Assembly: GCA_025056455.1 (NCBI GenBank)
Contig: JANWVY010000010.1
Coordinates: forward strand, 1 to 64,000
Source: Bryobacteraceae bacterium
GTDB taxonomy: Bacteria; Acidobacteriota; Terriglobia; Bryobacterales; Bryobacteraceae
DNA: 64,000 bases
Direction of reading: 5' to 3'
Positions 1-64,000 of the stretch are shown here, one piece after another; position 1 is the first letter of the stretch, and every line of letters starts with the position of its first letter. The notes beneath the pieces were generated by a model, which had not been told where the DNA came from, made no database searches, and worked only from the letters and a program-made list of their open reading frames with translations. Position numbers and translations under genes: made by a program.

Positions 1-421
1 CCACCGGCGCCGTACCCCCACTGTTGTCAAACCGCGGCGCGTTCGGATTCGGATACCGCGCGATCGTCCGGTTCACTATCGTCAAAATGTCGTCCGGCCC
101 CACCGCTATGTCCGGATTCGGCGGACTGTATACACTCGGCTCGTAACTAAAATAATCCGTCGACGCTATCCCTTCCCACTCTCGGCCCGTCTGCGAATCA
201 CACGCCGCTGAATCCAGCGTCGGCCCGCCCGTCAAACCGCATAGCGGATTGATCAATCCAGGCCGTCGCACCGTCGACCGCGCCGATACATCAAATGGCC
301 CGTCCGGGCTCGTACCCACCCATCGGGGTCCAGACTGTGCCTTCGCAGCTTCTGGCGCCGCGAACGTCAGGCAGAACACAGCAGCCATGAACATAGCTGC
401 CGATGCCCAAAGACGCTTCAT
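1..421 (-). CDS. Exported hypothetical protein, N-terminal part (runs off left edge)
   Basis: Reading leftwards from an ATG at 421, about 140 codons stay open to the window edge. A GGAGGAGG ribosome-binding site sits about 4 bases upstream of the ATG, which fixes the start. The product begins with a clear signal peptide (MKRLWASAAMFMAAVFCLTF, cleavage probably near the AKAQS that follows), so it is exported. After it comes a tract rich in Gly, Pro, Asn and Asp, including the phrase NPDIAVGPDDILTIVNR, which resembles the start of large secreted proteins of Acidobacteriota that carry repeat or propeller domains. No catalytic motif is visible in the part present. Function not recognised; the C-terminal part lies outside. 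Confidence 0.75.
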   Translation of the reverse strand, partial: MKRLWASAAMFMAAVFCLTFAAPEAAKAQSGPRWVGTSPDGPFDVSARSTVRRPGLINPLCGLTGGPTLDSAACDSQTGREWEGIASTDYFSYEPSVYSPPNPDIAVGPDDILTIVNRTIARYPNPNAPRFDNSGGTAPV

Positions 422-813
422 TTCCCTCCTCCAAAACTCAAACTCTGAAATCGAAACTGAAAACCAAAATCCGCGATTCATCGACAAAAACCCACACACT
501 GCGACGAATCGTAAACGACACTTCTATCTCAATCGGCCTGGAAAGTCAAGACTTGTGCTTCAAGAAGGCAGAAATCCGGACTGAAATAGGGCCAGATCAA
601 ACTCCCCCAGTGTCGTACGATTCGAGCCAATCAGTTTACCCTTGGAACGCGTGAGTAGCCGACTTCGAAAAATCAAAAAAAACCATCGGGATACTAGGCT
701 TGTTGTTACGCTTGACCCTTTCGAAGAGCCCAGTCGCTTCGGACGATCTTTTCCGAAGATCCTCAACCCAGCCATTCACCCCTAGCGGGCAGAAGTCCGG
801 TATCGCTTTGGTC
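422..813. other. Intergenic region, no gene seen
   Basis: About 390 bases between the start of the left-edge gene and the stop of the FecR/DUF6600-like gene, both on the minus strand. Short reading frames here have no domain, no credible ribosome-binding site and mixed composition. An inverted repeat CTTCGGA (737-743) / TCCGAAG (752-758) is present but no T-run follows on either strand, so it is not a standard terminator. An A-rich run near 680 is the only other feature. The promoter of the left-edge gene must lie here, but no clear -35/-10 pair was recognised. Confidence 0.5.
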
Positions 814-3558
814 CTATCTGGAGCGCCCCATGGCGCTACCCCATCGGCCAGACCCTGTTGAGGCCCCCGGGGCCGACAGACCCATGGGACGCCAGCCCGC
901 CCCGGCTGGATTCAATCTTGATCCAGCTGGAGCCAAACCGCCGGGAAATCCCTCGTAGGCTGAGACTCCCCACCGACCTTGGCGGGAAACACTCGGAAGG
1001 CGGTCCGAGAAGCCGGAATAAGAACTCCGAAACTCTGCCTGAGGAATCGCGCCAGGTAAACCCTCCCATCTCGGGGTGGAGCGGAACCGGCGATCGCTCT
1101 GCTCTTGATGATGCGGAGCCCGTTCACGAACAATCGGGGGATCGATTTGCAAGGGAATCGCGCCGTCACCGCCTTGAGGGGGCAACTCTAGCCGAGGGGG
1201 ATCGACTCTTCTGGGGAACTCTCTGCGAGGGAACTCAACGCTCGGATAGTCGTTTCTCCAGCGCGGGGTCTCTGGTTGGGAAGAGGGAGTTTGGGCGCCG
1301 CCGGACCGGCCACCCCGATCCCGTCCAGCACCCCACTCTCTGCCGGCCGGCCAGTCGGATCGACCTGGAAAGATTTGCTCGAGGTTGGGGGCTGTTTGTC
1401 CGCTGCCGTCACTGCCGCCAATCCTCCTGCGGCTGCGGTCCGAACCCCACGGCTCGGATGCCGGATTGCCTCGTTCGATCGTAAGCGAGTCCCGCCAGCG
1501 GCGCTCGGTTCTTCCCCGCTCGGAAGTCGACTCGCCACTCGCGGAGTTGCGCTCGTCATAGCGCCAACCTGCGCCGCGCTCGGGAGATCGAGCAGAAGGG
1601 GAGCCTGTCCCTGGGAAGCGACCTGTAGCTTCTCCGAAGCGTCGCCAGTTACCTCGCTCGCGCACGCTGCCGCTGTCGCCACTCAGCCTTCCCGGATCGG
1701 CGCCTTGGGAATCCCCCAGCGACCGCCACGACGGCCGAGAGTTTGAAGAAGCGCGGTTTCGCTCAGAACTTCGCTGCGGGTCCGTGGCCGCAGATTCTTC
1801 ATTCCGGCCGAGACCCCGTGGTTCGCCAAATCGCCTCCAACCGCGGGAATCGAGATTGCGACCGGCTCGCCCCGTTTCTGGGCTGGATGGGGTTTCGAGC
1901 GTCGGAGAATCCGGCAACCAACCATTCTCAGAGCGGCGCGCCGTCTCGGCAACGCGCTCCCGACCGCGCTCGCCAAATCGAGTGCGCCCCTGCTCTTCGT
2001 TCGTCCCGTCTGCGGTGCGGTTGAACTCCGGCCGCTCGCCAAAGCCCCGTCCGCCGAATACACGGCGGCTCATTTCCTCGATGCCGCGCCGCTGTTGCTC
2101 AAAGGGGACGCGCTCCACAGACTGGGGCGGCCGCCGACTGTAAAAACGGCCGTCGTCGTTCACACCGGGCTGTGGTTGAAGGATTTCACGATCCGCAAAG
2201 CGCAGACTTGCGCGGTCCGGAACCACCGGAAGACTCCCCCGCATCAACGAAGCAGAACGCAAATCCGATTCACTCAATACCATTGCGCCGCTGCCGCGAC
2301 CGAGAACAAAGTCCTGCGCACTGAGCCCGCTCACTGCATGGCGTACGCGAGCATTCCGGTAAACATTTGTGATGTTGATGTTGTTGACGATTTGCACCGA
2401 GTTGTCGATCAAGGCCGGATCGCCCCAGCCGCGATAGAAGCGCCAGCCATACCACGGGTAGAAGGGTTCAAATGGCGCCAGGGGAACCCAGCCGATCGAG
2501 CCCCATCCCACCCCTGCGTAAAAGCCGGTAGCGCTTCCAAAACCAATCCACGCGACTAGGCCAGGACTCCAGAAGTATTGGGCGGTGATCAGACCTGGAT
2601 ACCAACACCAACCGCGGGGTCCCCAGTACCACCTCCCAAAGTGAAACGGCGCCCAGCCCCAGGGATCGTAGCTCACCCAGCTCCACCCATACCAATCAAT
2701 CCATGCCCACCGGCCAAAGCGGTACGGCGCCCATCCAACGGGCACTCGAGGCACCCAAACCCAACCATAGGGCGGATCGAAAATCCAATCCCCATACAGG
2801 TCCAAGTCCTCCGCTCCGAAGATCGATCGAGACACATACCGGTAGGCTTGCGAGCGATCCAAAGCTCGATCCCGCTGTTCATTCCACCGGTCCCAGTCAT
2901 CCTGCCGCAGCTCACTCACCAGCTGAAATTCCGGGTCCGCTTGACTGCCGCGCACTAACATCGTTCGTCCCCCGCGCAGCCTTTCCGTACCCCGAGGTGT
3001 GTAGATCTCCACCTCCCCCGCGCGAACAGTGATTTCTGTCGTGTTGTCGGGTCGGACACTGATCCGGTAGACGCCTCGTTTCAGGGGCCGAACGGATACG
3101 CTCGGCGTCGCCACTTCTACATCCGCATCTAGGTCCCGAAGGACGCGATAAGTCACCGTTCCCGAAGCTAGCTGGATCGAAAATCGGCGGTATTCGAGCT
3201 CAGCAAATCGGATTTCCGAATTTGCAGCCAAACGGACGAAATTCGCGTAATCAAGCTGCACTTCAGCTCGAGAAGAGACCCCAGTAAGCACGCGGTCCTG
3301 GACGACTAATGGAACGTTTGGCGCGGCCGCCACCCAGTCCCCTGAGTCTCCCCGACGAATCGAAACGTCACCCTGAAGCAAGGACAACCGCGCGACTCCC
3401 CGCCCCGGGCCGTCCGAACCAAAAGCCATTGGCGGCAGGCTCAGACCCAGGGCAAACAATGCGAGAAGGAAACCCCAGCTTGGCAACTGCCGTGGGTTGA
3501 GCCCTGGATGGTCCTTGCGCCTTTCGGTCATCCTTAGCATCTGGCAAAACCACACCAT
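814..3558 (-). CDS. FecR-domain / DUF6600-like exported surface protein
   Basis: A 914-residue exported protein. The ATG at 3558 is preceded by GGGAGG five bases upstream, so this start is preferred over the later ATG at 3531. A hydrophobic signal segment lies at about residues 28-47. Residues about 57-205 look like a FecR-type domain. Residues about 255-390 are extraordinarily rich in Trp, Tyr and Gly, with recurring phrases such as YGDWIFDPPYGWVWVP, typical of the DUF6600 family. The last 450 residues are Arg/Ser/Gly/Pro-rich low complexity, probably disordered and basic. Known members are common in Acidobacteriota and proteobacteria but lack an assigned function; a cell-surface or periplasmic structural role is inferred. 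No anti-sigma partner or ECF sigma factor is adjacent, so classical FecR signalling is unlikely. Confidence 0.8.
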   Translation of the reverse strand: MVWFCQMLRMTERRKDHPGLNPRQLPSWGFLLALFALGLSLPPMAFGSDGPGRGVARLSLLQGDVSIRRGDSGDWVAAAPNVPLVVQDRVLTGVSSRAEVQLDYANFVRLAANSEIRFAELEYRRFSIQLASGTVTYRVLRDLDADVEVATPSVSVRPLKRGVYRISVRPDNTTEITVRAGEVEIYTPRGTERLRGGRTMLVRGSQADPEFQLVSELRQDDWDRWNEQRDRALDRSQAYRYVSRSIFGAEDLDLYGDWIFDPPYGWVWVPRVPVGWAPYRFGRWAWIDWYGWSWVSYDPWGWAPFHFGRWYWGPRGWCWYPGLITAQYFWSPGLVAWIGFGSATGFYAGVGWGSIGWVPLAPFEPFYPWYGWRFYRGWGDPALIDNSVQIVNNINITNVYRNARVRHAVSGLSAQDFVLGRGSGAMVLSESDLRSASLMRGSLPVVPDRASLRFADREILQPQPGVNDDGRFYSRRPPQSVERVPFEQQRRGIEEMSRRVFGGRGFGERPEFNRTADGTNEEQGRTRFGERGRERVAETARRSENGWLPDSPTLETPSSPETGRAGRNLDSRGWRRFGEPRGLGRNEESAATDPQRSSERNRASSNSRPSWRSLGDSQGADPGRLSGDSGSVRERGNWRRFGEATGRFPGTGSPSARSPERGAGWRYDERNSASGESTSERGRTERRWRDSLTIERGNPASEPWGSDRSRRRIGGSDGSGQTAPNLEQIFPGRSDWPAGREWGAGRDRGGRSGGAQTPSSQPETPRWRNDYPSVEFPRREFPRRVDPPRLELPPQGGDGAIPLQIDPPIVRERAPHHQEQSDRRFRSTPRWEGLPGAIPQAEFRSSYSGFSDRLPSVSRQGRWGVSAYEGFPGGLAPAGSRLNPAGAGWRPMGLSAPGASTGSGRWGSAMGRSR

Positions 3559-3656
3559 CTTTGCCTCCCGTCGGACAACCCTTGTTCAGCAATTTGCAAC
3601 CCAAACGCAATCTCATTGATTTCGAAGCACATGTGTTATCATGGCGATCTCGGCGA

Positions 3657-5882
3657 ATGGCTCAAAACCACCACTCCGACCGATTTGCACCATGTTGGCC
3701 GCTCCGCCGAGCCCTCGGCCTCACAGTCCTAACCCTGCTAGGAATCGGCTTCTATTGGAAATTAACCCTAGTCCGGGAGCAATTCATTTGGTTTGACCAC
3801 CCGGACATGGCTTATTTGGAGATCCCACGCCTTCAGTTTCAAGCGCGAGAAATCCATCAGGGCCGCTTTCCCTTGTGGGACCCGCACATCTGGTCCGGGC
3901 AACCGCTCATCGGGCAGACGCAGCCCGGTCCCCTCTACCCGGGCAATCTCTTGTTCTCTCTGCTGCCCCTGCGCGAAGGATATCTGCGGTTTAGCTGGCT
4001 CAACTGGTATTGGGTGGCGATTCATGTCTTTGCCGCCTGGCTTCTCTATCTTTGGATCTGCGATTTGGGCTTGGGACAGAGGGCGGCGTTGTTTGGCGGA
4101 ATCGCCTTCGGATTCGGAGGCTTCGTAGGCACGGTAGCCTGGCTTGACGTCGTGAACGGCATCGTTTGGGCTCCTGCCGTCCTGTTATTTTCTTTTCGCG
4201 CGCAGCGCGGAATCCGACCCTTGGGTCACGCGGCCCTGGCCGGCGTGTGTCTCGGCCTCGCCTGGCTGAGCGGACACCACGAGCTGCCAATCTTGCTTTC
4301 GGCCTCTACCCTTGCGACTTGGACTTGGTTCGCGCTTCGGGACCGCCGCCTGCTGCTGCCAGCCTGTGTTTGCTTGGCGATCGCAGCCCTGGTGGCCAGC
4401 GCGCAGGTTCTTCCTACCTATGAATTCGGGCGTTTGTCACGCCGCTGGATCGGGCTGGAGCAAACCGTTGGGTGGAAGGACAAGATTCCCTACCGCGTTC
4501 ACACCATTTACTCGCTTCCTGCGCGAGGAATGCTAGGAACGGTTTTCCCCCAGATCGGTCGATTTGCCGACGCCAGCTGCTATGTCGGCTGGGCGTTTGC
4601 AGGTTTTGCCTTCTTTGGCGCCGTGACTTGTTGGGGGGAGCGGGTGGTACGCTGGGCGCTTGTTCTGGCCGCGGGCTCTCTCCTCTATTCGCTGGGCTCG
4701 TTTGCTCCCTGGAACGGAATCCTTTATGCGGTGGTGCCGTTTTTCGATAAGGCGCGTATTCCCGCCCGCGGGATGGCCTTGTATGGGTTAGCGCTCTCTC
4801 TGCTGGCGGCCTACGGATTCCGGCAGGCGCTGGCCGAGCCTGCCTCGCCCTGGCTTCGCAAGCTGCAAGTGTTTTTCGCCGTGACGGGAGGCTTGATCCT
4901 AGCCGCGACTGCCGCTTTTTTTCTGGTGGATAAAAATCTTGACGATCGCCTGCCGCTCGGCGGTTTGGCCTGTCTGGCTTGCTGCGGGTTGATCGCGGGC
5001 TGGCGAGCTCAGCGAATCTCTCGTAACTGGTGGTTCACCGGCTTGCTGCTGGTCGTGCTCACGGAGCTTACAAGCGGTGGTCCGTCTTTTTATTCCAGTC
5101 GATTCGAACCGAATCCCTGGCCGTATGCGAGCAAGCTTCAGGCCAACCACGACGTGGCGGCTTTTTTGCGCCAACAACTCCACGCAAGCGGGCCCTTTCG
5201 CATCGCCGTCAATGACGAAGAGCTCGGCATTAACTTCGGAGACTGGCATGGCGTAGACACCCTCCAGGGCTACGTGGCCGGAGTGAGCGAAAACATCCTA
5301 GCGCACGAACTCCATACCCCTCGCACACAAGATTTGCTCGGCGTGCGCTTTTGGCTTGGCTCAAAACCGGATCGTGCACCTGGAATTCAGGAGGAAGTTT
5401 TTCAGGGGCAATCTGGCATCAAGGTATTTCGCAACCCGAACGCATTCCCCAGGGCTTGGATTGCTCACCAAACGAAGTCTGTTGCTGATTCTTCCTGGCT
5501 GCGCATCGCCATCCAAGACCCTCAGCTGGACTTGAGAACGACTGTGGTCCTGGTTGGGGAGGCTCCGCAACTTGAGCGCTGCGGATCCAACGGCCAGGCG
5601 ACGATCCTGAGCCGGACGCCCGATCGAATCCTTCTTCGCACAGAGACCGCGTGCAGAGGCATGCTGGTGGTGAGCGAAACCCATTATCCGGGTTGGGAGG
5701 CGTTGCTCGACGGCCAGCCGGTGCGAATGTGGGAAGCTTACGGAGCGCTGCGCGGCATTGTCGTCCCGCCCGGCACACACGAGGTGGAAATGCGCTTCCG
5801 CCCTCGCTCGGTCTATGCTGGACTGGGACTTTGCGCCTTCGGTCTGCTGCTTGCAACGGTGATTTGGATGCAAAGGAAGTAG
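3657..5882 (+). CDS. YfhO-type polytopic membrane protein (GT-C-like)
   Basis: A large inner-membrane protein of about 742 residues from the ATG at 3657. The frame stays open further upstream only with TTG or GTG starts, and no good ribosome-binding site distinguishes them. About 11-13 hydrophobic helices cover the first two thirds, followed by a soluble C-terminal region of about 230 residues. The early loop FPLWDPHIWSGQPLIG and the late phrase SETHYPGWEALLDGQPV are hallmarks of the YfhO family, which is related to GT-C glycosyltransferases and has been linked to glycosylation of lipoteichoic acid or other envelope polymers in Firmicutes. The exact acceptor here is unknown. It is followed after 3 bases by the nagA-like gene, so the two are probably co-transcribed. 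Confidence 0.85.
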   Translation: MAQNHHSDRFAPCWPLRRALGLTVLTLLGIGFYWKLTLVREQFIWFDHPDMAYLEIPRLQFQAREIHQGRFPLWDPHIWSGQPLIGQTQPGPLYPGNLLFSLLPLREGYLRFSWLNWYWVAIHVFAAWLLYLWICDLGLGQRAALFGGIAFGFGGFVGTVAWLDVVNGIVWAPAVLLFSFRAQRGIRPLGHAALAGVCLGLAWLSGHHELPILLSASTLATWTWFALRDRRLLLPACVCLAIAALVASAQVLPTYEFGRLSRRWIGLEQTVGWKDKIPYRVHTIYSLPARGMLGTVFPQIGRFADASCYVGWAFAGFAFFGAVTCWGERVVRWALVLAAGSLLYSLGSFAPWNGILYAVVPFFDKARIPARGMALYGLALSLLAAYGFRQALAEPASPWLRKLQVFFAVTGGLILAATAAFFLVDKNLDDRLPLGGLACLACCGLIAGWRAQRISRNWWFTGLLLVVLTELTSGGPSFYSSRFEPNPWPYASKLQANHDVAAFLRQQLHASGPFRIAVNDEELGINFGDWHGVDTLQGYVAGVSENILAHELHTPRTQDLLGVRFWLGSKPDRAPGIQEEVFQGQSGIKVFRNPNAFPRAWIAHQTKSVADSSWLRIAIQDPQLDLRTTVVLVGEAPQLERCGSNGQATILSRTPDRILLRTETACRGMLVVSETHYPGWEALLDGQPVRMWEAYGALRGIVVPPGTHEVEMRFRPRSVYAGLGLCAFGLLLATVIWMQRK

Positions 5883-5885
5883 CCT

Positions 5886-7136
5886 ATGATCTGCATCACG
5901 GGATCACTCGTTCTTCCCGATCGCATCATCGAATGCGGCTCAGTGCTCGTGGCGGGGGAAAAAATCCAGAAGCTCGTGCGAGGATCTAAGCCACCCCGCG
6001 GCGCCCTTCAGCTCGACTTTCGCGATTGCTATGTAGCGCCAGGCTTTATTGACATTCATGTTCATGGCGGCGCTGGCGCCGACTACATGGATGGCGATGA
6101 GGCCGCCGTTCGTCAGGTGAATCGGGCGCATCTCCGGCACGGTACGACCACGCTGTTCCCCACGACAACGACCGCTAGCCCGGACCAAATCCGGGCCATG
6201 ATTGAGGCCTGCGCCAAAGTCCAAAAACACTGGACCCCAGCTGACGGTGCGCGCATCGGCGGCGTGCATCTTTACGGACCTTACTTTGCGCCAAACAAAC
6301 TTGGTTGCCACCCACGCCTTGGACGGAGGGACCCAAAACCAGAGGAGTTCCGACGCTATTTTCGAGGGAATCGAGTGCGCATTGCGACCTGCGCAGCAGA
6401 ACTCACCGGAGCCGCAGCTTTCTACCGCCTAGCCCGCCACAAAAACTGCCTAATTACCTGCGGGCATTCCGACGCAAGCTGGCCAGAAATGGAAGCCGCT
6501 TTTCGACAAGGCGTCCGCCATGTGGATCATTTCTGGTGCGCGATGAGTTCGGTGCCAAGTGTGCGCGCCCGGCTCGGAACACCCATGCGCGGCAGTATGG
6601 AACAGTTCGTCTTGGCTCACCCCGAAATGTCCACCGAAGTAATCGCCGACGGCGAGCACCTGGCTCCAGAGCTGCTCAACTATGCCTACCGGATGCTTGG
6701 GCCAGACCGGCTGTGCTTGGTGACCGACGCCAACCGCGCCCTCGACATGCCACCAGGGCGTTACCGCTTCGGGCACCGGGATACCGGCACGTGGTTTGAA
6801 AGCAATGGCCGGGTGGGCTTCTTACCGGGGAAGGGTCTGGCTAGCAGCGTGGTGGGGCTCGATTTCATGGTCCGCACGATGGCCCGCGACACGGGTGCGC
6901 CGCTCCCGGAAATCATTCGCATGGCCACTCTCACGCCAGCGCGGCTAACCGGCATCGCGCATCAAACCGGAAGCCTCGCTGAGGGAAAGCAAGCCGATTT
7001 AGTGGTTCTGACCAAACAGCTGGAGGTGAAAAGCGTCATGGTGGCAGGCAAGTTAGTCCACGGGACTCCGCCAGCGGGTGCGGTCGGACCCGCGCGACCG
7101 AAGAGCAACAAGCCTACCCTCATCCGAGCGCGCTAG
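5886..7136 (+). CDS. N-acetylglucosamine-6-phosphate deacetylase-like amidohydrolase
   Basis: A 416-residue amidohydrolase-superfamily protein, full length for NagA, which deacetylates GlcNAc-6-phosphate in amino-sugar recycling. Visible motifs are PGFIDIHVHGGAG (metal ligands H58 and H60), CGHSDAS (H194), VDHFWCAM (H215), VIADGEH and LVTDAN (catalytic D281). The segment that is HLEGP in classical NagA reads HLYGP here, so the metal-bridging Glu is replaced by Tyr130, and the Asn of the usual H-x-x-N-A-M is Cys. This suggests altered metal content or a different substrate; a specialised paralogue is as likely as true NagA. GGAAG precedes the ATG. It lies 3 bases after the YfhO-type gene and its stop overlaps the convergent transporter gene by 4 bases. 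Confidence 0.75.
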   Translation: MICITGSLVLPDRIIECGSVLVAGEKIQKLVRGSKPPRGALQLDFRDCYVAPGFIDIHVHGGAGADYMDGDEAAVRQVNRAHLRHGTTTLFPTTTTASPDQIRAMIEACAKVQKHWTPADGARIGGVHLYGPYFAPNKLGCHPRLGRRDPKPEEFRRYFRGNRVRIATCAAELTGAAAFYRLARHKNCLITCGHSDASWPEMEAAFRQGVRHVDHFWCAMSSVPSVRARLGTPMRGSMEQFVLAHPEMSTEVIADGEHLAPELLNYAYRMLGPDRLCLVTDANRALDMPPGRYRFGHRDTGTWFESNGRVGFLPGKGLASSVVGLDFMVRTMARDTGAPLPEIIRMATLTPARLTGIAHQTGSLAEGKQADLVVLTKQLEVKSVMVAGKLVHGTPPAGAVGPARPKSNKPTLIRAR

Positions 7137-7897
7137 TTACCCGCGCGATCTGTCCTGCGCTGGGACCTTCCCAGGGAAACCACAGCCTCGGTCCGCACCG
7201 GAGAGGAGGACCCCGTTCGGAAGGGGTTGAAATCTGTGTTGGTGTCGTAGATATCGATTCCCTCCGCGCGCTTCAGCCCGTTGACAACCACATAGGTCAG
7301 GGGTGTTGCTGCGGCTTCGTAGAGCACCTTGCCAAAGTATCCCGAGAAGATCAGATTCAGGATTTCCTTAAAGCCAACCGTACCAGCAAAGGCCAGCACA
7401 ATCACTACAGTCGTGTCTACGAGTTGCCCCACGGCCGTCGAGCCGATCGTCCGCAACCAAAGCATCTTCCCGGAAGTAATCACCTTGAGCCGGGCCATCA
7501 CAAACGCATTCGCAAACTCTCCGCACCAGTAAGCAATCAGACTCGAAATGACAACGCGCGGGACAAAACCGAAGACCACCTCGAAGGCCTTCTGATCCTT
7601 CCACTCTGGCGCCGGCGGGAGGGCGACAATGATCAGCCCCATCACGGCAAGTAGCGAAGAAGCCAGAAACCCCGTCCAAATGGCCCGCCGGGACGCAGCG
7701 TACCCGTAAACCTCGGTGAAAATATCACCAAAAATGTAGGTCACCGGAAATAGGATCTGGGCTCCGCTCAAACGAAGCGGTCCGACGGCGACCAGTTTCG
7801 GCGCCACCAGGTTGGAGATGATCAGAACAACAACAAAGATGTTAATTAGTGAATCTAAATACTTGAAGCGGGGAACAGCAGTCTGAGGAGACGACAT
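7133..7897 (-). CDS. Queuosine precursor transporter (YhhQ/DUF165 family)
   Basis: A 254-residue membrane protein with about six hydrophobic helices, including the signature region LFPVTYIFGDIFTEVYGYA near residues 50-68 and IGSTAVGQLVDTTVV near 150-164. These match the YhhQ/QPTR (vitamin-uptake-like) family, which imports preQ0 or preQ1 for the tRNA modification queuosine. The C-terminus after about residue 220 is polar and extends beyond the usual family end. The gene converges on the nagA-like gene with a 4-base overlap of stops and diverges from the peroxidase gene. No preQ1 riboswitch was recognised in its short leader. No other queuosine genes are in the window, so the assignment rests on family membership. 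Confidence 0.85.
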   Translation of the reverse strand: MSSPQTAVPRFKYLDSLINIFVVVLIISNLVAPKLVAVGPLRLSGAQILFPVTYIFGDIFTEVYGYAASRRAIWTGFLASSLLAVMGLIIVALPPAPEWKDQKAFEVVFGFVPRVVISSLIAYWCGEFANAFVMARLKVITSGKMLWLRTIGSTAVGQLVDTTVVIVLAFAGTVGFKEILNLIFSGYFGKVLYEAAATPLTYVVVNGLKRAEGIDIYDTNTDFNPFRTGSSSPVRTEAVVSLGRSQRRTDRAGN

Positions 7898-7943
7898 GTG
7901 AACTGCTCAATTGTAACGATTCAATGGCTAGCGATTGGATAGG

Positions 7944-8981
7944 ATGAAGTGTGGAGCGTTTTTTATGCAATATTTCCTTGGCCTTGTGCTTGCCCTTCTC
8001 ACTCTGCTGGCGGGCTGCGGCGCCCGAAGCGTGGATCTGGCAAGCACGGAAATCGATCCTGAATTATTAGCGAATTTCAGTCCAACTCCATCCGTTCTTT
8101 CTTCCGAAAAAAATTCGGTTAGCGAAGCGAAAGTAACCTTGGGACGCATGCTTTACTATGATCCGCGCCTGTCGCTGGACAACGACGTCTCTTGCAACTC
8201 TTGCCATCAGCTGGATCGGTACGGCGTCGATGGCAAGCCTGTATCAACTGGCCACAAAGGCCAGAAGGGCAGCCGTAATGCTCCAACGGTTTTCCACGCC
8301 GCAGGCCATATGCTCCAGTTCTGGGACGGTCGAGCTGCGGACGTTGAGGAGCAGGCCAAAGGCCCGATCCTAAATCCGGTCGAGATGGCAATGCCGAGCG
8401 CAGCCGAGCTTGAGAGAAGGCTGCGGGCAGTTCCAGAATATCGGAAACTCTTTCAAGCCGCCTTTCCGAAAGAGAAAGAGCCGGTCACGTTCGAAAACGT
8501 AGCTCTGGCGATTGCGGCCTTCGAGCGCAAGCTGGTGACTTCATCGCGCTGGGACAAATTCTTAGCCGGCGACAAAGATGCGTTAACGCCAGAGGAAAAG
8601 CAAGGCTTCCTGGCGTTTTATCGGGCGGGATGCCATGTGTGCCACAACGGTCCGCAAGTTGGCGGGCGCGTCTTTCAAAAATTGGGGCTCGTGAAGCCTT
8701 GGCCCAACCAATCCGATCCCGGTCGTTTCGCGGTCACCAAACAAGATCACGACCGGATGGTCTTCAAAGCGCCCTCCTTACGCAATGTGGAAAAGACGGC
8801 TCCGTATTTTCACGACGGCAGTGTTGCTGATCTAGAGACCGCCGTCCGGTTGATGGGTGAGCACCAGGTAGAGAAGCCTCTTACCGATCGCCAAGCCAAG
8901 GCCATAGTCGCCTGGCTTCGAACACTCACTGGTGATCTCCCTTGGGACTACATCAAACCACCGAATCTGCCGAGATCCTAA
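7944..8981 (+). CDS. Di-haem cytochrome c peroxidase, lipoprotein
   Basis: Member of the CcpA/MauG di-haem peroxidase family, which reduces hydrogen peroxide in the periplasm using cytochrome or quinol-derived electrons. Two haem-binding motifs are seen: CNSCH at residues 84-88 and CHVCH at 230-234 (numbered from the ATG at 7944). Conserved phrases such as GRMLYYDPRLS, FWDGRA and APYFHDGSV support the family. The N-terminus is a lipoprotein signal ending LLAGC. The start is uncertain: ATG 7944 gives a positively charged n-region (MK), whereas ATG 7965 has a better spaced GGAG; TTG 7935 is also in frame. The gene is divergent from the transporter and followed 7 bases later by the methyltransferase gene. 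Confidence 0.88.
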   Translation: MKCGAFFMQYFLGLVLALLTLLAGCGARSVDLASTEIDPELLANFSPTPSVLSSEKNSVSEAKVTLGRMLYYDPRLSLDNDVSCNSCHQLDRYGVDGKPVSTGHKGQKGSRNAPTVFHAAGHMLQFWDGRAADVEEQAKGPILNPVEMAMPSAAELERRLRAVPEYRKLFQAAFPKEKEPVTFENVALAIAAFERKLVTSSRWDKFLAGDKDALTPEEKQGFLAFYRAGCHVCHNGPQVGGRVFQKLGLVKPWPNQSDPGRFAVTKQDHDRMVFKAPSLRNVEKTAPYFHDGSVADLETAVRLMGEHQVEKPLTDRQAKAIVAWLRTLTGDLPWDYIKPPNLPRS

Positions 8982-8988
8982 ATCCGCT

Positions 8989-9813
8989 ATGTCTATATCC
9001 GTCGATGAGGAGCGTCGCTTCTACGATGCGCAATATGAGCCTTTTCTAGCTCTTCCGGATGACCAACTGGCAGTCAATCGCGAGATCCTGTTGCGGACGC
9101 TGCACGACCCGCGGCAACCAGTCTATGAGCGGCGGCGGATGTACCTCGCGGCTTTCGAGAAGCTTGTTGCCATGCCTCTGGCACAGATGCAAGTGCTCGA
9201 TTACGGCTGTGGCCCGGCGGACTGGGGTGTGTGGTTGGCTACTGAGGGAGCAAGAGTCACGTTGTTAGATGTGTCTCCCAAGGCCATTCAGCTGGGGCTG
9301 AAGCGGGCGGCAGCGAGCGGCGTGGCCGCCCGCGTACGAGGAGTCGCTGGGGACGCAAGCGATCTGAGCTGCTTCCGCGACGAGGAATTCGATCTCGTGT
9401 TTGCCAGTGCTGCCCTCCACCACACCCTCAAATATCCCCACGCTCTGGAAGAACTCGTGCGTGTGATCCGCCCCGCTGGCTGGCTGGTGCTTGCGGAAAC
9501 CTACGGCAACAACCCCCTGTTGAACGCCGCTCGCAGACTCCGCGCCTGGTGGCAAAATGAGCCCCGAGAACAGGGCGAGGAAATCCTTTTTTCGCAACGA
9601 GAAGTCGCCCTCCTCAAACTACAATTTCGCTCCGTATCCATCCATGAATTTAACCTGTTTGCTATGTCTAAACGCTTGTTCCGCGGCCAGTTCCATCACC
9701 GGTCAGTGCAGTTTCTGGTTGCCCTGTTCGAACGCCTCGACCAGGTTCTGCTAACAGCGTTCCCAGCTGCTAGGCGCTACTGCGGAGAGCTTTTGCTCGT
9801 TGCGCAAAAATGA
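8989..9813 (+). CDS. Class I SAM-dependent methyltransferase
   Basis: A 274-residue Rossmann-fold methyltransferase. The SAM-binding motif I is VLDYGCGPADWG at residues 69-80, followed by VTLLDVSPKAI (motif II), a DLVFASAALHHT post-motif (Methyltransf_11-like) and a VIRPAGWLVLAE segment. The substrate cannot be told; the C-terminal third is longer than in minimal ubiquinone-type methyltransferases and may bind a lipid or small molecule. The ATG at 8989 is 7 bases after the peroxidase stop and is preferred over in-frame starts inside the peroxidase gene. It is probably co-transcribed with the peroxidase, but a functional link is not evident. Confidence 0.8.
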   Translation: MSISVDEERRFYDAQYEPFLALPDDQLAVNREILLRTLHDPRQPVYERRRMYLAAFEKLVAMPLAQMQVLDYGCGPADWGVWLATEGARVTLLDVSPKAIQLGLKRAAASGVAARVRGVAGDASDLSCFRDEEFDLVFASAALHHTLKYPHALEELVRVIRPAGWLVLAETYGNNPLLNAARRLRAWWQNEPREQGEEILFSQREVALLKLQFRSVSIHEFNLFAMSKRLFRGQFHHRSVQFLVALFERLDQVLLTAFPAARRYCGELLLVAQK

Positions 9814-9892
9814 CTTCTTTCCCCACCCTTGCTTGCCGCCGAAACCGCCGCCTCGCCGAAGTGCTTTGTTTGCCTGCTAGACTGTAGATTCG

Positions 9893-10435
9893 ATGAACAC
9901 TCCTCCAGGCTTGGAACGAGTTCTGTTCACCGAACAGCAAATTCAGCAGAGAATCCGGGAGGTGGCAGCCGAAATCGACCGGCGCTACCAAGGACGCACG
10001 TTGAAGCTCATTGGCATTCTCAAGGGCTCCATCTTTTTTTTAACCGACCTGGCTAGAGCACTCACGCTACCCGTCAAGATCGACACGCTGGGCATTTCGA
10101 GCTTCTCCAATCCCGGGCGCTCGGCTGGACTTGTGCGTATTTCGAAAGATCTTGACGAAAGTATTGAGAATGAAGATGTGCTGGTTGTCGAGGACATCAT
10201 CGACACCGGCTTTACCATCCGCTATCTGATGCAGAACCTCGCTGCACGCGGGCCCAATTCCCTCGGTCTGTGTACCCTCCTAGATCGGACTTCGCGTCGT
10301 ATCGTGCAGGTACCCGTCGATTTTCGCTGTTTTGAGATTGGCGAATCCTTTGTCATTGGCTATGGACTCGACTACAAACAGCTGTACCGAAACCTCTGCT
10401 ATCTGGCAGTAATTAATCCGGAACGCGCTGTATGA
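9893..10435 (+). CDS. hpt: Hypoxanthine phosphoribosyltransferase
   Basis: A 180-residue purine-salvage enzyme that converts hypoxanthine (and often guanine) plus PRPP to IMP (GMP) in the cytoplasm. The PRPP-binding motif VLVVEDIIDTGFT is at residues 96-108, the early PPi loop LKGSIFF at 43-49, and the purine-contacting VDFRCFEI and GYGLDYKQLYRN segments near the C-terminus. Length and motif order match the family. The stop overlaps the next gene's ATG (ATGA), indicating translational coupling to an exported POTRA protein, an unexpected partner. Confidence 0.93.
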   Translation: MNTPPGLERVLFTEQQIQQRIREVAAEIDRRYQGRTLKLIGILKGSIFFLTDLARALTLPVKIDTLGISSFSNPGRSAGLVRISKDLDESIENEDVLVVEDIIDTGFTIRYLMQNLAARGPNSLGLCTLLDRTSRRIVQVPVDFRCFEIGESFVIGYGLDYKQLYRNLCYLAVINPERAV

Positions 10436-11724
10436 GACTGGTAGATGCTGTTGTGGGGGTGGCCATCCTATGCTGGCTCGCTCTAGCGGCAGGCCAACAA
10501 CAGATCCCTCACAAATTCCCAATCGTGAGCCTAAAAGTTGAGGGCAATCAAAATCTCTCGGAGCAGCAAATTCTTGAAGTCAGCGGACTCAAAGCGGGTC
10601 AGGCTGTAGATCCCCCAGCCTTTGAAGCTGCGCGCGACCGGTTGATGGCAAGCGGTTTTTTTGAGACTGTCGGCTATCGCTACGGGCCTTCGGCTGACCG
10701 GAAAGGGTATGCCGTCTCGCTCCTGGTAACAGAGATTCAGCAAATCTATGAAGTGAAGTTTGAGCGCTTTTCTCAGCCGGAAGCGGAATTGCGTGCCGCC
10801 CTGGCCAAGGGCGATCCTTTGTTTTCGCGCAAGGTTCCCGGAACTAAGGAAATTCTGAAACGCTACGCCGCGCTACTGGAACCTGTGGCGAAAGAAAAAG
10901 TTGTTGGAAGGGTGATGCCAGATCCGGAGACCAAGGAACTGGTGATCGTGTTCCAACCCGCTAGCTTGCCCCCAACGATCGCGGAAGTGGCGTTTGTCAA
11001 CAATGAGACCATTCCCACGGCCACGCTCCGCAACGCCATTGCCGGTGCCGCCATTGGCACTTTTTGGGATGAGAAGCGGTTTCGACAAATCCTCGACGCA
11101 AGCATCCGGCCACTGTATGAGGCGAAGGGCCATGTCCGGGTAGCTTTCCCCAAAATCACCACCTCGCCCGCCTCCGATGTCTCCGGGTTAAGGGTCACCG
11201 TAGAAGTGTCCGAAGGCGACGTGTATCAGCTCGGCGCAGTGCGCATCCCTTCGGCCGGTGAATCCGAACGGGATTTGTTAAAAGCAGCGGGTTTCAAGCC
11301 AGGTGAAGTCGCGAACTTCGACGCCATTCAGGAAGGGCTCGAGCAGATCCGCCGCATCGTGCGGCGGAACGGATACCTGCACGCGGCGGTCCGCGTGGAG
11401 CGAAGTGTGGATGACCAAGCCAAGGTCGTTTCTCTCACCGTGCACATCGATCGCGGCGAACAATATAGATTCAAAAAGCTGCATATCGTTGGTCTGGATA
11501 TCCTCACCGAACCCCACGTTCGCAAGATGTGGGCCATTCAAGAAGGCCAACCCTACAACCCCGACTATGCAGAAATGTTTCTCGCGCGGCTTCGCGACGA
11601 AGGTCTCTTTGACAACCTGGGCAAAACCAAAGCCGAGGTGAAAACCGACGACCAGAACCGCACCGCCGAGGTCACCTTGTACTTCAGCGCGGAACCGCCG
11701 CCTCCGAAAAAGCCTTTTCCCTAA
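10432..11724 (+). CDS. Exported POTRA-repeat protein without beta-barrel
   Basis: A 430-residue protein with an N-terminal signal segment (about residues 1-21) followed by tandem POTRA-like units of about 75-90 residues, of the kind found in BamA and TamA. Typical landmarks are IVSLKVEGNQNLSEQQI (about 28-44), ASGFFETVGYRY, IAEVAFVNNETIP, YRFKKLHIVGLDILTE and a final DEGLFDN. The C-terminal Omp85 beta-barrel that normally follows is absent; the protein ends with a Pro/Lys-rich tail. It could be a periplasmic accessory to the Bam/Tam machinery or act with a separately encoded barrel. Its ATG overlaps the hpt stop by 4 bases. Confidence 0.75.
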   Translation: MRLVDAVVGVAILCWLALAAGQQQIPHKFPIVSLKVEGNQNLSEQQILEVSGLKAGQAVDPPAFEAARDRLMASGFFETVGYRYGPSADRKGYAVSLLVTEIQQIYEVKFERFSQPEAELRAALAKGDPLFSRKVPGTKEILKRYAALLEPVAKEKVVGRVMPDPETKELVIVFQPASLPPTIAEVAFVNNETIPTATLRNAIAGAAIGTFWDEKRFRQILDASIRPLYEAKGHVRVAFPKITTSPASDVSGLRVTVEVSEGDVYQLGAVRIPSAGESERDLLKAAGFKPGEVANFDAIQEGLEQIRRIVRRNGYLHAAVRVERSVDDQAKVVSLTVHIDRGEQYRFKKLHIVGLDILTEPHVRKMWAIQEGQPYNPDYAEMFLARLRDEGLFDNLGKTKAEVKTDDQNRTAEVTLYFSAEPPPPKKPFP

Positions 11725-11853
11725 CCGCTCAACCGGCGCCGATAGAATCGGGCGCGCCTAGCGGCCACCACGAAACCCGGCGAGGACGCAAAATCTGCCT
11801 CTGCCCGACGGCGCAAGATGCGCTGCGGCCGTGCGTTACAATTCAAGGTCCGT

Positions 11854-13920
11854 ATGAAGAAAGTGATTAGACATCTCGCCTGGGCCGCAGTGGCCGTGCT
11901 TGGCGCATATGCACTAGCCGGTGTCGCCCTGAACCGCGGCGAGCAGATTAACAGCATGTGGTTGGTGATCGCCGCCTCTTGCATTTACCTCACCGGTTTC
12001 CGCTTCTACGCCAAGTTCATCGCTGCCAAGGTCATGATGTTAGACGACAGCCGAGCGACGCCAGCCGAGCGCTTACGCAACGGGCATGACTTCGAACCCA
12101 CCAACAAATGGATTGTCTTCGGGCATCACTTCGCTGCGATTGCTGGGCCCGGTCCTCTGGTCGGTCCAACACTGGCAGCGCAGTTTGGCTACCTGCCCGG
12201 AGCCTTGTGGATTATCGTCGGGGCGGTTTTGGGGGGCGCCGTACAGGACTTCGTAATTCTGTTTTGCTCAATTCGCCGCGATGGCAAGTCGCTGGGGCAG
12301 ATGGCACGTGAAGAAATCGGGAGGCTAGGAGGTGTTACCGCACTGCTCACCGTCTTGCTCATCATGATTATCCTCCTCGCCGTTGTTGCGCTGGTCGTGG
12401 TCAACGCCTTAAAAGGCAGCCCCTGGGGCACTTTCACCATTGCTGCTACCATGCCCATCGCCATCTTCATGGGATTGTATTTGCGCTACTGGCGCCCAGG
12501 AAAAGTGCTCGAGATTTCTCTGCTCGGTTTCATTTTGGTGGTAGCGAGCATTTTTGCCGGCGAAGCAGTGGCGAATTCCCCCGTTTGGGCCCCGTACTTC
12601 ACCTTGAGCGGCCTCGCGCTAGCCTTCGCCGTGATCATCTACGGCTTTTTTGCCAGTGCGCTTCCGGTTTGGCTGCTGCTTGCGCCCCGCGACTACTTAA
12701 GCACATTTGTCAAACTTGGCGTCGTACTCTTGCTCGCTGTGGGAATTTTGTTTGTCCGTCCCACCATGCAACTGCCGGCCCTCACGCGGTTTGTCGATGG
12801 CGATGGCCCCATCTTCGCTGGCAAGATCTTTCCTTTCTGCTTCATTACCATTGCCTGCGGCGCCATCAGCGGCTTCCATTCGTTGATCTCTTCTGGCACA
12901 ACTCCGAAGATCGTGGCAAAAGAGTGGCACGTCTGGCCGGTCGGCTATGGCTCCATGCTGCTTGAGAGCTTCGTCGCCATCATGGCGATCATCGCCGCGA
13001 GCGTCCTTCAGCCGGGCGTCTTTTTCGCCGTCAATTCCCCAGCAGGAATCGTCGGCGCTACACCTGAAGCCGCCGCCGCCACGATCTCGAGCTGGGGATT
13101 TCCCGTCACCGCGCCCCAAATGGCAGAATTAGCCAGAAGCGTCGGCGAAGAAACTCTGTTCTATCGCACCGGGGGAGCTCCATCGCTGGCGCTCGGCATG
13201 GCCCATATCTTCGCCTCAAGCGGCGGTGGGCGCGCCGTGCTGAGTTTCTGGTATCACTTCGCCATCATGTTCGAAGCGTTGTTCATCCTCACCGTGATCG
13301 ACGCCGGAACCCGCGTGGGGCGCTTCATGCTGCAAGATCTGCTGGGCCACCTCCACAGAAAACTCGGCCAGACCAGTTGGATGCCAGGCGTCTACGCCTC
13401 CAGCGCACTCATTGTCTTAGGTTGGGGCTACTTCCTGGTCCAAGGCGTGCGAGATCCGCTCGGCGGAATCAATTCGCTGTGGCCCCTCTTCGGCATCGCC
13501 AACCAGCTACTCGCCGCCATTGCGCTCTGCGTCGCAACCACCATTCTCATCAAAATGCATGGCAGCCGCTATATGTGGATCACCTGCTTGCCACTCGTCT
13601 GGTTGCTCAGCGTTACTTACACGGCCGCCTGGCAAAAGATTTTTTCCCCCTCGCCGCGAATCGGTTTCCTGGCAGCAGCCGAACAGTTAAAATCGACCCT
13701 GGCTAGCGGTCAGCTCGCCGCAGGTAAGGCGGCTGAGATTCGTACCCTCATCTTCAACAACCAGCTAGACGCCGTCGTTTGCGGCATCTTTCTGGTACTC
13801 GTCACCACCATCCTGGTGGACTCGGTCCTACTCTGGGTGGGACTGCTGCGCGGAACACGCGTTTCCGAATCCACCGAAACCCCCTTTGTCCTGTCTCGGT
13901 TGCGGCCGGAGGAAATCTAA
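11854..13920 (+). CDS. cstA: CstA-family carbon starvation / peptide or pyruvate transporter
   Basis: A 688-residue inner-membrane transporter with about 16 hydrophobic segments. CstA proteins mediate uptake of peptides, and the BtsT/YjiY branch imports pyruvate. Family signatures seen include [27 protein letters not shown] (given in part: residues about 89-115), the ISSGTTPK loop and the LGWGYFLVQ region. The ATG at 11854 is chosen; further upstream starts would add a basic segment unlike the family. A TACAAT hexamer at about 11837 could be part of its promoter. The stop codon shares one base with the ATG of the following small KCC-ending gene (TAATG), as is usual for cstA-ybdD pairs. Confidence 0.92.
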
Positions 13921-14087
13921 TGGCGAAACTGTGGCAAATTTTGGTTGGTTTATTCAAACAACTCTCCGATGAAAGCGCCTACGAAAGGCACTTGGCCTCC
14001 CACGGCCTGCAACACTCCCCGCAGGAGTGGCGGCGGTTTTGGGACTGCCGTCTGAGAGCGAAATACGCTCGCGTCAAATGTTGCTAA
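13920..14087 (+). CDS. YbdD/YjiX-family small CstA partner (DUF466/KCU-star relative)
   Basis: A 55-residue protein whose ATG overlaps the cstA stop in TAATG. It begins [20 protein letters not shown] and ends in Lys-Cys-Cys directly before the stop. Size, the YERHL...HP-x-E(W/F) core and the terminal double Cys match the YbdD/YjiX family encoded next to cstA or btsT in many bacteria. In the KCU-star branch the last residue is selenocysteine; here it is an ordinary Cys followed by TAA. The role is not established in the literature I can recall, but the constant pairing suggests it assembles with or regulates the transporter. Confidence 0.85.
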   Translation: MAKLWQILVGLFKQLSDESAYERHLASHGLQHSPQEWRRFWDCRLRAKYARVKCC

Positions 14088-14159
14088 CCTTTTGTATTAC
14101 AAATAGTTAGAAGGTCTCCCCAGGGCTTTCAAGCACCGCAATCGGACCGGCAAAACCCA

Positions 14160-14188
14160 TTGTATTCGTTTTTTAACTGTGCTAATGT
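14160..14188 (+). promoter_or_regulatory. Possible sigma-70 promoter upstream of the DUF465 gene
   Basis: TTGTAT (14160-14165) and TAATGT (14183-14188) are separated by 17 bases, giving a leader of roughly 110 bases before the DUF465 start. Matches to consensus are moderate (TTG of the -35; TA..T of the -10), so this is a weak prediction. Confidence 0.3.
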
Positions 14189-14306
14189 GCTCATGACAGC
14201 AGCCGAGCTGTCCATTGGCAACAGATGATTTTGCACCCACCGAGCCTATCAGCCCTAGGGACCAAATTGACTCGGCGTGGTATCTCAGGAAGGAGACAGC
14301 CTGTCT

Positions 14307-14540
14307 ATGGAGATCACGCAAGAAGAATTGAAAGCGCGACTGATGCAAACCAATGAGGAATTTCGCCGGCTCGCCCTCAAGCACGATGAATACAAGAGGC
14401 GAGTCATGGAGCTTGAAGCGATTCCGCATCCCTCGGAAGAGGAGCGGCAAGAAGAAATTCGGCTCAAGAAACTGAAGCTCCATATTAAGGACCAGATGGC
14501 GGAGATCATGGCTCGTTACACGGTCCAGGCGGTTTCCTGA
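14307..14540 (+). CDS. DUF465 (YdcH-like) small coiled-coil protein
   Basis: A 77-residue, highly charged alpha-helical protein: MEITQEELKARLMQTNEEFR, later KHDEYKRRVMELE and KKLKLHIKDQMAEIM. Length, the H-x-x-Y-K/R-R core and the L-K-L-x-I-K-D-Q-M ending match DUF465/YdcH, a widespread family of small helical-hairpin cytoplasmic proteins of unknown function. The ATG at 14307 follows an AAGGAG ribosome-binding site at about 14290 (spacing about 10). The gene stands alone and is followed 30 bases later by a strong terminator-like hairpin. Confidence 0.85.
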   Translation: MEITQEELKARLMQTNEEFRRLALKHDEYKRRVMELEAIPHPSEEERQEEIRLKKLKLHIKDQMAEIMARYTVQAVS

Positions 14541-14569
14541 GTGCATCAGGAGCGCGAATGACCTGGGTG

Positions 14570-14605
14570 AAGGCCTAATCTGCGAACCGCAGATTAGGCC
14601 TTTTT
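14570..14605 (+). terminator. Rho-independent terminator (or attenuator) with perfect stem
   Basis: AAGGCCTAATCTGCG (14570-14584) and its exact reverse complement (14588-14602) form a 15-bp stem around a 3-base AAC loop, and the sequence runs straight into T residues at 14601-14605. It is placed 30 bases after the DUF465 stop, as expected for a terminator, but also only 14 bases before the earliest start of the next gene. Confidence 0.9.
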
Positions 14606-14619
14606 AGCTTTTTCGGCTT

Positions 14620-16332
14620 GTGAAGGCCAACAATCCAAACGTGCGATACGGAATAAGCCGACGCCGCTACCTTAAGGGGTGGGCGATGGGCTGGGCTTAC
14701 GCTGGTGCAAGAGTTGCCTGGGCTGGTATGAAACCGCTGTTTTCCGGCGGAGCCTCGGTGCACCTCGGCGGACCCGATCCACAGGGTGAGCGAGTTTCGC
14801 TTGTGGACCCGGCAACCGGCGCTTTGGCTGTCAAAAACCTCGTGACGGGTGAGCAGATCCGGGTGACCCCGGACCCTGCTCCCGGACAGTTTGCTTATTT
14901 CTCCGTTTTTTCGCGCACCGGTTCGCGCATCGCCTATGCTTGGTTTAACGAGGCCGGCTACTATGAGCTGCGAGTGGTCGACTTGTCCTCTGGTAAGGTG
15001 CACCTAATGCACCGGAACGAGGAACGTCGCTTCGTCCAGCCCTGCGCCTGGACGCCCGGCGACCGTCAGATTCTCACCCTGTTTTTTCGCAACGACAACG
15101 TGAGTCAGCTGGCCTGGGTTGACGCAGGCACCGGCGCGGTGATGGTCCTGCGGTCACTCGACTGGGTTTACCCCAACCGCATGGACTGCTCGCCAGACGG
15201 CAAATGGATTGTCTATGATGACCTTGGCGCAGAAGGAAGCGCACAACGCGATATTTTCCTACTATCAAGCGACGGGGCCAGGCTCCGCAAGCTCGTCGAG
15301 CACGATGCCCATGACATCTTCCCGTTGTTTGCGCCAGACGGCGACAGTGTGCTGTTTCTGAGCAATCGCTCCGGCAAGTTCGATTTATGGCGACAAGCCC
15401 TGGAAAGAGGCTCACCCATACGCCTGGCCTCGGATCTGGGCCGGGCGCTCGCCATGGGAATCTCCAAGCGGGGCGATTATTTTTTTGCGCGCCGGATCGG
15501 GTCGGCCGAAATCTGGGTGGGACCGCCCGCCAATCCCCGCCCGCTGCTGCTCCGCAGCCCAGAAGAAGCCGTGCAGCCGGCTTGGTCCCCAGACGGAAAA
15601 CAAATCGCCTTCCTGGCGAAGGCTGGACCTGAGAATTTTGGTCAAGACGCACGCGTCATCGTGCTCGCGAATCTCGAAACTGCTGAGCATCGCCTGGTCA
15701 CACCGCGCCTCGTTCACCTGGATGGCCTCGCCTGGCACCCCTCGCTGAGATTTCTTCTCGTCAGTGGTGGCGACCGCCATGGACAGCGCGGGCTGTATCG
15801 CGTGGCGCTCGACAACGGACACGCCGAGCCCATCGTGCGCGAGCGCGCGGCCTCCTACCGCGGTTTTGAAGGCGTCTACTCCTCCGACGGTACCCGCGTC
15901 TTCTTCCTTCAAGGCGTCGAGCTGCGCTCCCTCGATGCCGTGCTGTACTCCGGGCGCGGGACGCTCAAACATCTAGCCCTCTCGCCCGATGGTAAATGGT
16001 TAGCCTTCTGCGAAGAGGTAAGCGAAGGGACGGGTGTGAAAAAAATTTCCATCGAAGGAGGAGCCGCGCACCAGCTCGCTACGGTCCGCAACAACCCAGC
16101 GAGCGGCCTGTCCTGGATGCCTTCTGGCGACGCCCTCTTGCTGACCGTGCCGGGCGAACCCGCATCTTTATGGCGAATCCCAACTGCCGGAGGAAAGCCC
16201 GAGCGCTTCGCACTTCATCTCAACCCAAATGGCGCCGTACGCTGGCATCCAAACGGGAGGTGGGTCGCCTACAGCACGGGCAAGACACAAACCGAGGTGT
16301 GCGTGCTTGAGAAAGTCGCCGGCGCGAGCTAG
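14620..16332 (+). CDS. Exported TolB/WD40-like beta-propeller protein
   Basis: A 570-residue protein built almost wholly of TolB-type propeller repeats. Recurrent units are CSPDGKWIVYDD, FAPDGDSVLFLSNRSGKFDLW, AWSPDGKQIAFLAK, LSPDGKWLAFCEE and WHPNGRWVAYSTG. The N-terminus from the GTG at 14620 carries SRRRYLKG, resembling a Tat signal, which argues for export and for this start; however no ribosome-binding site precedes it and the terminator hairpin ends 14 bases upstream. The ATG at 14686 has a good AAGGGG site but would remove the twin arginines. Function unknown; such proteins often act in periplasmic recognition or scaffold roles. Confidence 0.7.
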   Translation: MKANNPNVRYGISRRRYLKGWAMGWAYAGARVAWAGMKPLFSGGASVHLGGPDPQGERVSLVDPATGALAVKNLVTGEQIRVTPDPAPGQFAYFSVFSRTGSRIAYAWFNEAGYYELRVVDLSSGKVHLMHRNEERRFVQPCAWTPGDRQILTLFFRNDNVSQLAWVDAGTGAVMVLRSLDWVYPNRMDCSPDGKWIVYDDLGAEGSAQRDIFLLSSDGARLRKLVEHDAHDIFPLFAPDGDSVLFLSNRSGKFDLWRQALERGSPIRLASDLGRALAMGISKRGDYFFARRIGSAEIWVGPPANPRPLLLRSPEEAVQPAWSPDGKQIAFLAKAGPENFGQDARVIVLANLETAEHRLVTPRLVHLDGLAWHPSLRFLLVSGGDRHGQRGLYRVALDNGHAEPIVRERAASYRGFEGVYSSDGTRVFFLQGVELRSLDAVLYSGRGTLKHLALSPDGKWLAFCEEVSEGTGVKKISIEGGAAHQLATVRNNPASGLSWMPSGDALLLTVPGEPASLWRIPTAGGKPERFALHLNPNGAVRWHPNGRWVAYSTGKTQTEVCVLEKVAGAS

Positions 16333-16418
16333 CGCAGCGACACGGCGCTGTCTTGACGCGTCCGCTTGTTGATCACGCGTGGGGAAGGCGCAAGGGAGAG
16401 GGGGGGGAAATTCGGCCC

Positions 16419-17231
16419 TCAATACATGGCTTGCGGAACTGCCGACGTGCTTCGGAGTGGCGCGAGAAACGCCTTTGCCCCTTCCGCCAGGAGACGGTAC
16501 TCAGCTGGGGCCTGAAAGAACTGAAATCCTTGCTCCAGCAGTTGAGGGATGAGAGCAGAGTTTGCGCACGGGCGACCTACAAATTTGCCGTGCGCCCGCG
16601 CGGCGGCAATCACGCGCTCGCAGGCCTCCTGTAACCTGGGATGATTTTGATCGCCCCGAAATCCCATGGAGAAGGACAGATCGCTTGTGCCGATGAACAG
16701 AACATCCAGGCCGGGGGTAGCGGCAATTTCCTCAATGCGTTCAATCGCGCGCACCTCCTCAATCATGGCCACGGTCAAAACATTGCGGTCAGCAAAGTCG
16801 GCGTAACCCTCTTCGGCTGCCCAGCGAAAACTGGCCAGTCCTGAGCCATGTCCCCGTTTGCCCTGGGGCGGATACTTCGTTGCCTGAGCAGCCGTGAGGG
16901 CGAGCTCGGGAGTGCTGCAAAACGGGAAGATGACCCCGAGCACTCCCATATCCAAAACACGCTTGGCGGTCCAAGTTTCTACAACCGGCACTCGCGCCAG
17001 CGGCACGGCCGGCAAGCCCCGGGTGGCCAGCACCATGTGACGCAGGCTTTCCAGCGTAATGGGGGAATGCTCCATTTCAATCCAAAGAAAATCGAAACCG
17101 AGCTGGGCGGCCTGCGCCGCAAGTTCTACGCTGGCGGTGGTGATGGTGATGCCGACTACCGGCTTGCCTTCTTGGAGCGCCACGCGGACCGGATTTTGCC
17201 AAGATCGCGGAATCATATGCCCTTTCATCAT
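16419..17231 (-). CDS. HpcH/HpaI-family 2-keto-3-deoxy-sugar acid aldolase
   Basis: A class II, metal-dependent aldolase of about 270 residues. The family (HpaI, GarL, RhmA) splits 2-keto-3-deoxy acids such as keto-deoxyglucarate to pyruvate and an aldehyde. Motifs: WIEMEHSP with the catalytic His, PLARVP with the pyruvate-binding Arg, VAMIEEVRAIE with a metal-ligand Glu, and FIGTSDLSFSMG with the metal-ligand Asp. The ATG at 17231 overlaps the glycosidase stop (ATGA), so the two genes are translationally coupled. A tandem ATG at 17228 and an ATG at 17216 are alternatives. The pairing with a GH67/GH20-like enzyme suggests a role in uronate or similar sugar-acid breakdown (inference). Confidence 0.85.
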   Translation of the reverse strand: MMKGHMIPRSWQNPVRVALQEGKPVVGITITTASVELAAQAAQLGFDFLWIEMEHSPITLESLRHMVLATRGLPAVPLARVPVVETWTAKRVLDMGVLGVIFPFCSTPELALTAAQATKYPPQGKRGHGSGLASFRWAAEEGYADFADRNVLTVAMIEEVRAIERIEEIAATPGLDVLFIGTSDLSFSMGFRGDQNHPRLQEACERVIAAARAHGKFVGRPCANSALIPQLLEQGFQFFQAPAEYRLLAEGAKAFLAPLRSTSAVPQAMY

Positions 17232-19534
17232 CGCACTACGAGGAGCCAGACCTCGGAGACTTGCGCGCCCCGGCCATGACCGCCAGCCCCTTTCGGCTTT
17301 TCCCACTCGAGGGTCAGGATGCCGTCGGCGGTTGCCTCCCTCGGGATGTCGAACTCGAGTGGCTTCACCGGTCTAGGCCGTTCCAAAAAGCCATGGATCT
17401 CGTATTGGCCGTCTGCGGTGAGCCGGATGGGGTGGGGCAAATTCTCACCCGCATAAGTCACTCGCACGCGGTAGCGCGCCTGCGGATCCAGATGACGGTA
17501 CTCCATCTTGAGCTTTGCGTCGTTCAAGGCCTCGGCGTGACGCAACCAGGACGTGCGCCACGGCGCAATGCGCGTGTCGGGATTGATGGCGAATCCAATT
17601 AGGGCTCCTACTAGGCGGGCTGGGTCTTCTTCATAGCGGGTCCGCTCTACCAAATGCGGCTGCATGGCTGGATTGCCGAGATCGTCATAAAAGCCCCCTG
17701 GTCCGGGGTTGGTCCAGTTCAGAATTTCTTCCATCGCCTTGCGGCGGTCGGTGGGATTCATGTTTCGAATTTCGGCCAGGCGCGCTCGAATCCAGGGAGC
17801 GTTGCTTAAGGGCACGTCAATCGAGTCCAGATTTGCTCCCCGGCCCACGGCAATCGCTTGATACTTGGCTACGCTGAGTTGCATCCGGATGCTCTGAAAC
17901 AGCGCCTCGGCTAATTCAAAAACACGGGAGCGGAGACTCGCCGCGGGCTCCTGGCGAGAAGCTTTTTCGAGAATCTCATCAGCCTCCTCGACCGAGCCAC
18001 GGCGCAGCGCTTCCAAGGCGCGATCCTCAGCTGCGGTTTCATGCAGCAAACGGCGGCGAATGTAGGCGTCGTAATAGGCGCGATAAAGCGCCTGCTGAAA
18101 ACGCCAGTTGGCCCGTTCGGCGGGCGTCGCCTCGCGCTCCATCACTTGAAATTGCTGAAGCGTGACATCGACGCTCGAATTTGCCAGCAGCGGCCCGCGC
18201 CAGTTTCGCTCGAGCGCCAGTAGTCCTTGAGCGAACCCCTCTGCCAGGCGCGGGCTAATGAAGTATTGCGAATACTGCCGCAGCACCTCATCGAGGTCGG
18301 CGCTGGGATTCCAGCCTAGCGCGCTCCAAACGATCTTGTTCACGTCGTCATTGCAGCCCTCGGAATAAGTGAGAAAGCCGGTCGTGAAGGGTTGCGTGGC
18401 GCGAAAAATATGCGCTTGGTCCACGGGTCGGGGGTTGATTGGCTCTCTTCCCAGCGTCAAAGCATAAGCCAGGTCCCAGTGAGGAACCCCGTACTGGGCC
18501 CGCAGCGCGTGCGTGATGTCCGGATAGTGCCGGATGGGGTAGCGGGAGGGGATGGCCCGGCGCAATTCGGCAATACTGACCCGCACCTGAGGCCCGTAGA
18601 CAACGCCTGCTAGCCAGGAGGGTTCCCGGCGCACAAGTTCATAAAACTCCTCGAGCCATTCGGTGGAAAAACCCTGCGGCGCCACCCACATTTGCGCCTT
18701 CGGGTGATAGCGGCGAAGATTTGCCGTCTGTTTCTCCAGCAAGGCCATCAAATAGCGGGGCTGCGTGTGGCCTGGGTCGCCCCCCGGCACAAACACATGA
18801 TCGATCCGGGGAAGTCTGCGAAACACCTCACCCCACTCTCGGAGAGCAAACTCGACGGTCGCGGGGTTCGAGTAATCTTTGTCTAGCGCGGGATACCAGA
18901 TCCACACATCGAGTCCGTAGTCGTCGATGATTTTGGACATCCCCACCATGGTGTCGATCTGCGGGAGGGGAAAGTGGGGGCTGTCGGCATCGTCGTCAGA
19001 ACGCGGCGGAATCAGCTCAATGGCGTTGGTGCCCCACACGGCAAGGTCACGGATGTACTGATCCCACATGGCAAGCGTCCAGCCGTCGTAGGAGTTTGTT
19101 TTGGGCCGGTAGCCAAGCTGATGACCGCGCAGTTTGTATTTGGGCGCCGTGGCGAGATCGATGCCCGCTTTCACCGTCAGATGCCCCCTGCCCATCTTCA
19201 TGAGCCTTAACAGATGTCCGGCGCCAAATAACAGTCCGCGTGCGTCGTTGCCTTCGATCACCACTTCCGTCTCTGAAGTTCGAAGCCGGTAGCCCTCGGC
19301 CGGGCGGCCGGCAGGCGACCGGACCAGGCGGATGACGGGTTTTCCAGGCTCGGACGCGCCGAGAGTCAGTCGGATCTGCGTGCGTTTCTCGATTTCTTCC
19401 AGGAGAACCTGAAGCGCTTTTTGTTCCGCTTTCGCAGCTTTCTCAGCAACTTCAACCCGTGCATGGCGCAGGTCCACTTCCGCGCCCAAACAAGAGACGA
19501 AAATTAAAGGCGCACAAATCTTGATGTAGAACAT
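17228..19534 (-). CDS. Exported GH67/GH20-like glycoside hydrolase
   Basis: A 768-residue protein with a signal peptide (MFYIKICAPLIFVSCLGAEV). Residues about 30-110 resemble the small alpha/beta domain that precedes the barrel in alpha-glucuronidases (GH67) and beta-hexosaminidases (GH20): note the GNDARGLLFGAGHLLRLM segment. Then follows a probable TIM barrel (about 130-470) with KLRGHQLGYRPKTNSY, NAIELIPP, DVWIWYPALD, HVFVPGGDPGH and GVVYGPQV, and a helical C-terminal part ending in a beta-rich ancillary domain. Possible acids are the Asp/Glu in these loops, but they cannot be assigned by eye. Probably releases a sugar or uronic acid outside the cytoplasm. Coupled to the aldolase and divergent from a TonB receptor. 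Confidence 0.65.
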   Translation of the reverse strand: MFYIKICAPLIFVSCLGAEVDLRHARVEVAEKAAKAEQKALQVLLEEIEKRTQIRLTLGASEPGKPVIRLVRSPAGRPAEGYRLRTSETEVVIEGNDARGLLFGAGHLLRLMKMGRGHLTVKAGIDLATAPKYKLRGHQLGYRPKTNSYDGWTLAMWDQYIRDLAVWGTNAIELIPPRSDDDADSPHFPLPQIDTMVGMSKIIDDYGLDVWIWYPALDKDYSNPATVEFALREWGEVFRRLPRIDHVFVPGGDPGHTQPRYLMALLEKQTANLRRYHPKAQMWVAPQGFSTEWLEEFYELVRREPSWLAGVVYGPQVRVSIAELRRAIPSRYPIRHYPDITHALRAQYGVPHWDLAYALTLGREPINPRPVDQAHIFRATQPFTTGFLTYSEGCNDDVNKIVWSALGWNPSADLDEVLRQYSQYFISPRLAEGFAQGLLALERNWRGPLLANSSVDVTLQQFQVMEREATPAERANWRFQQALYRAYYDAYIRRRLLHETAAEDRALEALRRGSVEEADEILEKASRQEPAASLRSRVFELAEALFQSIRMQLSVAKYQAIAVGRGANLDSIDVPLSNAPWIRARLAEIRNMNPTDRRKAMEEILNWTNPGPGGFYDDLGNPAMQPHLVERTRYEEDPARLVGALIGFAINPDTRIAPWRTSWLRHAEALNDAKLKMEYRHLDPQARYRVRVTYAGENLPHPIRLTADGQYEIHGFLERPRPVKPLEFDIPREATADGILTLEWEKPKGAGGHGRGAQVSEVWLLVVR

Positions 19535-19549
19535 TCGATCTTATATACT
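19521..19549 (+). promoter_or_regulatory. Sigma-70-type promoter for the first TonB-dependent receptor
   Basis: TTGATG (19521-19526), a 17-base spacer and TATACT (19544-19549) form a good -35/-10 pair directed at the receptor gene, with transcription expected near 19556 and the start codon at 19607. The -35 element lies inside the first codons of the divergent glycosidase gene, so the two transcription units share this control region. Confidence 0.55.
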
Positions 19550-19606
19550 GCACACGATCCTTAGGCAGCAAGTTTAGGGGGGTTACAGGAGAGTTTTTGG
19601 GGGGCT

Positions 19607-22600
19607 ATGGTGAAGCTCATTTTCGTTTGTTCGGTTCTCGCGATCGTTCCGCGCGGAGCCCATGCCCAGAATGTGACCGGAAGCATCGCAGGAATCGTGA
19701 AGGATTCAACGGGCGCGGTCGTGCCAAACGTGGTCGTGCGAGCCATGAATACCGGCACCAGTGCCTCCTTCACAGCCACGAGCAACAGCGAAGGTGAATA
19801 CAACATTCGCGCCATTCCTGTTGGCGTTTACGATCTCAGCGCCGAAGTGACTGGGTTCCGAAAGTTTGAAGCTCGTGGTATCCGCTTGCAAGTTAACGAG
19901 GTGGCGCGTGTCGACATCACGCTTTCCGTCGGCGCCACCAGCGAATCCATCACCGTCAGTGGACAAGTTGTGACCGTCGATACAACCTCGGCCACGCTCA
20001 AAACCGTGGTGGACCAAAAGCGTATTTCCGAGCTGCCACTCAACGGGCGCAACGCCACGCAACTGATGCGCCTGGTGGCGGGCGTGGTCATCGACACCCG
20101 CGCCGACGTCACCTCCGGCACCACCTATCCTGGCGTGACGCCCGTTTCCGTCAATGGCGGTCGCGCCAACACAACGAACTACATTTTGGATGGCGCACAG
20201 AACAACGATCACTACAACAACGCGCCGAACCCCATGCCCAACCCTGACGCGCTGCAAGAATTCAGTGTCCAGACCAATAATTTCAGCGCTGAATTTGGCC
20301 GCAACTTAGGCGGCATCGTCAATGCCGTCACCCGCAGCGGAACAAATGAATTTCATGGGACCTTGTTTGAGTATTTGCGCAATCAGGCCTTCAACGCGGC
20401 CAACTTTTTTGCTCCCATCCGCAATGGCGTGAAAGTTGGCGACGGCCTGAAACGCAACCAGTTCGGAGGCGTGCTGGGCGGACCAGTTTTGATCCCCAAA
20501 CTATACAACGGAAAAGACAAGAGCTTTTTCTTTGTCAGCTACCAGGCGACGTTGCAGCGCCAAGCACCGACCGAGGTGCTCCGCGTCGTACCCACGGCGG
20601 CGCAGCGTGCGGGGGATTTTTCGGCCTTAAACCGCCCTATCCGCGACCCGCTGGCCAATGCCCCCTATCCGGGCAACCGCATTCCCGCCTCGCAATTCAA
20701 CCCGGTGAGTCTCGGCATTCTGGAATTCATTCCCACGCCGGCATCCGGAAACACGATTTTTACCGCAGCGCCGCAGCCTTTTGATGATCATCAGGTGCTC
20801 GTCCGCGGAGACCAACAGCTTGGCGCCCGCAACCGGCTGAGCGGTCGCTACTGGCGCTCTTGGGCGGCCAGCCAAGCCTACCTCAATCCGCGCAATTACC
20901 TCGAACAGTTCACCGGGCGCACCTGGCTCAACAACAGTATGACGGTGACGGACACGCATACTGTTTCCGCCAACATGACCAACCAGTTTTTGTTTGGCTT
21001 CAACCGCACGGATGGCAGAAACGTGCCTATCTATCCCGCCAAGTCCATCGCCGCCCTCGGAGCCAAGTACTATAACGACGACAAACCGCAGTATCACGTA
21101 ACCGTAGCGGGTTACTGGGGCACGCTCAACACAGGTGATACGAACCGTTTCCTCCGCGACGAATACCAGGTCAGCGACACCGTGCGTTGGACTCGTGGCC
21201 GTCATAATCTCACCTTTGGCGGCGAATATGGTTATGGCATCGGTGATATTGAGAACAACTTCCGCGCGAACGGCCAGTGGCAGTTTAATGGAAGCGCGCC
21301 CTTCACAACGGATTCGCTCGCCGATTTCATGATTGGTCGCTTCTTCACGATGACCCAGGGCATCGGGGAATATAAAAAGACTCGCTTCACGATTTTAAAT
21401 CTCTTCGTGAACGATTCCATGAAGCTTGCGCGCCGCTTCACGCTCGATCTCGGGCTGCGCTGGGAGCCTTTCTTCCCCTACACCGATGTCGACGGCAAAC
21501 TCGCTTCCTGGTATCCTGGCGTGCAATCAACTCGTTACATACGCGCGCCACGCGGCGTCGTCTACCCGGGGGACCCTAATGTCCCCAAGGGCGGCTATCC
21601 CACGGTTTGGAAGAATCTCGGGCCCCGGCTGGGCTTCGCTTGGGACATTTTCGGAGACGGTAAAACCGCCTTGCGCGGAGGATATGGAATCTTCTTTGAT
21701 CGCTCCAACACAATTTCCACGAACAGCCAGGCCAACCAAGCACCCTTCGGCACCGTGGTCACCGTGAACGGAAGTCTGCAAAACAGCTTTAGCGATCCTT
21801 GGGCTGGAACCACAAATCCTTTTCCAGCTCCTTTAAATCCGCCTTCAGACACGGTCTTCCCCCAATTCAGCACCCAGTTCCTTTATGCCGGCGATATGCG
21901 CAACGCCAACATGCAGGGCTGGAATCTCACCCTTGAACGGCAGATTCCGGGTGGTTTTGTTCTTCGCACCTCGTACGCAGGATCCAAGGGCACACGGCTC
22001 GTCTCGTTGCGGGAAATCAACGCCGCCGTCTACACTCCAGGTGCGACAACCGCAACCACCAACCAACGGCGTCCTATGGCCCCGGCTCTGGGCAACGTGA
22101 CGCTGGTTGAGCCAGTGGGCAATTCTACGTATCATGCCTTCCAAATCACCGCTGAGCGCCGCTTTGCTCGCGGCTTTACCTTGCTCACGAATTATCAACT
22201 TGCGAAGTCTCTGGATGATTCCTCAGCGAACAAAGCGACTGGGCAAACGCGGACCGATCCCAACAACCAGCGCTTCGACAAAGGCCCCTCCGATTTCGAC
22301 CGCCGGCATGTGTTCAATCTTTCCGGAATTTACGAACTGCCCTTCCGTTCGTCGAATCGGGCTTTGAACTTGCTCATGGGCGGCTGGCAGCTGAATAGCA
22401 TCGTGTCCCTAAACAGCGCCTTTCCGTTCACCGTGCTGAGCGGCGTCGACAACGCCCGAACGGGTACCGGCGCACAGCGGGCAGATTTAATCGGCGACCC
22501 CAAGCTCCCAGCTGGCCGCAGCCGCCACGAGGTTGTCAATGAATGGTTGCGCCGGTCGGCATTTGCGCCCAACGCCATTGGCACCTTTGGCAATCTCGGT

Positions 22601-22828
22601 CGCAACACGTTCCGTGGACCCAAGCTGATGACTGTCGATCTCGGCGTGGTCAAAGGCTTTCAGCTGAGAGAGCGAGTCACGGCACAGTTCCGTTTCGAGG
22701 TGTTTAACTCGCTGAACCACGTCAATCTCGTGGGTCCGGTCGCAGCGCAGAACAACGTCAATTTCATGCGTACGACTTCTGCCTTCGACCCACGGATTCT
22801 ACAGTTCGCTTTGCGGCTCCAATTCTAG
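19607..22828 (+). CDS. Oar-like TonB-dependent receptor (carboxypeptidase-regulatory N-domain)
   Basis: A 1073-residue outer-membrane protein. A signal peptide ends at AHAQ (residue about 21); a carboxypeptidase-regulatory-like Ig domain follows (about 23-105, GSIAGIVKDSTGAVVPNVVV), then a plug (ELPLNGRNATQLMRLVAGV; GGIVNAVTRSGTNEFHGTLF) and a large beta-barrel ending in a C-terminal Phe (LQF). The NGRN phrase and this architecture are typical of the greatly expanded Oar-like receptors of Acidobacteriota, thought to take up oligosaccharides or other large ligands. GGGGGGCT lies just before the ATG. It diverges from the glycosidase gene and precedes a second receptor, which suggests shared substrate range. 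Confidence 0.9.
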   Translation: MVKLIFVCSVLAIVPRGAHAQNVTGSIAGIVKDSTGAVVPNVVVRAMNTGTSASFTATSNSEGEYNIRAIPVGVYDLSAEVTGFRKFEARGIRLQVNEVARVDITLSVGATSESITVSGQVVTVDTTSATLKTVVDQKRISELPLNGRNATQLMRLVAGVVIDTRADVTSGTTYPGVTPVSVNGGRANTTNYILDGAQNNDHYNNAPNPMPNPDALQEFSVQTNNFSAEFGRNLGGIVNAVTRSGTNEFHGTLFEYLRNQAFNAANFFAPIRNGVKVGDGLKRNQFGGVLGGPVLIPKLYNGKDKSFFFVSYQATLQRQAPTEVLRVVPTAAQRAGDFSALNRPIRDPLANAPYPGNRIPASQFNPVSLGILEFIPTPASGNTIFTAAPQPFDDHQVLVRGDQQLGARNRLSGRYWRSWAASQAYLNPRNYLEQFTGRTWLNNSMTVTDTHTVSANMTNQFLFGFNRTDGRNVPIYPAKSIAALGAKYYNDDKPQYHVTVAGYWGTLNTGDTNRFLRDEYQVSDTVRWTRGRHNLTFGGEYGYGIGDIENNFRANGQWQFNGSAPFTTDSLADFMIGRFFTMTQGIGEYKKTRFTILNLFVNDSMKLARRFTLDLGLRWEPFFPYTDVDGKLASWYPGVQSTRYIRAPRGVVYPGDPNVPKGGYPTVWKNLGPRLGFAWDIFGDGKTALRGGYGIFFDRSNTISTNSQANQAPFGTVVTVNGSLQNSFSDPWAGTTNPFPAPLNPPSDTVFPQFSTQFLYAGDMRNANMQGWNLTLERQIPGGFVLRTSYAGSKGTRLVSLREINAAVYTPGATTATTNQRRPMAPALGNVTLVEPVGNSTYHAFQITAERRFARGFTLLTNYQLAKSLDDSSANKATGQTRTDPNNQRFDKGPSDFDRRHVFNLSGIYELPFRSSNRALNLLMGGWQLNSIVSLNSAFPFTVLSGVDNARTGTGAQRADLIGDPKLPAGRSRHEVVNEWLRRSAFAPNAIGTFGNLGRNTFRGPKLMTVDLGVVKGFQLRERVTAQFRFEVFNSLNHVNLVGPVAAQNNVNFMRTTSAFDPRILQFALRLQF

Positions 22829-22944
22829 ATTCTCGCGCGCTCTTCACACGACAGCGCTCGCCCGGGAGGGCAACAGGACTCGAGCAATTCACGCGAATTT
22901 TTGATATATTCGCCCCAACTCACGACTCGTTCTGGAGGTTGAAC

Positions 22945-25900
22945 GTGAAGAGTTTTTTGGGGATTCTAGCTCTTAGCATTTCACTTCCTTGGGCCTTGGC
23001 GCAGTCAGACCGGGGAGTCATCAACGGCATGGTGACGGATTCAAGCGGCGCGGCCGTTCCTGAAGCGCGCGTCACAGCCACCAATGTCGCCACGAATGTC
23101 GCCTTTTCTACGACAACCACAACCAGCGGCGATTTCACCATTCCCGCTCTCCCTGCCGGAACGTATCAATTACGTATTGAGCGGGCCGGCTTTAAAACTG
23201 CAATCCGTAACGATGTGGTGTTAACAGCAGGCGGCTCGGTCACTGTGAATGCGCAGCTTGAAGTCGGCGCCGTGACCGAATCCGTTCAAGTGGCTGCGAC
23301 GCTCGACCTTCTACAAACCTCAACGGCGAAAGTTTCTACCGCGGTCACCAACAAAATGATCGATGAGTTGCCCCTGGTGGTCGGCGGAGCGATGCGGGGT
23401 ATTTTCGACCTCGCCTTGATCACTCCCGAAGCCAACCAGCCCAGCGACGACGGTTTTAATGTCGGCGGAGGACAGGGCGGGGCCTACGGTGCAACCTTGG
23501 ACGGCGTCTCGGTTCTGACCGGGCGCTTTAACTCCGTCCAGTGGACGAATGTCAATACGCCCTCCGTGGACGCCATCACGGAATTCGCTGTCGAAACCAA
23601 CGGTTTTAAGGCCGAATACGGCCGCGCCCAGGGCGGCATGATGACCTTTACCTCAAAGTCCGGCACTAACGAGTTGCACGGCACAGCCTACGAATTCTTG
23701 CGCAACGACGCCCTTGACTCCCGGCGCTTCTTTGAGGACCGCAAAGGCAAGTATAAGCAGCATGATTTTGGCTGGAGCGTCGGCGGCCCGGTCTACCTTC
23801 CCAAAATTTACAACGGTAAAAACCGGACGTTCTTTTTTGGCGCGGGGGAGTGGTTCCGCAATCGAGTCGGCGCAAGCAGCGGCCGCTTTAGCATTCCTAC
23901 GCCAGAGATGTTCAACGGCGATTTCTCCAACTGGGTCGATAACAACAACCGCTTTTTACCCATTTATGATCCCGCCACCACGCGGCCAAATCCCGCCGGA
24001 TCTGGCTTCATCCGGACACCTTTCCCGGGCAACCTGATCCCCCAAAGCCGCTTTGCGAATCTCTCTCGGAACTACGTCAATTTGGTGAAGGACCTTCTAA
24101 AACCAAACAATGGCGCCACGCCCGGAACCAGCGACTACGTGCGCAACAACTATATCAACAACGTCGGCACGGCCCTCGACCCTTGGACCAAATACAGCAT
24201 CAAACTCGATCACAACTTTGGCCAGAACGACCGTGTGAGCTTTCTCTACAATTACGCTTTGCACGACCGCGTACCGGGGCCAGAGGGTTTCCCAGGCTTG
24301 CCCGGAATTCTCAACGTGAACCGCGTGGACCGGCAGAAAAGCAACGTCTACCGAGCCACCTATGACAAGGTCATCACGCCCACGGTGGTGAATCACATGT
24401 TTGGCGGCGTGAACCTGATGCGGGATATCCATTTTGCCTCGACCTTAGATGGCAAATGGGAACAAAAGGGCATCTGTCTCAAAGGCGCTTGGGATTGCAA
24501 CCGTAACCTGTTGATCGCGGAGTTCTCCGATTACTCAACATGGGTGGCGCGCGCCTATGATGGTTCGGAAAATTTCGTTTTTTCCTTCGGCGACGACATG
24601 ACCATCACCAAAGGCAAGCACACCATCAAAGCCGGATATCTGTGGGAGCGCATCCATTACAACGGATTTGGTCAGCAAACCATCGGCGGTTTAGTGCGGG
24701 GTGACCGGCGTTCTACCAGTGTACCCAACGATAACAACCTCAGCACGGGCGGCGGTAATGGCTTTGCATCTTTCCTCCTGGGTCAGGGTTTTTCTGGAGG
24801 AACTGAAAACGATCGATTCATCGGGCAGCAGTGGCGTAGCCACGCCTTCTACATCCAGGACGATTTCAAGTTCACTCCGAGGCTGACGCTGAATTTTGGC
24901 GTCCGCTACGAGTTTACGCTTCCCCCCTTGGAACAAAAGGATCGATGGAGTGATCTCGATCCCCTGCTGCCCAATGCGCGAGCCGAAGGCTTGCCCGGCG
25001 CTCTGCGCTTTGCCGGCTTCGGACCAGGGCGAGAGAACCGGCGCGCTTTGGCCGAGGGCTGGTTTGGAGGAATCGGGCCACGGTTTGGTTTGGCCTATGC
25101 CCTTAATTCGAAGACGGTGATCCGCTCGAATGTGGGACGCTCCTTTGGCGTTGCCAAGACTATTACGGGCAGTGCTCATTTTGAAGGCTCCACGCTGGTT
25201 TTTACGGCCACCAGCCTAGACAATGGCATCACCCCGATCTTTCTCTACGATGAAGGACTTCCTCCCTATCGCCGGCCACCGGTGATCGATCCCACGTTTT
25301 CGAACGGCGCTAGCCCCGCCTTTTGGGATGGCGAAGCGGTCCGTCTGCCCGAAAACTACCAGTGGACTTTTTCCATCCAACGCCAGATCACCAACACCAT
25401 GGTGTTGGAAACCAACTATAACGCCACCATCGGCGCGCACCTTGTGGCGGGCTTAAAACGCTACAACCAGCTTCCCTTTAGCATGCTCGAACGTTACGGT
25501 CGCGACCTGCTGTCTTCAAGCATCGATTCCCCCGCCGCCCGGGCTGCTGGCCTGCGCCGGCCGTACCAAGACATCAACTGCCAGTTCAGCGCCACTTGTG
25601 CGCCGGTCAGCGTGGCCCAGGCTCTTCGCCCCTTCCCGCAATTTCGCGACATCAATACCGCGGCGGGTCAAGGCGACAAAAGCGGGCACTCTAGCTACCA
25701 CGCCTGGGTGATCAAAGTCGATAAGCGTTACTCGGGCGGACTCACCATGCAGGGCTCCTATGTCCTGTCGAAGCTGCTGACTGATGCCGACGGCTACAAC
25801 CCCGATAACGCCACGCTCGATCATTACAATCGGCGTTTGGAGAAATCCATCGGCGAATACGACCTCACCCACAACGTGAAGATGAGCTACATCTGGGAGC

Positions 25901-26427
25901 TGCCCTTTGGCCGGGGTAAGCGGTGGCTGACGACAGGGCCGGCTTCCTGGGTCCTCGGGAATTGGCGAATTGCCGGCAGCCACTTTTATTCAAGCGGCTA
26001 CCCCTTGCCCCTCACCAATAGCGTGGCCCTCGGCGGCATCCTTTTCAACGGGCGCAGTGCAGCAACCATTAGCACCTACGACGGCTGGATCGCCAAACAC
26101 CAGAACCCGAATTGGAAAGGCGGGGATCGCTTCTTCCAACCCCCCTCCTTCTTCGGCCCCCAGCCGATCGATCGCGCCGGTAACGTCACGCGTCACAATC
26201 CCAAGGCCCGTCAACCCTGGAATCTCAACGAAAACTACTCGCTCGCCAAGTCTTTTCCCATTCGCGAGAGCATCCGAGTTGACTTCCGCTGGGAAATGTT
26301 TAACATGCTCAACCGTTTCCGGCCGGCTCCGGGAAGCACTAACGTGCAAGATCCAAACTTCGGAGTCGTTCAGGCACAATTGAACGAACCGCGACGCATG
26401 CAGTTTGGCTTGAAACTGTATTTTTGA
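22945..26427 (+). CDS. Oar-like TonB-dependent receptor (second copy)
   Basis: An outer-membrane receptor of about 1160 residues. The GTG at 22945 is chosen because GGAGG lies 6 bases upstream; a TTG at 22939 abuts that site. Order: signal peptide (MKSFLGILALSISLPWALAQ), carboxypeptidase-regulatory domain (GVINGMVTDSSGAAVPEARV), plug with GGMMTFTSKSGTNELHGTAY, and a barrel ending LKLYF. It differs from the first receptor in the plug start (ELPLVVGGAMRGIFDLAL in place of NGRN) and in barrel loops, so it is an ancient paralogue, not a recent duplication. The 116-base gap between the two genes includes a TATATT near 22905 but no clear -35. Confidence 0.9.
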   Translation: MKSFLGILALSISLPWALAQSDRGVINGMVTDSSGAAVPEARVTATNVATNVAFSTTTTTSGDFTIPALPAGTYQLRIERAGFKTAIRNDVVLTAGGSVTVNAQLEVGAVTESVQVAATLDLLQTSTAKVSTAVTNKMIDELPLVVGGAMRGIFDLALITPEANQPSDDGFNVGGGQGGAYGATLDGVSVLTGRFNSVQWTNVNTPSVDAITEFAVETNGFKAEYGRAQGGMMTFTSKSGTNELHGTAYEFLRNDALDSRRFFEDRKGKYKQHDFGWSVGGPVYLPKIYNGKNRTFFFGAGEWFRNRVGASSGRFSIPTPEMFNGDFSNWVDNNNRFLPIYDPATTRPNPAGSGFIRTPFPGNLIPQSRFANLSRNYVNLVKDLLKPNNGATPGTSDYVRNNYINNVGTALDPWTKYSIKLDHNFGQNDRVSFLYNYALHDRVPGPEGFPGLPGILNVNRVDRQKSNVYRATYDKVITPTVVNHMFGGVNLMRDIHFASTLDGKWEQKGICLKGAWDCNRNLLIAEFSDYSTWVARAYDGSENFVFSFGDDMTITKGKHTIKAGYLWERIHYNGFGQQTIGGLVRGDRRSTSVPNDNNLSTGGGNGFASFLLGQGFSGGTENDRFIGQQWRSHAFYIQDDFKFTPRLTLNFGVRYEFTLPPLEQKDRWSDLDPLLPNARAEGLPGALRFAGFGPGRENRRALAEGWFGGIGPRFGLAYALNSKTVIRSNVGRSFGVAKTITGSAHFEGSTLVFTATSLDNGITPIFLYDEGLPPYRRPPVIDPTFSNGASPAFWDGEAVRLPENYQWTFSIQRQITNTMVLETNYNATIGAHLVAGLKRYNQLPFSMLERYGRDLLSSSIDSPAARAAGLRRPYQDINCQFSATCAPVSVAQALRPFPQFRDINTAAGQGDKSGHSSYHAWVIKVDKRYSGGLTMQGSYVLSKLLTDADGYNPDNATLDHYNRRLEKSIGEYDLTHNVKMSYIWELPFGRGKRWLTTGPASWVLGNWRIAGSHFYSSGYPLPLTNSVALGGILFNGRSAATISTYDGWIAKHQNPNWKGGDRFFQPPSFFGPQPIDRAGNVTRHNPKARQPWNLNENYSLAKSFPIRESIRVDFRWEMFNMLNRFRPAPGSTNVQDPNFGVVQAQLNEPRRMQFGLKLYF

Positions 26428-26639
26428 TCACAGCTCCCAGCGAAATCTCCCGCTGCGGCGAGTCTGGGTCTCCAACCGGCTCTTAGAGCTCGCATCCAAC
26501 CGCAAGTTTGCGGCGGCACTGTTGCGTTTCCCAGCAATTTAGCCTACATCTGGGCGATGGAAGTTGCCAGGAGGCGCTTTTCTCTTTATTTTGGCTTCCA
26601 CTTCAGTTACGATTCTGCCAGCCAGGGAGTGAGCAGTTC

Positions 26640-28538
26640 GTGGGCGAACAATACGTTCTGGGACAAGGAAGCGAGACCGAGACGCACCACTTCGCGCGCG
26701 CGCTTCTAACCGACCTTGCAACGCTAGAACGGATGTTGGAGTCCTCGGTTTTTGACCTCGCTGCGCGAATTGGCGCCGAACAGGAAATGTTTCTTGTCGA
26801 CAGCAACTACCGCCCAGCGCCTGTGGCCTGCGAAGTGATTCACAAATCTCAAGATCCCCGGCTCACGACAGAGATGAGCCGGTTCAATCTGGAGGCGAAC
26901 TTAACTCCCCGCCTGCTGAGCGGTGACTGTTTCCGCCAGCTCGAAGCGGAACTCCACGAGGTGGTCACGCGGGCAAGTTCCGCTGCCCGGGAATACGGCG
27001 CCGACGTGCTCTTAACGGGCATACTCCCCACCATCCGGCTCTCGGATCTGACCTTGGAAAACATGACGCCCCGTCCGCGCTACGCCGAGCTGAACCGCAC
27101 GGTGTTGGCGATGCGAAAAGGCTTATTACAAGTTCACATCAAAGGTCTCGACGAGTTGTTCGTTACGCACGATAACGTGATGCTTGAGGCCTGCTGCACC
27201 AGCTTCCAGATCCATTTCCAGGTTGCACCACGCCAATTCGCTAATCTCTATAACTGGACCCAAGTTCTGAGCGCACCTCTGCTGGCCGTGGCGGTGAACT
27301 CGCCTCTCCTGCTTGGCCACCGCTTATGGAAAGAAACCAGAATTGCCCTATTCCAGCACTCCGTCGATGAACGGTCAGAAGCCCGGCAACGGCGGGAGCA
27401 TCCACCGCGCGTGTGCTTTGGCGACCGGTGGGTCGATGATTCGGTGCTCGAAATTTTGCGCGAGGATATAGCCAGGTTTCGTATCATCTTCACGCGCGAA
27501 ATCGAAGAAAACTCCTTGGAACAGTGGGAGCGGGGTCAGGTGCCGGCCTTGTCCGCTCTCAAACTCCATACCGGAACCGTGTGGAGGTGGAACCGGCCCT
27601 GCTATGGTGTTTTAAATGGCCTTCCCCATTTGCGCATCGAAATGCGGGCCCTGCCCGCGGGACCTTCAATTCTCGATGAGGTCGCTAACGCGGCTTTCGC
27701 AGCGGGATTGTTAAAGGCCCATGCCGCTCAAGCCGACAGTCCGCGCCTTGAGTTTCGTTTTGATGAGGTTAAGGAAAATTTTTACGCAGCGGCTCGCCAC
27801 GGCTTAAAAGCGCAATTGAACTGGTCTCACGGCAAAGAAATTCCCGTCACTCCGCTCATCCGTGAAATCTTACTGCCCCTCGCTGACCAAGGCCTGGCGT
27901 CTTGCGGCGTCCCCGCGGCTGAGCGAGACCGGTTGTTGGGACGAATCCGGGAGCGAGTCGACAAGGGCCAGACGGGTGCCTCGTGGATGCTCCGCTCTCT
28001 GGACTCCATGCCAGACTCCGCGACGCGGGAGCAAAAGATGCTGTCTTTAACCGCAGAGATGGCGCGTCATCAGAAGTCCGGCAAGCCCATCCATGAGTGG
28101 CCACCCGCACGCTTTCAGACACAGAGTTTTCAGAGCGCCACGGTGGCCGACATCATGAGTACGGATCTGTTCACCGTAGGGCCCAACGACCTCATTGACC
28201 TCGCCGCGAACCTCATGCAGTGGCGCCATATTCGTCATGTGCCGGTAGAAGATGAAAGCGGGCGGCTTCTGGGAATCGTCTCCTACCGCGATTTGTTCCG
28301 TTGTTTGGTGGGTCAAAGCAGCAACGAGCCGGCCCAGCCGCTGGTCGTTGCTTCCATCATGACGCCCAATCCGGAAACCACCCGGGCCGACACCCGCGCT
28401 TTGGACGCCCTGCGCCACATGCTCTCCCGCAAGATTGGCTGCTTACCCGTGGTCGATGACGAAGGATTTTTGATTGGAATCGTGACGGAATCGGACTTTC
28501 TGCGCCTCGCGGAGGATGCCCTCAGCGCTTCCGCCTAA
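26640..28538 (+). CDS. Glutamate-cysteine-ligase-like (GCS2) / twin CBS fusion protein
   Basis: About 632 residues from a GTG at 26640 (VGEQYVLG), which matches the common MGE... start of this family and has GGGAG about 10 bases upstream; the open frame extends further 5' but with no family similarity. Residues about 1-480 are a GCS2/carboxylate-amine-ligase domain (GAEQEMFLVD, FNLEANLTP, LPAGPS). Residues 502-632 hold two CBS motifs (VADIMSTDLFTV...HVPVED; IMTPNPETT...CLPVVDDEG...GIVTESDF) that usually bind adenine nucleotides. The reaction is presumably ATP-dependent amide-bond formation with glutamate; CBS domains suggest allosteric control by energy charge. The natural substrate is not established. 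Confidence 0.82.
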   Translation: MGEQYVLGQGSETETHHFARALLTDLATLERMLESSVFDLAARIGAEQEMFLVDSNYRPAPVACEVIHKSQDPRLTTEMSRFNLEANLTPRLLSGDCFRQLEAELHEVVTRASSAAREYGADVLLTGILPTIRLSDLTLENMTPRPRYAELNRTVLAMRKGLLQVHIKGLDELFVTHDNVMLEACCTSFQIHFQVAPRQFANLYNWTQVLSAPLLAVAVNSPLLLGHRLWKETRIALFQHSVDERSEARQRREHPPRVCFGDRWVDDSVLEILREDIARFRIIFTREIEENSLEQWERGQVPALSALKLHTGTVWRWNRPCYGVLNGLPHLRIEMRALPAGPSILDEVANAAFAAGLLKAHAAQADSPRLEFRFDEVKENFYAAARHGLKAQLNWSHGKEIPVTPLIREILLPLADQGLASCGVPAAERDRLLGRIRERVDKGQTGASWMLRSLDSMPDSATREQKMLSLTAEMARHQKSGKPIHEWPPARFQTQSFQSATVADIMSTDLFTVGPNDLIDLAANLMQWRHIRHVPVEDESGRLLGIVSYRDLFRCLVGQSSNEPAQPLVVASIMTPNPETTRADTRALDALRHMLSRKIGCLPVVDDEGFLIGIVTESDFLRLAEDALSASA

Positions 28539-28577
28539 CCATGGCGCTCAAAGACGACTCCTCTTAAAATACGGGGC

Positions 28578-31535
28578 ATGATCTGCCGCCTGGTTATAAC
28601 GTGGTGCTTGCTGTCAAATCTCCTCGCGCAACCCTCCCGGCAGGCGCGGACCGGTGTACGGATCTTGATGGGACTCACCGATCGCGAACCCACAAATTGG
28701 GATGGAGCAATCAGCGCCAAAGGCGCCCGAATCACGGCCATCGAACCGTGGCGTTTTGAAGAAAAAGACACCCTTTTGGAAGGCGGCCGCTGGCAAATGT
28801 CGACCCATCCACCCCGCCTGTTCGGCGCCGCGCAGCAGTTGAACCGCACTCCTGTCGCCAACGGTGTCCTCGTCTGGTTGGACGAAGATGCAGCTACCGT
28901 CGAATTGGAAGTGACGACTACACAAGGCTCGTTCGGTTTCCGTCTCGGGTCGGTGCCCTATGGCGAAAGCCTGAACTTGCTTCACGGGAGAGTGATGGTG
29001 GATCGAATTCCGCCCTACGTTCGCATCACGGACTCCAAGGACGAGCAAGACTATCCAGCTGTCGCCGTCGACAAAGACGGCACACTCTGGCTCGCCTACT
29101 TGGAATCCAAGCACCACCCCGAACACAACAAAATCCGCGCCAATCTCCTGCAACCCCCAGAGAATTTCGAGCTGTATCAGACGCCTCCGCCAGGAGATCA
29201 AATTCTGTTGTGCAAGTATCAGAACGGGCAGTGGAGCCCGCCTGTTGCCGTCTCCAACCCCGGCGGTGACCTCTACCGCCCGGCCGTGGCTGTCGATCGC
29301 CAGGGTGTCGTTTGGGTGTTTTGGTCCCAGGCCGAGCGAGGAGAATTCGATTTATGGGTGAAGCCTGTTAGGGGCGGGAGACCAGGATCAGCCATCCGCC
29401 TGAGCAACAGCCCAGGAGCAGATGTTTTTCCCGTCGCGACAGCGGACTCCCAGGGTCGAGTGTGGGTGGCTTGGCAGGCCTGGCGAAAGGGAAAGGCGAC
29501 AATTTTAGCCGCTGTCCAAAACGGTAACCGCTTCAGCTCGCCTCTCACCGTGTCGTCAAGCGCAGGCAACGAATGGAACCCAGCCATCGCCGCCAACTCT
29601 AGCGGACGGGTCACGGTTGTCTATGACAGCTACCGCAACGGCAATTACGACGTTTTCGCCCGCACCGTGGTAAACGGGGTGTGGGAAAAAGAATTTCTCG
29701 TAGCCGGCGAGCTTACCTATAACGCCTACCCCTCCGCCGCCTACGACCCACAGGGCCGCTTGTGGGTTGCTTATGAAGAGGGCGCAGAGCGTTGGGGTAA
29801 GGATTTCGGCGCGCATAATACAACCGGAATCGCGCTCTATCAAGGGCGCGCCATTCGCATTCGAGGGTTCGAAAGAGATGGCCGTAGCATCGTCTTACCC
29901 TCACCGCCGGACCAGGTTTTGCCAGGAACCCCCAATCTCCGGGTCGATGGAGCAGGTCGCCAGCTCGAGGGGCCGGTATTGAAGCCAGATGCAAACCGGG
30001 CCAAAGAGCGGCCGCCATCTCGCCCCTCCCCGAATTACCTGGGACCCAAGAACACTGCTCCGCGACTGCTGGTAGATGCTTCGGGACGCTTGTGGCTTGC
30101 AGTACGCAGTGCCCATCCCATCTGGTGGAGCCCCATTGGAACCGTATGGTCGGAGTATGTGATCTCTTACGATGGCAGTCAATGGACGGGCCCAATTTTT
30201 CTGGCTCACTCAGACAATCTGCTCGATAACCGTCCTGCTGTCACTTCTCTAACGCCTGGCGAACTCTTGGTGATCGGCTCCTCTGATCACCGCCGCCAGT
30301 TCCAGTTAGCCAGGCCACGCGCACGGGCATCGGTCGTGGTTGAAGACCCTTACAACAATGACTTGTTCCTCAACCGAGTGACGTTAAAAGCGGCGCCAAA
30401 ACCCTTTGACGTAGTTTCAGCGCCATCGCCTGTACTCGCTGCCGCCGACCCCCGCGACCGGGAGGAAGCCGCTGCCATTCAACCCCTGCGCGCTTACCGC
30501 TTGCAAACCAAGTCAGGCGAATTGCGGATCTTGCGCGGCGAATTTCACCGCCACAGCGAAATTTCAAGCGACGGGGGAAATGACGGATCCATCCTCGACC
30601 AGTACCGCTACATCCTCGATCCCGCAGATATGGACTGGGTCGGCTGCTGTGACCACGACAATGGCGGAGGACGCGAATACTCGTGGTGGATTTCGCAAAA
30701 ACTCACCGACCTTTTTCACGCTCCAGGAAAATTTATCCCCATGTTCAGCTACGAAAGGAGTGTGCCCTACCCCGAAGGCCACCGTAACGTTGTATTCGCG
30801 CAGCGTGGCATCCGTCCCTTGCCCCGCTTGCCCGTCAGTTCCCTGGAACCTGTCACCAAGGCGCCTGATACTCAAATGCTCTATCGTTACTTGCGGCACT
30901 TCCAGGGAATTGCCGCCATGCACACTAGCAGTACGAATATGGGAACCGACTGGCGCGATAACGACCCTGTCGCTGAACCGGTGGTGGAAATTTATCAAGG
31001 CGACCGGCAAAACTATGAGATGCCAGGTGCGCCCCGCAGCAACTCGGCAGAAGATTCCATTGGAGGCTGGCGCCCAAAGGGCTTCGTGAGCCTGGCTCTG
31101 GAAATGGGGTACAAATTAGGCTTTCAGGCTAGCTCTGATCACGTGTCCACCCATCAAAGCTACTGCAATCTACTGGTCAGGGAGTTTAGCCGGCAAGCCG
31201 TCATGGAAGCTTTTCGCAACCGGCACATCTACGGCGCCACTGACAACATCCTGGCCGAGTTTCGCTGTGGCGATTTCATCATGGGAGACTCATTTGCGCT
31301 TGACCGGGCGCCCGAGTTTCACATTCAGCTCATTGGAACCGCCCCGTTCGCTAAGGTCGTAATTGTGAAAAACAACCAGTATGTGTACGCCACCCAGCCA
31401 AACGCAAAAGTTGTCAAATTCACTTGGCGGGACACAGACTCCGCACCAGGAAAAACTTCCTTTTACTATGTGCGCGGCGAACAGCAAGACGGGGAACTGG
31501 TTTGGGTGAGCCCGATGTGGATAGAACGAAAGTAA
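28578..31535 (+). CDS. Exported propeller plus PHP-like (DUF3604-type) metallohydrolase fusion
   Basis: A 985-residue exported protein; the signal peptide is about residues 1-18 (MICRLVITWCLLSNLLAQ). Residues about 150-620 form a sialidase/BNR-like propeller with repeated units such as GTLWLAYLES, GVVWVFWSQ, GRVWVAWQAW and GRLWVAYEEG. Residues about 650-940 carry a PHP-type metal site: GEFHRHSEIS (H657, H659), CCDHDNG (D692-H693-D694), a YERS Glu, AAMHTSS and ASSDHVSTH. This fits the DUF3604 group of PHP-like phosphoesterases or hydrolases. The substrate is unknown; the propeller may bind a polymer or present the catalytic domain. It begins 39 bases after the GCS2-CBS stop, ends 16 bases from a convergent kinase gene. 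Confidence 0.7.
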   Translation: MICRLVITWCLLSNLLAQPSRQARTGVRILMGLTDREPTNWDGAISAKGARITAIEPWRFEEKDTLLEGGRWQMSTHPPRLFGAAQQLNRTPVANGVLVWLDEDAATVELEVTTTQGSFGFRLGSVPYGESLNLLHGRVMVDRIPPYVRITDSKDEQDYPAVAVDKDGTLWLAYLESKHHPEHNKIRANLLQPPENFELYQTPPPGDQILLCKYQNGQWSPPVAVSNPGGDLYRPAVAVDRQGVVWVFWSQAERGEFDLWVKPVRGGRPGSAIRLSNSPGADVFPVATADSQGRVWVAWQAWRKGKATILAAVQNGNRFSSPLTVSSSAGNEWNPAIAANSSGRVTVVYDSYRNGNYDVFARTVVNGVWEKEFLVAGELTYNAYPSAAYDPQGRLWVAYEEGAERWGKDFGAHNTTGIALYQGRAIRIRGFERDGRSIVLPSPPDQVLPGTPNLRVDGAGRQLEGPVLKPDANRAKERPPSRPSPNYLGPKNTAPRLLVDASGRLWLAVRSAHPIWWSPIGTVWSEYVISYDGSQWTGPIFLAHSDNLLDNRPAVTSLTPGELLVIGSSDHRRQFQLARPRARASVVVEDPYNNDLFLNRVTLKAAPKPFDVVSAPSPVLAAADPRDREEAAAIQPLRAYRLQTKSGELRILRGEFHRHSEISSDGGNDGSILDQYRYILDPADMDWVGCCDHDNGGGREYSWWISQKLTDLFHAPGKFIPMFSYERSVPYPEGHRNVVFAQRGIRPLPRLPVSSLEPVTKAPDTQMLYRYLRHFQGIAAMHTSSTNMGTDWRDNDPVAEPVVEIYQGDRQNYEMPGAPRSNSAEDSIGGWRPKGFVSLALEMGYKLGFQASSDHVSTHQSYCNLLVREFSRQAVMEAFRNRHIYGATDNILAEFRCGDFIMGDSFALDRAPEFHIQLIGTAPFAKVVIVKNNQYVYATQPNAKVVKFTWRDTDSAPGKTSFYYVRGEQQDGELVWVSPMWIERK

Positions 31536-31551
31536 CTAACTGCCGGAGGAT

Positions 31552-34167
31552 CTAAGTGGGCTTACCAGCCAGTTCGATGAGCCCTGGTACAGTCGGCTGA
31601 AGGGGCGTCCCACTGGCAGCCGCCAAGTTGTTTAGATCTTTCGCTGGCAGAGGCGCTGAGGCTGGCTGTAGGGCGGGTCCTGAGTAGCCCAGCAAGCGGT
31701 TTAGCGCACCCTGTAAATCATGGAGCGAAACCGGCTTGCTGACATAATCGTCCATGCCAGCGGCAAGACACCTTTCCCGGTCCCCAACCATGGCGTTGGC
31801 TGTGAGCGCGCAGATCGGGATACGCCGCTTGCCGTTTTCTCGCCGGCGAATTTCAGCGGTCGCCTCAAAGCCATCCATTTCCGGCATCTGGCAATCCATC
31901 AGCACCATGGCGTAGGCCGTGCGCTCAACCGCCTCCACTGCCTCACGCCCGTTGCTGACGACATCCACCCGTAAACCGAGTTTCTCGAGCAGCCGCACCG
32001 CAATTCGCTGGTTGATGGCGTTGTCTTCCGCAAGAAGAACTAGCGGGCCGCCAGGCGGATTCTGAGGCGCAGGCGCGGCGTGAACTGGGGAGCTTTCTAC
32101 GGCGGCTGGTTTGAGCGCGGCTGCAATCACATCGTACAGCTGTTGCGCCCGGATCGGCTTGGATACCACTCCGCGAAATCCGGCTTCGAGGAAACGCAAG
32201 CTACCTTGTTGCTGGGCATTGCTAGAAAGCGCGAGAAGCTGGATTTCCCTTTGGGAAGATGAGGGAATGAGAGAACGGGCCAAGGACCACGCTTCCTCCT
32301 TGGCATAGTCAACGTCCAACACAACCAGCCGCAATCCGGAGTTACTTTGCCCCTGACGCGCGATCATGTTCCGGGCAACCGAAAGATCTTCCACGAGGAC
32401 TGGCTCGGCGTTCCAACTCCGCAGTAAACTGAGCAGCGAGTCCGAGGCAACGCCGCGCGGGGCGACAACAGCGACGCCCACCCCGGCAAGCTGCCGCGCC
32501 GGTGCCGGCACAACATCGAACCGGTTCGACGCCGGTGAATCCAAATCGGCTGGGAGAACCGCCGGCGCTTTGAGAAATACCGTTGTAAAGAAAAACGTGC
32601 TCCCCCGGCCGAGTTCGCTGTTGTAGCCAATCTCGCCCCCCATCATCTCCACGAGCTGTTTGCTGATCGCTAGGCCAAGGCCCGTTCCGCCATATTTGCG
32701 CGTGCTCGAAGAGTCCAGCTGGACGAAATTTTGAAAGAGCTTGTCGCGGTCCTCTGGTGCAATGCCGATCCCGGTATCCTGAACGAGGAAGCGGAGCGTA
32801 CAGGTCTGCTCGTTCTCCGCAATCAGCTCGGTGAGAAGCGAGACCTTACCTCGTTCGGTAAATTTGATCGCGTTCCCTAAGAGATTCGTGAGCACTTGCC
32901 GCAAACGTCCCGGATCACCTACCACAAACTGCGGCACATCGTCGGTTGCGGCACAGATAAACTCAAGCCCTTTAGCCCGGGCGCGCACAGCAAAGATCGA
33001 AGCCAGTTCTTCCACCGTTAGCATTAAGTCAAAGGGCACAGAAGAGATGCGCAGTTTGCCGGCCTCAATCTTGGAAAGATCCAAAATATCGTTGATCAAC
33101 ATGAGCAGCGAGTCCGAGGAACTTTTCACTGCCAGCGCGTATTCTCGCTGCTCAGGCGTAAGAGGGGTACTGAGCAGGAACTCCGTCATGCCGACAATGC
33201 CATTCATGGGCGTACGGATCTCGTGGCTCATGTTGGCCAAGAAGCGGCTTTTCATCTCCGTGGCTTCGCGGGCTTCCCGTAGCGCTTTGGCGAGCTCTTC
33301 GTTTTTTGCTTCGAGCTGTTGGGCGTTTTGCTCCAACCGCCGTTCGGCCTCCCGCTGCTCGGTGATGCGACGGATCACCGCAAGCACTTCATTGCGGTAG
33401 TTCGGACAAAGGCGCGCTTCGAAGATTTCCGTCTTGTCGCCCACTTCACTGGTCAGTTCCACCAACACCATGGAGTGCCGCTTCTGAAGCCGCTGCAAGG
33501 CTTGGGTTACTTTGAGCCCCTGCTTTGGCTCCAACACTTCGGCCAGGCGCTTGCCCTTCCACTCGGTCAAAGCTTTGAAGCACTCACCGAGGGCTCCCTC
33601 TTTGACCTCCAGCACCGTTCCAGAAGCATCGAGCCGGATCAACGTGTCAGGTAGCGCCTGAAATAGGGCTCTCAGTTCGGCGCTTGAGCGAAACAGCTCT
33701 TCCTGCTGCTTTTGGCTTTCCGTAATGTCGATGGTGGCAATCAACATGCCTTGGACTTGACCCGAGGGGTCGCGCAACAGGCTTTCATGCGACTCCACGA
33801 CCCGGACTTGCCCATCCGCGCGGTGAATCTTTCGACGCACTGCGCGGAGCGGCGCTTCATCCTGCAACTTGCGGAGGATTTCCTCCCGCAGCCGATCCCG
33901 CTCCTCCACTGGCGCAAGCTCCCAAAAGCATGCTCCAAGCAGGTCTTCGAGCTTCAAGCTCCGCAGTTCGCACTCCTTCTGGTTGACGCGAGTGATGATC
34001 CCTGCCGTATCGATCTCGCAGTAGGCAACCGGCGCATACTCGAAAACCGCCTCGAGCTTCGCCTGGGCTGCCGCAATTGATCGCTGAGTTTGGGAAGGGC
34101 TCTGCGCGGCGTAGGCAAGAATCAAAACTAGAAGCGCCAATAGCGCCGTGATCCACAAAAGGAACAC
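31552..34167 (-). CDS. Hybrid sensor histidine kinase / response regulator
   Basis: An 871-residue BarA-type hybrid kinase. Order: one N-terminal membrane helix (about 2-22), two PAS-like domains (about 35-155 and 165-275), a coiled coil (about 275-305), HisKA with phospho-acceptor His315 in [12 protein letters not shown], HATPase with [15 protein letters not shown] and [10 protein letters not shown], a degenerate receiver (about 545-675), and a canonical receiver (about 695-815) with Asp758 in [11 protein letters not shown] and the TAN...KPV pair. The first receiver lacks the N-terminal acidic pair but keeps an Asp in VVLDVD and a Lys in VSKPI. No HPt domain or partner regulator is adjacent, so its target is unknown. 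It is downstream of gatA on the same strand with a 129-base gap. Confidence 0.9.
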
Positions 34168-34296
34168 TCACTCACTCCGACTCAGAACGTCCGACGACAT
34201 TGAAAGTATCGGCGAAGTGAGGAAAATTCTTTATTCTAGTTAGCCTTACGGCTTGCCGAGTCACGCCGCTCGATCCGCTCGCGGGCCATGCAGGGC

Positions 34297-35736
34297 TCAG
34301 CTTTCACAAGTGGCGCGTTCGTAAGCCCGGGCCAGCCGCAGCATGGCGGCTTCCTCAAAGTGTCGCGCCAAAATCTGCATCCCAACCGGAAGACCGTCGG
34401 CAGTCCAACCGCACGGCACGCTCATACAAGGGATCCCTGCTAAGCTACCCGTGATGGTGTAAATGTCGGAGAGATACATCTGCCAGGGATCGGATAACTT
34501 CTCACCCAGCCGGAAGGCCGGAAACGGAGACACGGGCGTGATCAAAGCATCCACCTTCTCGAAGGCTTGGCGAAAATCCTGTGTCAGCAAAGTTCGGACC
34601 TTTTGCGCCTTCAGATAATACGCATCGTAGTAGCCGTGGCTCAGCACATAAGTTCCGAGCATGATTCTGCGCTTGCATTCCGCCCCAAAGCCCTCGCCGC
34701 GCGTCTGGCGGTACATATCCGTCAGCGTGGTGACACCAGGGGCGCGCGTGGTGTAGCGCACGCCGTCGTAGCGGGCTAAATTCGAGCTCGCTTCCGCGGT
34801 ACAGATGATGTAGTAGGTAGCGATGGCATATTCGGTGTGCGGCAAAGATACGTCGACGAGTTCGCAGCCAAGTCTGGCAAACTGGTCGATGGCGCGCTGG
34901 ATGGGATCCCCGATCTCGGCCGCCAGGCCTTGAAAATACTCCTTCGGGATACCGATTTTTGTCCCTCGCACGTCACCCTCCAGCAAGGCGGGGTAGTCGG
35001 CGACAGGAGCAAAGGCAGAAGTCGCATCCCTCTCATCTCGGCCCGCAATCACCTTCAGTAAGATCGCCGCGTCAGTGACGTTGCGTGCCATGGGCCCGAT
35101 ATGATCGAGCGAGCTGGCGAAAGCCACCAAGCCATACCGCGACACACGCCCGTAGGTTGGCGTGACGCCCACACAGCCACAGAATGCCGCAGGCTGACGG
35201 ATCGAGCCGCCGGTATCCGAACCTAAAGCTACAACAGCCGTTCCCTGCACCACTGCCGCGGCTGAGCCCCCGCTTGAGCCGCCGGGCACACGATCCAGCG
35301 CTACCGGATTGCGAACTGGACCGAAAGCGGAATTTTCGTTCGATGAGCCCATGGCGAACTCATCGCAATTGGTTTTACCGAGAATCACGCCGCCTGCCTG
35401 CTCAACTCGAATCACCGCAGTAGCGTCATAAGGGGGAATATAGCTGGCAAGCAGCTTGGAGGCGCAGGTCGTGCGCACCCCTTTGGTCACGATGACGTCT
35501 TTGACCGCCACGGGGACACCGGCCAGCGGCCCAGGATCTTCCTTGCGCGCCAGTTTCTCATCCACACCTTGTGCCGCCCGAAGCGCACGCTCTTGGCAAA
35601 AATGCAAATAGGCGTTGGTTTTGGGGTTTTCCGCGGCGGCGAACTTCAAGGCCTCCTCCGTCAGCTCCACCGCACTGAACTGTTTCAAGCGCAGACCCTT
35701 CTGGATGTCGGCAATCGTCAAGCTTGCGAGGTTCAT
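34297..35736 (-). CDS. gatA: Asp-tRNA(Asn)/Glu-tRNA(Gln) amidotransferase subunit A
   Basis: A 479-residue amidase-signature enzyme that releases ammonia from glutamine for transamidation of misacylated tRNA in the GatCAB complex. The Ser-cisSer-Lys triad is visible at K79 (VAVKDVI), S154 (PGGSSGGSAA) and S178 (SDTGGSIRQPA), the same numbering as in well-studied GatA proteins. It follows gatC by 26 bases in the order DUF721-gatC-gatA. gatB is not in the window. Since asnS is present about 8 kb away, the complex is probably needed mainly for Gln-tRNA formation (inference). Confidence 0.95.
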   Translation of the reverse strand: MNLASLTIADIQKGLRLKQFSAVELTEEALKFAAAENPKTNAYLHFCQERALRAAQGVDEKLARKEDPGPLAGVPVAVKDVIVTKGVRTTCASKLLASYIPPYDATAVIRVEQAGGVILGKTNCDEFAMGSSNENSAFGPVRNPVALDRVPGGSSGGSAAAVVQGTAVVALGSDTGGSIRQPAAFCGCVGVTPTYGRVSRYGLVAFASSLDHIGPMARNVTDAAILLKVIAGRDERDATSAFAPVADYPALLEGDVRGTKIGIPKEYFQGLAAEIGDPIQRAIDQFARLGCELVDVSLPHTEYAIATYYIICTAEASSNLARYDGVRYTTRAPGVTTLTDMYRQTRGEGFGAECKRRIMLGTYVLSHGYYDAYYLKAQKVRTLLTQDFRQAFEKVDALITPVSPFPAFRLGEKLSDPWQMYLSDIYTITGSLAGIPCMSVPCGWTADGLPVGMQILARHFEEAAMLRLARAYERATCES

Positions 35737-35762
35737 GCTCGATTCTCAGACTGGCGGCTGGC

Positions 35763-36062
35763 CTATTTGTCGATGACCTTCGGCACTTTGAAGTAACCAG
35801 CGCCGGCCAGAGGCGCGTTGGCGAGCGCGATTTCGGGAGGAATAGTCGGCTGTTCGCAATCCTCGCGGAGCGTGGCTGTTTCTCCGGCTTCGTACAACAC
35901 CTGAGCCATAGGCTCTACATTCTCCGTATCCAGCTCGTTGAGCTTTTCCATGTGACTCAGGATCTCATCCAAGTCCCGCGCCAGTTGCTGGACCTCTTGG
36001 TCAGAAAGCCGCAGGTGGGCAAGCTCAGCGACGTAGCGGACCTGCTGTTCGGTGATTTTCAC
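35763..36062 (-). CDS. gatC: Asp-tRNA(Asn)/Glu-tRNA(Gln) amidotransferase subunit C
   Basis: A 99-residue protein with the typical GatC pattern: MKITEQQVRYVAELAHLRLS at the N-terminus, then a helical stretch (LARDLDEILSHMEKLNELDT) and a C-terminal extended part (VEPMAQVLYE) that wraps around GatA and GatB. It stabilises the amidotransferase complex. Its ATG overlaps the stop of the DUF721 gene by 4 bases, so translation is coupled, and gatA follows. Confidence 0.93.
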   Translation of the reverse strand: MKITEQQVRYVAELAHLRLSDQEVQQLARDLDEILSHMEKLNELDTENVEPMAQVLYEAGETATLREDCEQPTIPPEIALANAPLAGAGYFKVPKVIDK

Positions 36063-36466
36063 GCGCTCGCCCTCCTTCGCGAAATTTGGTAGAGGTGGCG
36101 CAAAATGGGGTCCTCGATCCCATCCGCCTCGTCTCGGCCGACTGAAACCGCTGCGGAGGCGCGTTGCGGGGCGCGCTTAGGCGGCGCCACTCGGAATTCC
36201 AACGAACGAATCACGCCCCGGCCCAGAACCTGATCTAAGCGCTCGAGGATCGACTGGCTCAAGCTATCCAGCTGGGCCTTCCAAACCGCGTCGACCACCT
36301 CGACCACGAGCTTGTTGCCGTCCAGGAACGCGGGACGGCTCTTTGCAGCAATCCGGGAGCCAACGGCAGCAACCCACGCTCCTGGCGCCAGATGATAGCT
36401 GCGAATGCCAGCGATCTCCATCGCTTTCACACCGAGCTTGCTGAGCGATCTGCTTGCGCGCTCCAT
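36059..36466 (-). CDS. DUF721 (DciA-like) protein
   Basis: A 135-residue protein with the DUF721 fold signature: a helical start, GAWVAAVGSRIAAKSRP, then DGNKLVVEVVDAVWKAQLDSL and a final IRSLEFRV strand. DUF721 includes DciA, the ancestral loader of the replicative helicase DnaB in most bacteria lacking DnaC/DnaI, and a wider set of DNA/RNA-binding proteins. Which role applies cannot be told here. The C-terminal 40 residues are basic and variable. First gene of the DUF721-gatC-gatA unit, divergent from the acyl-CoA synthetase gene. Confidence 0.75.
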   Translation of the reverse strand: MERASRSLSKLGVKAMEIAGIRSYHLAPGAWVAAVGSRIAAKSRPAFLDGNKLVVEVVDAVWKAQLDSLSQSILERLDQVLGRGVIRSLEFRVAPPKRAPQRASAAVSVGRDEADGIEDPILRHLYQISRRRASA

Positions 36467-36656
36467 GTCAAACCTTTCTAGTCTAACACTGCGCTCTGCC
36501 CGCCCGGCGGCAGAACTGAAGCGGTTTGAGGAGGTCTGCTCGGCTTGGAGCCTCCAACCACCAAGAGCGCATCTCGAGCAGACCGTCGTTTCCGCCCCAG
36601 CGCGGCCAGCCGCATGCTACGTTGAAAACCGGACTTCAGCGACGGCGTGAACTGGC

Positions 36657-38144
36657 ATGAATCTGAGTCAGCTGTTTGAACTTTCGCTTCGGGGCCGCCG
36701 CGATTCACCAGCGCTTGAATCTGGCGATCAACGATTCACTTTTGGAGAGCTTGCGGCTCGGGCGGCCAAAATGGCTCATCTTTTACGGCAGCGAGGCCTA
36801 CAGCCCGGCGATCGGTTGTGCGTCTATCTTGCCAACTGCGTCGAAGTCATTGATCTCTATTTAGCCTGCGTGCAACTGGGCGTCATCTATGTCCCGATCA
36901 ACATCCTTTATCGCGACCGTGAGATTTCACACATCGTCGCCGACGCTGAACCGAAGGCCGTCGTTTCCCGCCAGGTCCTGGACAAAGCCGTGCTACAGGG
37001 CGCCTTGCTTTGGCGCCCGGATGAGCTTGTGGCCGAAGCGGCCAAATTCCCCGGACATTTTCCTGCCGAACCACTAGAAGGCGATACCCCAGCAGCGATT
37101 GTTTACACTTCCGGGACCACAGGCGCCGCCAAAGGGGCCGTCCTTACCCACAACAATTTCCTCGTCAACGCTGTCAACCTGCTGGCCTGCTGGCAAATCA
37201 CCGACAAAGACCGCCTTCTGCTGCCGCTGCCCCTGTTTCACGTTCACGGCTTGGGAAACGGCCTTCATTGCTGGCTGGCCAGCGGTTGCCTTTTACGACT
37301 CCTCGAGCGATTCGACCACCAGCGCGCCGTGGAAGAGTTTCTCGACTTCGAGCCCACGGTATTTTTTGCCGTACCCACGATCTATGTCCGGCTGTTAATG
37401 GCGCCTCAAGAGGCGGCTCGCAGAATTGGAAGCCGCATGCGGTTGTTCGTCTCCGGATCCGCTCCTCTTCCACCACAGATTTTCGAGGATTTTCAAATCC
37501 GATTCGGACATGCCATTCTCGAACGCTACGGTATGACCGAAACGCTGATGAACACGAGCAATCCTTATGTCGGCGAGCGGAGGCCGGCAACGGTCGGGAT
37601 TCCGCTGCCTGGGGTTTCGCTCCGGGTGTGCGATCCAAACGGCAAAGATCTGCCCCCGCAAGTTAGCGGTGAACTTTATGTGAGAGGGCCCAATGTCTTC
37701 GCCGGCTACTGGCGCAACCGGGAGGCGACGGCGGCTGCTTTCCAAGAGGGCTGGTTTCGCACCGGTGACATGGGTTTTCGCTCGGCAGATGGTTACTACA
37801 CCATCGAGGGCCGCAAGAGCGACCTGATCATTTGCGGCGGTTTCAACGTCTACCCCCGAGAAATCGAAGATTTTCTCGAGCAACAGCCTCAGGTAGCCGA
37901 AGCAGCTGTGGTCGGCGTGGCCGACCCAGTCAAAGGCGAGGTTCCAGTAGCCTACCTCGTCGCGCGCGGCCCGATCAATCTCGAGGCGCTGGCGCAAGAG
38001 TGCCGCCGGCATCTTGCCTCCTTCAAAATGCCGCGTTCGTTTATTGTGGTGGAGCGTTTACCCCGAAACGCGCTTGGTAAAGTCCAAAAACACCTCCTTG
38101 TCCCCGACCCCGCTCAGGCGGAGAGGAAAGTCTTTCGCAGCTAG
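36657..38144 (+). CDS. Acyl-CoA synthetase, malonyl-CoA synthetase-like
   Basis: A 495-residue AMP-forming ligase (ANL superfamily) that activates a carboxylic acid to an acyl-adenylate and then a CoA thioester. Motifs: IVYTSGTTGAAKGA (P-loop), LPLFHVHGLGNGLH, YGMTET, RTGDMG, GRKSDLIICGGFNVYPREIE (hinge) and the catalytic Lys in LPRNALGKVQK. The short length and the LPLFHVHGLGNGLHCWL region resemble malonyl-CoA synthetase (MatB) and its close relatives more than FadD-type enzymes, but the acid substrate is not certain. Convergent with the TorD gene, the stops overlapping by 4 bases. Confidence 0.85.
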   Translation: MNLSQLFELSLRGRRDSPALESGDQRFTFGELAARAAKMAHLLRQRGLQPGDRLCVYLANCVEVIDLYLACVQLGVIYVPINILYRDREISHIVADAEPKAVVSRQVLDKAVLQGALLWRPDELVAEAAKFPGHFPAEPLEGDTPAAIVYTSGTTGAAKGAVLTHNNFLVNAVNLLACWQITDKDRLLLPLPLFHVHGLGNGLHCWLASGCLLRLLERFDHQRAVEEFLDFEPTVFFAVPTIYVRLLMAPQEAARRIGSRMRLFVSGSAPLPPQIFEDFQIRFGHAILERYGMTETLMNTSNPYVGERRPATVGIPLPGVSLRVCDPNGKDLPPQVSGELYVRGPNVFAGYWRNREATAAAFQEGWFRTGDMGFRSADGYYTIEGRKSDLIICGGFNVYPREIEDFLEQQPQVAEAAVVGVADPVKGEVPVAYLVARGPINLEALAQECRRHLASFKMPRSFIVVERLPRNALGKVQKHLLVPDPAQAERKVFRS

Positions 38145-38689
38145 ACCCCGCCAGCGGCATCCCCTCCCTGGAGCAAACTGATCGTTAAGCCCGCTAACCA
38201 GCGATAAAAGGGGAGCGAAGTATGCCGCTTCAACTCCTGGCAAAAGGCGGGAACCCAGCTCAGATGCTGGGCGCGAAATTCCTCTGCATCTTCGGCTTGA
38301 ATCGTGAGCAAATGGCCATAAAAACTGAGCAGCAGCCCCACATGGTCTGCCGGCTCGTTGGGCCGGGCAGGCTCAATGCCATATCTCCGAAACCAGCCGA
38401 GCGCCGAGTGATGGCTCTCACCCATGAGCCGCGCACCTGGCCCCTGCGCAGACTGCCAGGGCGGGAGGGGAGCCCCTTGCGGAGCCAAAAACAGCCGGAC
38501 ATGTTCCTTTTCCAGCTCCTCCGTCTCCAAGGACGCAAGGGCTTGGGCATCTTCTCGTGCATCCGCAAGAGCCTCTAGTCGCCGCCAGGCCCGGCCCACT
38601 TCCAAGGCATCCGTAGAGAGGAAGCCCAGCCCCGCAAACGTAAACCACTCCGCCCGTAAAGCTGGAGGCAAGACCTGCAAAGCATCCAT
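38141..38689 (-). CDS. TorD-family molybdoenzyme maturation chaperone
   Basis: A 182-residue all-helical protein. The segment ELEKEHVRLFLAP followed by a Pro-rich PLPPWQSA and later HVGLLLSFYGHLL is the pattern of TorD/DmsD/NarJ chaperones (E-Y/H-x-R-L-F...P-P-x-x-S and D-H-x-x). They bind the Tat signal of a molybdopterin enzyme and assist cofactor insertion before export. The gene follows the catalytic molybdoenzyme gene by 9 bases, and that enzyme has a Tat-type leader, so this is its dedicated chaperone. Confidence 0.85.
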   Translation of the reverse strand: MDALQVLPPALRAEWFTFAGLGFLSTDALEVGRAWRRLEALADAREDAQALASLETEELEKEHVRLFLAPQGAPLPPWQSAQGPGARLMGESHHSALGWFRRYGIEPARPNEPADHVGLLLSFYGHLLTIQAEDAEEFRAQHLSWVPAFCQELKRHTSLPFYRWLAGLTISLLQGGDAAGGV

Positions 38690-38698
38690 CGCCCTTTT

Positions 38699-40954
38699 TC
38701 ACCGGTTCACTTTTTCGATCTGCACAACTGCGTCCATAATGCAGGCCGCTCCCCCAAAGTTGCCGCTTTTCACCACATCGTCGATGGTTTGCGAAGGAAT
38801 AAGGTCCCCGTCTCGCGCGCCTTTGCCACCTGCTAGGCTCAAAAGGCGCGAGCGGTGACCGAATCCATGCGCAATCATCACGCAGTCCTCTCGGAGCGTC
38901 TCGGTGAGATGAGCCGGCAGCTCGATTTGACCAACGCGGGAACGCACCCGGACCAGATCGCCCTCGCGAATCCCCAGTTTGGCGGCAAGCGCCGCAGGAA
39001 TCTGCACGTCATTGCTGGGCATCATCTCATGCAGAATCTTGTTGTTTTGCGTGCTGTTGCGCTTGTGTACGGCGGGAATGAAGGTGAGCAGATAGTAGGG
39101 ATATTGAGCCGAAGGCTCCTCGCGCTTGGGCCTCCAAACTGGGAGCGGATCGACCCCACGTTCCGCAAACTGGGGAACGTAAATCTGGCACTTGCCTGTG
39201 TTACCGGGTGTCGCAAAGGTTTCTCGGGGTACAAAAGCAGCAGGCCGACTGGTCAAACCACGTTCCCGAAACTCCGCAAAGTTTTCGCCCAAACCAGCAC
39301 GCCGCACCTTTTCATCGAGCAGAGTGGAAAGGTTGATGAATTCGCCGTTCGGCGTCTTGAAGTATTCGGGAACAAGACGTTTGCCGAGTTCCAGAGCGAC
39401 AAACCCCGCACTGCGCGCTTCAAAGATTGGAGGCGCAACCGCCGTGCGAGGGACAGCTTGAGGGAATTTCGCGTTGTATTCCCTGGTGACAATGTCGTTC
39501 ACTTCGAGATACATCGTTGAAGGCAGAGCGATATCTGCCAGCGTTACCGTATCCGTGGGCAACACATCCATCGTCACCAGAAACGGAATCGTTTTGAGCG
39601 CCCGCTCCATTTGCTGGGGCTGCGGGAAACCGAGGGCGGTGTAGCCGTTGACGAAAGCGAACTGAATCATGCCCGGGAACCGGTTCAGGATTCCATCAGC
39701 CAGCGTGGAGAACATTCCACCACCATCTTCGAGCACCAAGGGCAATTTGTCCTTCCCGTCCACCCGGCGTCCGCTCCTTGGCGGATAAGGGGGCGGCGGG
39801 TAGATGGCGTCGACGCCAGGCACTGAAATCGAACGGGCAAAATAGCGTCCTCCTGGGCGGTCAATCGTACCGGCGAGGATGTTGAGAATGGTGATGGCCT
39901 GCATCAGCTGCGAGGCGTTGGCGTAATTGGCGCAAAGCGTCTTTTTGTGAGCCGGTACAATGGCCGGCCGATTAGTACCAAACTCTCGCGCAATCCGCCG
40001 TATATCGGCCGCAGGAACCGAACTGATCTCCTCGGCCCACTCTGGGGTGTAACGCTGGAAGTGCTCCCGGATCTCCCGCTCGAACTGACCAAAATTGGTG
40101 TATTTGTCAACAAATTCTTTGTGAAAGAGATTTTCGTTGAGCAGGACGTGAATCATGGCCAGCGCCACGGCTAGATCCGTGCCTGGCTTGATGCTAAAGT
40201 GCTCGTCGGCGAAACGCGCCGTGGCCGAGTACTGCGGGTTGAACAGCACTACTTTGGCGCCGTTGGCCTTGGCATTCACCAGATCATTCGCGTAGACAAT
40301 TTTCGCCTTCGCGAGAATATCCCACCCAAACAGCAAAATATACTTCGCATTGGCGAAATCAATGCACCAGCTCTTGCCTCCCGTCATGTAGCGCTGCACA
40401 ATCCGGTCAGCCAGGAAGCATTCATCAATGTGGTCAATCCGGTTCACAACCCCAAGCGCGTTCAGTAAGCGGACCAGTACATCGGGACTCGGAAGAGTCA
40501 CAAACAGCAACGACTCGGCGCCATACTGCCTCCTGGCATCCTCGATCTTTTGAGCAATCGTATCCAGGGCCTCGGTCCAGGAAATCCTCACCCAGCCTGG
40601 ATCCTCGTCGAACCCCTTGCGCGGATTGGTCCGCTTCATCGGGTATTTCAAACGGTCTGGATCGTAAAGAAAATCCGCGGCCGCAGCGCCTTTGCCGCAG
40701 AGCTTCCCTCCACCCGAGAGATCGCCAGGAAGTCCTTCCACAAAACGGATCACGCCATCTTCGAGGGTGATCTTTAAGCCGCACGCCGGCGAGCACACGC
40801 CACAGGCGCTGACAACAGTCTGAACTGTGGCAGCTCGTAACTGCGCCGGCCGAAACCATTGTGAGAGCCCTGCCAGCAGGGGGCTTGTGATCGCCGAGGC
40901 GGCAGCCCCGGCCGAAACGTTCAGCCACTCCCGTCTCGAGATCGACATATTCAC
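38699..40954 (-). CDS. Periplasmic molybdopterin oxidoreductase, catalytic subunit (Psr/Phs/Ttr-like)
   Basis: A 751-residue member of the DMSO-reductase family. It starts with a Tat signal (SISRREWLNVSAGAAAS) for folded export. A [4Fe-4S] site is formed by C51, C54, C58 and C86 (CGVCSPACG...LCGKG). The molybdenum ligand is probably C179 (HIDECFLAD). The remainder has the usual bis-MGD-binding regions (FGWDILAKAK; HGFGHRSR). Overall pattern fits the polysulfide/thiosulfate/tetrathionate/arsenate group, but the substrate cannot be assigned. Its start overlaps the FeS-subunit stop by 4 bases; the TorD chaperone follows. No NrfD/PsrC-type membrane subunit is adjacent. Confidence 0.87.
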   Translation of the reverse strand: MNMSISRREWLNVSAGAAASAITSPLLAGLSQWFRPAQLRAATVQTVVSACGVCSPACGLKITLEDGVIRFVEGLPGDLSGGGKLCGKGAAAADFLYDPDRLKYPMKRTNPRKGFDEDPGWVRISWTEALDTIAQKIEDARRQYGAESLLFVTLPSPDVLVRLLNALGVVNRIDHIDECFLADRIVQRYMTGGKSWCIDFANAKYILLFGWDILAKAKIVYANDLVNAKANGAKVVLFNPQYSATARFADEHFSIKPGTDLAVALAMIHVLLNENLFHKEFVDKYTNFGQFEREIREHFQRYTPEWAEEISSVPAADIRRIAREFGTNRPAIVPAHKKTLCANYANASQLMQAITILNILAGTIDRPGGRYFARSISVPGVDAIYPPPPYPPRSGRRVDGKDKLPLVLEDGGGMFSTLADGILNRFPGMIQFAFVNGYTALGFPQPQQMERALKTIPFLVTMDVLPTDTVTLADIALPSTMYLEVNDIVTREYNAKFPQAVPRTAVAPPIFEARSAGFVALELGKRLVPEYFKTPNGEFINLSTLLDEKVRRAGLGENFAEFRERGLTSRPAAFVPRETFATPGNTGKCQIYVPQFAERGVDPLPVWRPKREEPSAQYPYYLLTFIPAVHKRNSTQNNKILHEMMPSNDVQIPAALAAKLGIREGDLVRVRSRVGQIELPAHLTETLREDCVMIAHGFGHRSRLLSLAGGKGARDGDLIPSQTIDDVVKSGNFGGAACIMDAVVQIEKVNR

Positions 40955-41502
40955 CTCCCCGGAGCCGGCCAGCCGTCGGCCACGAACCGAATTCTCGGTC
41001 GCGTGGTCTGTGGAGAATTGAAGTTTTCAATCATGGCAACGCCAACATTTGCAATCTCGGCCCATGGCTTGAACTGAAGCGCACCAGTGGGACACACCGT
41101 AGCGCAAGCGGGTTCAAGCCCCAGCTCCAGCCGGTCGTAACACATCGTGCACTTCATCATCTTTCCCGTCTTTTCGTTAAAGGATGGTGCTCCGTAAGGA
41201 CAGAACCGCTCGCAAAGCCGGCACCCAACGCATTTCGATTCGTCGATGATGACCGCGCCGTCCTCTTGTCGCCGGTACATGGCCTTCACGGGACAGGCCC
41301 GCAAACAGAGTGGGTTATCGCAATGGTTGCAAGCCATCGAGATGGCTTGTGTGCGCACATGAGGCCAGTGGCCCATTTCTTTCACGCGCACTTTGCGATA
41401 CTGTACGCCTGGCTCCAACCTGTTCCATTGCTTGCAGGCTGCCTCGCAGGCGCGGCATTCGATGCATCGTTTGGCATCGTACAACCAACCATAGGTAGCC
41501 AT
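40951..41502 (-). CDS. Four-cluster ferredoxin subunit of the molybdoenzyme (DmsB/PsrB-like)
   Basis: About 183 residues from the ATG at 41502; a GTG 18 bases upstream is in frame but its ribosome site would abut the codon. Four cysteine clusters can be seen: CIECRACEAAC (13-23), CNHCDNPLCLRACP, CVGCRLCERFCP, and CTMCYDRLELGLEPACATVCP shared in the usual interleaved manner, giving four [4Fe-4S] centres. It passes electrons between a quinol-linked partner and the catalytic subunit. No signal peptide, as expected for a subunit that hitch-hikes through Tat with the catalytic partner. First gene of the operon FeS-catalytic-TorD. Confidence 0.9.
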   Translation of the reverse strand: MATYGWLYDAKRCIECRACEAACKQWNRLEPGVQYRKVRVKEMGHWPHVRTQAISMACNHCDNPLCLRACPVKAMYRRQEDGAVIIDESKCVGCRLCERFCPYGAPSFNEKTGKMMKCTMCYDRLELGLEPACATVCPTGALQFKPWAEIANVGVAMIENFNSPQTTRPRIRFVADGWPAPGR

Positions 41503-41654
41503 AACGCAACCGCCACCCACTCCCCAAGCAAACCAAGAACCAGTTCAGAAGCCCAGATTGTCAACGGTTTAGCCAGAGCTTCTTCCGCGGCTGGGCGAGC
41601 CAACCCATTTCTGTTGCGCGATCTCGCCGAAGGGAATTCCAACAGATACTTGAA

Positions 41655-43100
41655 CTATGTCGAAGTATCCATCAGCTGCCTTGCCCGGATTACTCGTCCG
41701 CACTCCCACCGCCATACCGCTAGCCCTTGAATCACAACAAAAAGCAGAGCCGCATCCTGCATGGCGTGAAACAGAAACAGATGCCTTGTCGTTTCCCGGC
41801 AATCGGCGAGGGCCCCCAGGAGGAACTCAATCGCCGCTAGGCCTGAGAAAACGACCGCCGTCCCTAGGCTCCGTCTCGCACTTCCCCACACCGTGAACAG
41901 AAAAGCCAGACCAAGGGCGATCAGAAAGCTTCCATACAGCCTTGGGCGTCGTTGAAAAATCGCCCTCTTGATGTTGCTCCAAACAGCGAACGCTTCACTC
42001 CTGGCGCGCGGGGGCTGACTCGAGGTGACAGTAAAATTGCCAAATCCCTCAGGCCTTTGTAAAGCAGATTCCTCCAGCGCCGCCCCAATCAAGCGAGCTG
42101 CTACACCTGGGTGTTTCCCGTAGTGGCGGACGAGCTGGACGTGCGAAGGCAGATTCCCAAAATCTGCCCGCAAAGCGCCTTGGCGCATTGCGGACTCGGG
42201 GTGGAAGGCGTCCTTTCCTGCATATCGCGCCAAGTTTTCCGGCAAGCCCAGCTCTCGCAACACCGCCTTCGCATCCGGGGCTTTCGGCAACAACTCAGCG
42301 AAAATCACGTTGTAAGCCGCGTAAGCGCGGTATTCAGGTGGTAGGTAGCGAAGACAGGCAGCGGCCATCGCCGTCAGAAGTAGCGCAGCAAGCACACGGA
42401 CGCGTCTGCCGAGAGCCGCTGCCAGGTTCGGATCCAACAGGAGCCAGGGCGCCAGCAACACAACTAGCACCGCGTGCTGCGCTTTGGACGTCAGAAACAA
42501 TCCGCAGACAACGAGAAACGCAAAAGCATTGTTTCTGGGCTTGCCTACTCCCGCTGCCAGACGCAGGTAAAGAGCGATCAAAAGCAGCAGAAACAGCAAA
42601 GAAGCCGTGTCGGTATAGAAAGAGTTGAAATAGGAAAAGTAGCTGACATCACACCAGACCAGCAGCAGCAAACCCCAGGCCACCACCGGGCGGCGGCCCG
42701 GCAGCTGAGCGAGAACCGGATACAGGATATAGAGCGTTGCCAGAAACACCGCAAGGTGCGTCAAGCCTGCCCAGCGCAAGTCGTAACCAGCACCCGCGAG
42801 ATAAGCTACCGCCACTACCGACGGCGCAAGCAGAAGAAGCTCAGAAGAAAGGACACGAAATTGTGGCCTTTGTGACCGGTCGGCGCGCCAGTGCTGCACA
42901 ACGTAGCTAAAATAGGGCGCTGGATGATCCGGTTCGGCACGAAAAATGGAGAATGCGTTCGATACATTGCCAAAATCCCCGTTGTCGGCCAAGCCAACGA
43001 TAGGTTCAACGAGCAGCTGCGAACCTAAAATGACCCCAGCAATCCACAAGGGAATCCAACGCCGCCGGTCTAGCCGCGTGCGCTGAGTCTCGTCTGGCAA
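41655..43100 (-). CDS. Polytopic membrane protein, GT-C/WsfD-like
   Basis: A 481-residue protein with about 11 hydrophobic helices. The start is a TTG at 43100 preceded by GGGAGG with 4 bases of spacing. After helix 1 comes the periplasmic phrase GLADNGDFGNVSNAF, with acidic residues placed as in GT-C glycosyltransferases; a similar DNGDF motif occurs in proteins annotated as hexose transferases of the WsfD type. Later SYFNSFYTDTASL and an extended loop (about 260-370) lie between helices. A lipid-linked sugar transfer role in envelope glycan synthesis is possible, not shown. No glycan gene is adjacent. Confidence 0.65.
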   Translation of the reverse strand: MPDETQRTRLDRRRWIPLWIAGVILGSQLLVEPIVGLADNGDFGNVSNAFSIFRAEPDHPAPYFSYVVQHWRADRSQRPQFRVLSSELLLLAPSVVAVAYLAGAGYDLRWAGLTHLAVFLATLYILYPVLAQLPGRRPVVAWGLLLLVWCDVSYFSYFNSFYTDTASLLFLLLLIALYLRLAAGVGKPRNNAFAFLVVCGLFLTSKAQHAVLVVLLAPWLLLDPNLAAALGRRVRVLAALLLTAMAAACLRYLPPEYRAYAAYNVIFAELLPKAPDAKAVLRELGLPENLARYAGKDAFHPESAMRQGALRADFGNLPSHVQLVRHYGKHPGVAARLIGAALEESALQRPEGFGNFTVTSSQPPRARSEAFAVWSNIKRAIFQRRPRLYGSFLIALGLAFLFTVWGSARRSLGTAVVFSGLAAIEFLLGALADCRETTRHLFLFHAMQDAALLFVVIQGLAVWRWECGRVIRARQLMDTST

Positions 43101-43372
43101 GCATCCTCCCTAGTTCCACAAAGGGAGCACGAGGTTCCCCTCGTTTTAGGATGACATCACGGAGGTATTTTGCCCAAGCGCCGGTCTTGAAAGGGGCAAA
43201 GGGACGTACGGAAGGGAAAGACCAGAGGGGCTTGCTAGTACCAAAAGTGAACGTGGCGATTCGACCCCACTCGGAGTTGCATCGCGCTCATCGTCCAAAT
43301 CTTCGCCGTACGGTCAGCTCACTGCAAACATCGCCGACTGAGCGCGCTTCCGGCTGCAGCTTCCACCCGAGC

Positions 43373-43449
<77 letters not shown>

Positions 43450-43454
43450 TACAT

Positions 43455-43484
43455 ATGCTAGCAATCCGAGCTCGGCAGGGTCAA
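43455..43484 (-). promoter_or_regulatory. Sigma-70-type promoter of the initiator tRNA
   Basis: On the minus strand TTGACC (43484-43479), an 18-base spacer and TAGCAT (43460-43455) precede the tRNA. The predicted transcription start falls at about 43448, at or within a base of the mature 5' end. Confidence 0.5.
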
Positions 43485-43579
43485 CCACGAGGGCCAATTT
43501 CGTTCATCGTTCTGAAAATTTCTGCTTCGCTTCCGCCCTTGCCAGCGGAACCAGCCGCTACCTCAGCACCGCCACCGCT

Positions 43580-44974
43580 TTAGAAGTCCGCATGACCCGG
43601 CGTCCGGGGGAAGGGGATGACGTCGCGGATGTTCTTCATGCCCGTTACATACATCATCATGCGTTCGAATCCGAGGCCAAAGCCGGAGTGCTCCACACCA
43701 CCATACCGCCGGAGGTCCAGATACCACCAATAGTCCTCCTCCTTTAGGCCCAACTCTCGAATGCGCGCGACAAGCACCTCTTCGCGCTCCTCGCGCTGGC
43801 TGCCGCCAATGATTTCGCCAATTCCCGGCGCGAGAACGTCCATGGCGCGCACGGTTTTGCCATCCTCGTTCAAGCGCATGTAGAAGGCTTTGATCTGTTT
43901 GGGATAATCCGTCACAATCACCGGCTTGCGGAAGGTTTCCTCGGTGAGATAGCGCTCGTGCTCGCTTTGCAGGTCGTTTCCCCAAGCTACGGGGAATTCC
44001 CACTGCCGACTGGCCTGGCTCAGAATCTTGACGGCTTCCGTGTAGGGCAGGCGCACGAAATCACTTGAGGCCACATGTTCAAGCGTCGCGAGCAGGTCCG
44101 GCTCGTAGCGTTGCTGAAAGAATTCCAAGTCCGCCGCACAGTGATCCATCACGTAGGTGATGAGATACTTCAAAAACTCCTCAGCAAGCTCCATGTTGCC
44201 CGTGAGGTCACAGAAAGCCATTTCTGGCTCGATCATCCAAAACTCCGCCAGATGGCGCGGCGTATTGGAATTTTCCGCGCGGAACGTGGGACCAAACGTG
44301 TAGACATTGCTAAAGGCGAGGGCGAAGATTTCCGCTTCAAGTTGACCGCTGACCGTCAGATAGGCGGGCTTTCCGAAAAAATCCTGCGAGTAATCAATCG
44401 CGCCCGTAGTCGGCAGCCGGGGCGGGTTCGACAGATCCAGCGTCGTAACTTGAAACATTGCGCCTGCGCCTTCGGCGTCCGAGGTGGTTAAGATCGGCGT
44501 GTGTACATACAAAAATCCGCGCTCTTGAAAAAACTTGTGCACAGCGAAAGCCAGTGCGTTGCGCACGCGAAAGACCGCGCCAAAGGTGTTGCTGCGAGCG
44601 CGAAAGTGGCCAAACTCGCGCAGGGTTTCGAGTGTGTGCTTCTTTTTCTGAAGGGGATAGCTTTCTGGCGGCGCAGCGCCGAGCAGCTCTAGGGAGTGGC
44701 CTCGCAATTCGACCGCTTGACCTTTCCCAGGTGATTCGACCATCTCGCCTTCGACACGAATGCAGGCGCCGGTGGTGACCTTGGCGATCAGGTCCGCGGG
44801 CGCCCGGTCCGCCTCCATCACCACTTGCAGGTCTTTCAGGCAGGAGCCGTCGTTGATTTGAATGAAATGCACACCCTTGCTATCGCGCCGTGTCTTGACC
44901 CAGCCGCGGGCAGTAACCGCAGTGCCAGGCGCGAGTTGGAGCAAGTTCCGGATCGATTCATGGCTCTTGATCAT
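43580..44974 (-). CDS. asnS: Asparaginyl-tRNA synthetase
   Basis: A 464-residue class IIb synthetase that charges tRNA-Asn. Residues about 1-110 are the OB-fold anticodon-binding domain ([22 protein letters not shown]). The catalytic domain shows motif 2 ([21 protein letters not shown]) and motif 3 ([21 protein letters not shown]). Length matches bacterial AsnS, and the [12 protein letters not shown] wording separates it from AspS. The 169 bases upstream separate it from metW on the same strand. Confidence 0.95.
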
Positions 44975-45143
44975 AGAGGCAAAGCTTCATTATGGCCTGA
45001 TCCCACCCCGTGGGATGAGCGGAACGAACCCGCGCCGCCAAGACGACAAGTCCAGGCTTTCAAACGCCGCTGAAGCCCAGGCCCTCGTTAACCCGTTTTG
45101 CCAGAACACTCTGCGGCAAAGGCGCAGATTGCCTGCACGCCAA

Positions 45144-45779
45144 TCAAGTCGAGCGGATCAAATATACAGCCACTTCGGCCAGCAAATTCGGAAGGAAGCG
45201 GACTCTGCGGTTTCCCGCCAGGTAATACCGCCGCTCAATCTTCCAGCGCTGCTCGGCGCAAAGGATTTCGAAATCCTCCACGGTCAAAAAATGGATGTTC
45301 GGGGAATCGTACCAGTTGTGGGGGAAGAGCGCAGTTTTCGGGGCTCGTCCACTGACCAAATGCGACCAGCGGACACGCCAGTGGCCGAAGTTCGGGAAGG
45401 CGACAATGATGCGCTTGCCCACCCGCAGCATCTCCCGGAGCACTTGGAGAGGCCGTTGCGTTTGTTGCAGAGTTTGACTGAGAATCACGTAATCGAAGGT
45501 GTGGTCGGGATAATCGGCCAGGCCCTGGTTGATGTCGCCTTGATAGACCGAAACGCCGCGGGCGATGGCCTTCTGCACAAGATCGCGAGATATTTCTACG
45601 CCGCGCGCACGTACGCGCTTGTTGTTCACCAACCACTCCAGCAGCTCGCCATCACCGCAGCCTAGATCGAGCACCAGAGAGCCTGGCTCCACCAGTTCGC
45701 TGATGATGGCGTAATCCTCGCGGCCCAGCACCTGCTTAACAAGCCGGTGAGCGATGAGCGATTGCGCGAGTGCCTGCAT
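45144..45779 (-). CDS. metW: MetW-type methyltransferase-like protein
   Basis: A 211-residue Rossmann protein with SAM-binding motif LVLDLGCGDGELLEWLV and the MetW-typical VILSQTLQQTQRPLQVLREMLRVGKRIIVAFPNFGHWRVR. MetW is regularly encoded with MetX and is needed for, or enhances, homoserine acylation in methionine synthesis, although its own chemistry is not settled. It begins 3 bases after the metX stop, so they form an operon. The DYVILSQTLQQ segment and PNFGHW loop make MetW much more likely than a generic methyltransferase. Confidence 0.9.
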   Translation of the reverse strand: MQALAQSLIAHRLVKQVLGREDYAIISELVEPGSLVLDLGCGDGELLEWLVNNKRVRARGVEISRDLVQKAIARGVSVYQGDINQGLADYPDHTFDYVILSQTLQQTQRPLQVLREMLRVGKRIIVAFPNFGHWRVRWSHLVSGRAPKTALFPHNWYDSPNIHFLTVEDFEILCAEQRWKIERRYYLAGNRRVRFLPNLLAEVAVYLIRST

Positions 45780-45782
45780 CTT

Positions 45783-46934
<1,152 letters not shown>

Positions 46935-47067
46935 AGCAACTGCGCTGCCAGCTCCGTTTCGCTCAACCTAGACTTCATCCGGCACTGCCTGCGTCTGGGA
47001 TAAAATACCCCAACAAGTGCCAGTGGTAAGCGTCTATACTTGTAAACAAGGTGGAGGAGCTGTTCCC

Positions 47068-48681
47068 ATGAACTCACGCCCGCGCATTCGCCTTCAGTAT
47101 GTTGCTTGGACCGCAGTCTTGGCCATCGCCACCGGCTTTCCAAGCAAAGCCGCGGATTCGGGCGGCGAAGACATCGGCAGCAGTCTCAAGCTCTTCACCA
47201 AGGTTCTCGATTTGGTGGAGTCGAACTTCGCCGAGAAGGTGAATCCGCAAAAGGCGCTCTATGAAGGTGCAATCCCAGGCATGCTGCGCACGCTCGATCC
47301 CCATTCGAGCTTCTTTGACCCCAAGGAACTCCAGCGGTTCCGAGAAAATCAACGCGGCCAGTATTTCGGCGTGGGAATGTTAGTGGGCTTCCGCAACGGC
47401 CACGTGACCGTGCAACACCCTTTTGAGAACTCCCCGGCAAAAAAAGCGGGCCTCCGCCCCGGCGATCAGATCTTCCGCGTAAACGGTAAGAACACAGAAA
47501 AGTCGACCGTCGAGGAAGTGGTTCAGTTGCTCAAAGGGCCGCGCGGAACGCCAGTCCAAGTCTCGGTAAAACGCGAAGGGCGCTTCGATTTGGTGACCTT
47601 TGACCTCTACCGCGATCAGGTCGAGCGTCCCAGTGTGCCCACCTATTTGTGGTTGAAACCCGGCGTTGGCTACGTCCGGATTGAAACCTTCAATCAGAAC
47701 ACGAGCCGGGAATTTGAAAATGCGCTCAAGACTCTGGGCGAAGACAAAATGGAGGGCCTCATTATCGACCTGCGCGATAACGGCGGGGGGATCCTGCAAG
47801 AGGCCGTCGCGGTAGTGGAGCGCTTCTTGGAGCGCGGACAGGCCATTGTCTCGCAACGCGGGCGCATTTCCACGGAGCATTCCTATACAGCCCGCCGGGG
47901 TAATGCCGGCCGGAAGTATCCTCTCGTGGTGATGGTGGATCGAGGATCGGCCTCCGCGTCCGAGATTCTCTCGGGCGCACTTCAGGACCACGACCGGGCC
48001 TGGATCTTCGGCGATAACACCTTTGGCAAGGGATTAGTTCAAGCGCCGTACGAGCTTTCCGGTGACTGTTCGTTGCTGCTCACAGTGGCGCGTTTTTACA
48101 CCCCCAGCGGGCGCTTGATTCAACGCGATTATTCCAAAGGAAGCTTTTTTGAGTATTACTACAAACAAAACACCGCCACCAGAAACCCACGCGACCAAAA
48201 AGCCACCGACAGCGGCCGTATTGTCTATGGCGGTGGAGGCATTGCGCCCGACGAAAAGTATGAGCCGCCGCCCCTAAACCGCTTGCAGATGACTCTGCTC
48301 GGCCGGGGCGCTTTCTTCTACTTCACGGCCGCTTACTTCGGGCCAAAGGAAGAGGCGAGACTACCGCGCAACTGGGAAGTGGATGAGATTACCCTGATGG
48401 AGTTTAAGAAATTCCTCGGCGACCGGAATATTCCTTATCTTGAATCCGAGTTCCAGCAAAACCTCGACTGGATTAAGCGCCAGCTCCGCATCGAGATGCT
48501 CACGACCGGTGTTGGCAAGGAGTATGCCGATGAGGTCGCCATGGCCACAGATCCTGAGGTGCTGAAAGCGGCGGAAAGCCTTCCCAAGGCCCGCGCCTTG
48601 CTCGAAAAGTCCCGTCGCATGGTTGCAGAACGCAAAGAATCTTCTCCAGAGAACGGGAAAATTTCCAACGGGCGCTTCTAG
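47068..48681 (+). CDS. C-terminal processing peptidase (CtpA/Prc, S41)
   Basis: About 537 residues from the ATG at 47068, which has GTGGAGGAG upstream. A signal peptide covers about residues 1-26. Residues about 30-95 are helical, followed by a PDZ domain (about 100-185, GVGMLVGFRN...PGDQIFRVNGK) and the S41 protease core with the Ser-Lys dyad S296 (GSASASE) and K321 (TFGKG), 25 residues apart as in CtpA. The C-terminal about 120 residues extend beyond the minimal enzyme and are charged, helical. It probably trims periplasmic or lipoprotein substrates. Divergent from metX. Confidence 0.9.
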   Translation: MNSRPRIRLQYVAWTAVLAIATGFPSKAADSGGEDIGSSLKLFTKVLDLVESNFAEKVNPQKALYEGAIPGMLRTLDPHSSFFDPKELQRFRENQRGQYFGVGMLVGFRNGHVTVQHPFENSPAKKAGLRPGDQIFRVNGKNTEKSTVEEVVQLLKGPRGTPVQVSVKREGRFDLVTFDLYRDQVERPSVPTYLWLKPGVGYVRIETFNQNTSREFENALKTLGEDKMEGLIIDLRDNGGGILQEAVAVVERFLERGQAIVSQRGRISTEHSYTARRGNAGRKYPLVVMVDRGSASASEILSGALQDHDRAWIFGDNTFGKGLVQAPYELSGDCSLLLTVARFYTPSGRLIQRDYSKGSFFEYYYKQNTATRNPRDQKATDSGRIVYGGGGIAPDEKYEPPPLNRLQMTLLGRGAFFYFTAAYFGPKEEARLPRNWEVDEITLMEFKKFLGDRNIPYLESEFQQNLDWIKRQLRIEMLTTGVGKEYADEVAMATDPEVLKAAESLPKARALLEKSRRMVAERKESSPENGKISNGRF

Positions 48682-48703
48682 ACGCAACGAGCCCGGGCCG
48701 GGT

Positions 48704-50860
48704 CTACGGAACAAGTTTGAGCAGCACTACGCCGCGGTCTTCGGCAACCGCTTTCAGTCCCCATTCCTTTTGCTGGCGGATTAGATCCGAGGACAGCCGC
48801 CCAAAACCATCATGGCCGCTTGCCGCCAAGATGTGCGTCACCTGTTGACGCTGCAAGAACGAAATCGCTGGCCGACGCAGGTTCAGGCCTGGACGCCGCC
48901 AAGGCGGGCCAACCGGCAAAGGCCGCCAGTCCTCTGCTCTCGCCTCTAAAGAGATGGCCAGCGAGGCGGCCGAGCGGTGCCCAATCACGCGGATTTCTGA
49001 AATCCGCTCTCGGGCCGGTAATTCCAGCTGGTAATACATGCCAGCTTTCACTGGCTCCCATGTCCACCAGGCGGTCACCAATGACCCGTCGATGGCCAGA
49101 GGGGACTCCCAGGGATTGGGCTTGGATTCGATTGACCAGAGAGAATCCGGCTTCAACGGCGTACCGCCAGCACCCAGCAGGCGAATCTCGTACAACCCGG
49201 TCGAAGTCTGCTGGCTAGATTGAAATCTCAGACGTACGGCGTCCACCTCGACTTCGTCAAACTGCGAGCTCCACTCGATCATCCACCCCTGATCTGGGAT
49301 TGCGCCCGTTTCCAGCACCTTCACGAGGATTTCCCCCCGCGCGGTTTGCCAGGCACTGATCAAATTTCGGGCTGTGATCGCCGCAGGGGCCCCGATTAAG
49401 TCCAGAACCTGATCTGCCTCGGTTGTGTGCGCGCGCACCATTTGGGCCACATTCCAGTCATCGCTGCGCCGTTTCAAATAGCTTTCGCGAGGTTCGAGAC
49501 CCAAGGCGACCCCCCAGGGTTGCTCGCCGATCAGCGCCCAGTTGTTGGGATGCGTGTAGCGCTCTAAGATTGGAGGCCAGCTCAGCAAGGCTTGGCCCAA
49601 CACCAGGGCAACCCGCAGTCTCTCGGGCATGACAAGCATCCAGGCTAGGGAGAAAAAGACCAAGGCTGGCATCAGAAAACGCGCCCCCACGTTCAAAAAC
49701 CACGGCGTCAGGGAAATGGCGCCAAGAGTGAACAGCAGGCGCACCGGACGATGGCGCAATCCCAACAGAAGGAGAGGCGAGAGTAGCCACAGTGGGCCCA
49801 CAACTCCTTGGAGTTGGTCTCCATACAGAGTGAGCTCCTGCCCGATGCTGCTCCATTCGATGCCGCCATAGTGCCGCAAGTAGGCCCCAAGAGCCTTTTC
49901 GGATTCCAGGTGAAAATAGGGATTCGGGAAGAGCTGGTTGAGTAAAGGAGCAAAAGGATTTCCTGTCAAAAGGTAAGCGCGGGCGATCCACGGCCCAGAA
50001 GCTGCGCCTGCGCCAAGAAGGAAGAAAAGCACCGGACGCCAGCCTCTGGCGCGCAGGAAAACCGCAACCAGCGCAGTAGCCACGGCAAGACCGCCCGTCA
50101 TTTTAATGGCGTAGCAAAAGCCTGCGCAGATGCCGGCCGCAAAGAGCAGGCGCGGTTGTTGCTGTTTCCACCACAGGCCAAGCAGGGCGGAAGTCGCAAG
50201 CATGACGTAGGCCAGAGCCGCGTCGTTAAAGGCGCAGGTGGCGCTCATGCCAACGACGGGAGTCAAAGCGTAGAACAATCCGGCGCTCCAACCCGCGCGG
50301 GGGTCACCGGCGAGCTCCGTACTCAGCCAGCCGAGCAGCCCGATCGTGGCCCCGAGAAACACCAGATGGAGGAGCTTGGCAGCAGAATCGCCACCCACGG
50401 CAAAGGCAAGTGCAAACAGCGTTTCGACTCCCTGCGGAAGCACGTTGTAAAAACTCACCGCGGCAGGGAATCGGCCGCTTCGCTGGGCCTCGACCGGAAT
50501 CATGAGATGGTAGTTCAGCGCATCGGTCTGGATTTCCGGAGCCAAAGCGTGAATCCCGTACAGCACCCCATAGGCCAACAGGGGAATCCAACACCAGCGA
50601 GGAGGAAGAGTCCAACCGCTGCGTGGCCGCTTGGCGATCCAAGCTGGCGCAAGACACAAGAGCCCGAGCGTGATTAATCCCGGCGGACGGGCCAGAGCTG
50701 CGGCAAGTAAGACAAAAATGAGAGTGCTCAACATCGCCGCTCCGGCCGCGAAAGTCACGGCAGCAGGAAGGGCCCAGCGTCCCAGCAACCAGCGACCGAG
50801 CGACCACGCCGCCGTTGCCGCCAGCATGACCCCAGCTAGGCTTCGCAACAACTCGAGCAA
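48704..50860 (-). CDS. GT-C-like polytopic membrane glycosyltransferase
   Basis: A 718-residue membrane protein with about 12-13 helices in the first 450 residues and a soluble C-terminal domain of about 250 residues. The first large loop contains APEIQTDALNYHLMIPVEA, where the Asp-Ala-x-x-Y-H pattern resembles the catalytic loop of GT-C (dolichyl-phosphate-mannose-type) transferases. The C-terminal part has a discoidin/beta-sandwich-like look (SPLAIDGSLVTAWWTWEP...RISEIRVIG), which may bind sugar. The acceptor is unknown. It follows the KdsC-type gene by 4 bases on the same strand, hinting at an envelope-glycan role. Confidence 0.7.
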   Translation of the reverse strand: MLELLRSLAGVMLAATAAWSLGRWLLGRWALPAAVTFAAGAAMLSTLIFVLLAAALARPPGLITLGLLCLAPAWIAKRPRSGWTLPPRWCWIPLLAYGVLYGIHALAPEIQTDALNYHLMIPVEAQRSGRFPAAVSFYNVLPQGVETLFALAFAVGGDSAAKLLHLVFLGATIGLLGWLSTELAGDPRAGWSAGLFYALTPVVGMSATCAFNDAALAYVMLATSALLGLWWKQQQPRLLFAAGICAGFCYAIKMTGGLAVATALVAVFLRARGWRPVLFFLLGAGAASGPWIARAYLLTGNPFAPLLNQLFPNPYFHLESEKALGAYLRHYGGIEWSSIGQELTLYGDQLQGVVGPLWLLSPLLLLGLRHRPVRLLFTLGAISLTPWFLNVGARFLMPALVFFSLAWMLVMPERLRVALVLGQALLSWPPILERYTHPNNWALIGEQPWGVALGLEPRESYLKRRSDDWNVAQMVRAHTTEADQVLDLIGAPAAITARNLISAWQTARGEILVKVLETGAIPDQGWMIEWSSQFDEVEVDAVRLRFQSSQQTSTGLYEIRLLGAGGTPLKPDSLWSIESKPNPWESPLAIDGSLVTAWWTWEPVKAGMYYQLELPARERISEIRVIGHRSAASLAISLEARAEDWRPLPVGPPWRRPGLNLRRPAISFLQRQQVTHILAASGHDGFGRLSSDLIRQQKEWGLKAVAEDRGVVLLKLVP

Positions 50861-50864
50861 AGGA

Positions 50865-51410
50865 TTAACTTTCGACTTCGTACTTCTTGAGCAGTTCCCC
50901 CCAGTGGCCCTTGGCCTTGAGGATCAATTCGGCGACCTCTCGTACCGCGCCGCTGCCCCCAGGACGGCTCGTCACCAGATGCGCGATTTTCTTGACTTCC
51001 GGCCGGGCGTTTGCCGTTGCGACCGTAAATCCCACCCGCCGCATCACGACCACATCCGTTAAATCATCGCCAATGTAGGCCACTTCGGCAGGATCGAGTT
51101 TGGCGTCCGCTAAGATTTCTTCGAGAATGGGAATCTTCTCAATGTGGCCTTGATAGATGTAGCTGAATTTGCACTGCTTGGCGCGCTCTTCCGCCGCTGG
51201 TGAGATCCGCCCGCTGATTAATCCGGTCTTGATCCCGTACCAGTGGAGCCACTGCAGGCTGATGCCGTCCTGAGCGTCGAAGCCTTTGGTCTCAATCATC
51301 TTTCCATCCGGCCCCGGCACATTGTAAAGCTTAGCGTCCGTCATCACGCCGTCAACATCCATCAGCAGCAGGCGCACGCGCGAAGCAAGTTCATGAACGT
51401 TCATCGCCAT
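50865..51410 (-). CDS. KdsC-type HAD phosphatase (Kdo-8-phosphate phosphatase)
   Basis: About 181 residues from the ATG at 51410 (a second ATG at 51404 is equally possible). HAD motif I is LLMDVDGVMTD (D18, D20), motif II the ISGR loop and motif IV VAYIGDDLTD; there is no cap domain, as in the tetrameric KdsC group that dephosphorylates Kdo-8-phosphate during lipopolysaccharide synthesis. Related capless enzymes act on NeuNAc-9-phosphate or similar sugars, so the substrate is probable, not certain. kdsA and kdsD are not in the window. Coupled closely to the GT-C-like gene. Confidence 0.82.
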   Translation of the reverse strand: MAMNVHELASRVRLLLMDVDGVMTDAKLYNVPGPDGKMIETKGFDAQDGISLQWLHWYGIKTGLISGRISPAAEERAKQCKFSYIYQGHIEKIPILEEILADAKLDPAEVAYIGDDLTDVVVMRRVGFTVATANARPEVKKIAHLVTSRPGGSGAVREVAELILKAKGHWGELLKKYEVES

Positions 51411-51598
51411 TATCGTAGCGAACCGGCCTGTGGAAACAAAAATGGCGCAAAATGTCTTTTTTCCTTCGCACGGGCCCAACGGCAAGCTGCTGCCGCTAGC
51501 AGCCCTGGCTCGCGATCTCCGGCTCGGAGGTCTCTCGCCTCCCTCACTTGTCATCCGCGTTGCGGTTTCACTCCAGCGATGGGAGACAATAAGAATTT

Positions 51599-52600
51599 AT
51601 GTCCATTCAAACAACCGTCGTGGGCAGTTATCCCACGCCTCACTGGCTACTTGGCGACACCAGCCGTGTGGCCCTACGTGACGCCATCATGGTGGTGCTG
51701 AAAACCCAAGAGCTGGCGGGCATCGATGTCGTCGCTGACGGCGAGCTTAACCGATTCGATCCCTCTCATCCAGAAACCAACGGAATGATCGACTACTTTG
51801 TGACGCGGATGGACGGGATTCGCTCGCGGTTCTCTGTCTCCGACATCGACGAGTTCCGCAAGGATGCGGGCATGGCCTATCGCACGGATCCCGCGGGCAT
51901 CGTCTACGGGCCGATTGGTGAGGGCGTGCTGAATCTGCCTCGCGATTATGAATTCACGAAAGGGCTCACCCGGAGCCGCTTGAAGTTCACCTGCACGGGC
52001 CCCCATATGTTGACCAAGGTGCTTACCGACCGCTACTACGGCAGCCGGGAGAAAGTGGCCATGGCCGTCGCTGGAGTGCTGCGCAGACAAATGGAACGCA
52101 TCGACGCCGAAATCGTGCAAATCGACGAGGCTAACATCAGCGGGCATCCCGAGGATCGAGACTGGGCGCTGCCTGCGATTAACCACGTTCTGGATGGAAT
52201 TCGAAACACCGCTGCGGTCCACATCTGTTTTGGCAACTACGGCGGGCAGACTATCCAAAAAGGGTTTTGGAAAGATCTAATGCCCTTCCTCAACGGGCTT
52301 CACGCCGACCACCTAGTACTGGAGTTCGCCCGGCGCGGCTACGGCGAGCTTGAGGCCTTCCGTGATCTCGATCCCAAAATTGGACTCGGACTCGGTGTCG
52401 TGGACATCAAAGATAATGCAATTGAAAGCCCCGACCTCATCGCCGAGCGTTTGGAGCTCGCGAGCAAAATTCTCGGACCCGACCGCATCCGCTATATCCA
52501 TCCGGATTGCGGTTTCTGGATGCTTCAACGCAGCGTGGCGGACGGCAAAATGCGTGCGCTCGTGGCGGGTCGAAATCTCTTCGAGGGAAGGAAGTCATAA
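51599..52600 (+). CDS. Core-MetE-type cobalamin-independent methionine synthase homologue
   Basis: A 333-residue barrel corresponding only to the C-terminal catalytic half of MetE (about 750 residues). It starts MSIQTTVVGSYPTP, the conserved GS-YP/FP phrase of MetE-C. All four zinc ligands appear intact: H208 and C210 (VHICFG), E242 (VLEFA) and C304 (HPDCGF), with the acidic QIDE (about 175-178) expected to bind homocysteine. Stand-alone core-MetE proteins transfer a methyl group to homocysteine, some possibly from a corrinoid protein rather than from methyl-tetrahydrofolate; which donor is used here is unknown. It sits near but not in the metXW operon, and may serve the same pathway. Confidence 0.75.
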   Translation: MSIQTTVVGSYPTPHWLLGDTSRVALRDAIMVVLKTQELAGIDVVADGELNRFDPSHPETNGMIDYFVTRMDGIRSRFSVSDIDEFRKDAGMAYRTDPAGIVYGPIGEGVLNLPRDYEFTKGLTRSRLKFTCTGPHMLTKVLTDRYYGSREKVAMAVAGVLRRQMERIDAEIVQIDEANISGHPEDRDWALPAINHVLDGIRNTAAVHICFGNYGGQTIQKGFWKDLMPFLNGLHADHLVLEFARRGYGELEAFRDLDPKIGLGLGVVDIKDNAIESPDLIAERLELASKILGPDRIRYIHPDCGFWMLQRSVADGKMRALVAGRNLFEGRKS

Positions 52601-52602
52601 GG

Positions 52603-53625
52603 ATGCGACGCCTAAATCTCGCGCTTCTCAAACTCGCATTCCTGGCCGCGCCGGCAAGCCTGGCTGAGGACGCCGGCAAACATCTGCGCAATCTCCGCCA
52701 GTTGACCTTCGGCGGGCAGAACGCGGAAGCTTACTGGTCCCCGGATGGCAAGCGGCTTGTGTTTCAATCCACGCGCGACAAACTTGGCTGCGATCAGATC
52801 TTCATCATGAACGCCGATGGCACCGACCAGCGCATGGTCTCCACGGGCAAAGGCCGGACCACTTGCGGCTACTTCCTGCCAGACAACAAACACATTGTCT
52901 ACGCCTCGACCCACGAAGCTGGAGAGGCTTGCCCGCCCCCTCCCGATCGCAGCAAAGGGTATGTTTGGGCGGTGTATCCCAGCTATGACATCTTTCTCGC
53001 CACAGATGACGGGAAGCTGCTGAAAAAGTTAACGGACTCCCCCGGCTATGACGCTGAAGCCACCATCAACTTCAAGACGAAGAAAATCATCTACACCTCC
53101 ATGGCGAGCGGAGATCTCGAGCTCTGGGAGATGGCCCTCGATGGATCCAAGAAGAAACAGCTGACACGAACAACCGGATACGATGGAGGGGCCTTCTACT
53201 CGCGCGACGGAAAGAAAATCGTTTGGCGGGCGAATCACCCGCAAGGCGATGCGCTGACGCGTTATCGCGAGCTACTCCAAGACCATCTGACCACGCCCAT
53301 GAAAATGGAGATTTTCCTCGCCGACGCCGGCGGGAAGAACATGAGGCAGTTGACCAACTTCGGATGCGCCAGCTTCGCCCCGTCGTTCACGCCCGACGGT
53401 AAGCGCATTATTTTCGCCTCGAACAAACATGAATGTGACGGGCGGAAATTCGAGCTCTATCTTATGAACATTGATGGTTCAGGCCTCGAGCAACTGACCC
53501 ATTTTGGTGGTTTTAGCTCGTTTCCCGAGTTTTCGCCCGATGGCAAAAAGCTCGTCTTCAGTTCCGACAAAGGTGCAAAATCCCGATACGAATTCAATAT
53601 CTTCGTTGCTGACTGGGTGGATTAA
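52603..53625 (+). CDS. Exported TolB-like beta-propeller protein
   Basis: About 340 residues from the ATG at 52603, which has GGAAGGAAG upstream and lies 2 bases after the MetE-like stop. A signal peptide ends near residue 21 (SLAED). WD40-like/TolB repeats recur: YWSPDGKRLVFQSTRD, IFIMNADGTDQRMVS, FTPDGKRIIFASNKHE, LMNIDGSGLEQLT, FSPDGKKLVFSSDKG. Several Cys pairs in loops suggest disulphides in the periplasm. These proteins are very common in Acidobacteriota and no function is assigned; a true TolB would be accompanied by tolQRA and pal, not seen here. Confidence 0.82.
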   Translation: MRRLNLALLKLAFLAAPASLAEDAGKHLRNLRQLTFGGQNAEAYWSPDGKRLVFQSTRDKLGCDQIFIMNADGTDQRMVSTGKGRTTCGYFLPDNKHIVYASTHEAGEACPPPPDRSKGYVWAVYPSYDIFLATDDGKLLKKLTDSPGYDAEATINFKTKKIIYTSMASGDLELWEMALDGSKKKQLTRTTGYDGGAFYSRDGKKIVWRANHPQGDALTRYRELLQDHLTTPMKMEIFLADAGGKNMRQLTNFGCASFAPSFTPDGKRIIFASNKHECDGRKFELYLMNIDGSGLEQLTHFGGFSSFPEFSPDGKKLVFSSDKGAKSRYEFNIFVADWVD

Positions 53626-53655
53626 GCGCAACCGGCCAAAACAGGTTTCACCCGA

Positions 53656-53764
53656 GCTCAGAATTCCCGTCGGTCTCCCCAGCTTGCGATTTGAGTCCGG
53701 CTCAGAATTTCGGTTGGTCTCCCCAGCTCCCGTTCTCGCCCCCGCTCAGAAACCTGGTCGTCAG
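53656..53764. repeat. Degenerate tandem repeat, 44-base period
   Basis: Units start at 53656, 53700 and 53744, each opening with GCTCAGAA. The first two share GCTCAGAATT-x-C-G-T-x-GGTCTCCCCAGCT over about 29 of 44 positions; the third keeps GCTCAGAA and part of the GGTC block. The period is not a multiple of three and the tract is intergenic. Confidence 0.6.
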
Positions 53765-53790
53765 CCTCCGCTTGGTCCTGCTCGGCTGGC

Positions 53791-54432
53791 CTAGAAAGGG
53801 GCCGGCGGAGAACTCGCTGTCTCAGAAAGTGGCCACCGAACGGGATCAGCCCTCTGGACTGCGGCGCCGCCCCTCGGGATTCCCGCATTCCGATGGTAGT
53901 TGCTCATCGCAACGCCGGAAACCAACCCAGCCATGACGAGATTTGTCACGGCGCCATATTTTGCGGCCGTTGGATGGTGGCGCGACAAGAAATACTGAGC
54001 TCCGATCACGCCGCACAGAATCGTGGTTTTGAGCGCGATTCCCTGAGCACCAAAGCGGCCGTTGGGTCCGCGCAAAAGCGGGTTGACTTCGGGCCGCCCC
54101 CAGGAAGAATGGACATCCATGACGCTTGCCGCAGCAAGCACGCTCACGCTCATCTTCCACAGCCGCTTGAAGCGTTGGCCTGGCATCCGGACCGACGTGG
54201 ATGGAAAAACGGGTTCGCCGCTGAACGGCGGTTGCGCCTGGAGGCCAGGAGCAACGAGGCCCAGAAAAGCCACAGTCAAGCAGCAAGCCCTTACGATGGA
54301 CGTGCCTGCCTGTCTCGTTGTGAGACACGCCCGGACCCCGGCGGGACGGATCGGGGAAGTTACTTCTTCTACCGTTTCGCCCCGGATTTCAAAATTTCTT
54401 TTGCGCTGGATTTCGAAACTTGCGTCTTGCAT
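53791..54432 (-). CDS. Small hypothetical protein with signal-like segment
   Basis: A 213-residue protein, not recognised. The ATG at 54432 is preceded by GAGGGGAG only 2 bases away. An N-terminal tail of about 45 residues leads to a hydrophobic segment (VRACCLTVAFLGLVAPGLQA, about 47-66), then LWKMSVSVLAAASVMDVHSS, IALKTTILCGVIGAQYFLS and AVTNLVMAGLVSGVAMSNYH, giving three likely membrane or hydrophobic helices. A similar architecture of ASVMDVHSSWG...EVNPLL occurs in small acidobacterial proteins of unknown role. It lies downstream of hrpB on the same strand. Coding status is probable, not certain; the extended N-terminus is odd. Confidence 0.5.
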   Translation of the reverse strand: MQDASFEIQRKRNFEIRGETVEEVTSPIRPAGVRACLTTRQAGTSIVRACCLTVAFLGLVAPGLQAQPPFSGEPVFPSTSVRMPGQRFKRLWKMSVSVLAAASVMDVHSSWGRPEVNPLLRGPNGRFGAQGIALKTTILCGVIGAQYFLSRHHPTAAKYGAVTNLVMAGLVSGVAMSNYHRNAGIPRGGAAVQRADPVRWPLSETASSPPAPF

Positions 54433-54436
54433 GGCT

Positions 54437-54459
54437 CCCCTCGATCATGAGGGGTTTTT
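54437..54459 (+). terminator. Hairpin with T-run; overlaps the ribosome site of the small hypothetical gene
   Basis: CCCCTC (54437-54442), a 6-base loop and GAGGGG (54449-54454) are followed on the plus strand by TTTTT (54455-54459), the shape of a terminator, though no plus-strand gene precedes it. On the minus strand the same stem pairs the GAGGGGAG ribosome site of the gene starting at 54432, so it could instead restrain its translation. Confidence 0.5.
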
Positions 54460-54510
54460 GAGCCTTTTCTGTCAGCCATTGCAGCCAGCTTCGTACCAAG
54501 TACCTAGCTG

Positions 54511-56913
54511 TTACTCGGGTCTCTCCGGCCAAGCATGTTTGGGGTACCGCCGCATTAGTTCTTTTCGCAGGCTTGGGTACCAGCGGTTCCAAAACCCAGC
54601 CAGATCCGTTGTCGTTTGTACCGGGCGCTGGTTGGGCGCCAGTAGCTCTAAGACTAAGGCCACCTTCCCCCCAGCAATCCTCGGTGTTTCCTTCATGCCG
54701 AAAAACTCTTGCAGCCGGGCGGAAAGTTTCGGCGGTTGGCCCTCGCGATACTGGATACGGCCCAATCTGCCGTTGGGCAATCTCCAGCGCAGGGGAGCCA
54801 GTTGCTCGAGGGCTTGCCGTTGGGTTGGGGGCAAGCTTTCCACTAGGTATTTCGCCAAGCCGCCGTCTGCCGTTACCGCAAGCAGTTCGGACATGCTCCG
54901 TTTGCCAGCGCACAGCTGCTCAATGGCTTTCCACAGATCTTCGTCGCTCCATGGTGTAATGTCGCAAAACTGTGCGGCGAAACGAATTCGGGCGAGAAGA
55001 GCCAAACGCTCCTCGTCAGGCAGGAAACGCGTGAGCGGTTGTTCGCGAGCCTTTGCCGCTAAGAGCCGTGCAGCCAGTTCCGGTTCCGCCGCGCCATCAC
55101 GGGTTTCCGCGATGACAAGATCGTCGTACAGAATCGCGCTCACGCGCTCGACGCGTTCGGCCATCCGGTTCCATTCCACGGAGGTGCGTTCTTGGACCCG
55201 GTCCGCGAACAAATCGAGCAGCCATTCGGGCTCAATCGCACTGGCCAAACGCACGAGAGGCAGGCCGCGGTCCTTGCGGTCTTCGACGTCAATCGCCACC
55301 AGGAATTCCGCGTCCCACACGGTGCTCGATGGCGATAACACCGCAGAGCCACCCTGGCACAGCAGCAGCTCGTCCCTGGCGCGACGGCGCGCTACGCGAT
55401 CCGGAAAGGCGGCGAGAAGGGCGAAACGCAAGGCATCCTCGGTGGGTGGTTTGCTGCGCTTGATCTGCAGAGCGGTTTCAATTGCTCTAGCCAGGCGGCG
55501 GGCGCTCGGAGGAGGATCGCCCTCAAGCAGCGCGAACACATCGGAAGTGGTCTTGTGTTTTGGGGTTTCCGGAAGGCGCGCACCCAGGCTAAGCAACGCC
55601 GCCACCAGCGCGCCTTCACTTCCCGCGCCGCGCCGATGGGCTTCTACCGCCAGTCGCGCTAGCCGAGGGGACAAAGGACAGCCCAACATGGTTTGACCCG
55701 TTGCTGTCAGCTCCCCTTGCGTATCGATCGCTCCTAAGCGTTGCAACAAATCGTGCGCCGCTTGGACCGCATCCGGCGGCGGAGTGTCCAACCACTCGAG
55801 CTCACCCAAACCTCGCAAGCCGAAACCTCGCACGGCAAGCGCTAGTTCGGAAAGCTCTAACCGCAAGATTTCTGGAGTTTCTTGCGCTGGGCGCTGGAGA
55901 AAATCTTCCTCCGGGTAGAGCCGGATCACACGTCCAGGAGCGCAGCGCGCCGAGCGGCCCGCACGCTGGATCGCCGAGGCTTGGCTAATTTTTCCCGTTT
56001 GAAGCACGGGCAAGCCACTCCAGGGCGAATGCATGGCGCGGCGAACAAGCCCGCTGTCTACGACTGCCGTTACACCTTCAATCGTGATGGAGCTCTCAGC
56101 CACATTGGTGGCGAGGATCACCTTGCGCTGCCGGCTGGGTGCAAGCGCCCGGTCCTGCTCGCCGGAACTCAAATCGCCATATAAAGGCGCCACCAACAGA
56201 TCCCAGCGCCGCGCCGCTGACTCTAGCGCTTTGGCGGCCCGGTGAATCTCCGCCGCGCCTGGAAGGAACACCAAAATGTCACCAGCTTGAGTTTCGCCAA
56301 GGAGTTGCTCCACCGCCTGTCGCACTTGCTCTTCCAAGGCAGCGGCGGAGTGCGGCCGGTGGCGAATTTCCATCTCAAACAACTTCCCCTCGCTGCGCAA
56401 GACTGGACAGAAATCAAGAAATTGCGCGACCGCTCCGGCATTCAAAGTCGCAGACATGACGACAACGCGCAAATCCTTGCGGCTTGAGCGCTGCAAGCGT
56501 TTGAGCCAGGCAAGAGCCAGATCGCTTTCCAGATGCCGTTCATGAAACTCGTCAAGAACAATCACCCCGGCTGCTCGCGCCTCTGGATCGGAAAGCAAAC
56601 GGCGCGTAAAGACGCCCTCCGTGAGAAACCACAGGCGCGTTGATTCGCTCCCCACGCGCTCAAAGCGCACTTGGTAGCCGACCTTCTGCCCCACGCTCTG
56701 TCCTAGATCCTCAGCCACTTTTCGAGCCGCGAGCCGCGCGGCAAGCCTTCTCGGTTCAAGCACCCAAACTTCGCCGAGATCGAGTTCGAGAAGCGCTGGC
56801 GGGACCCGCGTCGTCTTCCCCGCTCCGGGAGGAGCCTCGAGCACCAGTGCAGGAGACCTTCGAAGCGTCTCCAGGATCTCGCCTCGCAACGACTCTACAG
56901 GCAGACGGGCCAC
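54511..56913 (-). CDS. hrpB: ATP-dependent helicase HrpB
   Basis: An 800-residue DEAH/RHA-family RNA helicase. Walker A is APPGAGKT at residues 27-34 and the DEFH box at 121-124, followed by VVMSATLNA, and the C-terminal helicase domain with ATNVAESSITIEGV and QRAGRSAR. The last 200 residues hold the HrpB-specific C-terminal domain (PNGRLGRIQYREGQPP, WPERPE end). Its role in most bacteria is uncertain (RNA processing). Full length; divergent by 8 bases from the alpha/beta hydrolase. Confidence 0.93.
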   Translation of the reverse strand: MARLPVESLRGEILETLRRSPALVLEAPPGAGKTTRVPPALLELDLGEVWVLEPRRLAARLAARKVAEDLGQSVGQKVGYQVRFERVGSESTRLWFLTEGVFTRRLLSDPEARAAGVIVLDEFHERHLESDLALAWLKRLQRSSRKDLRVVVMSATLNAGAVAQFLDFCPVLRSEGKLFEMEIRHRPHSAAALEEQVRQAVEQLLGETQAGDILVFLPGAAEIHRAAKALESAARRWDLLVAPLYGDLSSGEQDRALAPSRQRKVILATNVAESSITIEGVTAVVDSGLVRRAMHSPWSGLPVLQTGKISQASAIQRAGRSARCAPGRVIRLYPEEDFLQRPAQETPEILRLELSELALAVRGFGLRGLGELEWLDTPPPDAVQAAHDLLQRLGAIDTQGELTATGQTMLGCPLSPRLARLAVEAHRRGAGSEGALVAALLSLGARLPETPKHKTTSDVFALLEGDPPPSARRLARAIETALQIKRSKPPTEDALRFALLAAFPDRVARRRARDELLLCQGGSAVLSPSSTVWDAEFLVAIDVEDRKDRGLPLVRLASAIEPEWLLDLFADRVQERTSVEWNRMAERVERVSAILYDDLVIAETRDGAAEPELAARLLAAKAREQPLTRFLPDEERLALLARIRFAAQFCDITPWSDEDLWKAIEQLCAGKRSMSELLAVTADGGLAKYLVESLPPTQRQALEQLAPLRWRLPNGRLGRIQYREGQPPKLSARLQEFFGMKETPRIAGGKVALVLELLAPNQRPVQTTTDLAGFWNRWYPSLRKELMRRYPKHAWPERPE

Positions 56914-56921
56914 ACTGTATT

Positions 56922-57641
56922 ATGACGGACGTGCGCGGCATGGATGCAGAACAAATCGAGCGGCTTGACCATCCCAACCTGCAAGGCTTCTTGCACCGCC
57001 CTTCTCGCCCGCGCGGCGATGGCGTTGTGCTCGCGCACGGAGCTGGCTCTAGCTGCCAGGCGCCTCTGCTCGTTTCTCTCGCCTCAGCTTTCGCGCAGGC
57101 CGGATTCGCGGCGCTGCGAATCAACTTACCGTTCCGCAGAGAACGCCCAGGCGGACCGCCTCGACCCGGCGACGCGGCACGTGACCGCGAGGGACTGTAT
57201 CACGCCGTTCAACAGCTGCGAGCCCAAGGCCTAGCTCAGGTGATCGTCGGAGGGCATTCCTACGGTGCGCGGCAAGCAACACTGCTCGCCGCCGAAGATC
57301 CCTATCTGGCCAGCCGCCTACTGTTGCTCAGCTATCCTTTGCACCCGCCTCGAAAACCCAACCAGCTTCGCAGTTTGCATTTCCCACAGCTCAAAACTCC
57401 GAGCCTTTTCGTGCATGGCGACCGGGACCCATTTGCCACTGTCGAGGAGCTCCGCACGGCCATCGAAACCATCCCGGCGCGAACCGAGGTCTTGGTGATC
57501 CCCGGCGCGGGTCATGGCCTCCAAGCGCTTTTTCGCGGGCGGTCATCCTCGCTGCTGCCCGCTATGATCGACCGTCTAGAAGGGCTTTCCATTTCGTCCA
57601 CGGCCGGGGCGCAGCAGGCCGCCTCAACTCTTCCGTCCTAG
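56922..57641 (+). CDS. Alpha/beta hydrolase, dienelactone-hydrolase/KANL3-Tex30-like
   Basis: About 239 residues from the ATG at 56922 (ATG 56940 also possible). The nucleophile elbow is GGHSYGARQ, the oxyanion region GVVLAHGAGSSCQAP and the later HGDRDPFATVEE (acid) and GAGHGLQ (His) complete the triad. The pattern is close to small KANL3/Tex30-type hydrolases of unknown substrate. Cytoplasmic (no signal peptide). It diverges from hrpB and precedes the sigma-54-linked regulator. Confidence 0.8.
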   Translation: MTDVRGMDAEQIERLDHPNLQGFLHRPSRPRGDGVVLAHGAGSSCQAPLLVSLASAFAQAGFAALRINLPFRRERPGGPPRPGDAARDREGLYHAVQQLRAQGLAQVIVGGHSYGARQATLLAAEDPYLASRLLLLSYPLHPPRKPNQLRSLHFPQLKTPSLFVHGDRDPFATVEELRTAIETIPARTEVLVIPGAGHGLQALFRGRSSSLLPAMIDRLEGLSISSTAGAQQAASTLPS

Positions 57642-57642
57642 C

Positions 57643-57657
57643 AGGCCATGAGCTTGC
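57643..57657 (+). promoter_or_regulatory. Candidate sigma-54 (-24/-12) promoter of the NtrC-type regulator
   Basis: AGGCCA-TGAGC-TTGC resembles TGGCAC-N5-TTGC, with the essential GG and GC dinucleotides 10 bases apart. The predicted start is near 57669, 15 bases before the regulator's ATG. It starts just after the hydrolase stop. Two mismatches in the -24 element keep confidence low. Confidence 0.35.
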
Positions 57658-57683
57658 TTGCGTGATACTTTGAAGTTTGCGGT

Positions 57684-59090
57684 ATGGAGCACCTGCGAAC
57701 AAGCAGCCGGGTTTTGATCGTTGACGATGAGGAGACGCAGCGCAGCGCCCTCGCCCTCATGGTGTCCTCCTGGGGTTTTGTCACCGAAACCGCCAGCGAT
57801 GGCGAAGAGGCGTTAGCCAAGCTGGCGACCTTCCCCGCCAACGTCATCCTGACTGACCTGATGATGCCCAACATGGACGGCAAGCAGCTTTTGCGGCAGC
57901 TGCGAGAACAAGGAAGTTCGATCCCCGCCCTCGTCATCACGGCATTTGGCAATTTGGAAACTGCTCTTGAGACGATTCATGATCTTGGCGCCTTTTGGTT
58001 TCTCGAAAAACCGATTCAACCTCGCGAATTGCGGTTGCTTTTAGAGCGTGCCATGCAGCAAAGCCGCTTGGCCGAGCGCGCCTCCCGGCTCGAGCAACAG
58101 CTCAGCTACCAGGGCGTGTTAGGCGAAATGACGGGGAACTCGCGTTCAATGCAGGAGGTCTTCGCCCTGATCCGCCAGGTGGCGCCAAGCAAGGCGGCCG
58201 TGCTGGTGACGGGGGAAAGCGGAACCGGTAAGGAGCTTGCGGCGCGCGCCATTCATGCCCTTAGCCCCCGCGCCTCCGGTCCCTTTGTCGCCGTCAACTG
58301 CGCAGCGCTGCCAGAAACCTTAATTGAGAGCGAGCTCTTTGGACACGAAAAGGGCGCTTTTACGGGCGCTCTCGAGCGCCGCGCAGGATGTTTTGAACTC
58401 GCTCACGGGGGCACGCTGCTGCTTGATGAAATCGGCGACATGCCCCTGGCCACGCAAGCCAAACTGCTTCGCGTGCTCGAGGACTCCAAGGTCCGCCGTC
58501 TCGGAGGCAAGCAAGAAATTGTGGTGGATGTGCGGGTCATTGCCGCAACGAACAAACCCCTCGAAGAGGCGATCCGCAAAAACAGCTTCCGCGAAGACCT
58601 TTACTACCGCCTCAACGTGTTTCCCATTTCTCTTCCGCCCCTTCGGGAACGCAAAGAAGACTTGCCAGCGCTTGCGGCCGCCTTGATTCCTCTCTTAAAC
58701 CGGAAACACTCTTGCAAAGTGACCGAAGTATCTCCAGCAGCCCTCGAACGGCTCTCTGCCTACGACTGGCCGGGCAACGTTAGAGAGTTGCGCAACGTGC
58801 TCGAACGGGCTGTCATTCTGGCCGGAGAAGGCGCTATCGGACTGAACCATTTACCGGCTTTCTTGCATGGCGAGGAGAGCAAACCGACCATTACCGAAAG
58901 CCCGAACGGCCGCTGTGTGACTCTGCCTGTGGGATCCACCATCGACCAAGCCGAGCGAGCTCTCATTGAGCTGACCTTACAGCACACCAAAAACAACAAG
59001 ACGCGCGCCGCCGAAATCCTCGGAATCAGCCTCAAGACGCTCTTTAACAAGCTCAAAGGATATGGTGCCGCGGATGCTGAGGAGAACTGA
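57684..59090 (+). CDS. NtrC-family sigma-54-dependent response regulator
   Basis: A 468-residue regulator with three domains: receiver (about 5-125) with phospho-acceptor Asp58 (ILTDLMMPNMDG), AAA+ sigma-54 interaction domain with Walker A GESGTGKE (177-184), GAFTGA loop (224-229), LLLDEIGDM (Walker B) and NVRELRN, and a C-terminal Fis-type helix-turn-helix (TRAAEILGISLKTLFNKLK). It should activate transcription from sigma-54 promoters after phosphorylation. It is followed 193 bases later by a sensor kinase, its probable partner, and sigma-54-like sites precede both genes. Confidence 0.93.
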   Translation: MEHLRTSSRVLIVDDEETQRSALALMVSSWGFVTETASDGEEALAKLATFPANVILTDLMMPNMDGKQLLRQLREQGSSIPALVITAFGNLETALETIHDLGAFWFLEKPIQPRELRLLLERAMQQSRLAERASRLEQQLSYQGVLGEMTGNSRSMQEVFALIRQVAPSKAAVLVTGESGTGKELAARAIHALSPRASGPFVAVNCAALPETLIESELFGHEKGAFTGALERRAGCFELAHGGTLLLDEIGDMPLATQAKLLRVLEDSKVRRLGGKQEIVVDVRVIAATNKPLEEAIRKNSFREDLYYRLNVFPISLPPLRERKEDLPALAAALIPLLNRKHSCKVTEVSPAALERLSAYDWPGNVRELRNVLERAVILAGEGAIGLNHLPAFLHGEESKPTITESPNGRCVTLPVGSTIDQAERALIELTLQHTKNNKTRAAEILGISLKTLFNKLKGYGAADAEEN

Positions 59091-59159
59091 CCCTTTTGCG
59101 CGTCAACGAAACGGATAGAAAGAGCCGATTGCAAAGCACGTCCGGCGGGAGCAGCCGGG

Positions 59160-59174
59160 TGGAACTTCATTTGC
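59160..59174 (+). promoter_or_regulatory. Candidate sigma-54 (-24/-12) promoter of the sensor kinase
   Basis: TGGAAC-TTCAT-TTGC matches TGGCAC-N5-TTGC with one mismatch and keeps GG and GC at the required spacing. The predicted transcription start is near 59186, about 100 bases before the kinase ATG. Its position next to an NtrC-type gene supports it. Confidence 0.5.
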
Positions 59175-59283
59175 TCGCCTCTTTGGGGAAATTTCGCGGC
59201 TCTTCCCTGCCCGGCAAGCCGAGGGGTCCGCTCACCCGCTCTGGCCCGATGAGCCGCTTTCGAGGTGACTGCAAGCTGCAACC

Positions 59284-61137
59284 ATGTCGCTGAGAACGCG
59301 CCTGCTCCTCCTGATTGTTCTCCTGGTGACGTTGATCGTCACTTCGCTCTCGGCTTTCCACCTAAACAGCATGGTGCAGATCTGGTCTTCAGGCGCGATG
59401 GAACGGGCTGAACTCGTGGCCCAGCAAGTGAGAAGCCTCGTGCAACAGCGCGTTCTGGGCGAGTCGCTGAAGATCCATCCGCCGCCCATTTCGGTGGAAG
59501 AAACGAAGAAGGTTTACCACCAAATCGTCACCCAAGATAAAGAGCTTTCTGATCTGATTCAAAAGACCGTTGCCTATGCGCGCATGATTGTGGAAATCGT
59601 CATCGCCAGTGACGATGGTTCCATACTCGTTTCTTCCAACCCTTTCAGCCACGGAGCACGGGTGCGAGAGGTTCCCTCCCTGGCCGGCTGGGCCGCGCGG
59701 AGCGTCACAGGTAGGCTTGTGGAGTTGATCCGAGGCCACCAGGACTATGAAATCGTGGTGCCCCTCGGACTGCTCGAATCTCGTGAACCCGTACTGACGA
59801 TTCACGTCATCCTTTCGAGCGTCTTCCTCCGCGACGCGCTCTTACCTCAGGTGAGGCTGCTGGCGGTACTTTCAGCTGTCGCCTTGCTGGCCTCGATTCT
59901 CCTCGCTGTCTTTTCTGCCAACCTGGCGCTGGGCCCTTTGACCAGCATCAGCAAGGAAATTGACCGTATCGCCTCGGGCGGCGCACCGGCGGCGCCTGAC
60001 AACGACCCGCTTAGCAAGACTCGCGAATTCGCCATCGTGCAGTCCAAGCTGAGTGTTCTTGGGCAGCAGATCCGCGGCGCGCAAGAAGATGTGACGCAGA
60101 TGCGCAGCAACATTGAATCGCTCATTGAACGGATGGAAGATGCCGTGCTCTTGTTTGACCGGCAAGACCGGCTGATCATGGTGGGCCATGCCGCAGAACG
60201 TTTGCTGGAATGCCCCCGGACAGAGCTCCTCGGACGAACCCGAGAGGAGATTTTTCCGCCCCAGCAGCCGCTTGGCTCCATCATTCAGCAAGCGGTCCGG
60301 CTCGGCCGCCCGACGCGCGATCACCTGGTCAGTCTCGAACGCGAAGGCAAGCCCCCTCTCCGCTTGTTGCTCAACCTGGATCCCCTGGCCGACCGCTCCG
60401 GTACGTTGATTACCCTACGCGACGCCGAAACCCGCCGCCAGCTTGTCTCCCAACTGGATGTTTCAAGGAGGCTATCGGCGATCAGCCAGCTGACCGGAGG
60501 CGTGGCTCACGAAATTAAAAACCCGTTGAATTCGATCGCCTTGCGATTGGAGCTGTTGCGCGCTAAAGTCTCCGACGAGAATCCTGAGGCAGAGCGCGAA
60601 ATCAACGTCATCTCCCAGGAGATCCGCCGGCTGGATCGTGTTGTCAAAACATTTCTCGATTTCACGCGCCCGGTCAATTTGGTGGTCGAGGACTTAGATT
60701 TGGCCGCTCTGGCTTCAGAAGTCATCCATTTGGTGAGGCCGCAAGCCACCCTGCAGAAGGTAGAAATCCAGTTTTCGGCCCCGGAAAACCCGGTTCTCAT
60801 TCGCGGCGATCGCGATCTGCTCAAACAAGCGATCCTGAACGTGGTCGTCAACGGCATCGAATGCATGAAAAACGGTGGGCAGCTGAAGGTGGAAACTTGC
60901 CAGTTTGCTGACCACGCCTTGCTTGCCGTGCAAGATCAAGGACCCGGTATCCCAGAAGCTCTTCAAAGCAAGGTGTTCCAACTTTATTTCACGACTAAAG
61001 AAAAAGGTTCGGGTATCGGCCTTGCGATGACCTTTCGGGCCATGCAGCTGCACAATGGTACAATCGACTTCACCAGTGAAGCAGGACACGGCACAGTATT
61101 CCGCCTGCGCTTTCCCCTCGCCTCGCAAGCCGCCTAG
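59284..61137 (+). CDS. NtrB/ZraS-type membrane sensor histidine kinase
   Basis: A 617-residue kinase. TM1 is at about residues 5-25 (LLLLIVLLVTLIVTSL), a periplasmic sensor region spans about 30-180, TM2 about 188-213, then a HAMP-like linker, a PAS domain (about 280-390), HisKA with His409 (GGVAHEIKNPLNS) and an HATPase domain with NVVVNGIECM, DQGPGIP and GSGIGLAMT. The AHEIKNPL H-box is typical of kinases paired with NtrC-type regulators. It is preceded by a sigma-54-like promoter and the regulator gene, and followed after 33 bases by a proline-rich lipoprotein gene, which may belong to the same signalling unit. Confidence 0.92.
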   Translation: MSLRTRLLLLIVLLVTLIVTSLSAFHLNSMVQIWSSGAMERAELVAQQVRSLVQQRVLGESLKIHPPPISVEETKKVYHQIVTQDKELSDLIQKTVAYARMIVEIVIASDDGSILVSSNPFSHGARVREVPSLAGWAARSVTGRLVELIRGHQDYEIVVPLGLLESREPVLTIHVILSSVFLRDALLPQVRLLAVLSAVALLASILLAVFSANLALGPLTSISKEIDRIASGGAPAAPDNDPLSKTREFAIVQSKLSVLGQQIRGAQEDVTQMRSNIESLIERMEDAVLLFDRQDRLIMVGHAAERLLECPRTELLGRTREEIFPPQQPLGSIIQQAVRLGRPTRDHLVSLEREGKPPLRLLLNLDPLADRSGTLITLRDAETRRQLVSQLDVSRRLSAISQLTGGVAHEIKNPLNSIALRLELLRAKVSDENPEAEREINVISQEIRRLDRVVKTFLDFTRPVNLVVEDLDLAALASEVIHLVRPQATLQKVEIQFSAPENPVLIRGDRDLLKQAILNVVVNGIECMKNGGQLKVETCQFADHALLAVQDQGPGIPEALQSKVFQLYFTTKEKGSGIGLAMTFRAMQLHNGTIDFTSEAGHGTVFRLRFPLASQAA

Positions 61138-61170
61138 CGGGCATGTCATTTTCAGCCACCGCGGATCGTC

Positions 61171-61803
61171 ATGAAACGGCTGCTGGCAGCTCAAATTTTC
61201 CTGATGGCGCTTCTCACCGGAGCTATCGGTTCCTGCCGCAAGAAAATCGCCCCGCCGCCCCCCGCACCTGCTGTGATTGTTCTACCGAAACCGGAGCCTC
61301 CCGCCCCCGCTCCCCTGCCGCCAGCACCCACAATCGAGACGACTCCGCCGTCGAAACCTCCCATTCCCGAAATCCCGCCGCCACCTCCCCCTCCCAAGAA
61401 AAAAGCCCCGGCGCCTCGGAAGAAAGCGTCTCCTAAAAAAACCGCCGTTGAGGCCCCCAAGCCCGAAGCCCCGAAACCTGAAGCCCCGAAAGCTGATTCG
61501 GCAGAAACGGCGCCTCCTCCCGCCACGCCACCGGCGCCGGCCCCCAAGTTCGGGCAGATCCTCACACGAGAGCAAGTACGGGATTTGAACCGCCGCTTTG
61601 AAGCAGCGGCCGAACGCACGCGCACTTCCCTGCTCGCCATTCAGACCAAGACCTTAAATGAGGAGCACAAGGAAACGCTCAGCAGAATCCGCGCCTTCCT
61701 CGCGCAGGCCGAGCAGGCGCGCAGTCAAGATTTGCTCAGCGCGGTCAGCTTAGCTGAACGCGCCGATCTTCTTTCGCGCGACCTGCTCGATCGCCTGCGT
61801 TAG
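61171..61803 (+). CDS. Proline/alanine/lysine-rich lipoprotein with helical C-terminus
   Basis: A 210-residue protein, not a known family. The N-terminus (MKRLLAAQIFLMALLTGAIG, then SC) looks like a lipoprotein signal with lipobox I-G-S-C. Residues about 25-130 are a Pro/Ala/Lys tract with short repeats such as PKPEAPKPEAPKA, the kind of extended rod that crosses the periplasm (compare TonB). Residues about 133-210 are predicted helical (LTREQVRDLNRRFEAAAERT ... RADLLSRDLLDRLR). It follows the kinase by 33 bases. Role unknown; an envelope link or sensor partner for the two-component system is an inference. Confidence 0.75.
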   Translation: MKRLLAAQIFLMALLTGAIGSCRKKIAPPPPAPAVIVLPKPEPPAPAPLPPAPTIETTPPSKPPIPEIPPPPPPPKKKAPAPRKKASPKKTAVEAPKPEAPKPEAPKADSAETAPPPATPPAPAPKFGQILTREQVRDLNRRFEAAAERTRTSLLAIQTKTLNEEHKETLSRIRAFLAQAEQARSQDLLSAVSLAERADLLSRDLLDRLR

Positions 61804-62401
61804 CTGGGCAAAGGGAATCATTTCTTCCCCTGCCGCAGTTGCGCCGAAGTGTTGGCGGAGGAGTGATCCACTTCGGGCGCAAACGGCCAACCTTCAACGT
61901 GCAGCTTTGGTCTTGCGCTTCGGGGTGTTCCAACGCGTGAGAGTTTGTCCGCAAGTCCGTGCGCACCAAGTAAGCAACCGACATGCTGCGGCACAGTACC
62001 GTTGTGCTGCCTGCGACGGTGGCAGCTAGGGCCCCCCTCGTTTTGCTGCCGACACACGGCAAGCTCGGTTGCGTCTCCAAGACAACCTTCCTGCGCTCAA
62101 AAAAGTCGTCCGCCGGTAGCGGCAAGTGCTCCAGGAAACACTTTCAGGGAGCCGCCACCGGCGAACGCGCCCGCGGGAGAGACCACGGGAGGCTGCGATA
62201 GACTCAACAGGGTAAAACGCGTAAAAACTACCCGAGGAAGGGAAGAATTACCTGCCGTCTCCGGCAGAATTGACCCGGGAGATAGCGATCACCCTGCCAT
62301 TTGCCATGCTGCAGAAAATCAGATGCAAGAGGAGGGCCACCGGCAAACCAGACACGGCGCGAATCCGGGACATTGTTGAAAGGGGAAGGACTGAAAGGGG
62401 G
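61804..62401. other. Intergenic region with no recognised gene
   Basis: About 600 bases between the lipoprotein stop and the tRNA-Val gene. Reading frames present on both strands show no domain, no signal peptide and no good ribosome site, so no gene is called. A short hairpin with arms CTGCCG/CGGCAG occurs near 62260 without a T-run. Nothing resembling tmRNA, RNase P RNA or SRP RNA was recognised, though a small RNA could be missed by eye. Confidence 0.45.
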
Positions 62402-62478
62402 TGGTGGGCGCGACAGGACTCGAACCTATGACCTCCTGCGTGTGAAGCAGGCGCTCTAACCAGCTGAGCTACGCGCCC
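62402..62478 (-). tRNA. tRNA-Val (anticodon CAC)
   Basis: A 77-base cloverleaf on the minus strand. Acceptor GGGCGCG pairs with CGCGCCC; the D-arm is GCTC...GAGC; the anticodon arm is CCTGC-TTCACAC-GCAGG, giving CAC (reads GUG, valine); the T-arm contains GGTTCGAGTCC. CCA is encoded at 62404-62402. All stems pair fully. Confidence 0.95.
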
Positions 62479-62492
62479 CGGCCAAGACTCCG

Positions 62493-62522
62493 ACTATATC
62501 ACACTGCTTTGCAGTGGAACAA
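62493..62522 (-). promoter_or_regulatory. Possible sigma-70 promoter of tRNA-Val, with a palindromic spacer
   Basis: On the minus strand TTGTTC (62522-62517), an 18-base spacer and TATAGT (62498-62493) lie 15 bases upstream of the tRNA. The spacer contains the inverted repeat CACTGC-AAA-GCAGTG. The -35 match is partial. Confidence 0.4.
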
Positions 62523-62640
62523 TTTCGCACTCGCGCTCGGGTTTCCCCTCGAGTTTTATCAGTCGGCAGAAGCCGTCTGGCCGCGAGCATGCCTGTTTTG
62601 ACCCCCCACGCCCCACTCCCGGCGCTGTTAGGATGAGCCC

Positions 62641-63534
62641 ATGCGCAGCTCCTTGCTCTTGTTGGTCGCCAGCCTTGTCCTACACTCTGAACCGCTGTGG
62701 CGGGCAAAACCCTTCACCGAACCGGACAGCTTTACCGCAGAAATTGAAGGACCGGCGGTGGACCGCCAAGGTTATCTCTACGCAGTGAGCTTTCTCCGAA
62801 AACCAACCATCGGTCGCATTTCTCCGGAGGGACGCGGGGAAATTTTTCTCGAATTCACCAACGGCTCCCTGGCCAATGGAATTCGCTTCGATGCCCAGGG
62901 CCGGATGTTTGTCGCCGATTACACCAACCACAATGTCTTGCTCGTCGACACCAAGACACGGAGCTTTCGCGTCTTCGTCCACGAGCCCCGTATGAACCAG
63001 CCGAATGATCTTGCGATCGCGCCCGACGGCACGCTTTATGCCAGTGATCCTGACTGGCAGCGATCCACGGGCCAGCTCTGGCGCATCGACCCCAGACGCA
63101 GAGTCAAGAAAATCGCAGACGGTATGGGCACAACAAATGGCATCGAGGTGAGCCCCGATGGACGGAAACTCTATGTGAACGAAAGCGTGCAGCGCAAAGT
63201 CTGGGTGTTCGACATTCAGGCTGGCGGCGACATCGCAAACAAACGCCTGCTGGTTGAGTTTCCTGATTTTGGCTTTGACGGAATGCGCTGTGACGTGTTG
63301 GGGAATTTGTATATCACCAGGCACGGCAAAGGCACAGTGGTGGTCGTCTCGCCCCAAGGTCAGATCTTACGCGAGATTGACGTTCTTGGAAGATATCCAA
63401 CGAATCTCTGCTTTGGCGGCCCGGACGGGAAAACCGTCTATGTGACCGAGGCGGAGCAGAAGCGAGTGGTAACGTTCCGCACCGATACGGCTGGACTGGA
63501 GTGGGCCCGCTGGCCTGGCAATCGGCCCCAGTGA
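62641..63534 (+). CDS. SMP-30/gluconolactonase-like exported propeller
   Basis: A 297-residue six-bladed propeller with a weak N-terminal signal segment (about 1-16). Metal-site residues typical of SMP-30/gluconolactonase are seen: the Glu of EIEGPAVD, Asn of MNQPNDLAI, Asn of TTNGIEVSPDG and Asp of GMRCDVLGNLYI. The family hydrolyses sugar lactones or phosphotriesters. The substrate here is unknown. It is isolated: tRNA-Val lies upstream on the other strand and a gamma carbonic anhydrase downstream. Confidence 0.85.
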   Translation: MRSSLLLLVASLVLHSEPLWRAKPFTEPDSFTAEIEGPAVDRQGYLYAVSFLRKPTIGRISPEGRGEIFLEFTNGSLANGIRFDAQGRMFVADYTNHNVLLVDTKTRSFRVFVHEPRMNQPNDLAIAPDGTLYASDPDWQRSTGQLWRIDPRRRVKKIADGMGTTNGIEVSPDGRKLYVNESVQRKVWVFDIQAGGDIANKRLLVEFPDFGFDGMRCDVLGNLYITRHGKGTVVVVSPQGQILREIDVLGRYPTNLCFGGPDGKTVYVTEAEQKRVVTFRTDTAGLEWARWPGNRPQ

Positions 63535-63681
63535 GGTTGTGGGGAGTAGGCGGAAAAGCCTTTCGCGGCCGTCCGCCCGTTCCAAGAGAACGCGGTGCGC
63601 CTGCAGCCCTGCCTGCTCAGCGCCGTGAACAGGCTTACGGCGCGGCAGAGCCGCTGTGATACCATGTGGAGTTATTCAGCA

Positions 63682-64000
63682 ATGATCCGTTCCTTCCGGG
63701 GCGCCGTTCCGAAAGTCGCCCCCTCCTGTTACATTGATCCCAGCGCTCAGGTGATTGGCGATGTGATTATCGGCGAACGCTCGAGTGTTTGGTGTCATGC
63801 GACAGTGCGGGGGGATGTGAACTCGATTCGTATCGGAGAAGGTACCAACATCCAGGATAACAGCGTTCTGCATGTCGACAGTGACGGTTTCCCCCTTCAC
63901 ATCGGCAACCGTGTCACCGTGGGCCATGCCGTGGTGCTTCACGGCTGCACCATTGAGGATGATTGTTTGATCGGCATTGGGGCGATCGTCCTCAACGGCG
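63682..64000 (+). CDS. Gamma-class carbonic anhydrase, partial at right edge
   Basis: At least 106 codons of a left-handed beta-helix protein, cut by the window end. It has hexapeptide repeats and the zinc/iron-ligand pattern of gamma carbonic anhydrases: NIQDNSVLHVD (first His) and VTVGHAVVLHGC (second and third His). Members are trimeric and hydrate carbon dioxide, although many bacterial relatives (PaaY, YrdA) have other or weak activity. The ATG at 63682 is the likely start; ATG 63664 would add six residues (MWSYSA). Confidence 0.88.
   Translation, partial: MIRSFRGAVPKVAPSCYIDPSAQVIGDVIIGERSSVWCHATVRGDVNSIRIGEGTNIQDNSVLHVDSDGFPLHIGNRVTVGHAVVLHGCTIEDDCLIGIGAIVLNG

Follow-up and report, generated by a model that had tools for sequence, protein, structure and literature searches.

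The window, i.e., the whole 64,000-nt stretch of DNA analysed here, encodes a NagA-family amidohydrolase that follows its upstream neighbour after a gap of 3 bp:

3561-5882, plus strand: YfhO-like membrane protein, immediately upstream (PF09586, 29 bits; cut-off 28.5)
5886-7136, plus strand: NagA-family amidohydrolase, member of what we call the Tyr130 clade (416 aa, intact ORF, Pfam family Amidohydro_1, NagA fold)

The amidohydrolase ORF starts with an ATG, with the purine-rich AAAGGAAG just 5′ of it, and contains no internal stops. Its best NCBIfam model is nagA (TIGR00221), albeit with a score of 206.3 bits, below the curated cut-off of 225.65. An AF2 model computed from a 70-row alignment, three plasmid protein rows being left out, reached a pLDDT of 94.7 and a pTM of 0.92, and matched B. 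subtilis NagA (2vhl) with Z 56.2 and an rmsd of 1.8 over 383 residues; NagA structures as a group scored Z 54-56, the next family ~29. Base composition (GC 0.61 for the gene vs 0.58 for the window) gave no clear sign of recent transfer, and the matches in phage records, among those listed, reached only ~30% identity. Divergently oriented to the YfhO-NagA pair lies a further gene (814-3558, minus strand), whose 914-aa product has an N-terminus that looks FecR-like by eye and a long Arg/Gly/Ser-rich tail.

Residue equivalences were taken from an alignment of the window protein with M. smegmatis NagA, in which H56/H58 and D267 bind metal M1, H188 and H209 bind M2, and E122 ligates both; H244 contacts the anomeric hydroxyl and N212 the phosphate, and in M. 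marinum NagA the His equivalent to loop residue H134 is required for activity (PMC6016474). Conservation was read from a 188-protein alignment, in which position 130 is Tyr in 94 proteins and Glu in 93, with no third residue and one fragment lacking data:

6057-6065, plus strand: HxH metal motif, H58-V59-H60 (= H56/H58); both His in 94/94 clade members
6273-6275, plus strand: Tyr130, codon TAC, replacing the metal-bridging Glu (= E122); 94/94 Tyr within the clade, 93/93 Glu outside it
6309-6311, plus strand: His142, active-site loop His (= H134); 94/94
6465-6467, plus strand: His194, β5 metal ligand (= H188); 94/94 and 93/93
6525-6530, plus strand: Asp214-His215, Asp before the β6 metal ligand (His215 = H209); Asp214 in 94/94 vs 0/93
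6537-6539, plus strand: Cys218, replacing the phosphate-binding Asn (= N212); Cys in 94/94
6657-6659, plus strand: His258, equivalent of the substrate-binding H244; 94/94 and 93/93
6726-6728, plus strand: Asp281, β8 catalytic Asp and metal ligand (= D267); 94/94 and 93/93

A preliminary description of this DNA had pointed to a NagA-like deacetylase without the bridging Glu, and its residue assignments largely held: H58, H60, H194, H215 and D281 are all intact in the 416-aa ORF, as are H142 and H258, and the HLEGP of solved NagA sequences reads HLYGP, the TAC codon of Tyr130 falling on E122 in the alignment. Equally real is the Cys reported for the Asn of HxxNAM, a position that is Asn in 83 of the 93 Glu-type proteins (Ser in five, Cys in five). 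The loop GCHPRLGRR, in contrast, had been singled out as unusual, but GCHxxxGRR proved to be the normal sequence of the clade (C141 in 80/81, G146 in 79/81, R147 in 77/81 and R148 in 81/81). Relative to NagA, an insertion of ~8 residues follows the CAM motif and bears a conserved Arg227 (93/94) and Arg229 (78/81), whose aligned equivalence to the phosphate-binding Arg that NagA receives from the neighbouring subunit is uncertain.

Tyr130 was present in the window protein and all 80 related loci (81/81), the latter found by six peptide patterns none of which includes position 130, and it recurred in members retrieved by whole-protein searches of genomes and plasmids. Its carriers comprise Acidobacteriota, Verrucomicrobiota, Planctomycetota and Rhizobiales plasmids, and extend to Ensifer and Rhizobium plasmid proteins of 54-55% identity and to a planctomycete deep branch of 43% identity (L216). 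All 94 members keep the HxH motif, H142, H194, H215, H258 and D281. A sequencing error, the escape that the preliminary description had left for Tyr130, and likewise chance, are ruled out by Tyr in 94/94 clade members as compared to 0/93 Glu-type homologues.

Position 214 changes along with position 130. Asp214 directly precedes the ligand H215 at the end of β6 (DSSP of the AF2 model) and accompanies every Tyr130 (94/94) and no Glu130 (0/93), a count in which it was favoured for part of the pattern-found set, as one of the six patterns spans residues 213-220; it is also found in the 13 Tyr members of the alignment obtained by whole-protein search. Glu-type proteins have Thr (82), Ser (10) or Ala (1) instead. 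The clade-specific residues shared with L216 are T95, Y130, A167, D214, P233 and G301, plus F134, C218 and R227; four of these (P233, F134, C218, R227) are present in a few Glu-type proteins too. Because the Tyr130 and Asp214 changes lie on the same branch, their linkage counts as a single evolutionary event. The coupling itself appears to be a new observation.

In two trees, both from quick searches, the Tyr130 sequences formed one clade (SH-aLRT 100 and 99), which answers in the affirmative the earlier question of whether the HLYGP variant has its own clade among NagA homologues. Its nearest neighbours in the trees are clades that have Glu at this position. One of them, from the window's bacterial family (L101-L105; 35-40% identity), ranks among the closest Glu-type relatives; it shares Cys141 and Cys218 (HLYCAM, GCH) and the Arg-bearing insertion, and differs in having Glu (HIEGP), Thr before the β6 His, and neither Trp199 nor Trp217. 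Since these Glu-type proteins already have both cysteines, the Cys141/Cys218 changes probably came first and the Glu-to-Tyr replacement later.

Counting as members the deep branch and proteins of at least 58% identity, with each sample including its centre genome, the clade was found in 4/61 sampled genomes of the window's family, 3/297 of its phylum, 3/240 Verrucomicrobiota and 7/246 Planctomycetota, i.e., in a patchy 1-7% of sampled genomes. Identity between phyla stays at ~60% and the phyla are intermixed in the tree, which makes transfer of the gene between phyla likely. Of the 15 carrier genomes checked, 14 contain one or more other NagA-like genes, all Glu-type where they could be read, so that the Tyr130 gene is usually an extra copy in its genome. 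The paralogue in the window's own genome (L089, contig C23, ~249963-250937, minus strand) is Glu-type with QxN and, at 231.6 bits, passes the nagA cut-off of 225.65; it reads QVN for HxH and HLGNGAH for HLxNAM, and has HVEGP intact. Proteins of this type were matched in most of the sampled family genomes. One verrucomicrobial genome (G361) holds two Tyr130-clade copies (L030 and L175), the second with GAH for GCH.

In this genome only, the YfhO-like gene is probably co-transcribed with the amidohydrolase gene, an arrangement from which an envelope sugar had been proposed as substrate. No YfhO relative was found near any other clade member examined, and YfhO was dropped as a general clue to the substrate; its adjacency is not conserved. 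An envelope-sugar role may nevertheless apply, in that three planctomycete members adjoin nucleotide-sugar genes. These three members, the deep branch among them, lie beside nucleotidyltransferase, UDP-glucose/GDP-mannose dehydrogenase, and RmlB-like or GDP-mannose dehydratase genes. For the planctomycete Tyr130-clade loci L236, L237 and L239, the adjoining nucleotide-sugar genes are those for a nucleotidyltransferase, UDP-glucose dehydrogenase, an RmlB-like protein, GDP-mannose dehydratase and a GDP-fucose synthase-like protein. Other members adjoin sugar-catabolism genes. Contexts vary widely by lineage, and neither a single conserved operon nor a constant partner was found across the clade. 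In Verrucomicrobiaceae the neighbour is a Gfo/Idh oxidoreductase gene, mostly with a 4 bp overlap; planctomycete neighbours encode HPS/OMP-decarboxylase-like, Zn alcohol dehydrogenase, SDR and xylose-isomerase-like proteins; Bryobacterales have an FGGY kinase gene two genes downstream; and in Ensifer the order is DeoR-type regulator, Tyr130 gene, BadF/NagK-like kinase, with a 1 bp overlap. Sugar metabolism is a frequent neighbourhood theme, with sugar oxidoreductases, isomerase-like proteins and kinases recurring. The enzyme probably acts on a sugar amide.

By a sequence criterion alone, HxH, β5 His and β8 Asp in combination with a missing bridging residue correspond to the α-mononuclear ligand set, a recognised class of amidohydrolase site (PMC12017989). 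Because the retained residues include all of this site, we favour, with a probability of roughly 0.48, a functional NagA/CE9 member that would hold one metal at the α site, place Tyr130 in the vacated position and hydrolyse a sugar amide. In this reading the two-metal site has lost its bridging Glu, now Tyr130, and gained the acidic Asp214 beside a ligand His. One divalent metal would then be bound at the α site via H58, H60, H194 and D281, with D281 acting as general base and acid and H215 and H142 assisting catalysis, while the hydroxyl of Tyr130 would fill the vacated β-site region, from where it would polarise the scissile carbonyl; the enzyme would probably hydrolyse a sugar-borne amide. 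Weakening the α-only reading, the β-site His H194 and H215 are likewise invariant, which would also suit a β-site or two-metal centre.

E. coli NagA has QxN in place of HxH, and 30 of the 93 Glu-type proteins show the same exchange with Glu kept; loss of HxH in the Tyr clade amounts to 0/94. Judged by these motifs, the Tyr clade mirrors the mononuclear E. coli-type NagA, which belongs to the same family and also has one metal site reduced: Glu lost and HxH kept in the one, Glu kept and HxH lost in the other.

The invariance of Tyr130 and of both β-site His also suits a different arrangement, namely one in which the Tyr130 phenolate is itself a metal ligand, either in a β-site Tyr/His/His centre or as a bridge between two metals. 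D-aminoacylases, assigned to subtype V, offer a precedent for another ligand at the bridging position, with Cys in a Cys/His/His set (PMC12017989). On general chemical grounds, however, the longer Tyr should bridge metals less well than Glu, and the full conservation of HxH would need another reason, as β-mononuclear Glu-type proteins often lose it (QxN in 30/93); we regard this arrangement as unlikely. D-aminoacylase and OngB, the latter deacetylating an amino-sugar acid, do resemble the clade in being mononuclear and in having neither Glu nor Lys at the bridging position, yet they differ by their Cys/His/His β site, where the window protein has Tyr and not Cys, and by a large insertion domain (PMC12017989).

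A carboxylate swap, in which Asp214 replaces Glu130 as a direct ligand and the two-metal centre survives with rearranged ligands, would account for the perfect Tyr130-Asp214 linkage, which includes the deep branch at 43% identity, and for an Asp where the other proteins have Thr, Ser or Ala. HutI of related genomes also has an Asp directly before a His (ADHLE motif) that we take to be the β6 His. Yet neighbouring residues of a regular strand, such as 214 and H215, have side chains facing opposite ways, the two changes count as one event, and a profile alignment to HutI, at an overall probability of 96.9, left the strands relevant to D214 unaligned. Such a swap strikes us as rather improbable.

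A further candidate is an ordinary NagA, with metal binding that suffices even in the absence of the Glu and GlcNAc-6-P as the substrate that it deacetylates in vivo. NagA fold and descent, the retention of H142, H258 and D281, and the NagK-like kinase gene overlapping the clade member's gene in Ensifer agree with it; against it stand the further NagA-like gene in 14/15 carrier genomes, Cys for the phosphate-binding Asn in 94/94 members and the score under the curated nagA cut-off, and we consider it distinctly improbable. A catalytically dead pseudo-enzyme, kept for binding, regulation or a similar role, would explain the absence of a supposedly essential ligand but is very hard to reconcile with all other catalytic and metal residues being invariant across four phyla at ~60% identity, or with other amidohydrolases being active without a bridging residue (PMC12017989).

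Compared with NagA of family CE9 (TIGR00221; 2vhl, M. smegmatis 6fv3/6fv4), the clade has the same fold, domain order, HxH motif, β5 and β6 His, β8 Asp, loop His142 and His258. It departs from NagA by Glu to Tyr130, Thr to Asp214 and Asn to Cys218, and the window protein by the ~8-residue Arg-bearing insertion and its sub-threshold nagA score. The β5 His, β6 His and β8 Asp expected of NagA/CE9 are present, while the Glu/His/His that defines the family is not, position 130 being Tyr in 94/94; the clade is NagA by descent and fold without NagA's defining triad. The α-mononuclear subtype III deaminases share the predicted ligand set of HxH, β5 His and β8 Asp without a bridge, but belong to another branch of the superfamily and mostly catalyse C=N deamination (PMC12828455), and their fold match lies far below that of NagA. 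With the structure and sequence matches of the window protein going to NagA, the likeness to subtype III would be an analogy of working mode, not of descent.

Each of the PDB sequence matches listed was either a Glu-type NagA or a less closely related amidohydrolase, and a search of the open-access literature for the motifs HLYGP, HFYGP and HFWCAM yielded no paper on this clade, the hits being chance occurrences of the letters in papers whose titles did not concern amidohydrolases. The clade apparently constitutes a separate, working enzyme family. Tentatively, it may represent a new type of amidohydrolase metal centre, built on a NagA barrel with Tyr for the bridging Glu, a compensating Asp and a sugar substrate other than GlcNAc-6-P. 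The Glu is a defining metal ligand of NagA/CE9, and a whole clade that lacks it, keeps the other ligands and has a new coupled Asp amounts to a natural experiment that sharply tests how amidohydrolases shift among two-metal, α-site and β-site catalysis. In Acidobacteriota, Verrucomicrobiota, Planctomycetota and rhizobia, the name 'NagA' cannot safely be given to these genes by homology; the curated nagA model already places the window protein under its cut-off.

Two further variations were seen among NagA-like proteins. A divergent verrucomicrobial subgroup (L195-L209) has HFCNQM for HLxNAM and ICDxLH for IADGxH, and in many of its members the usual GHS has become CTH or CVH. The NagA homologue L160 (genome G368) has HLESNF for HLEGPx and NRM for NAM, i.e., a divergent loop with the Glu kept.
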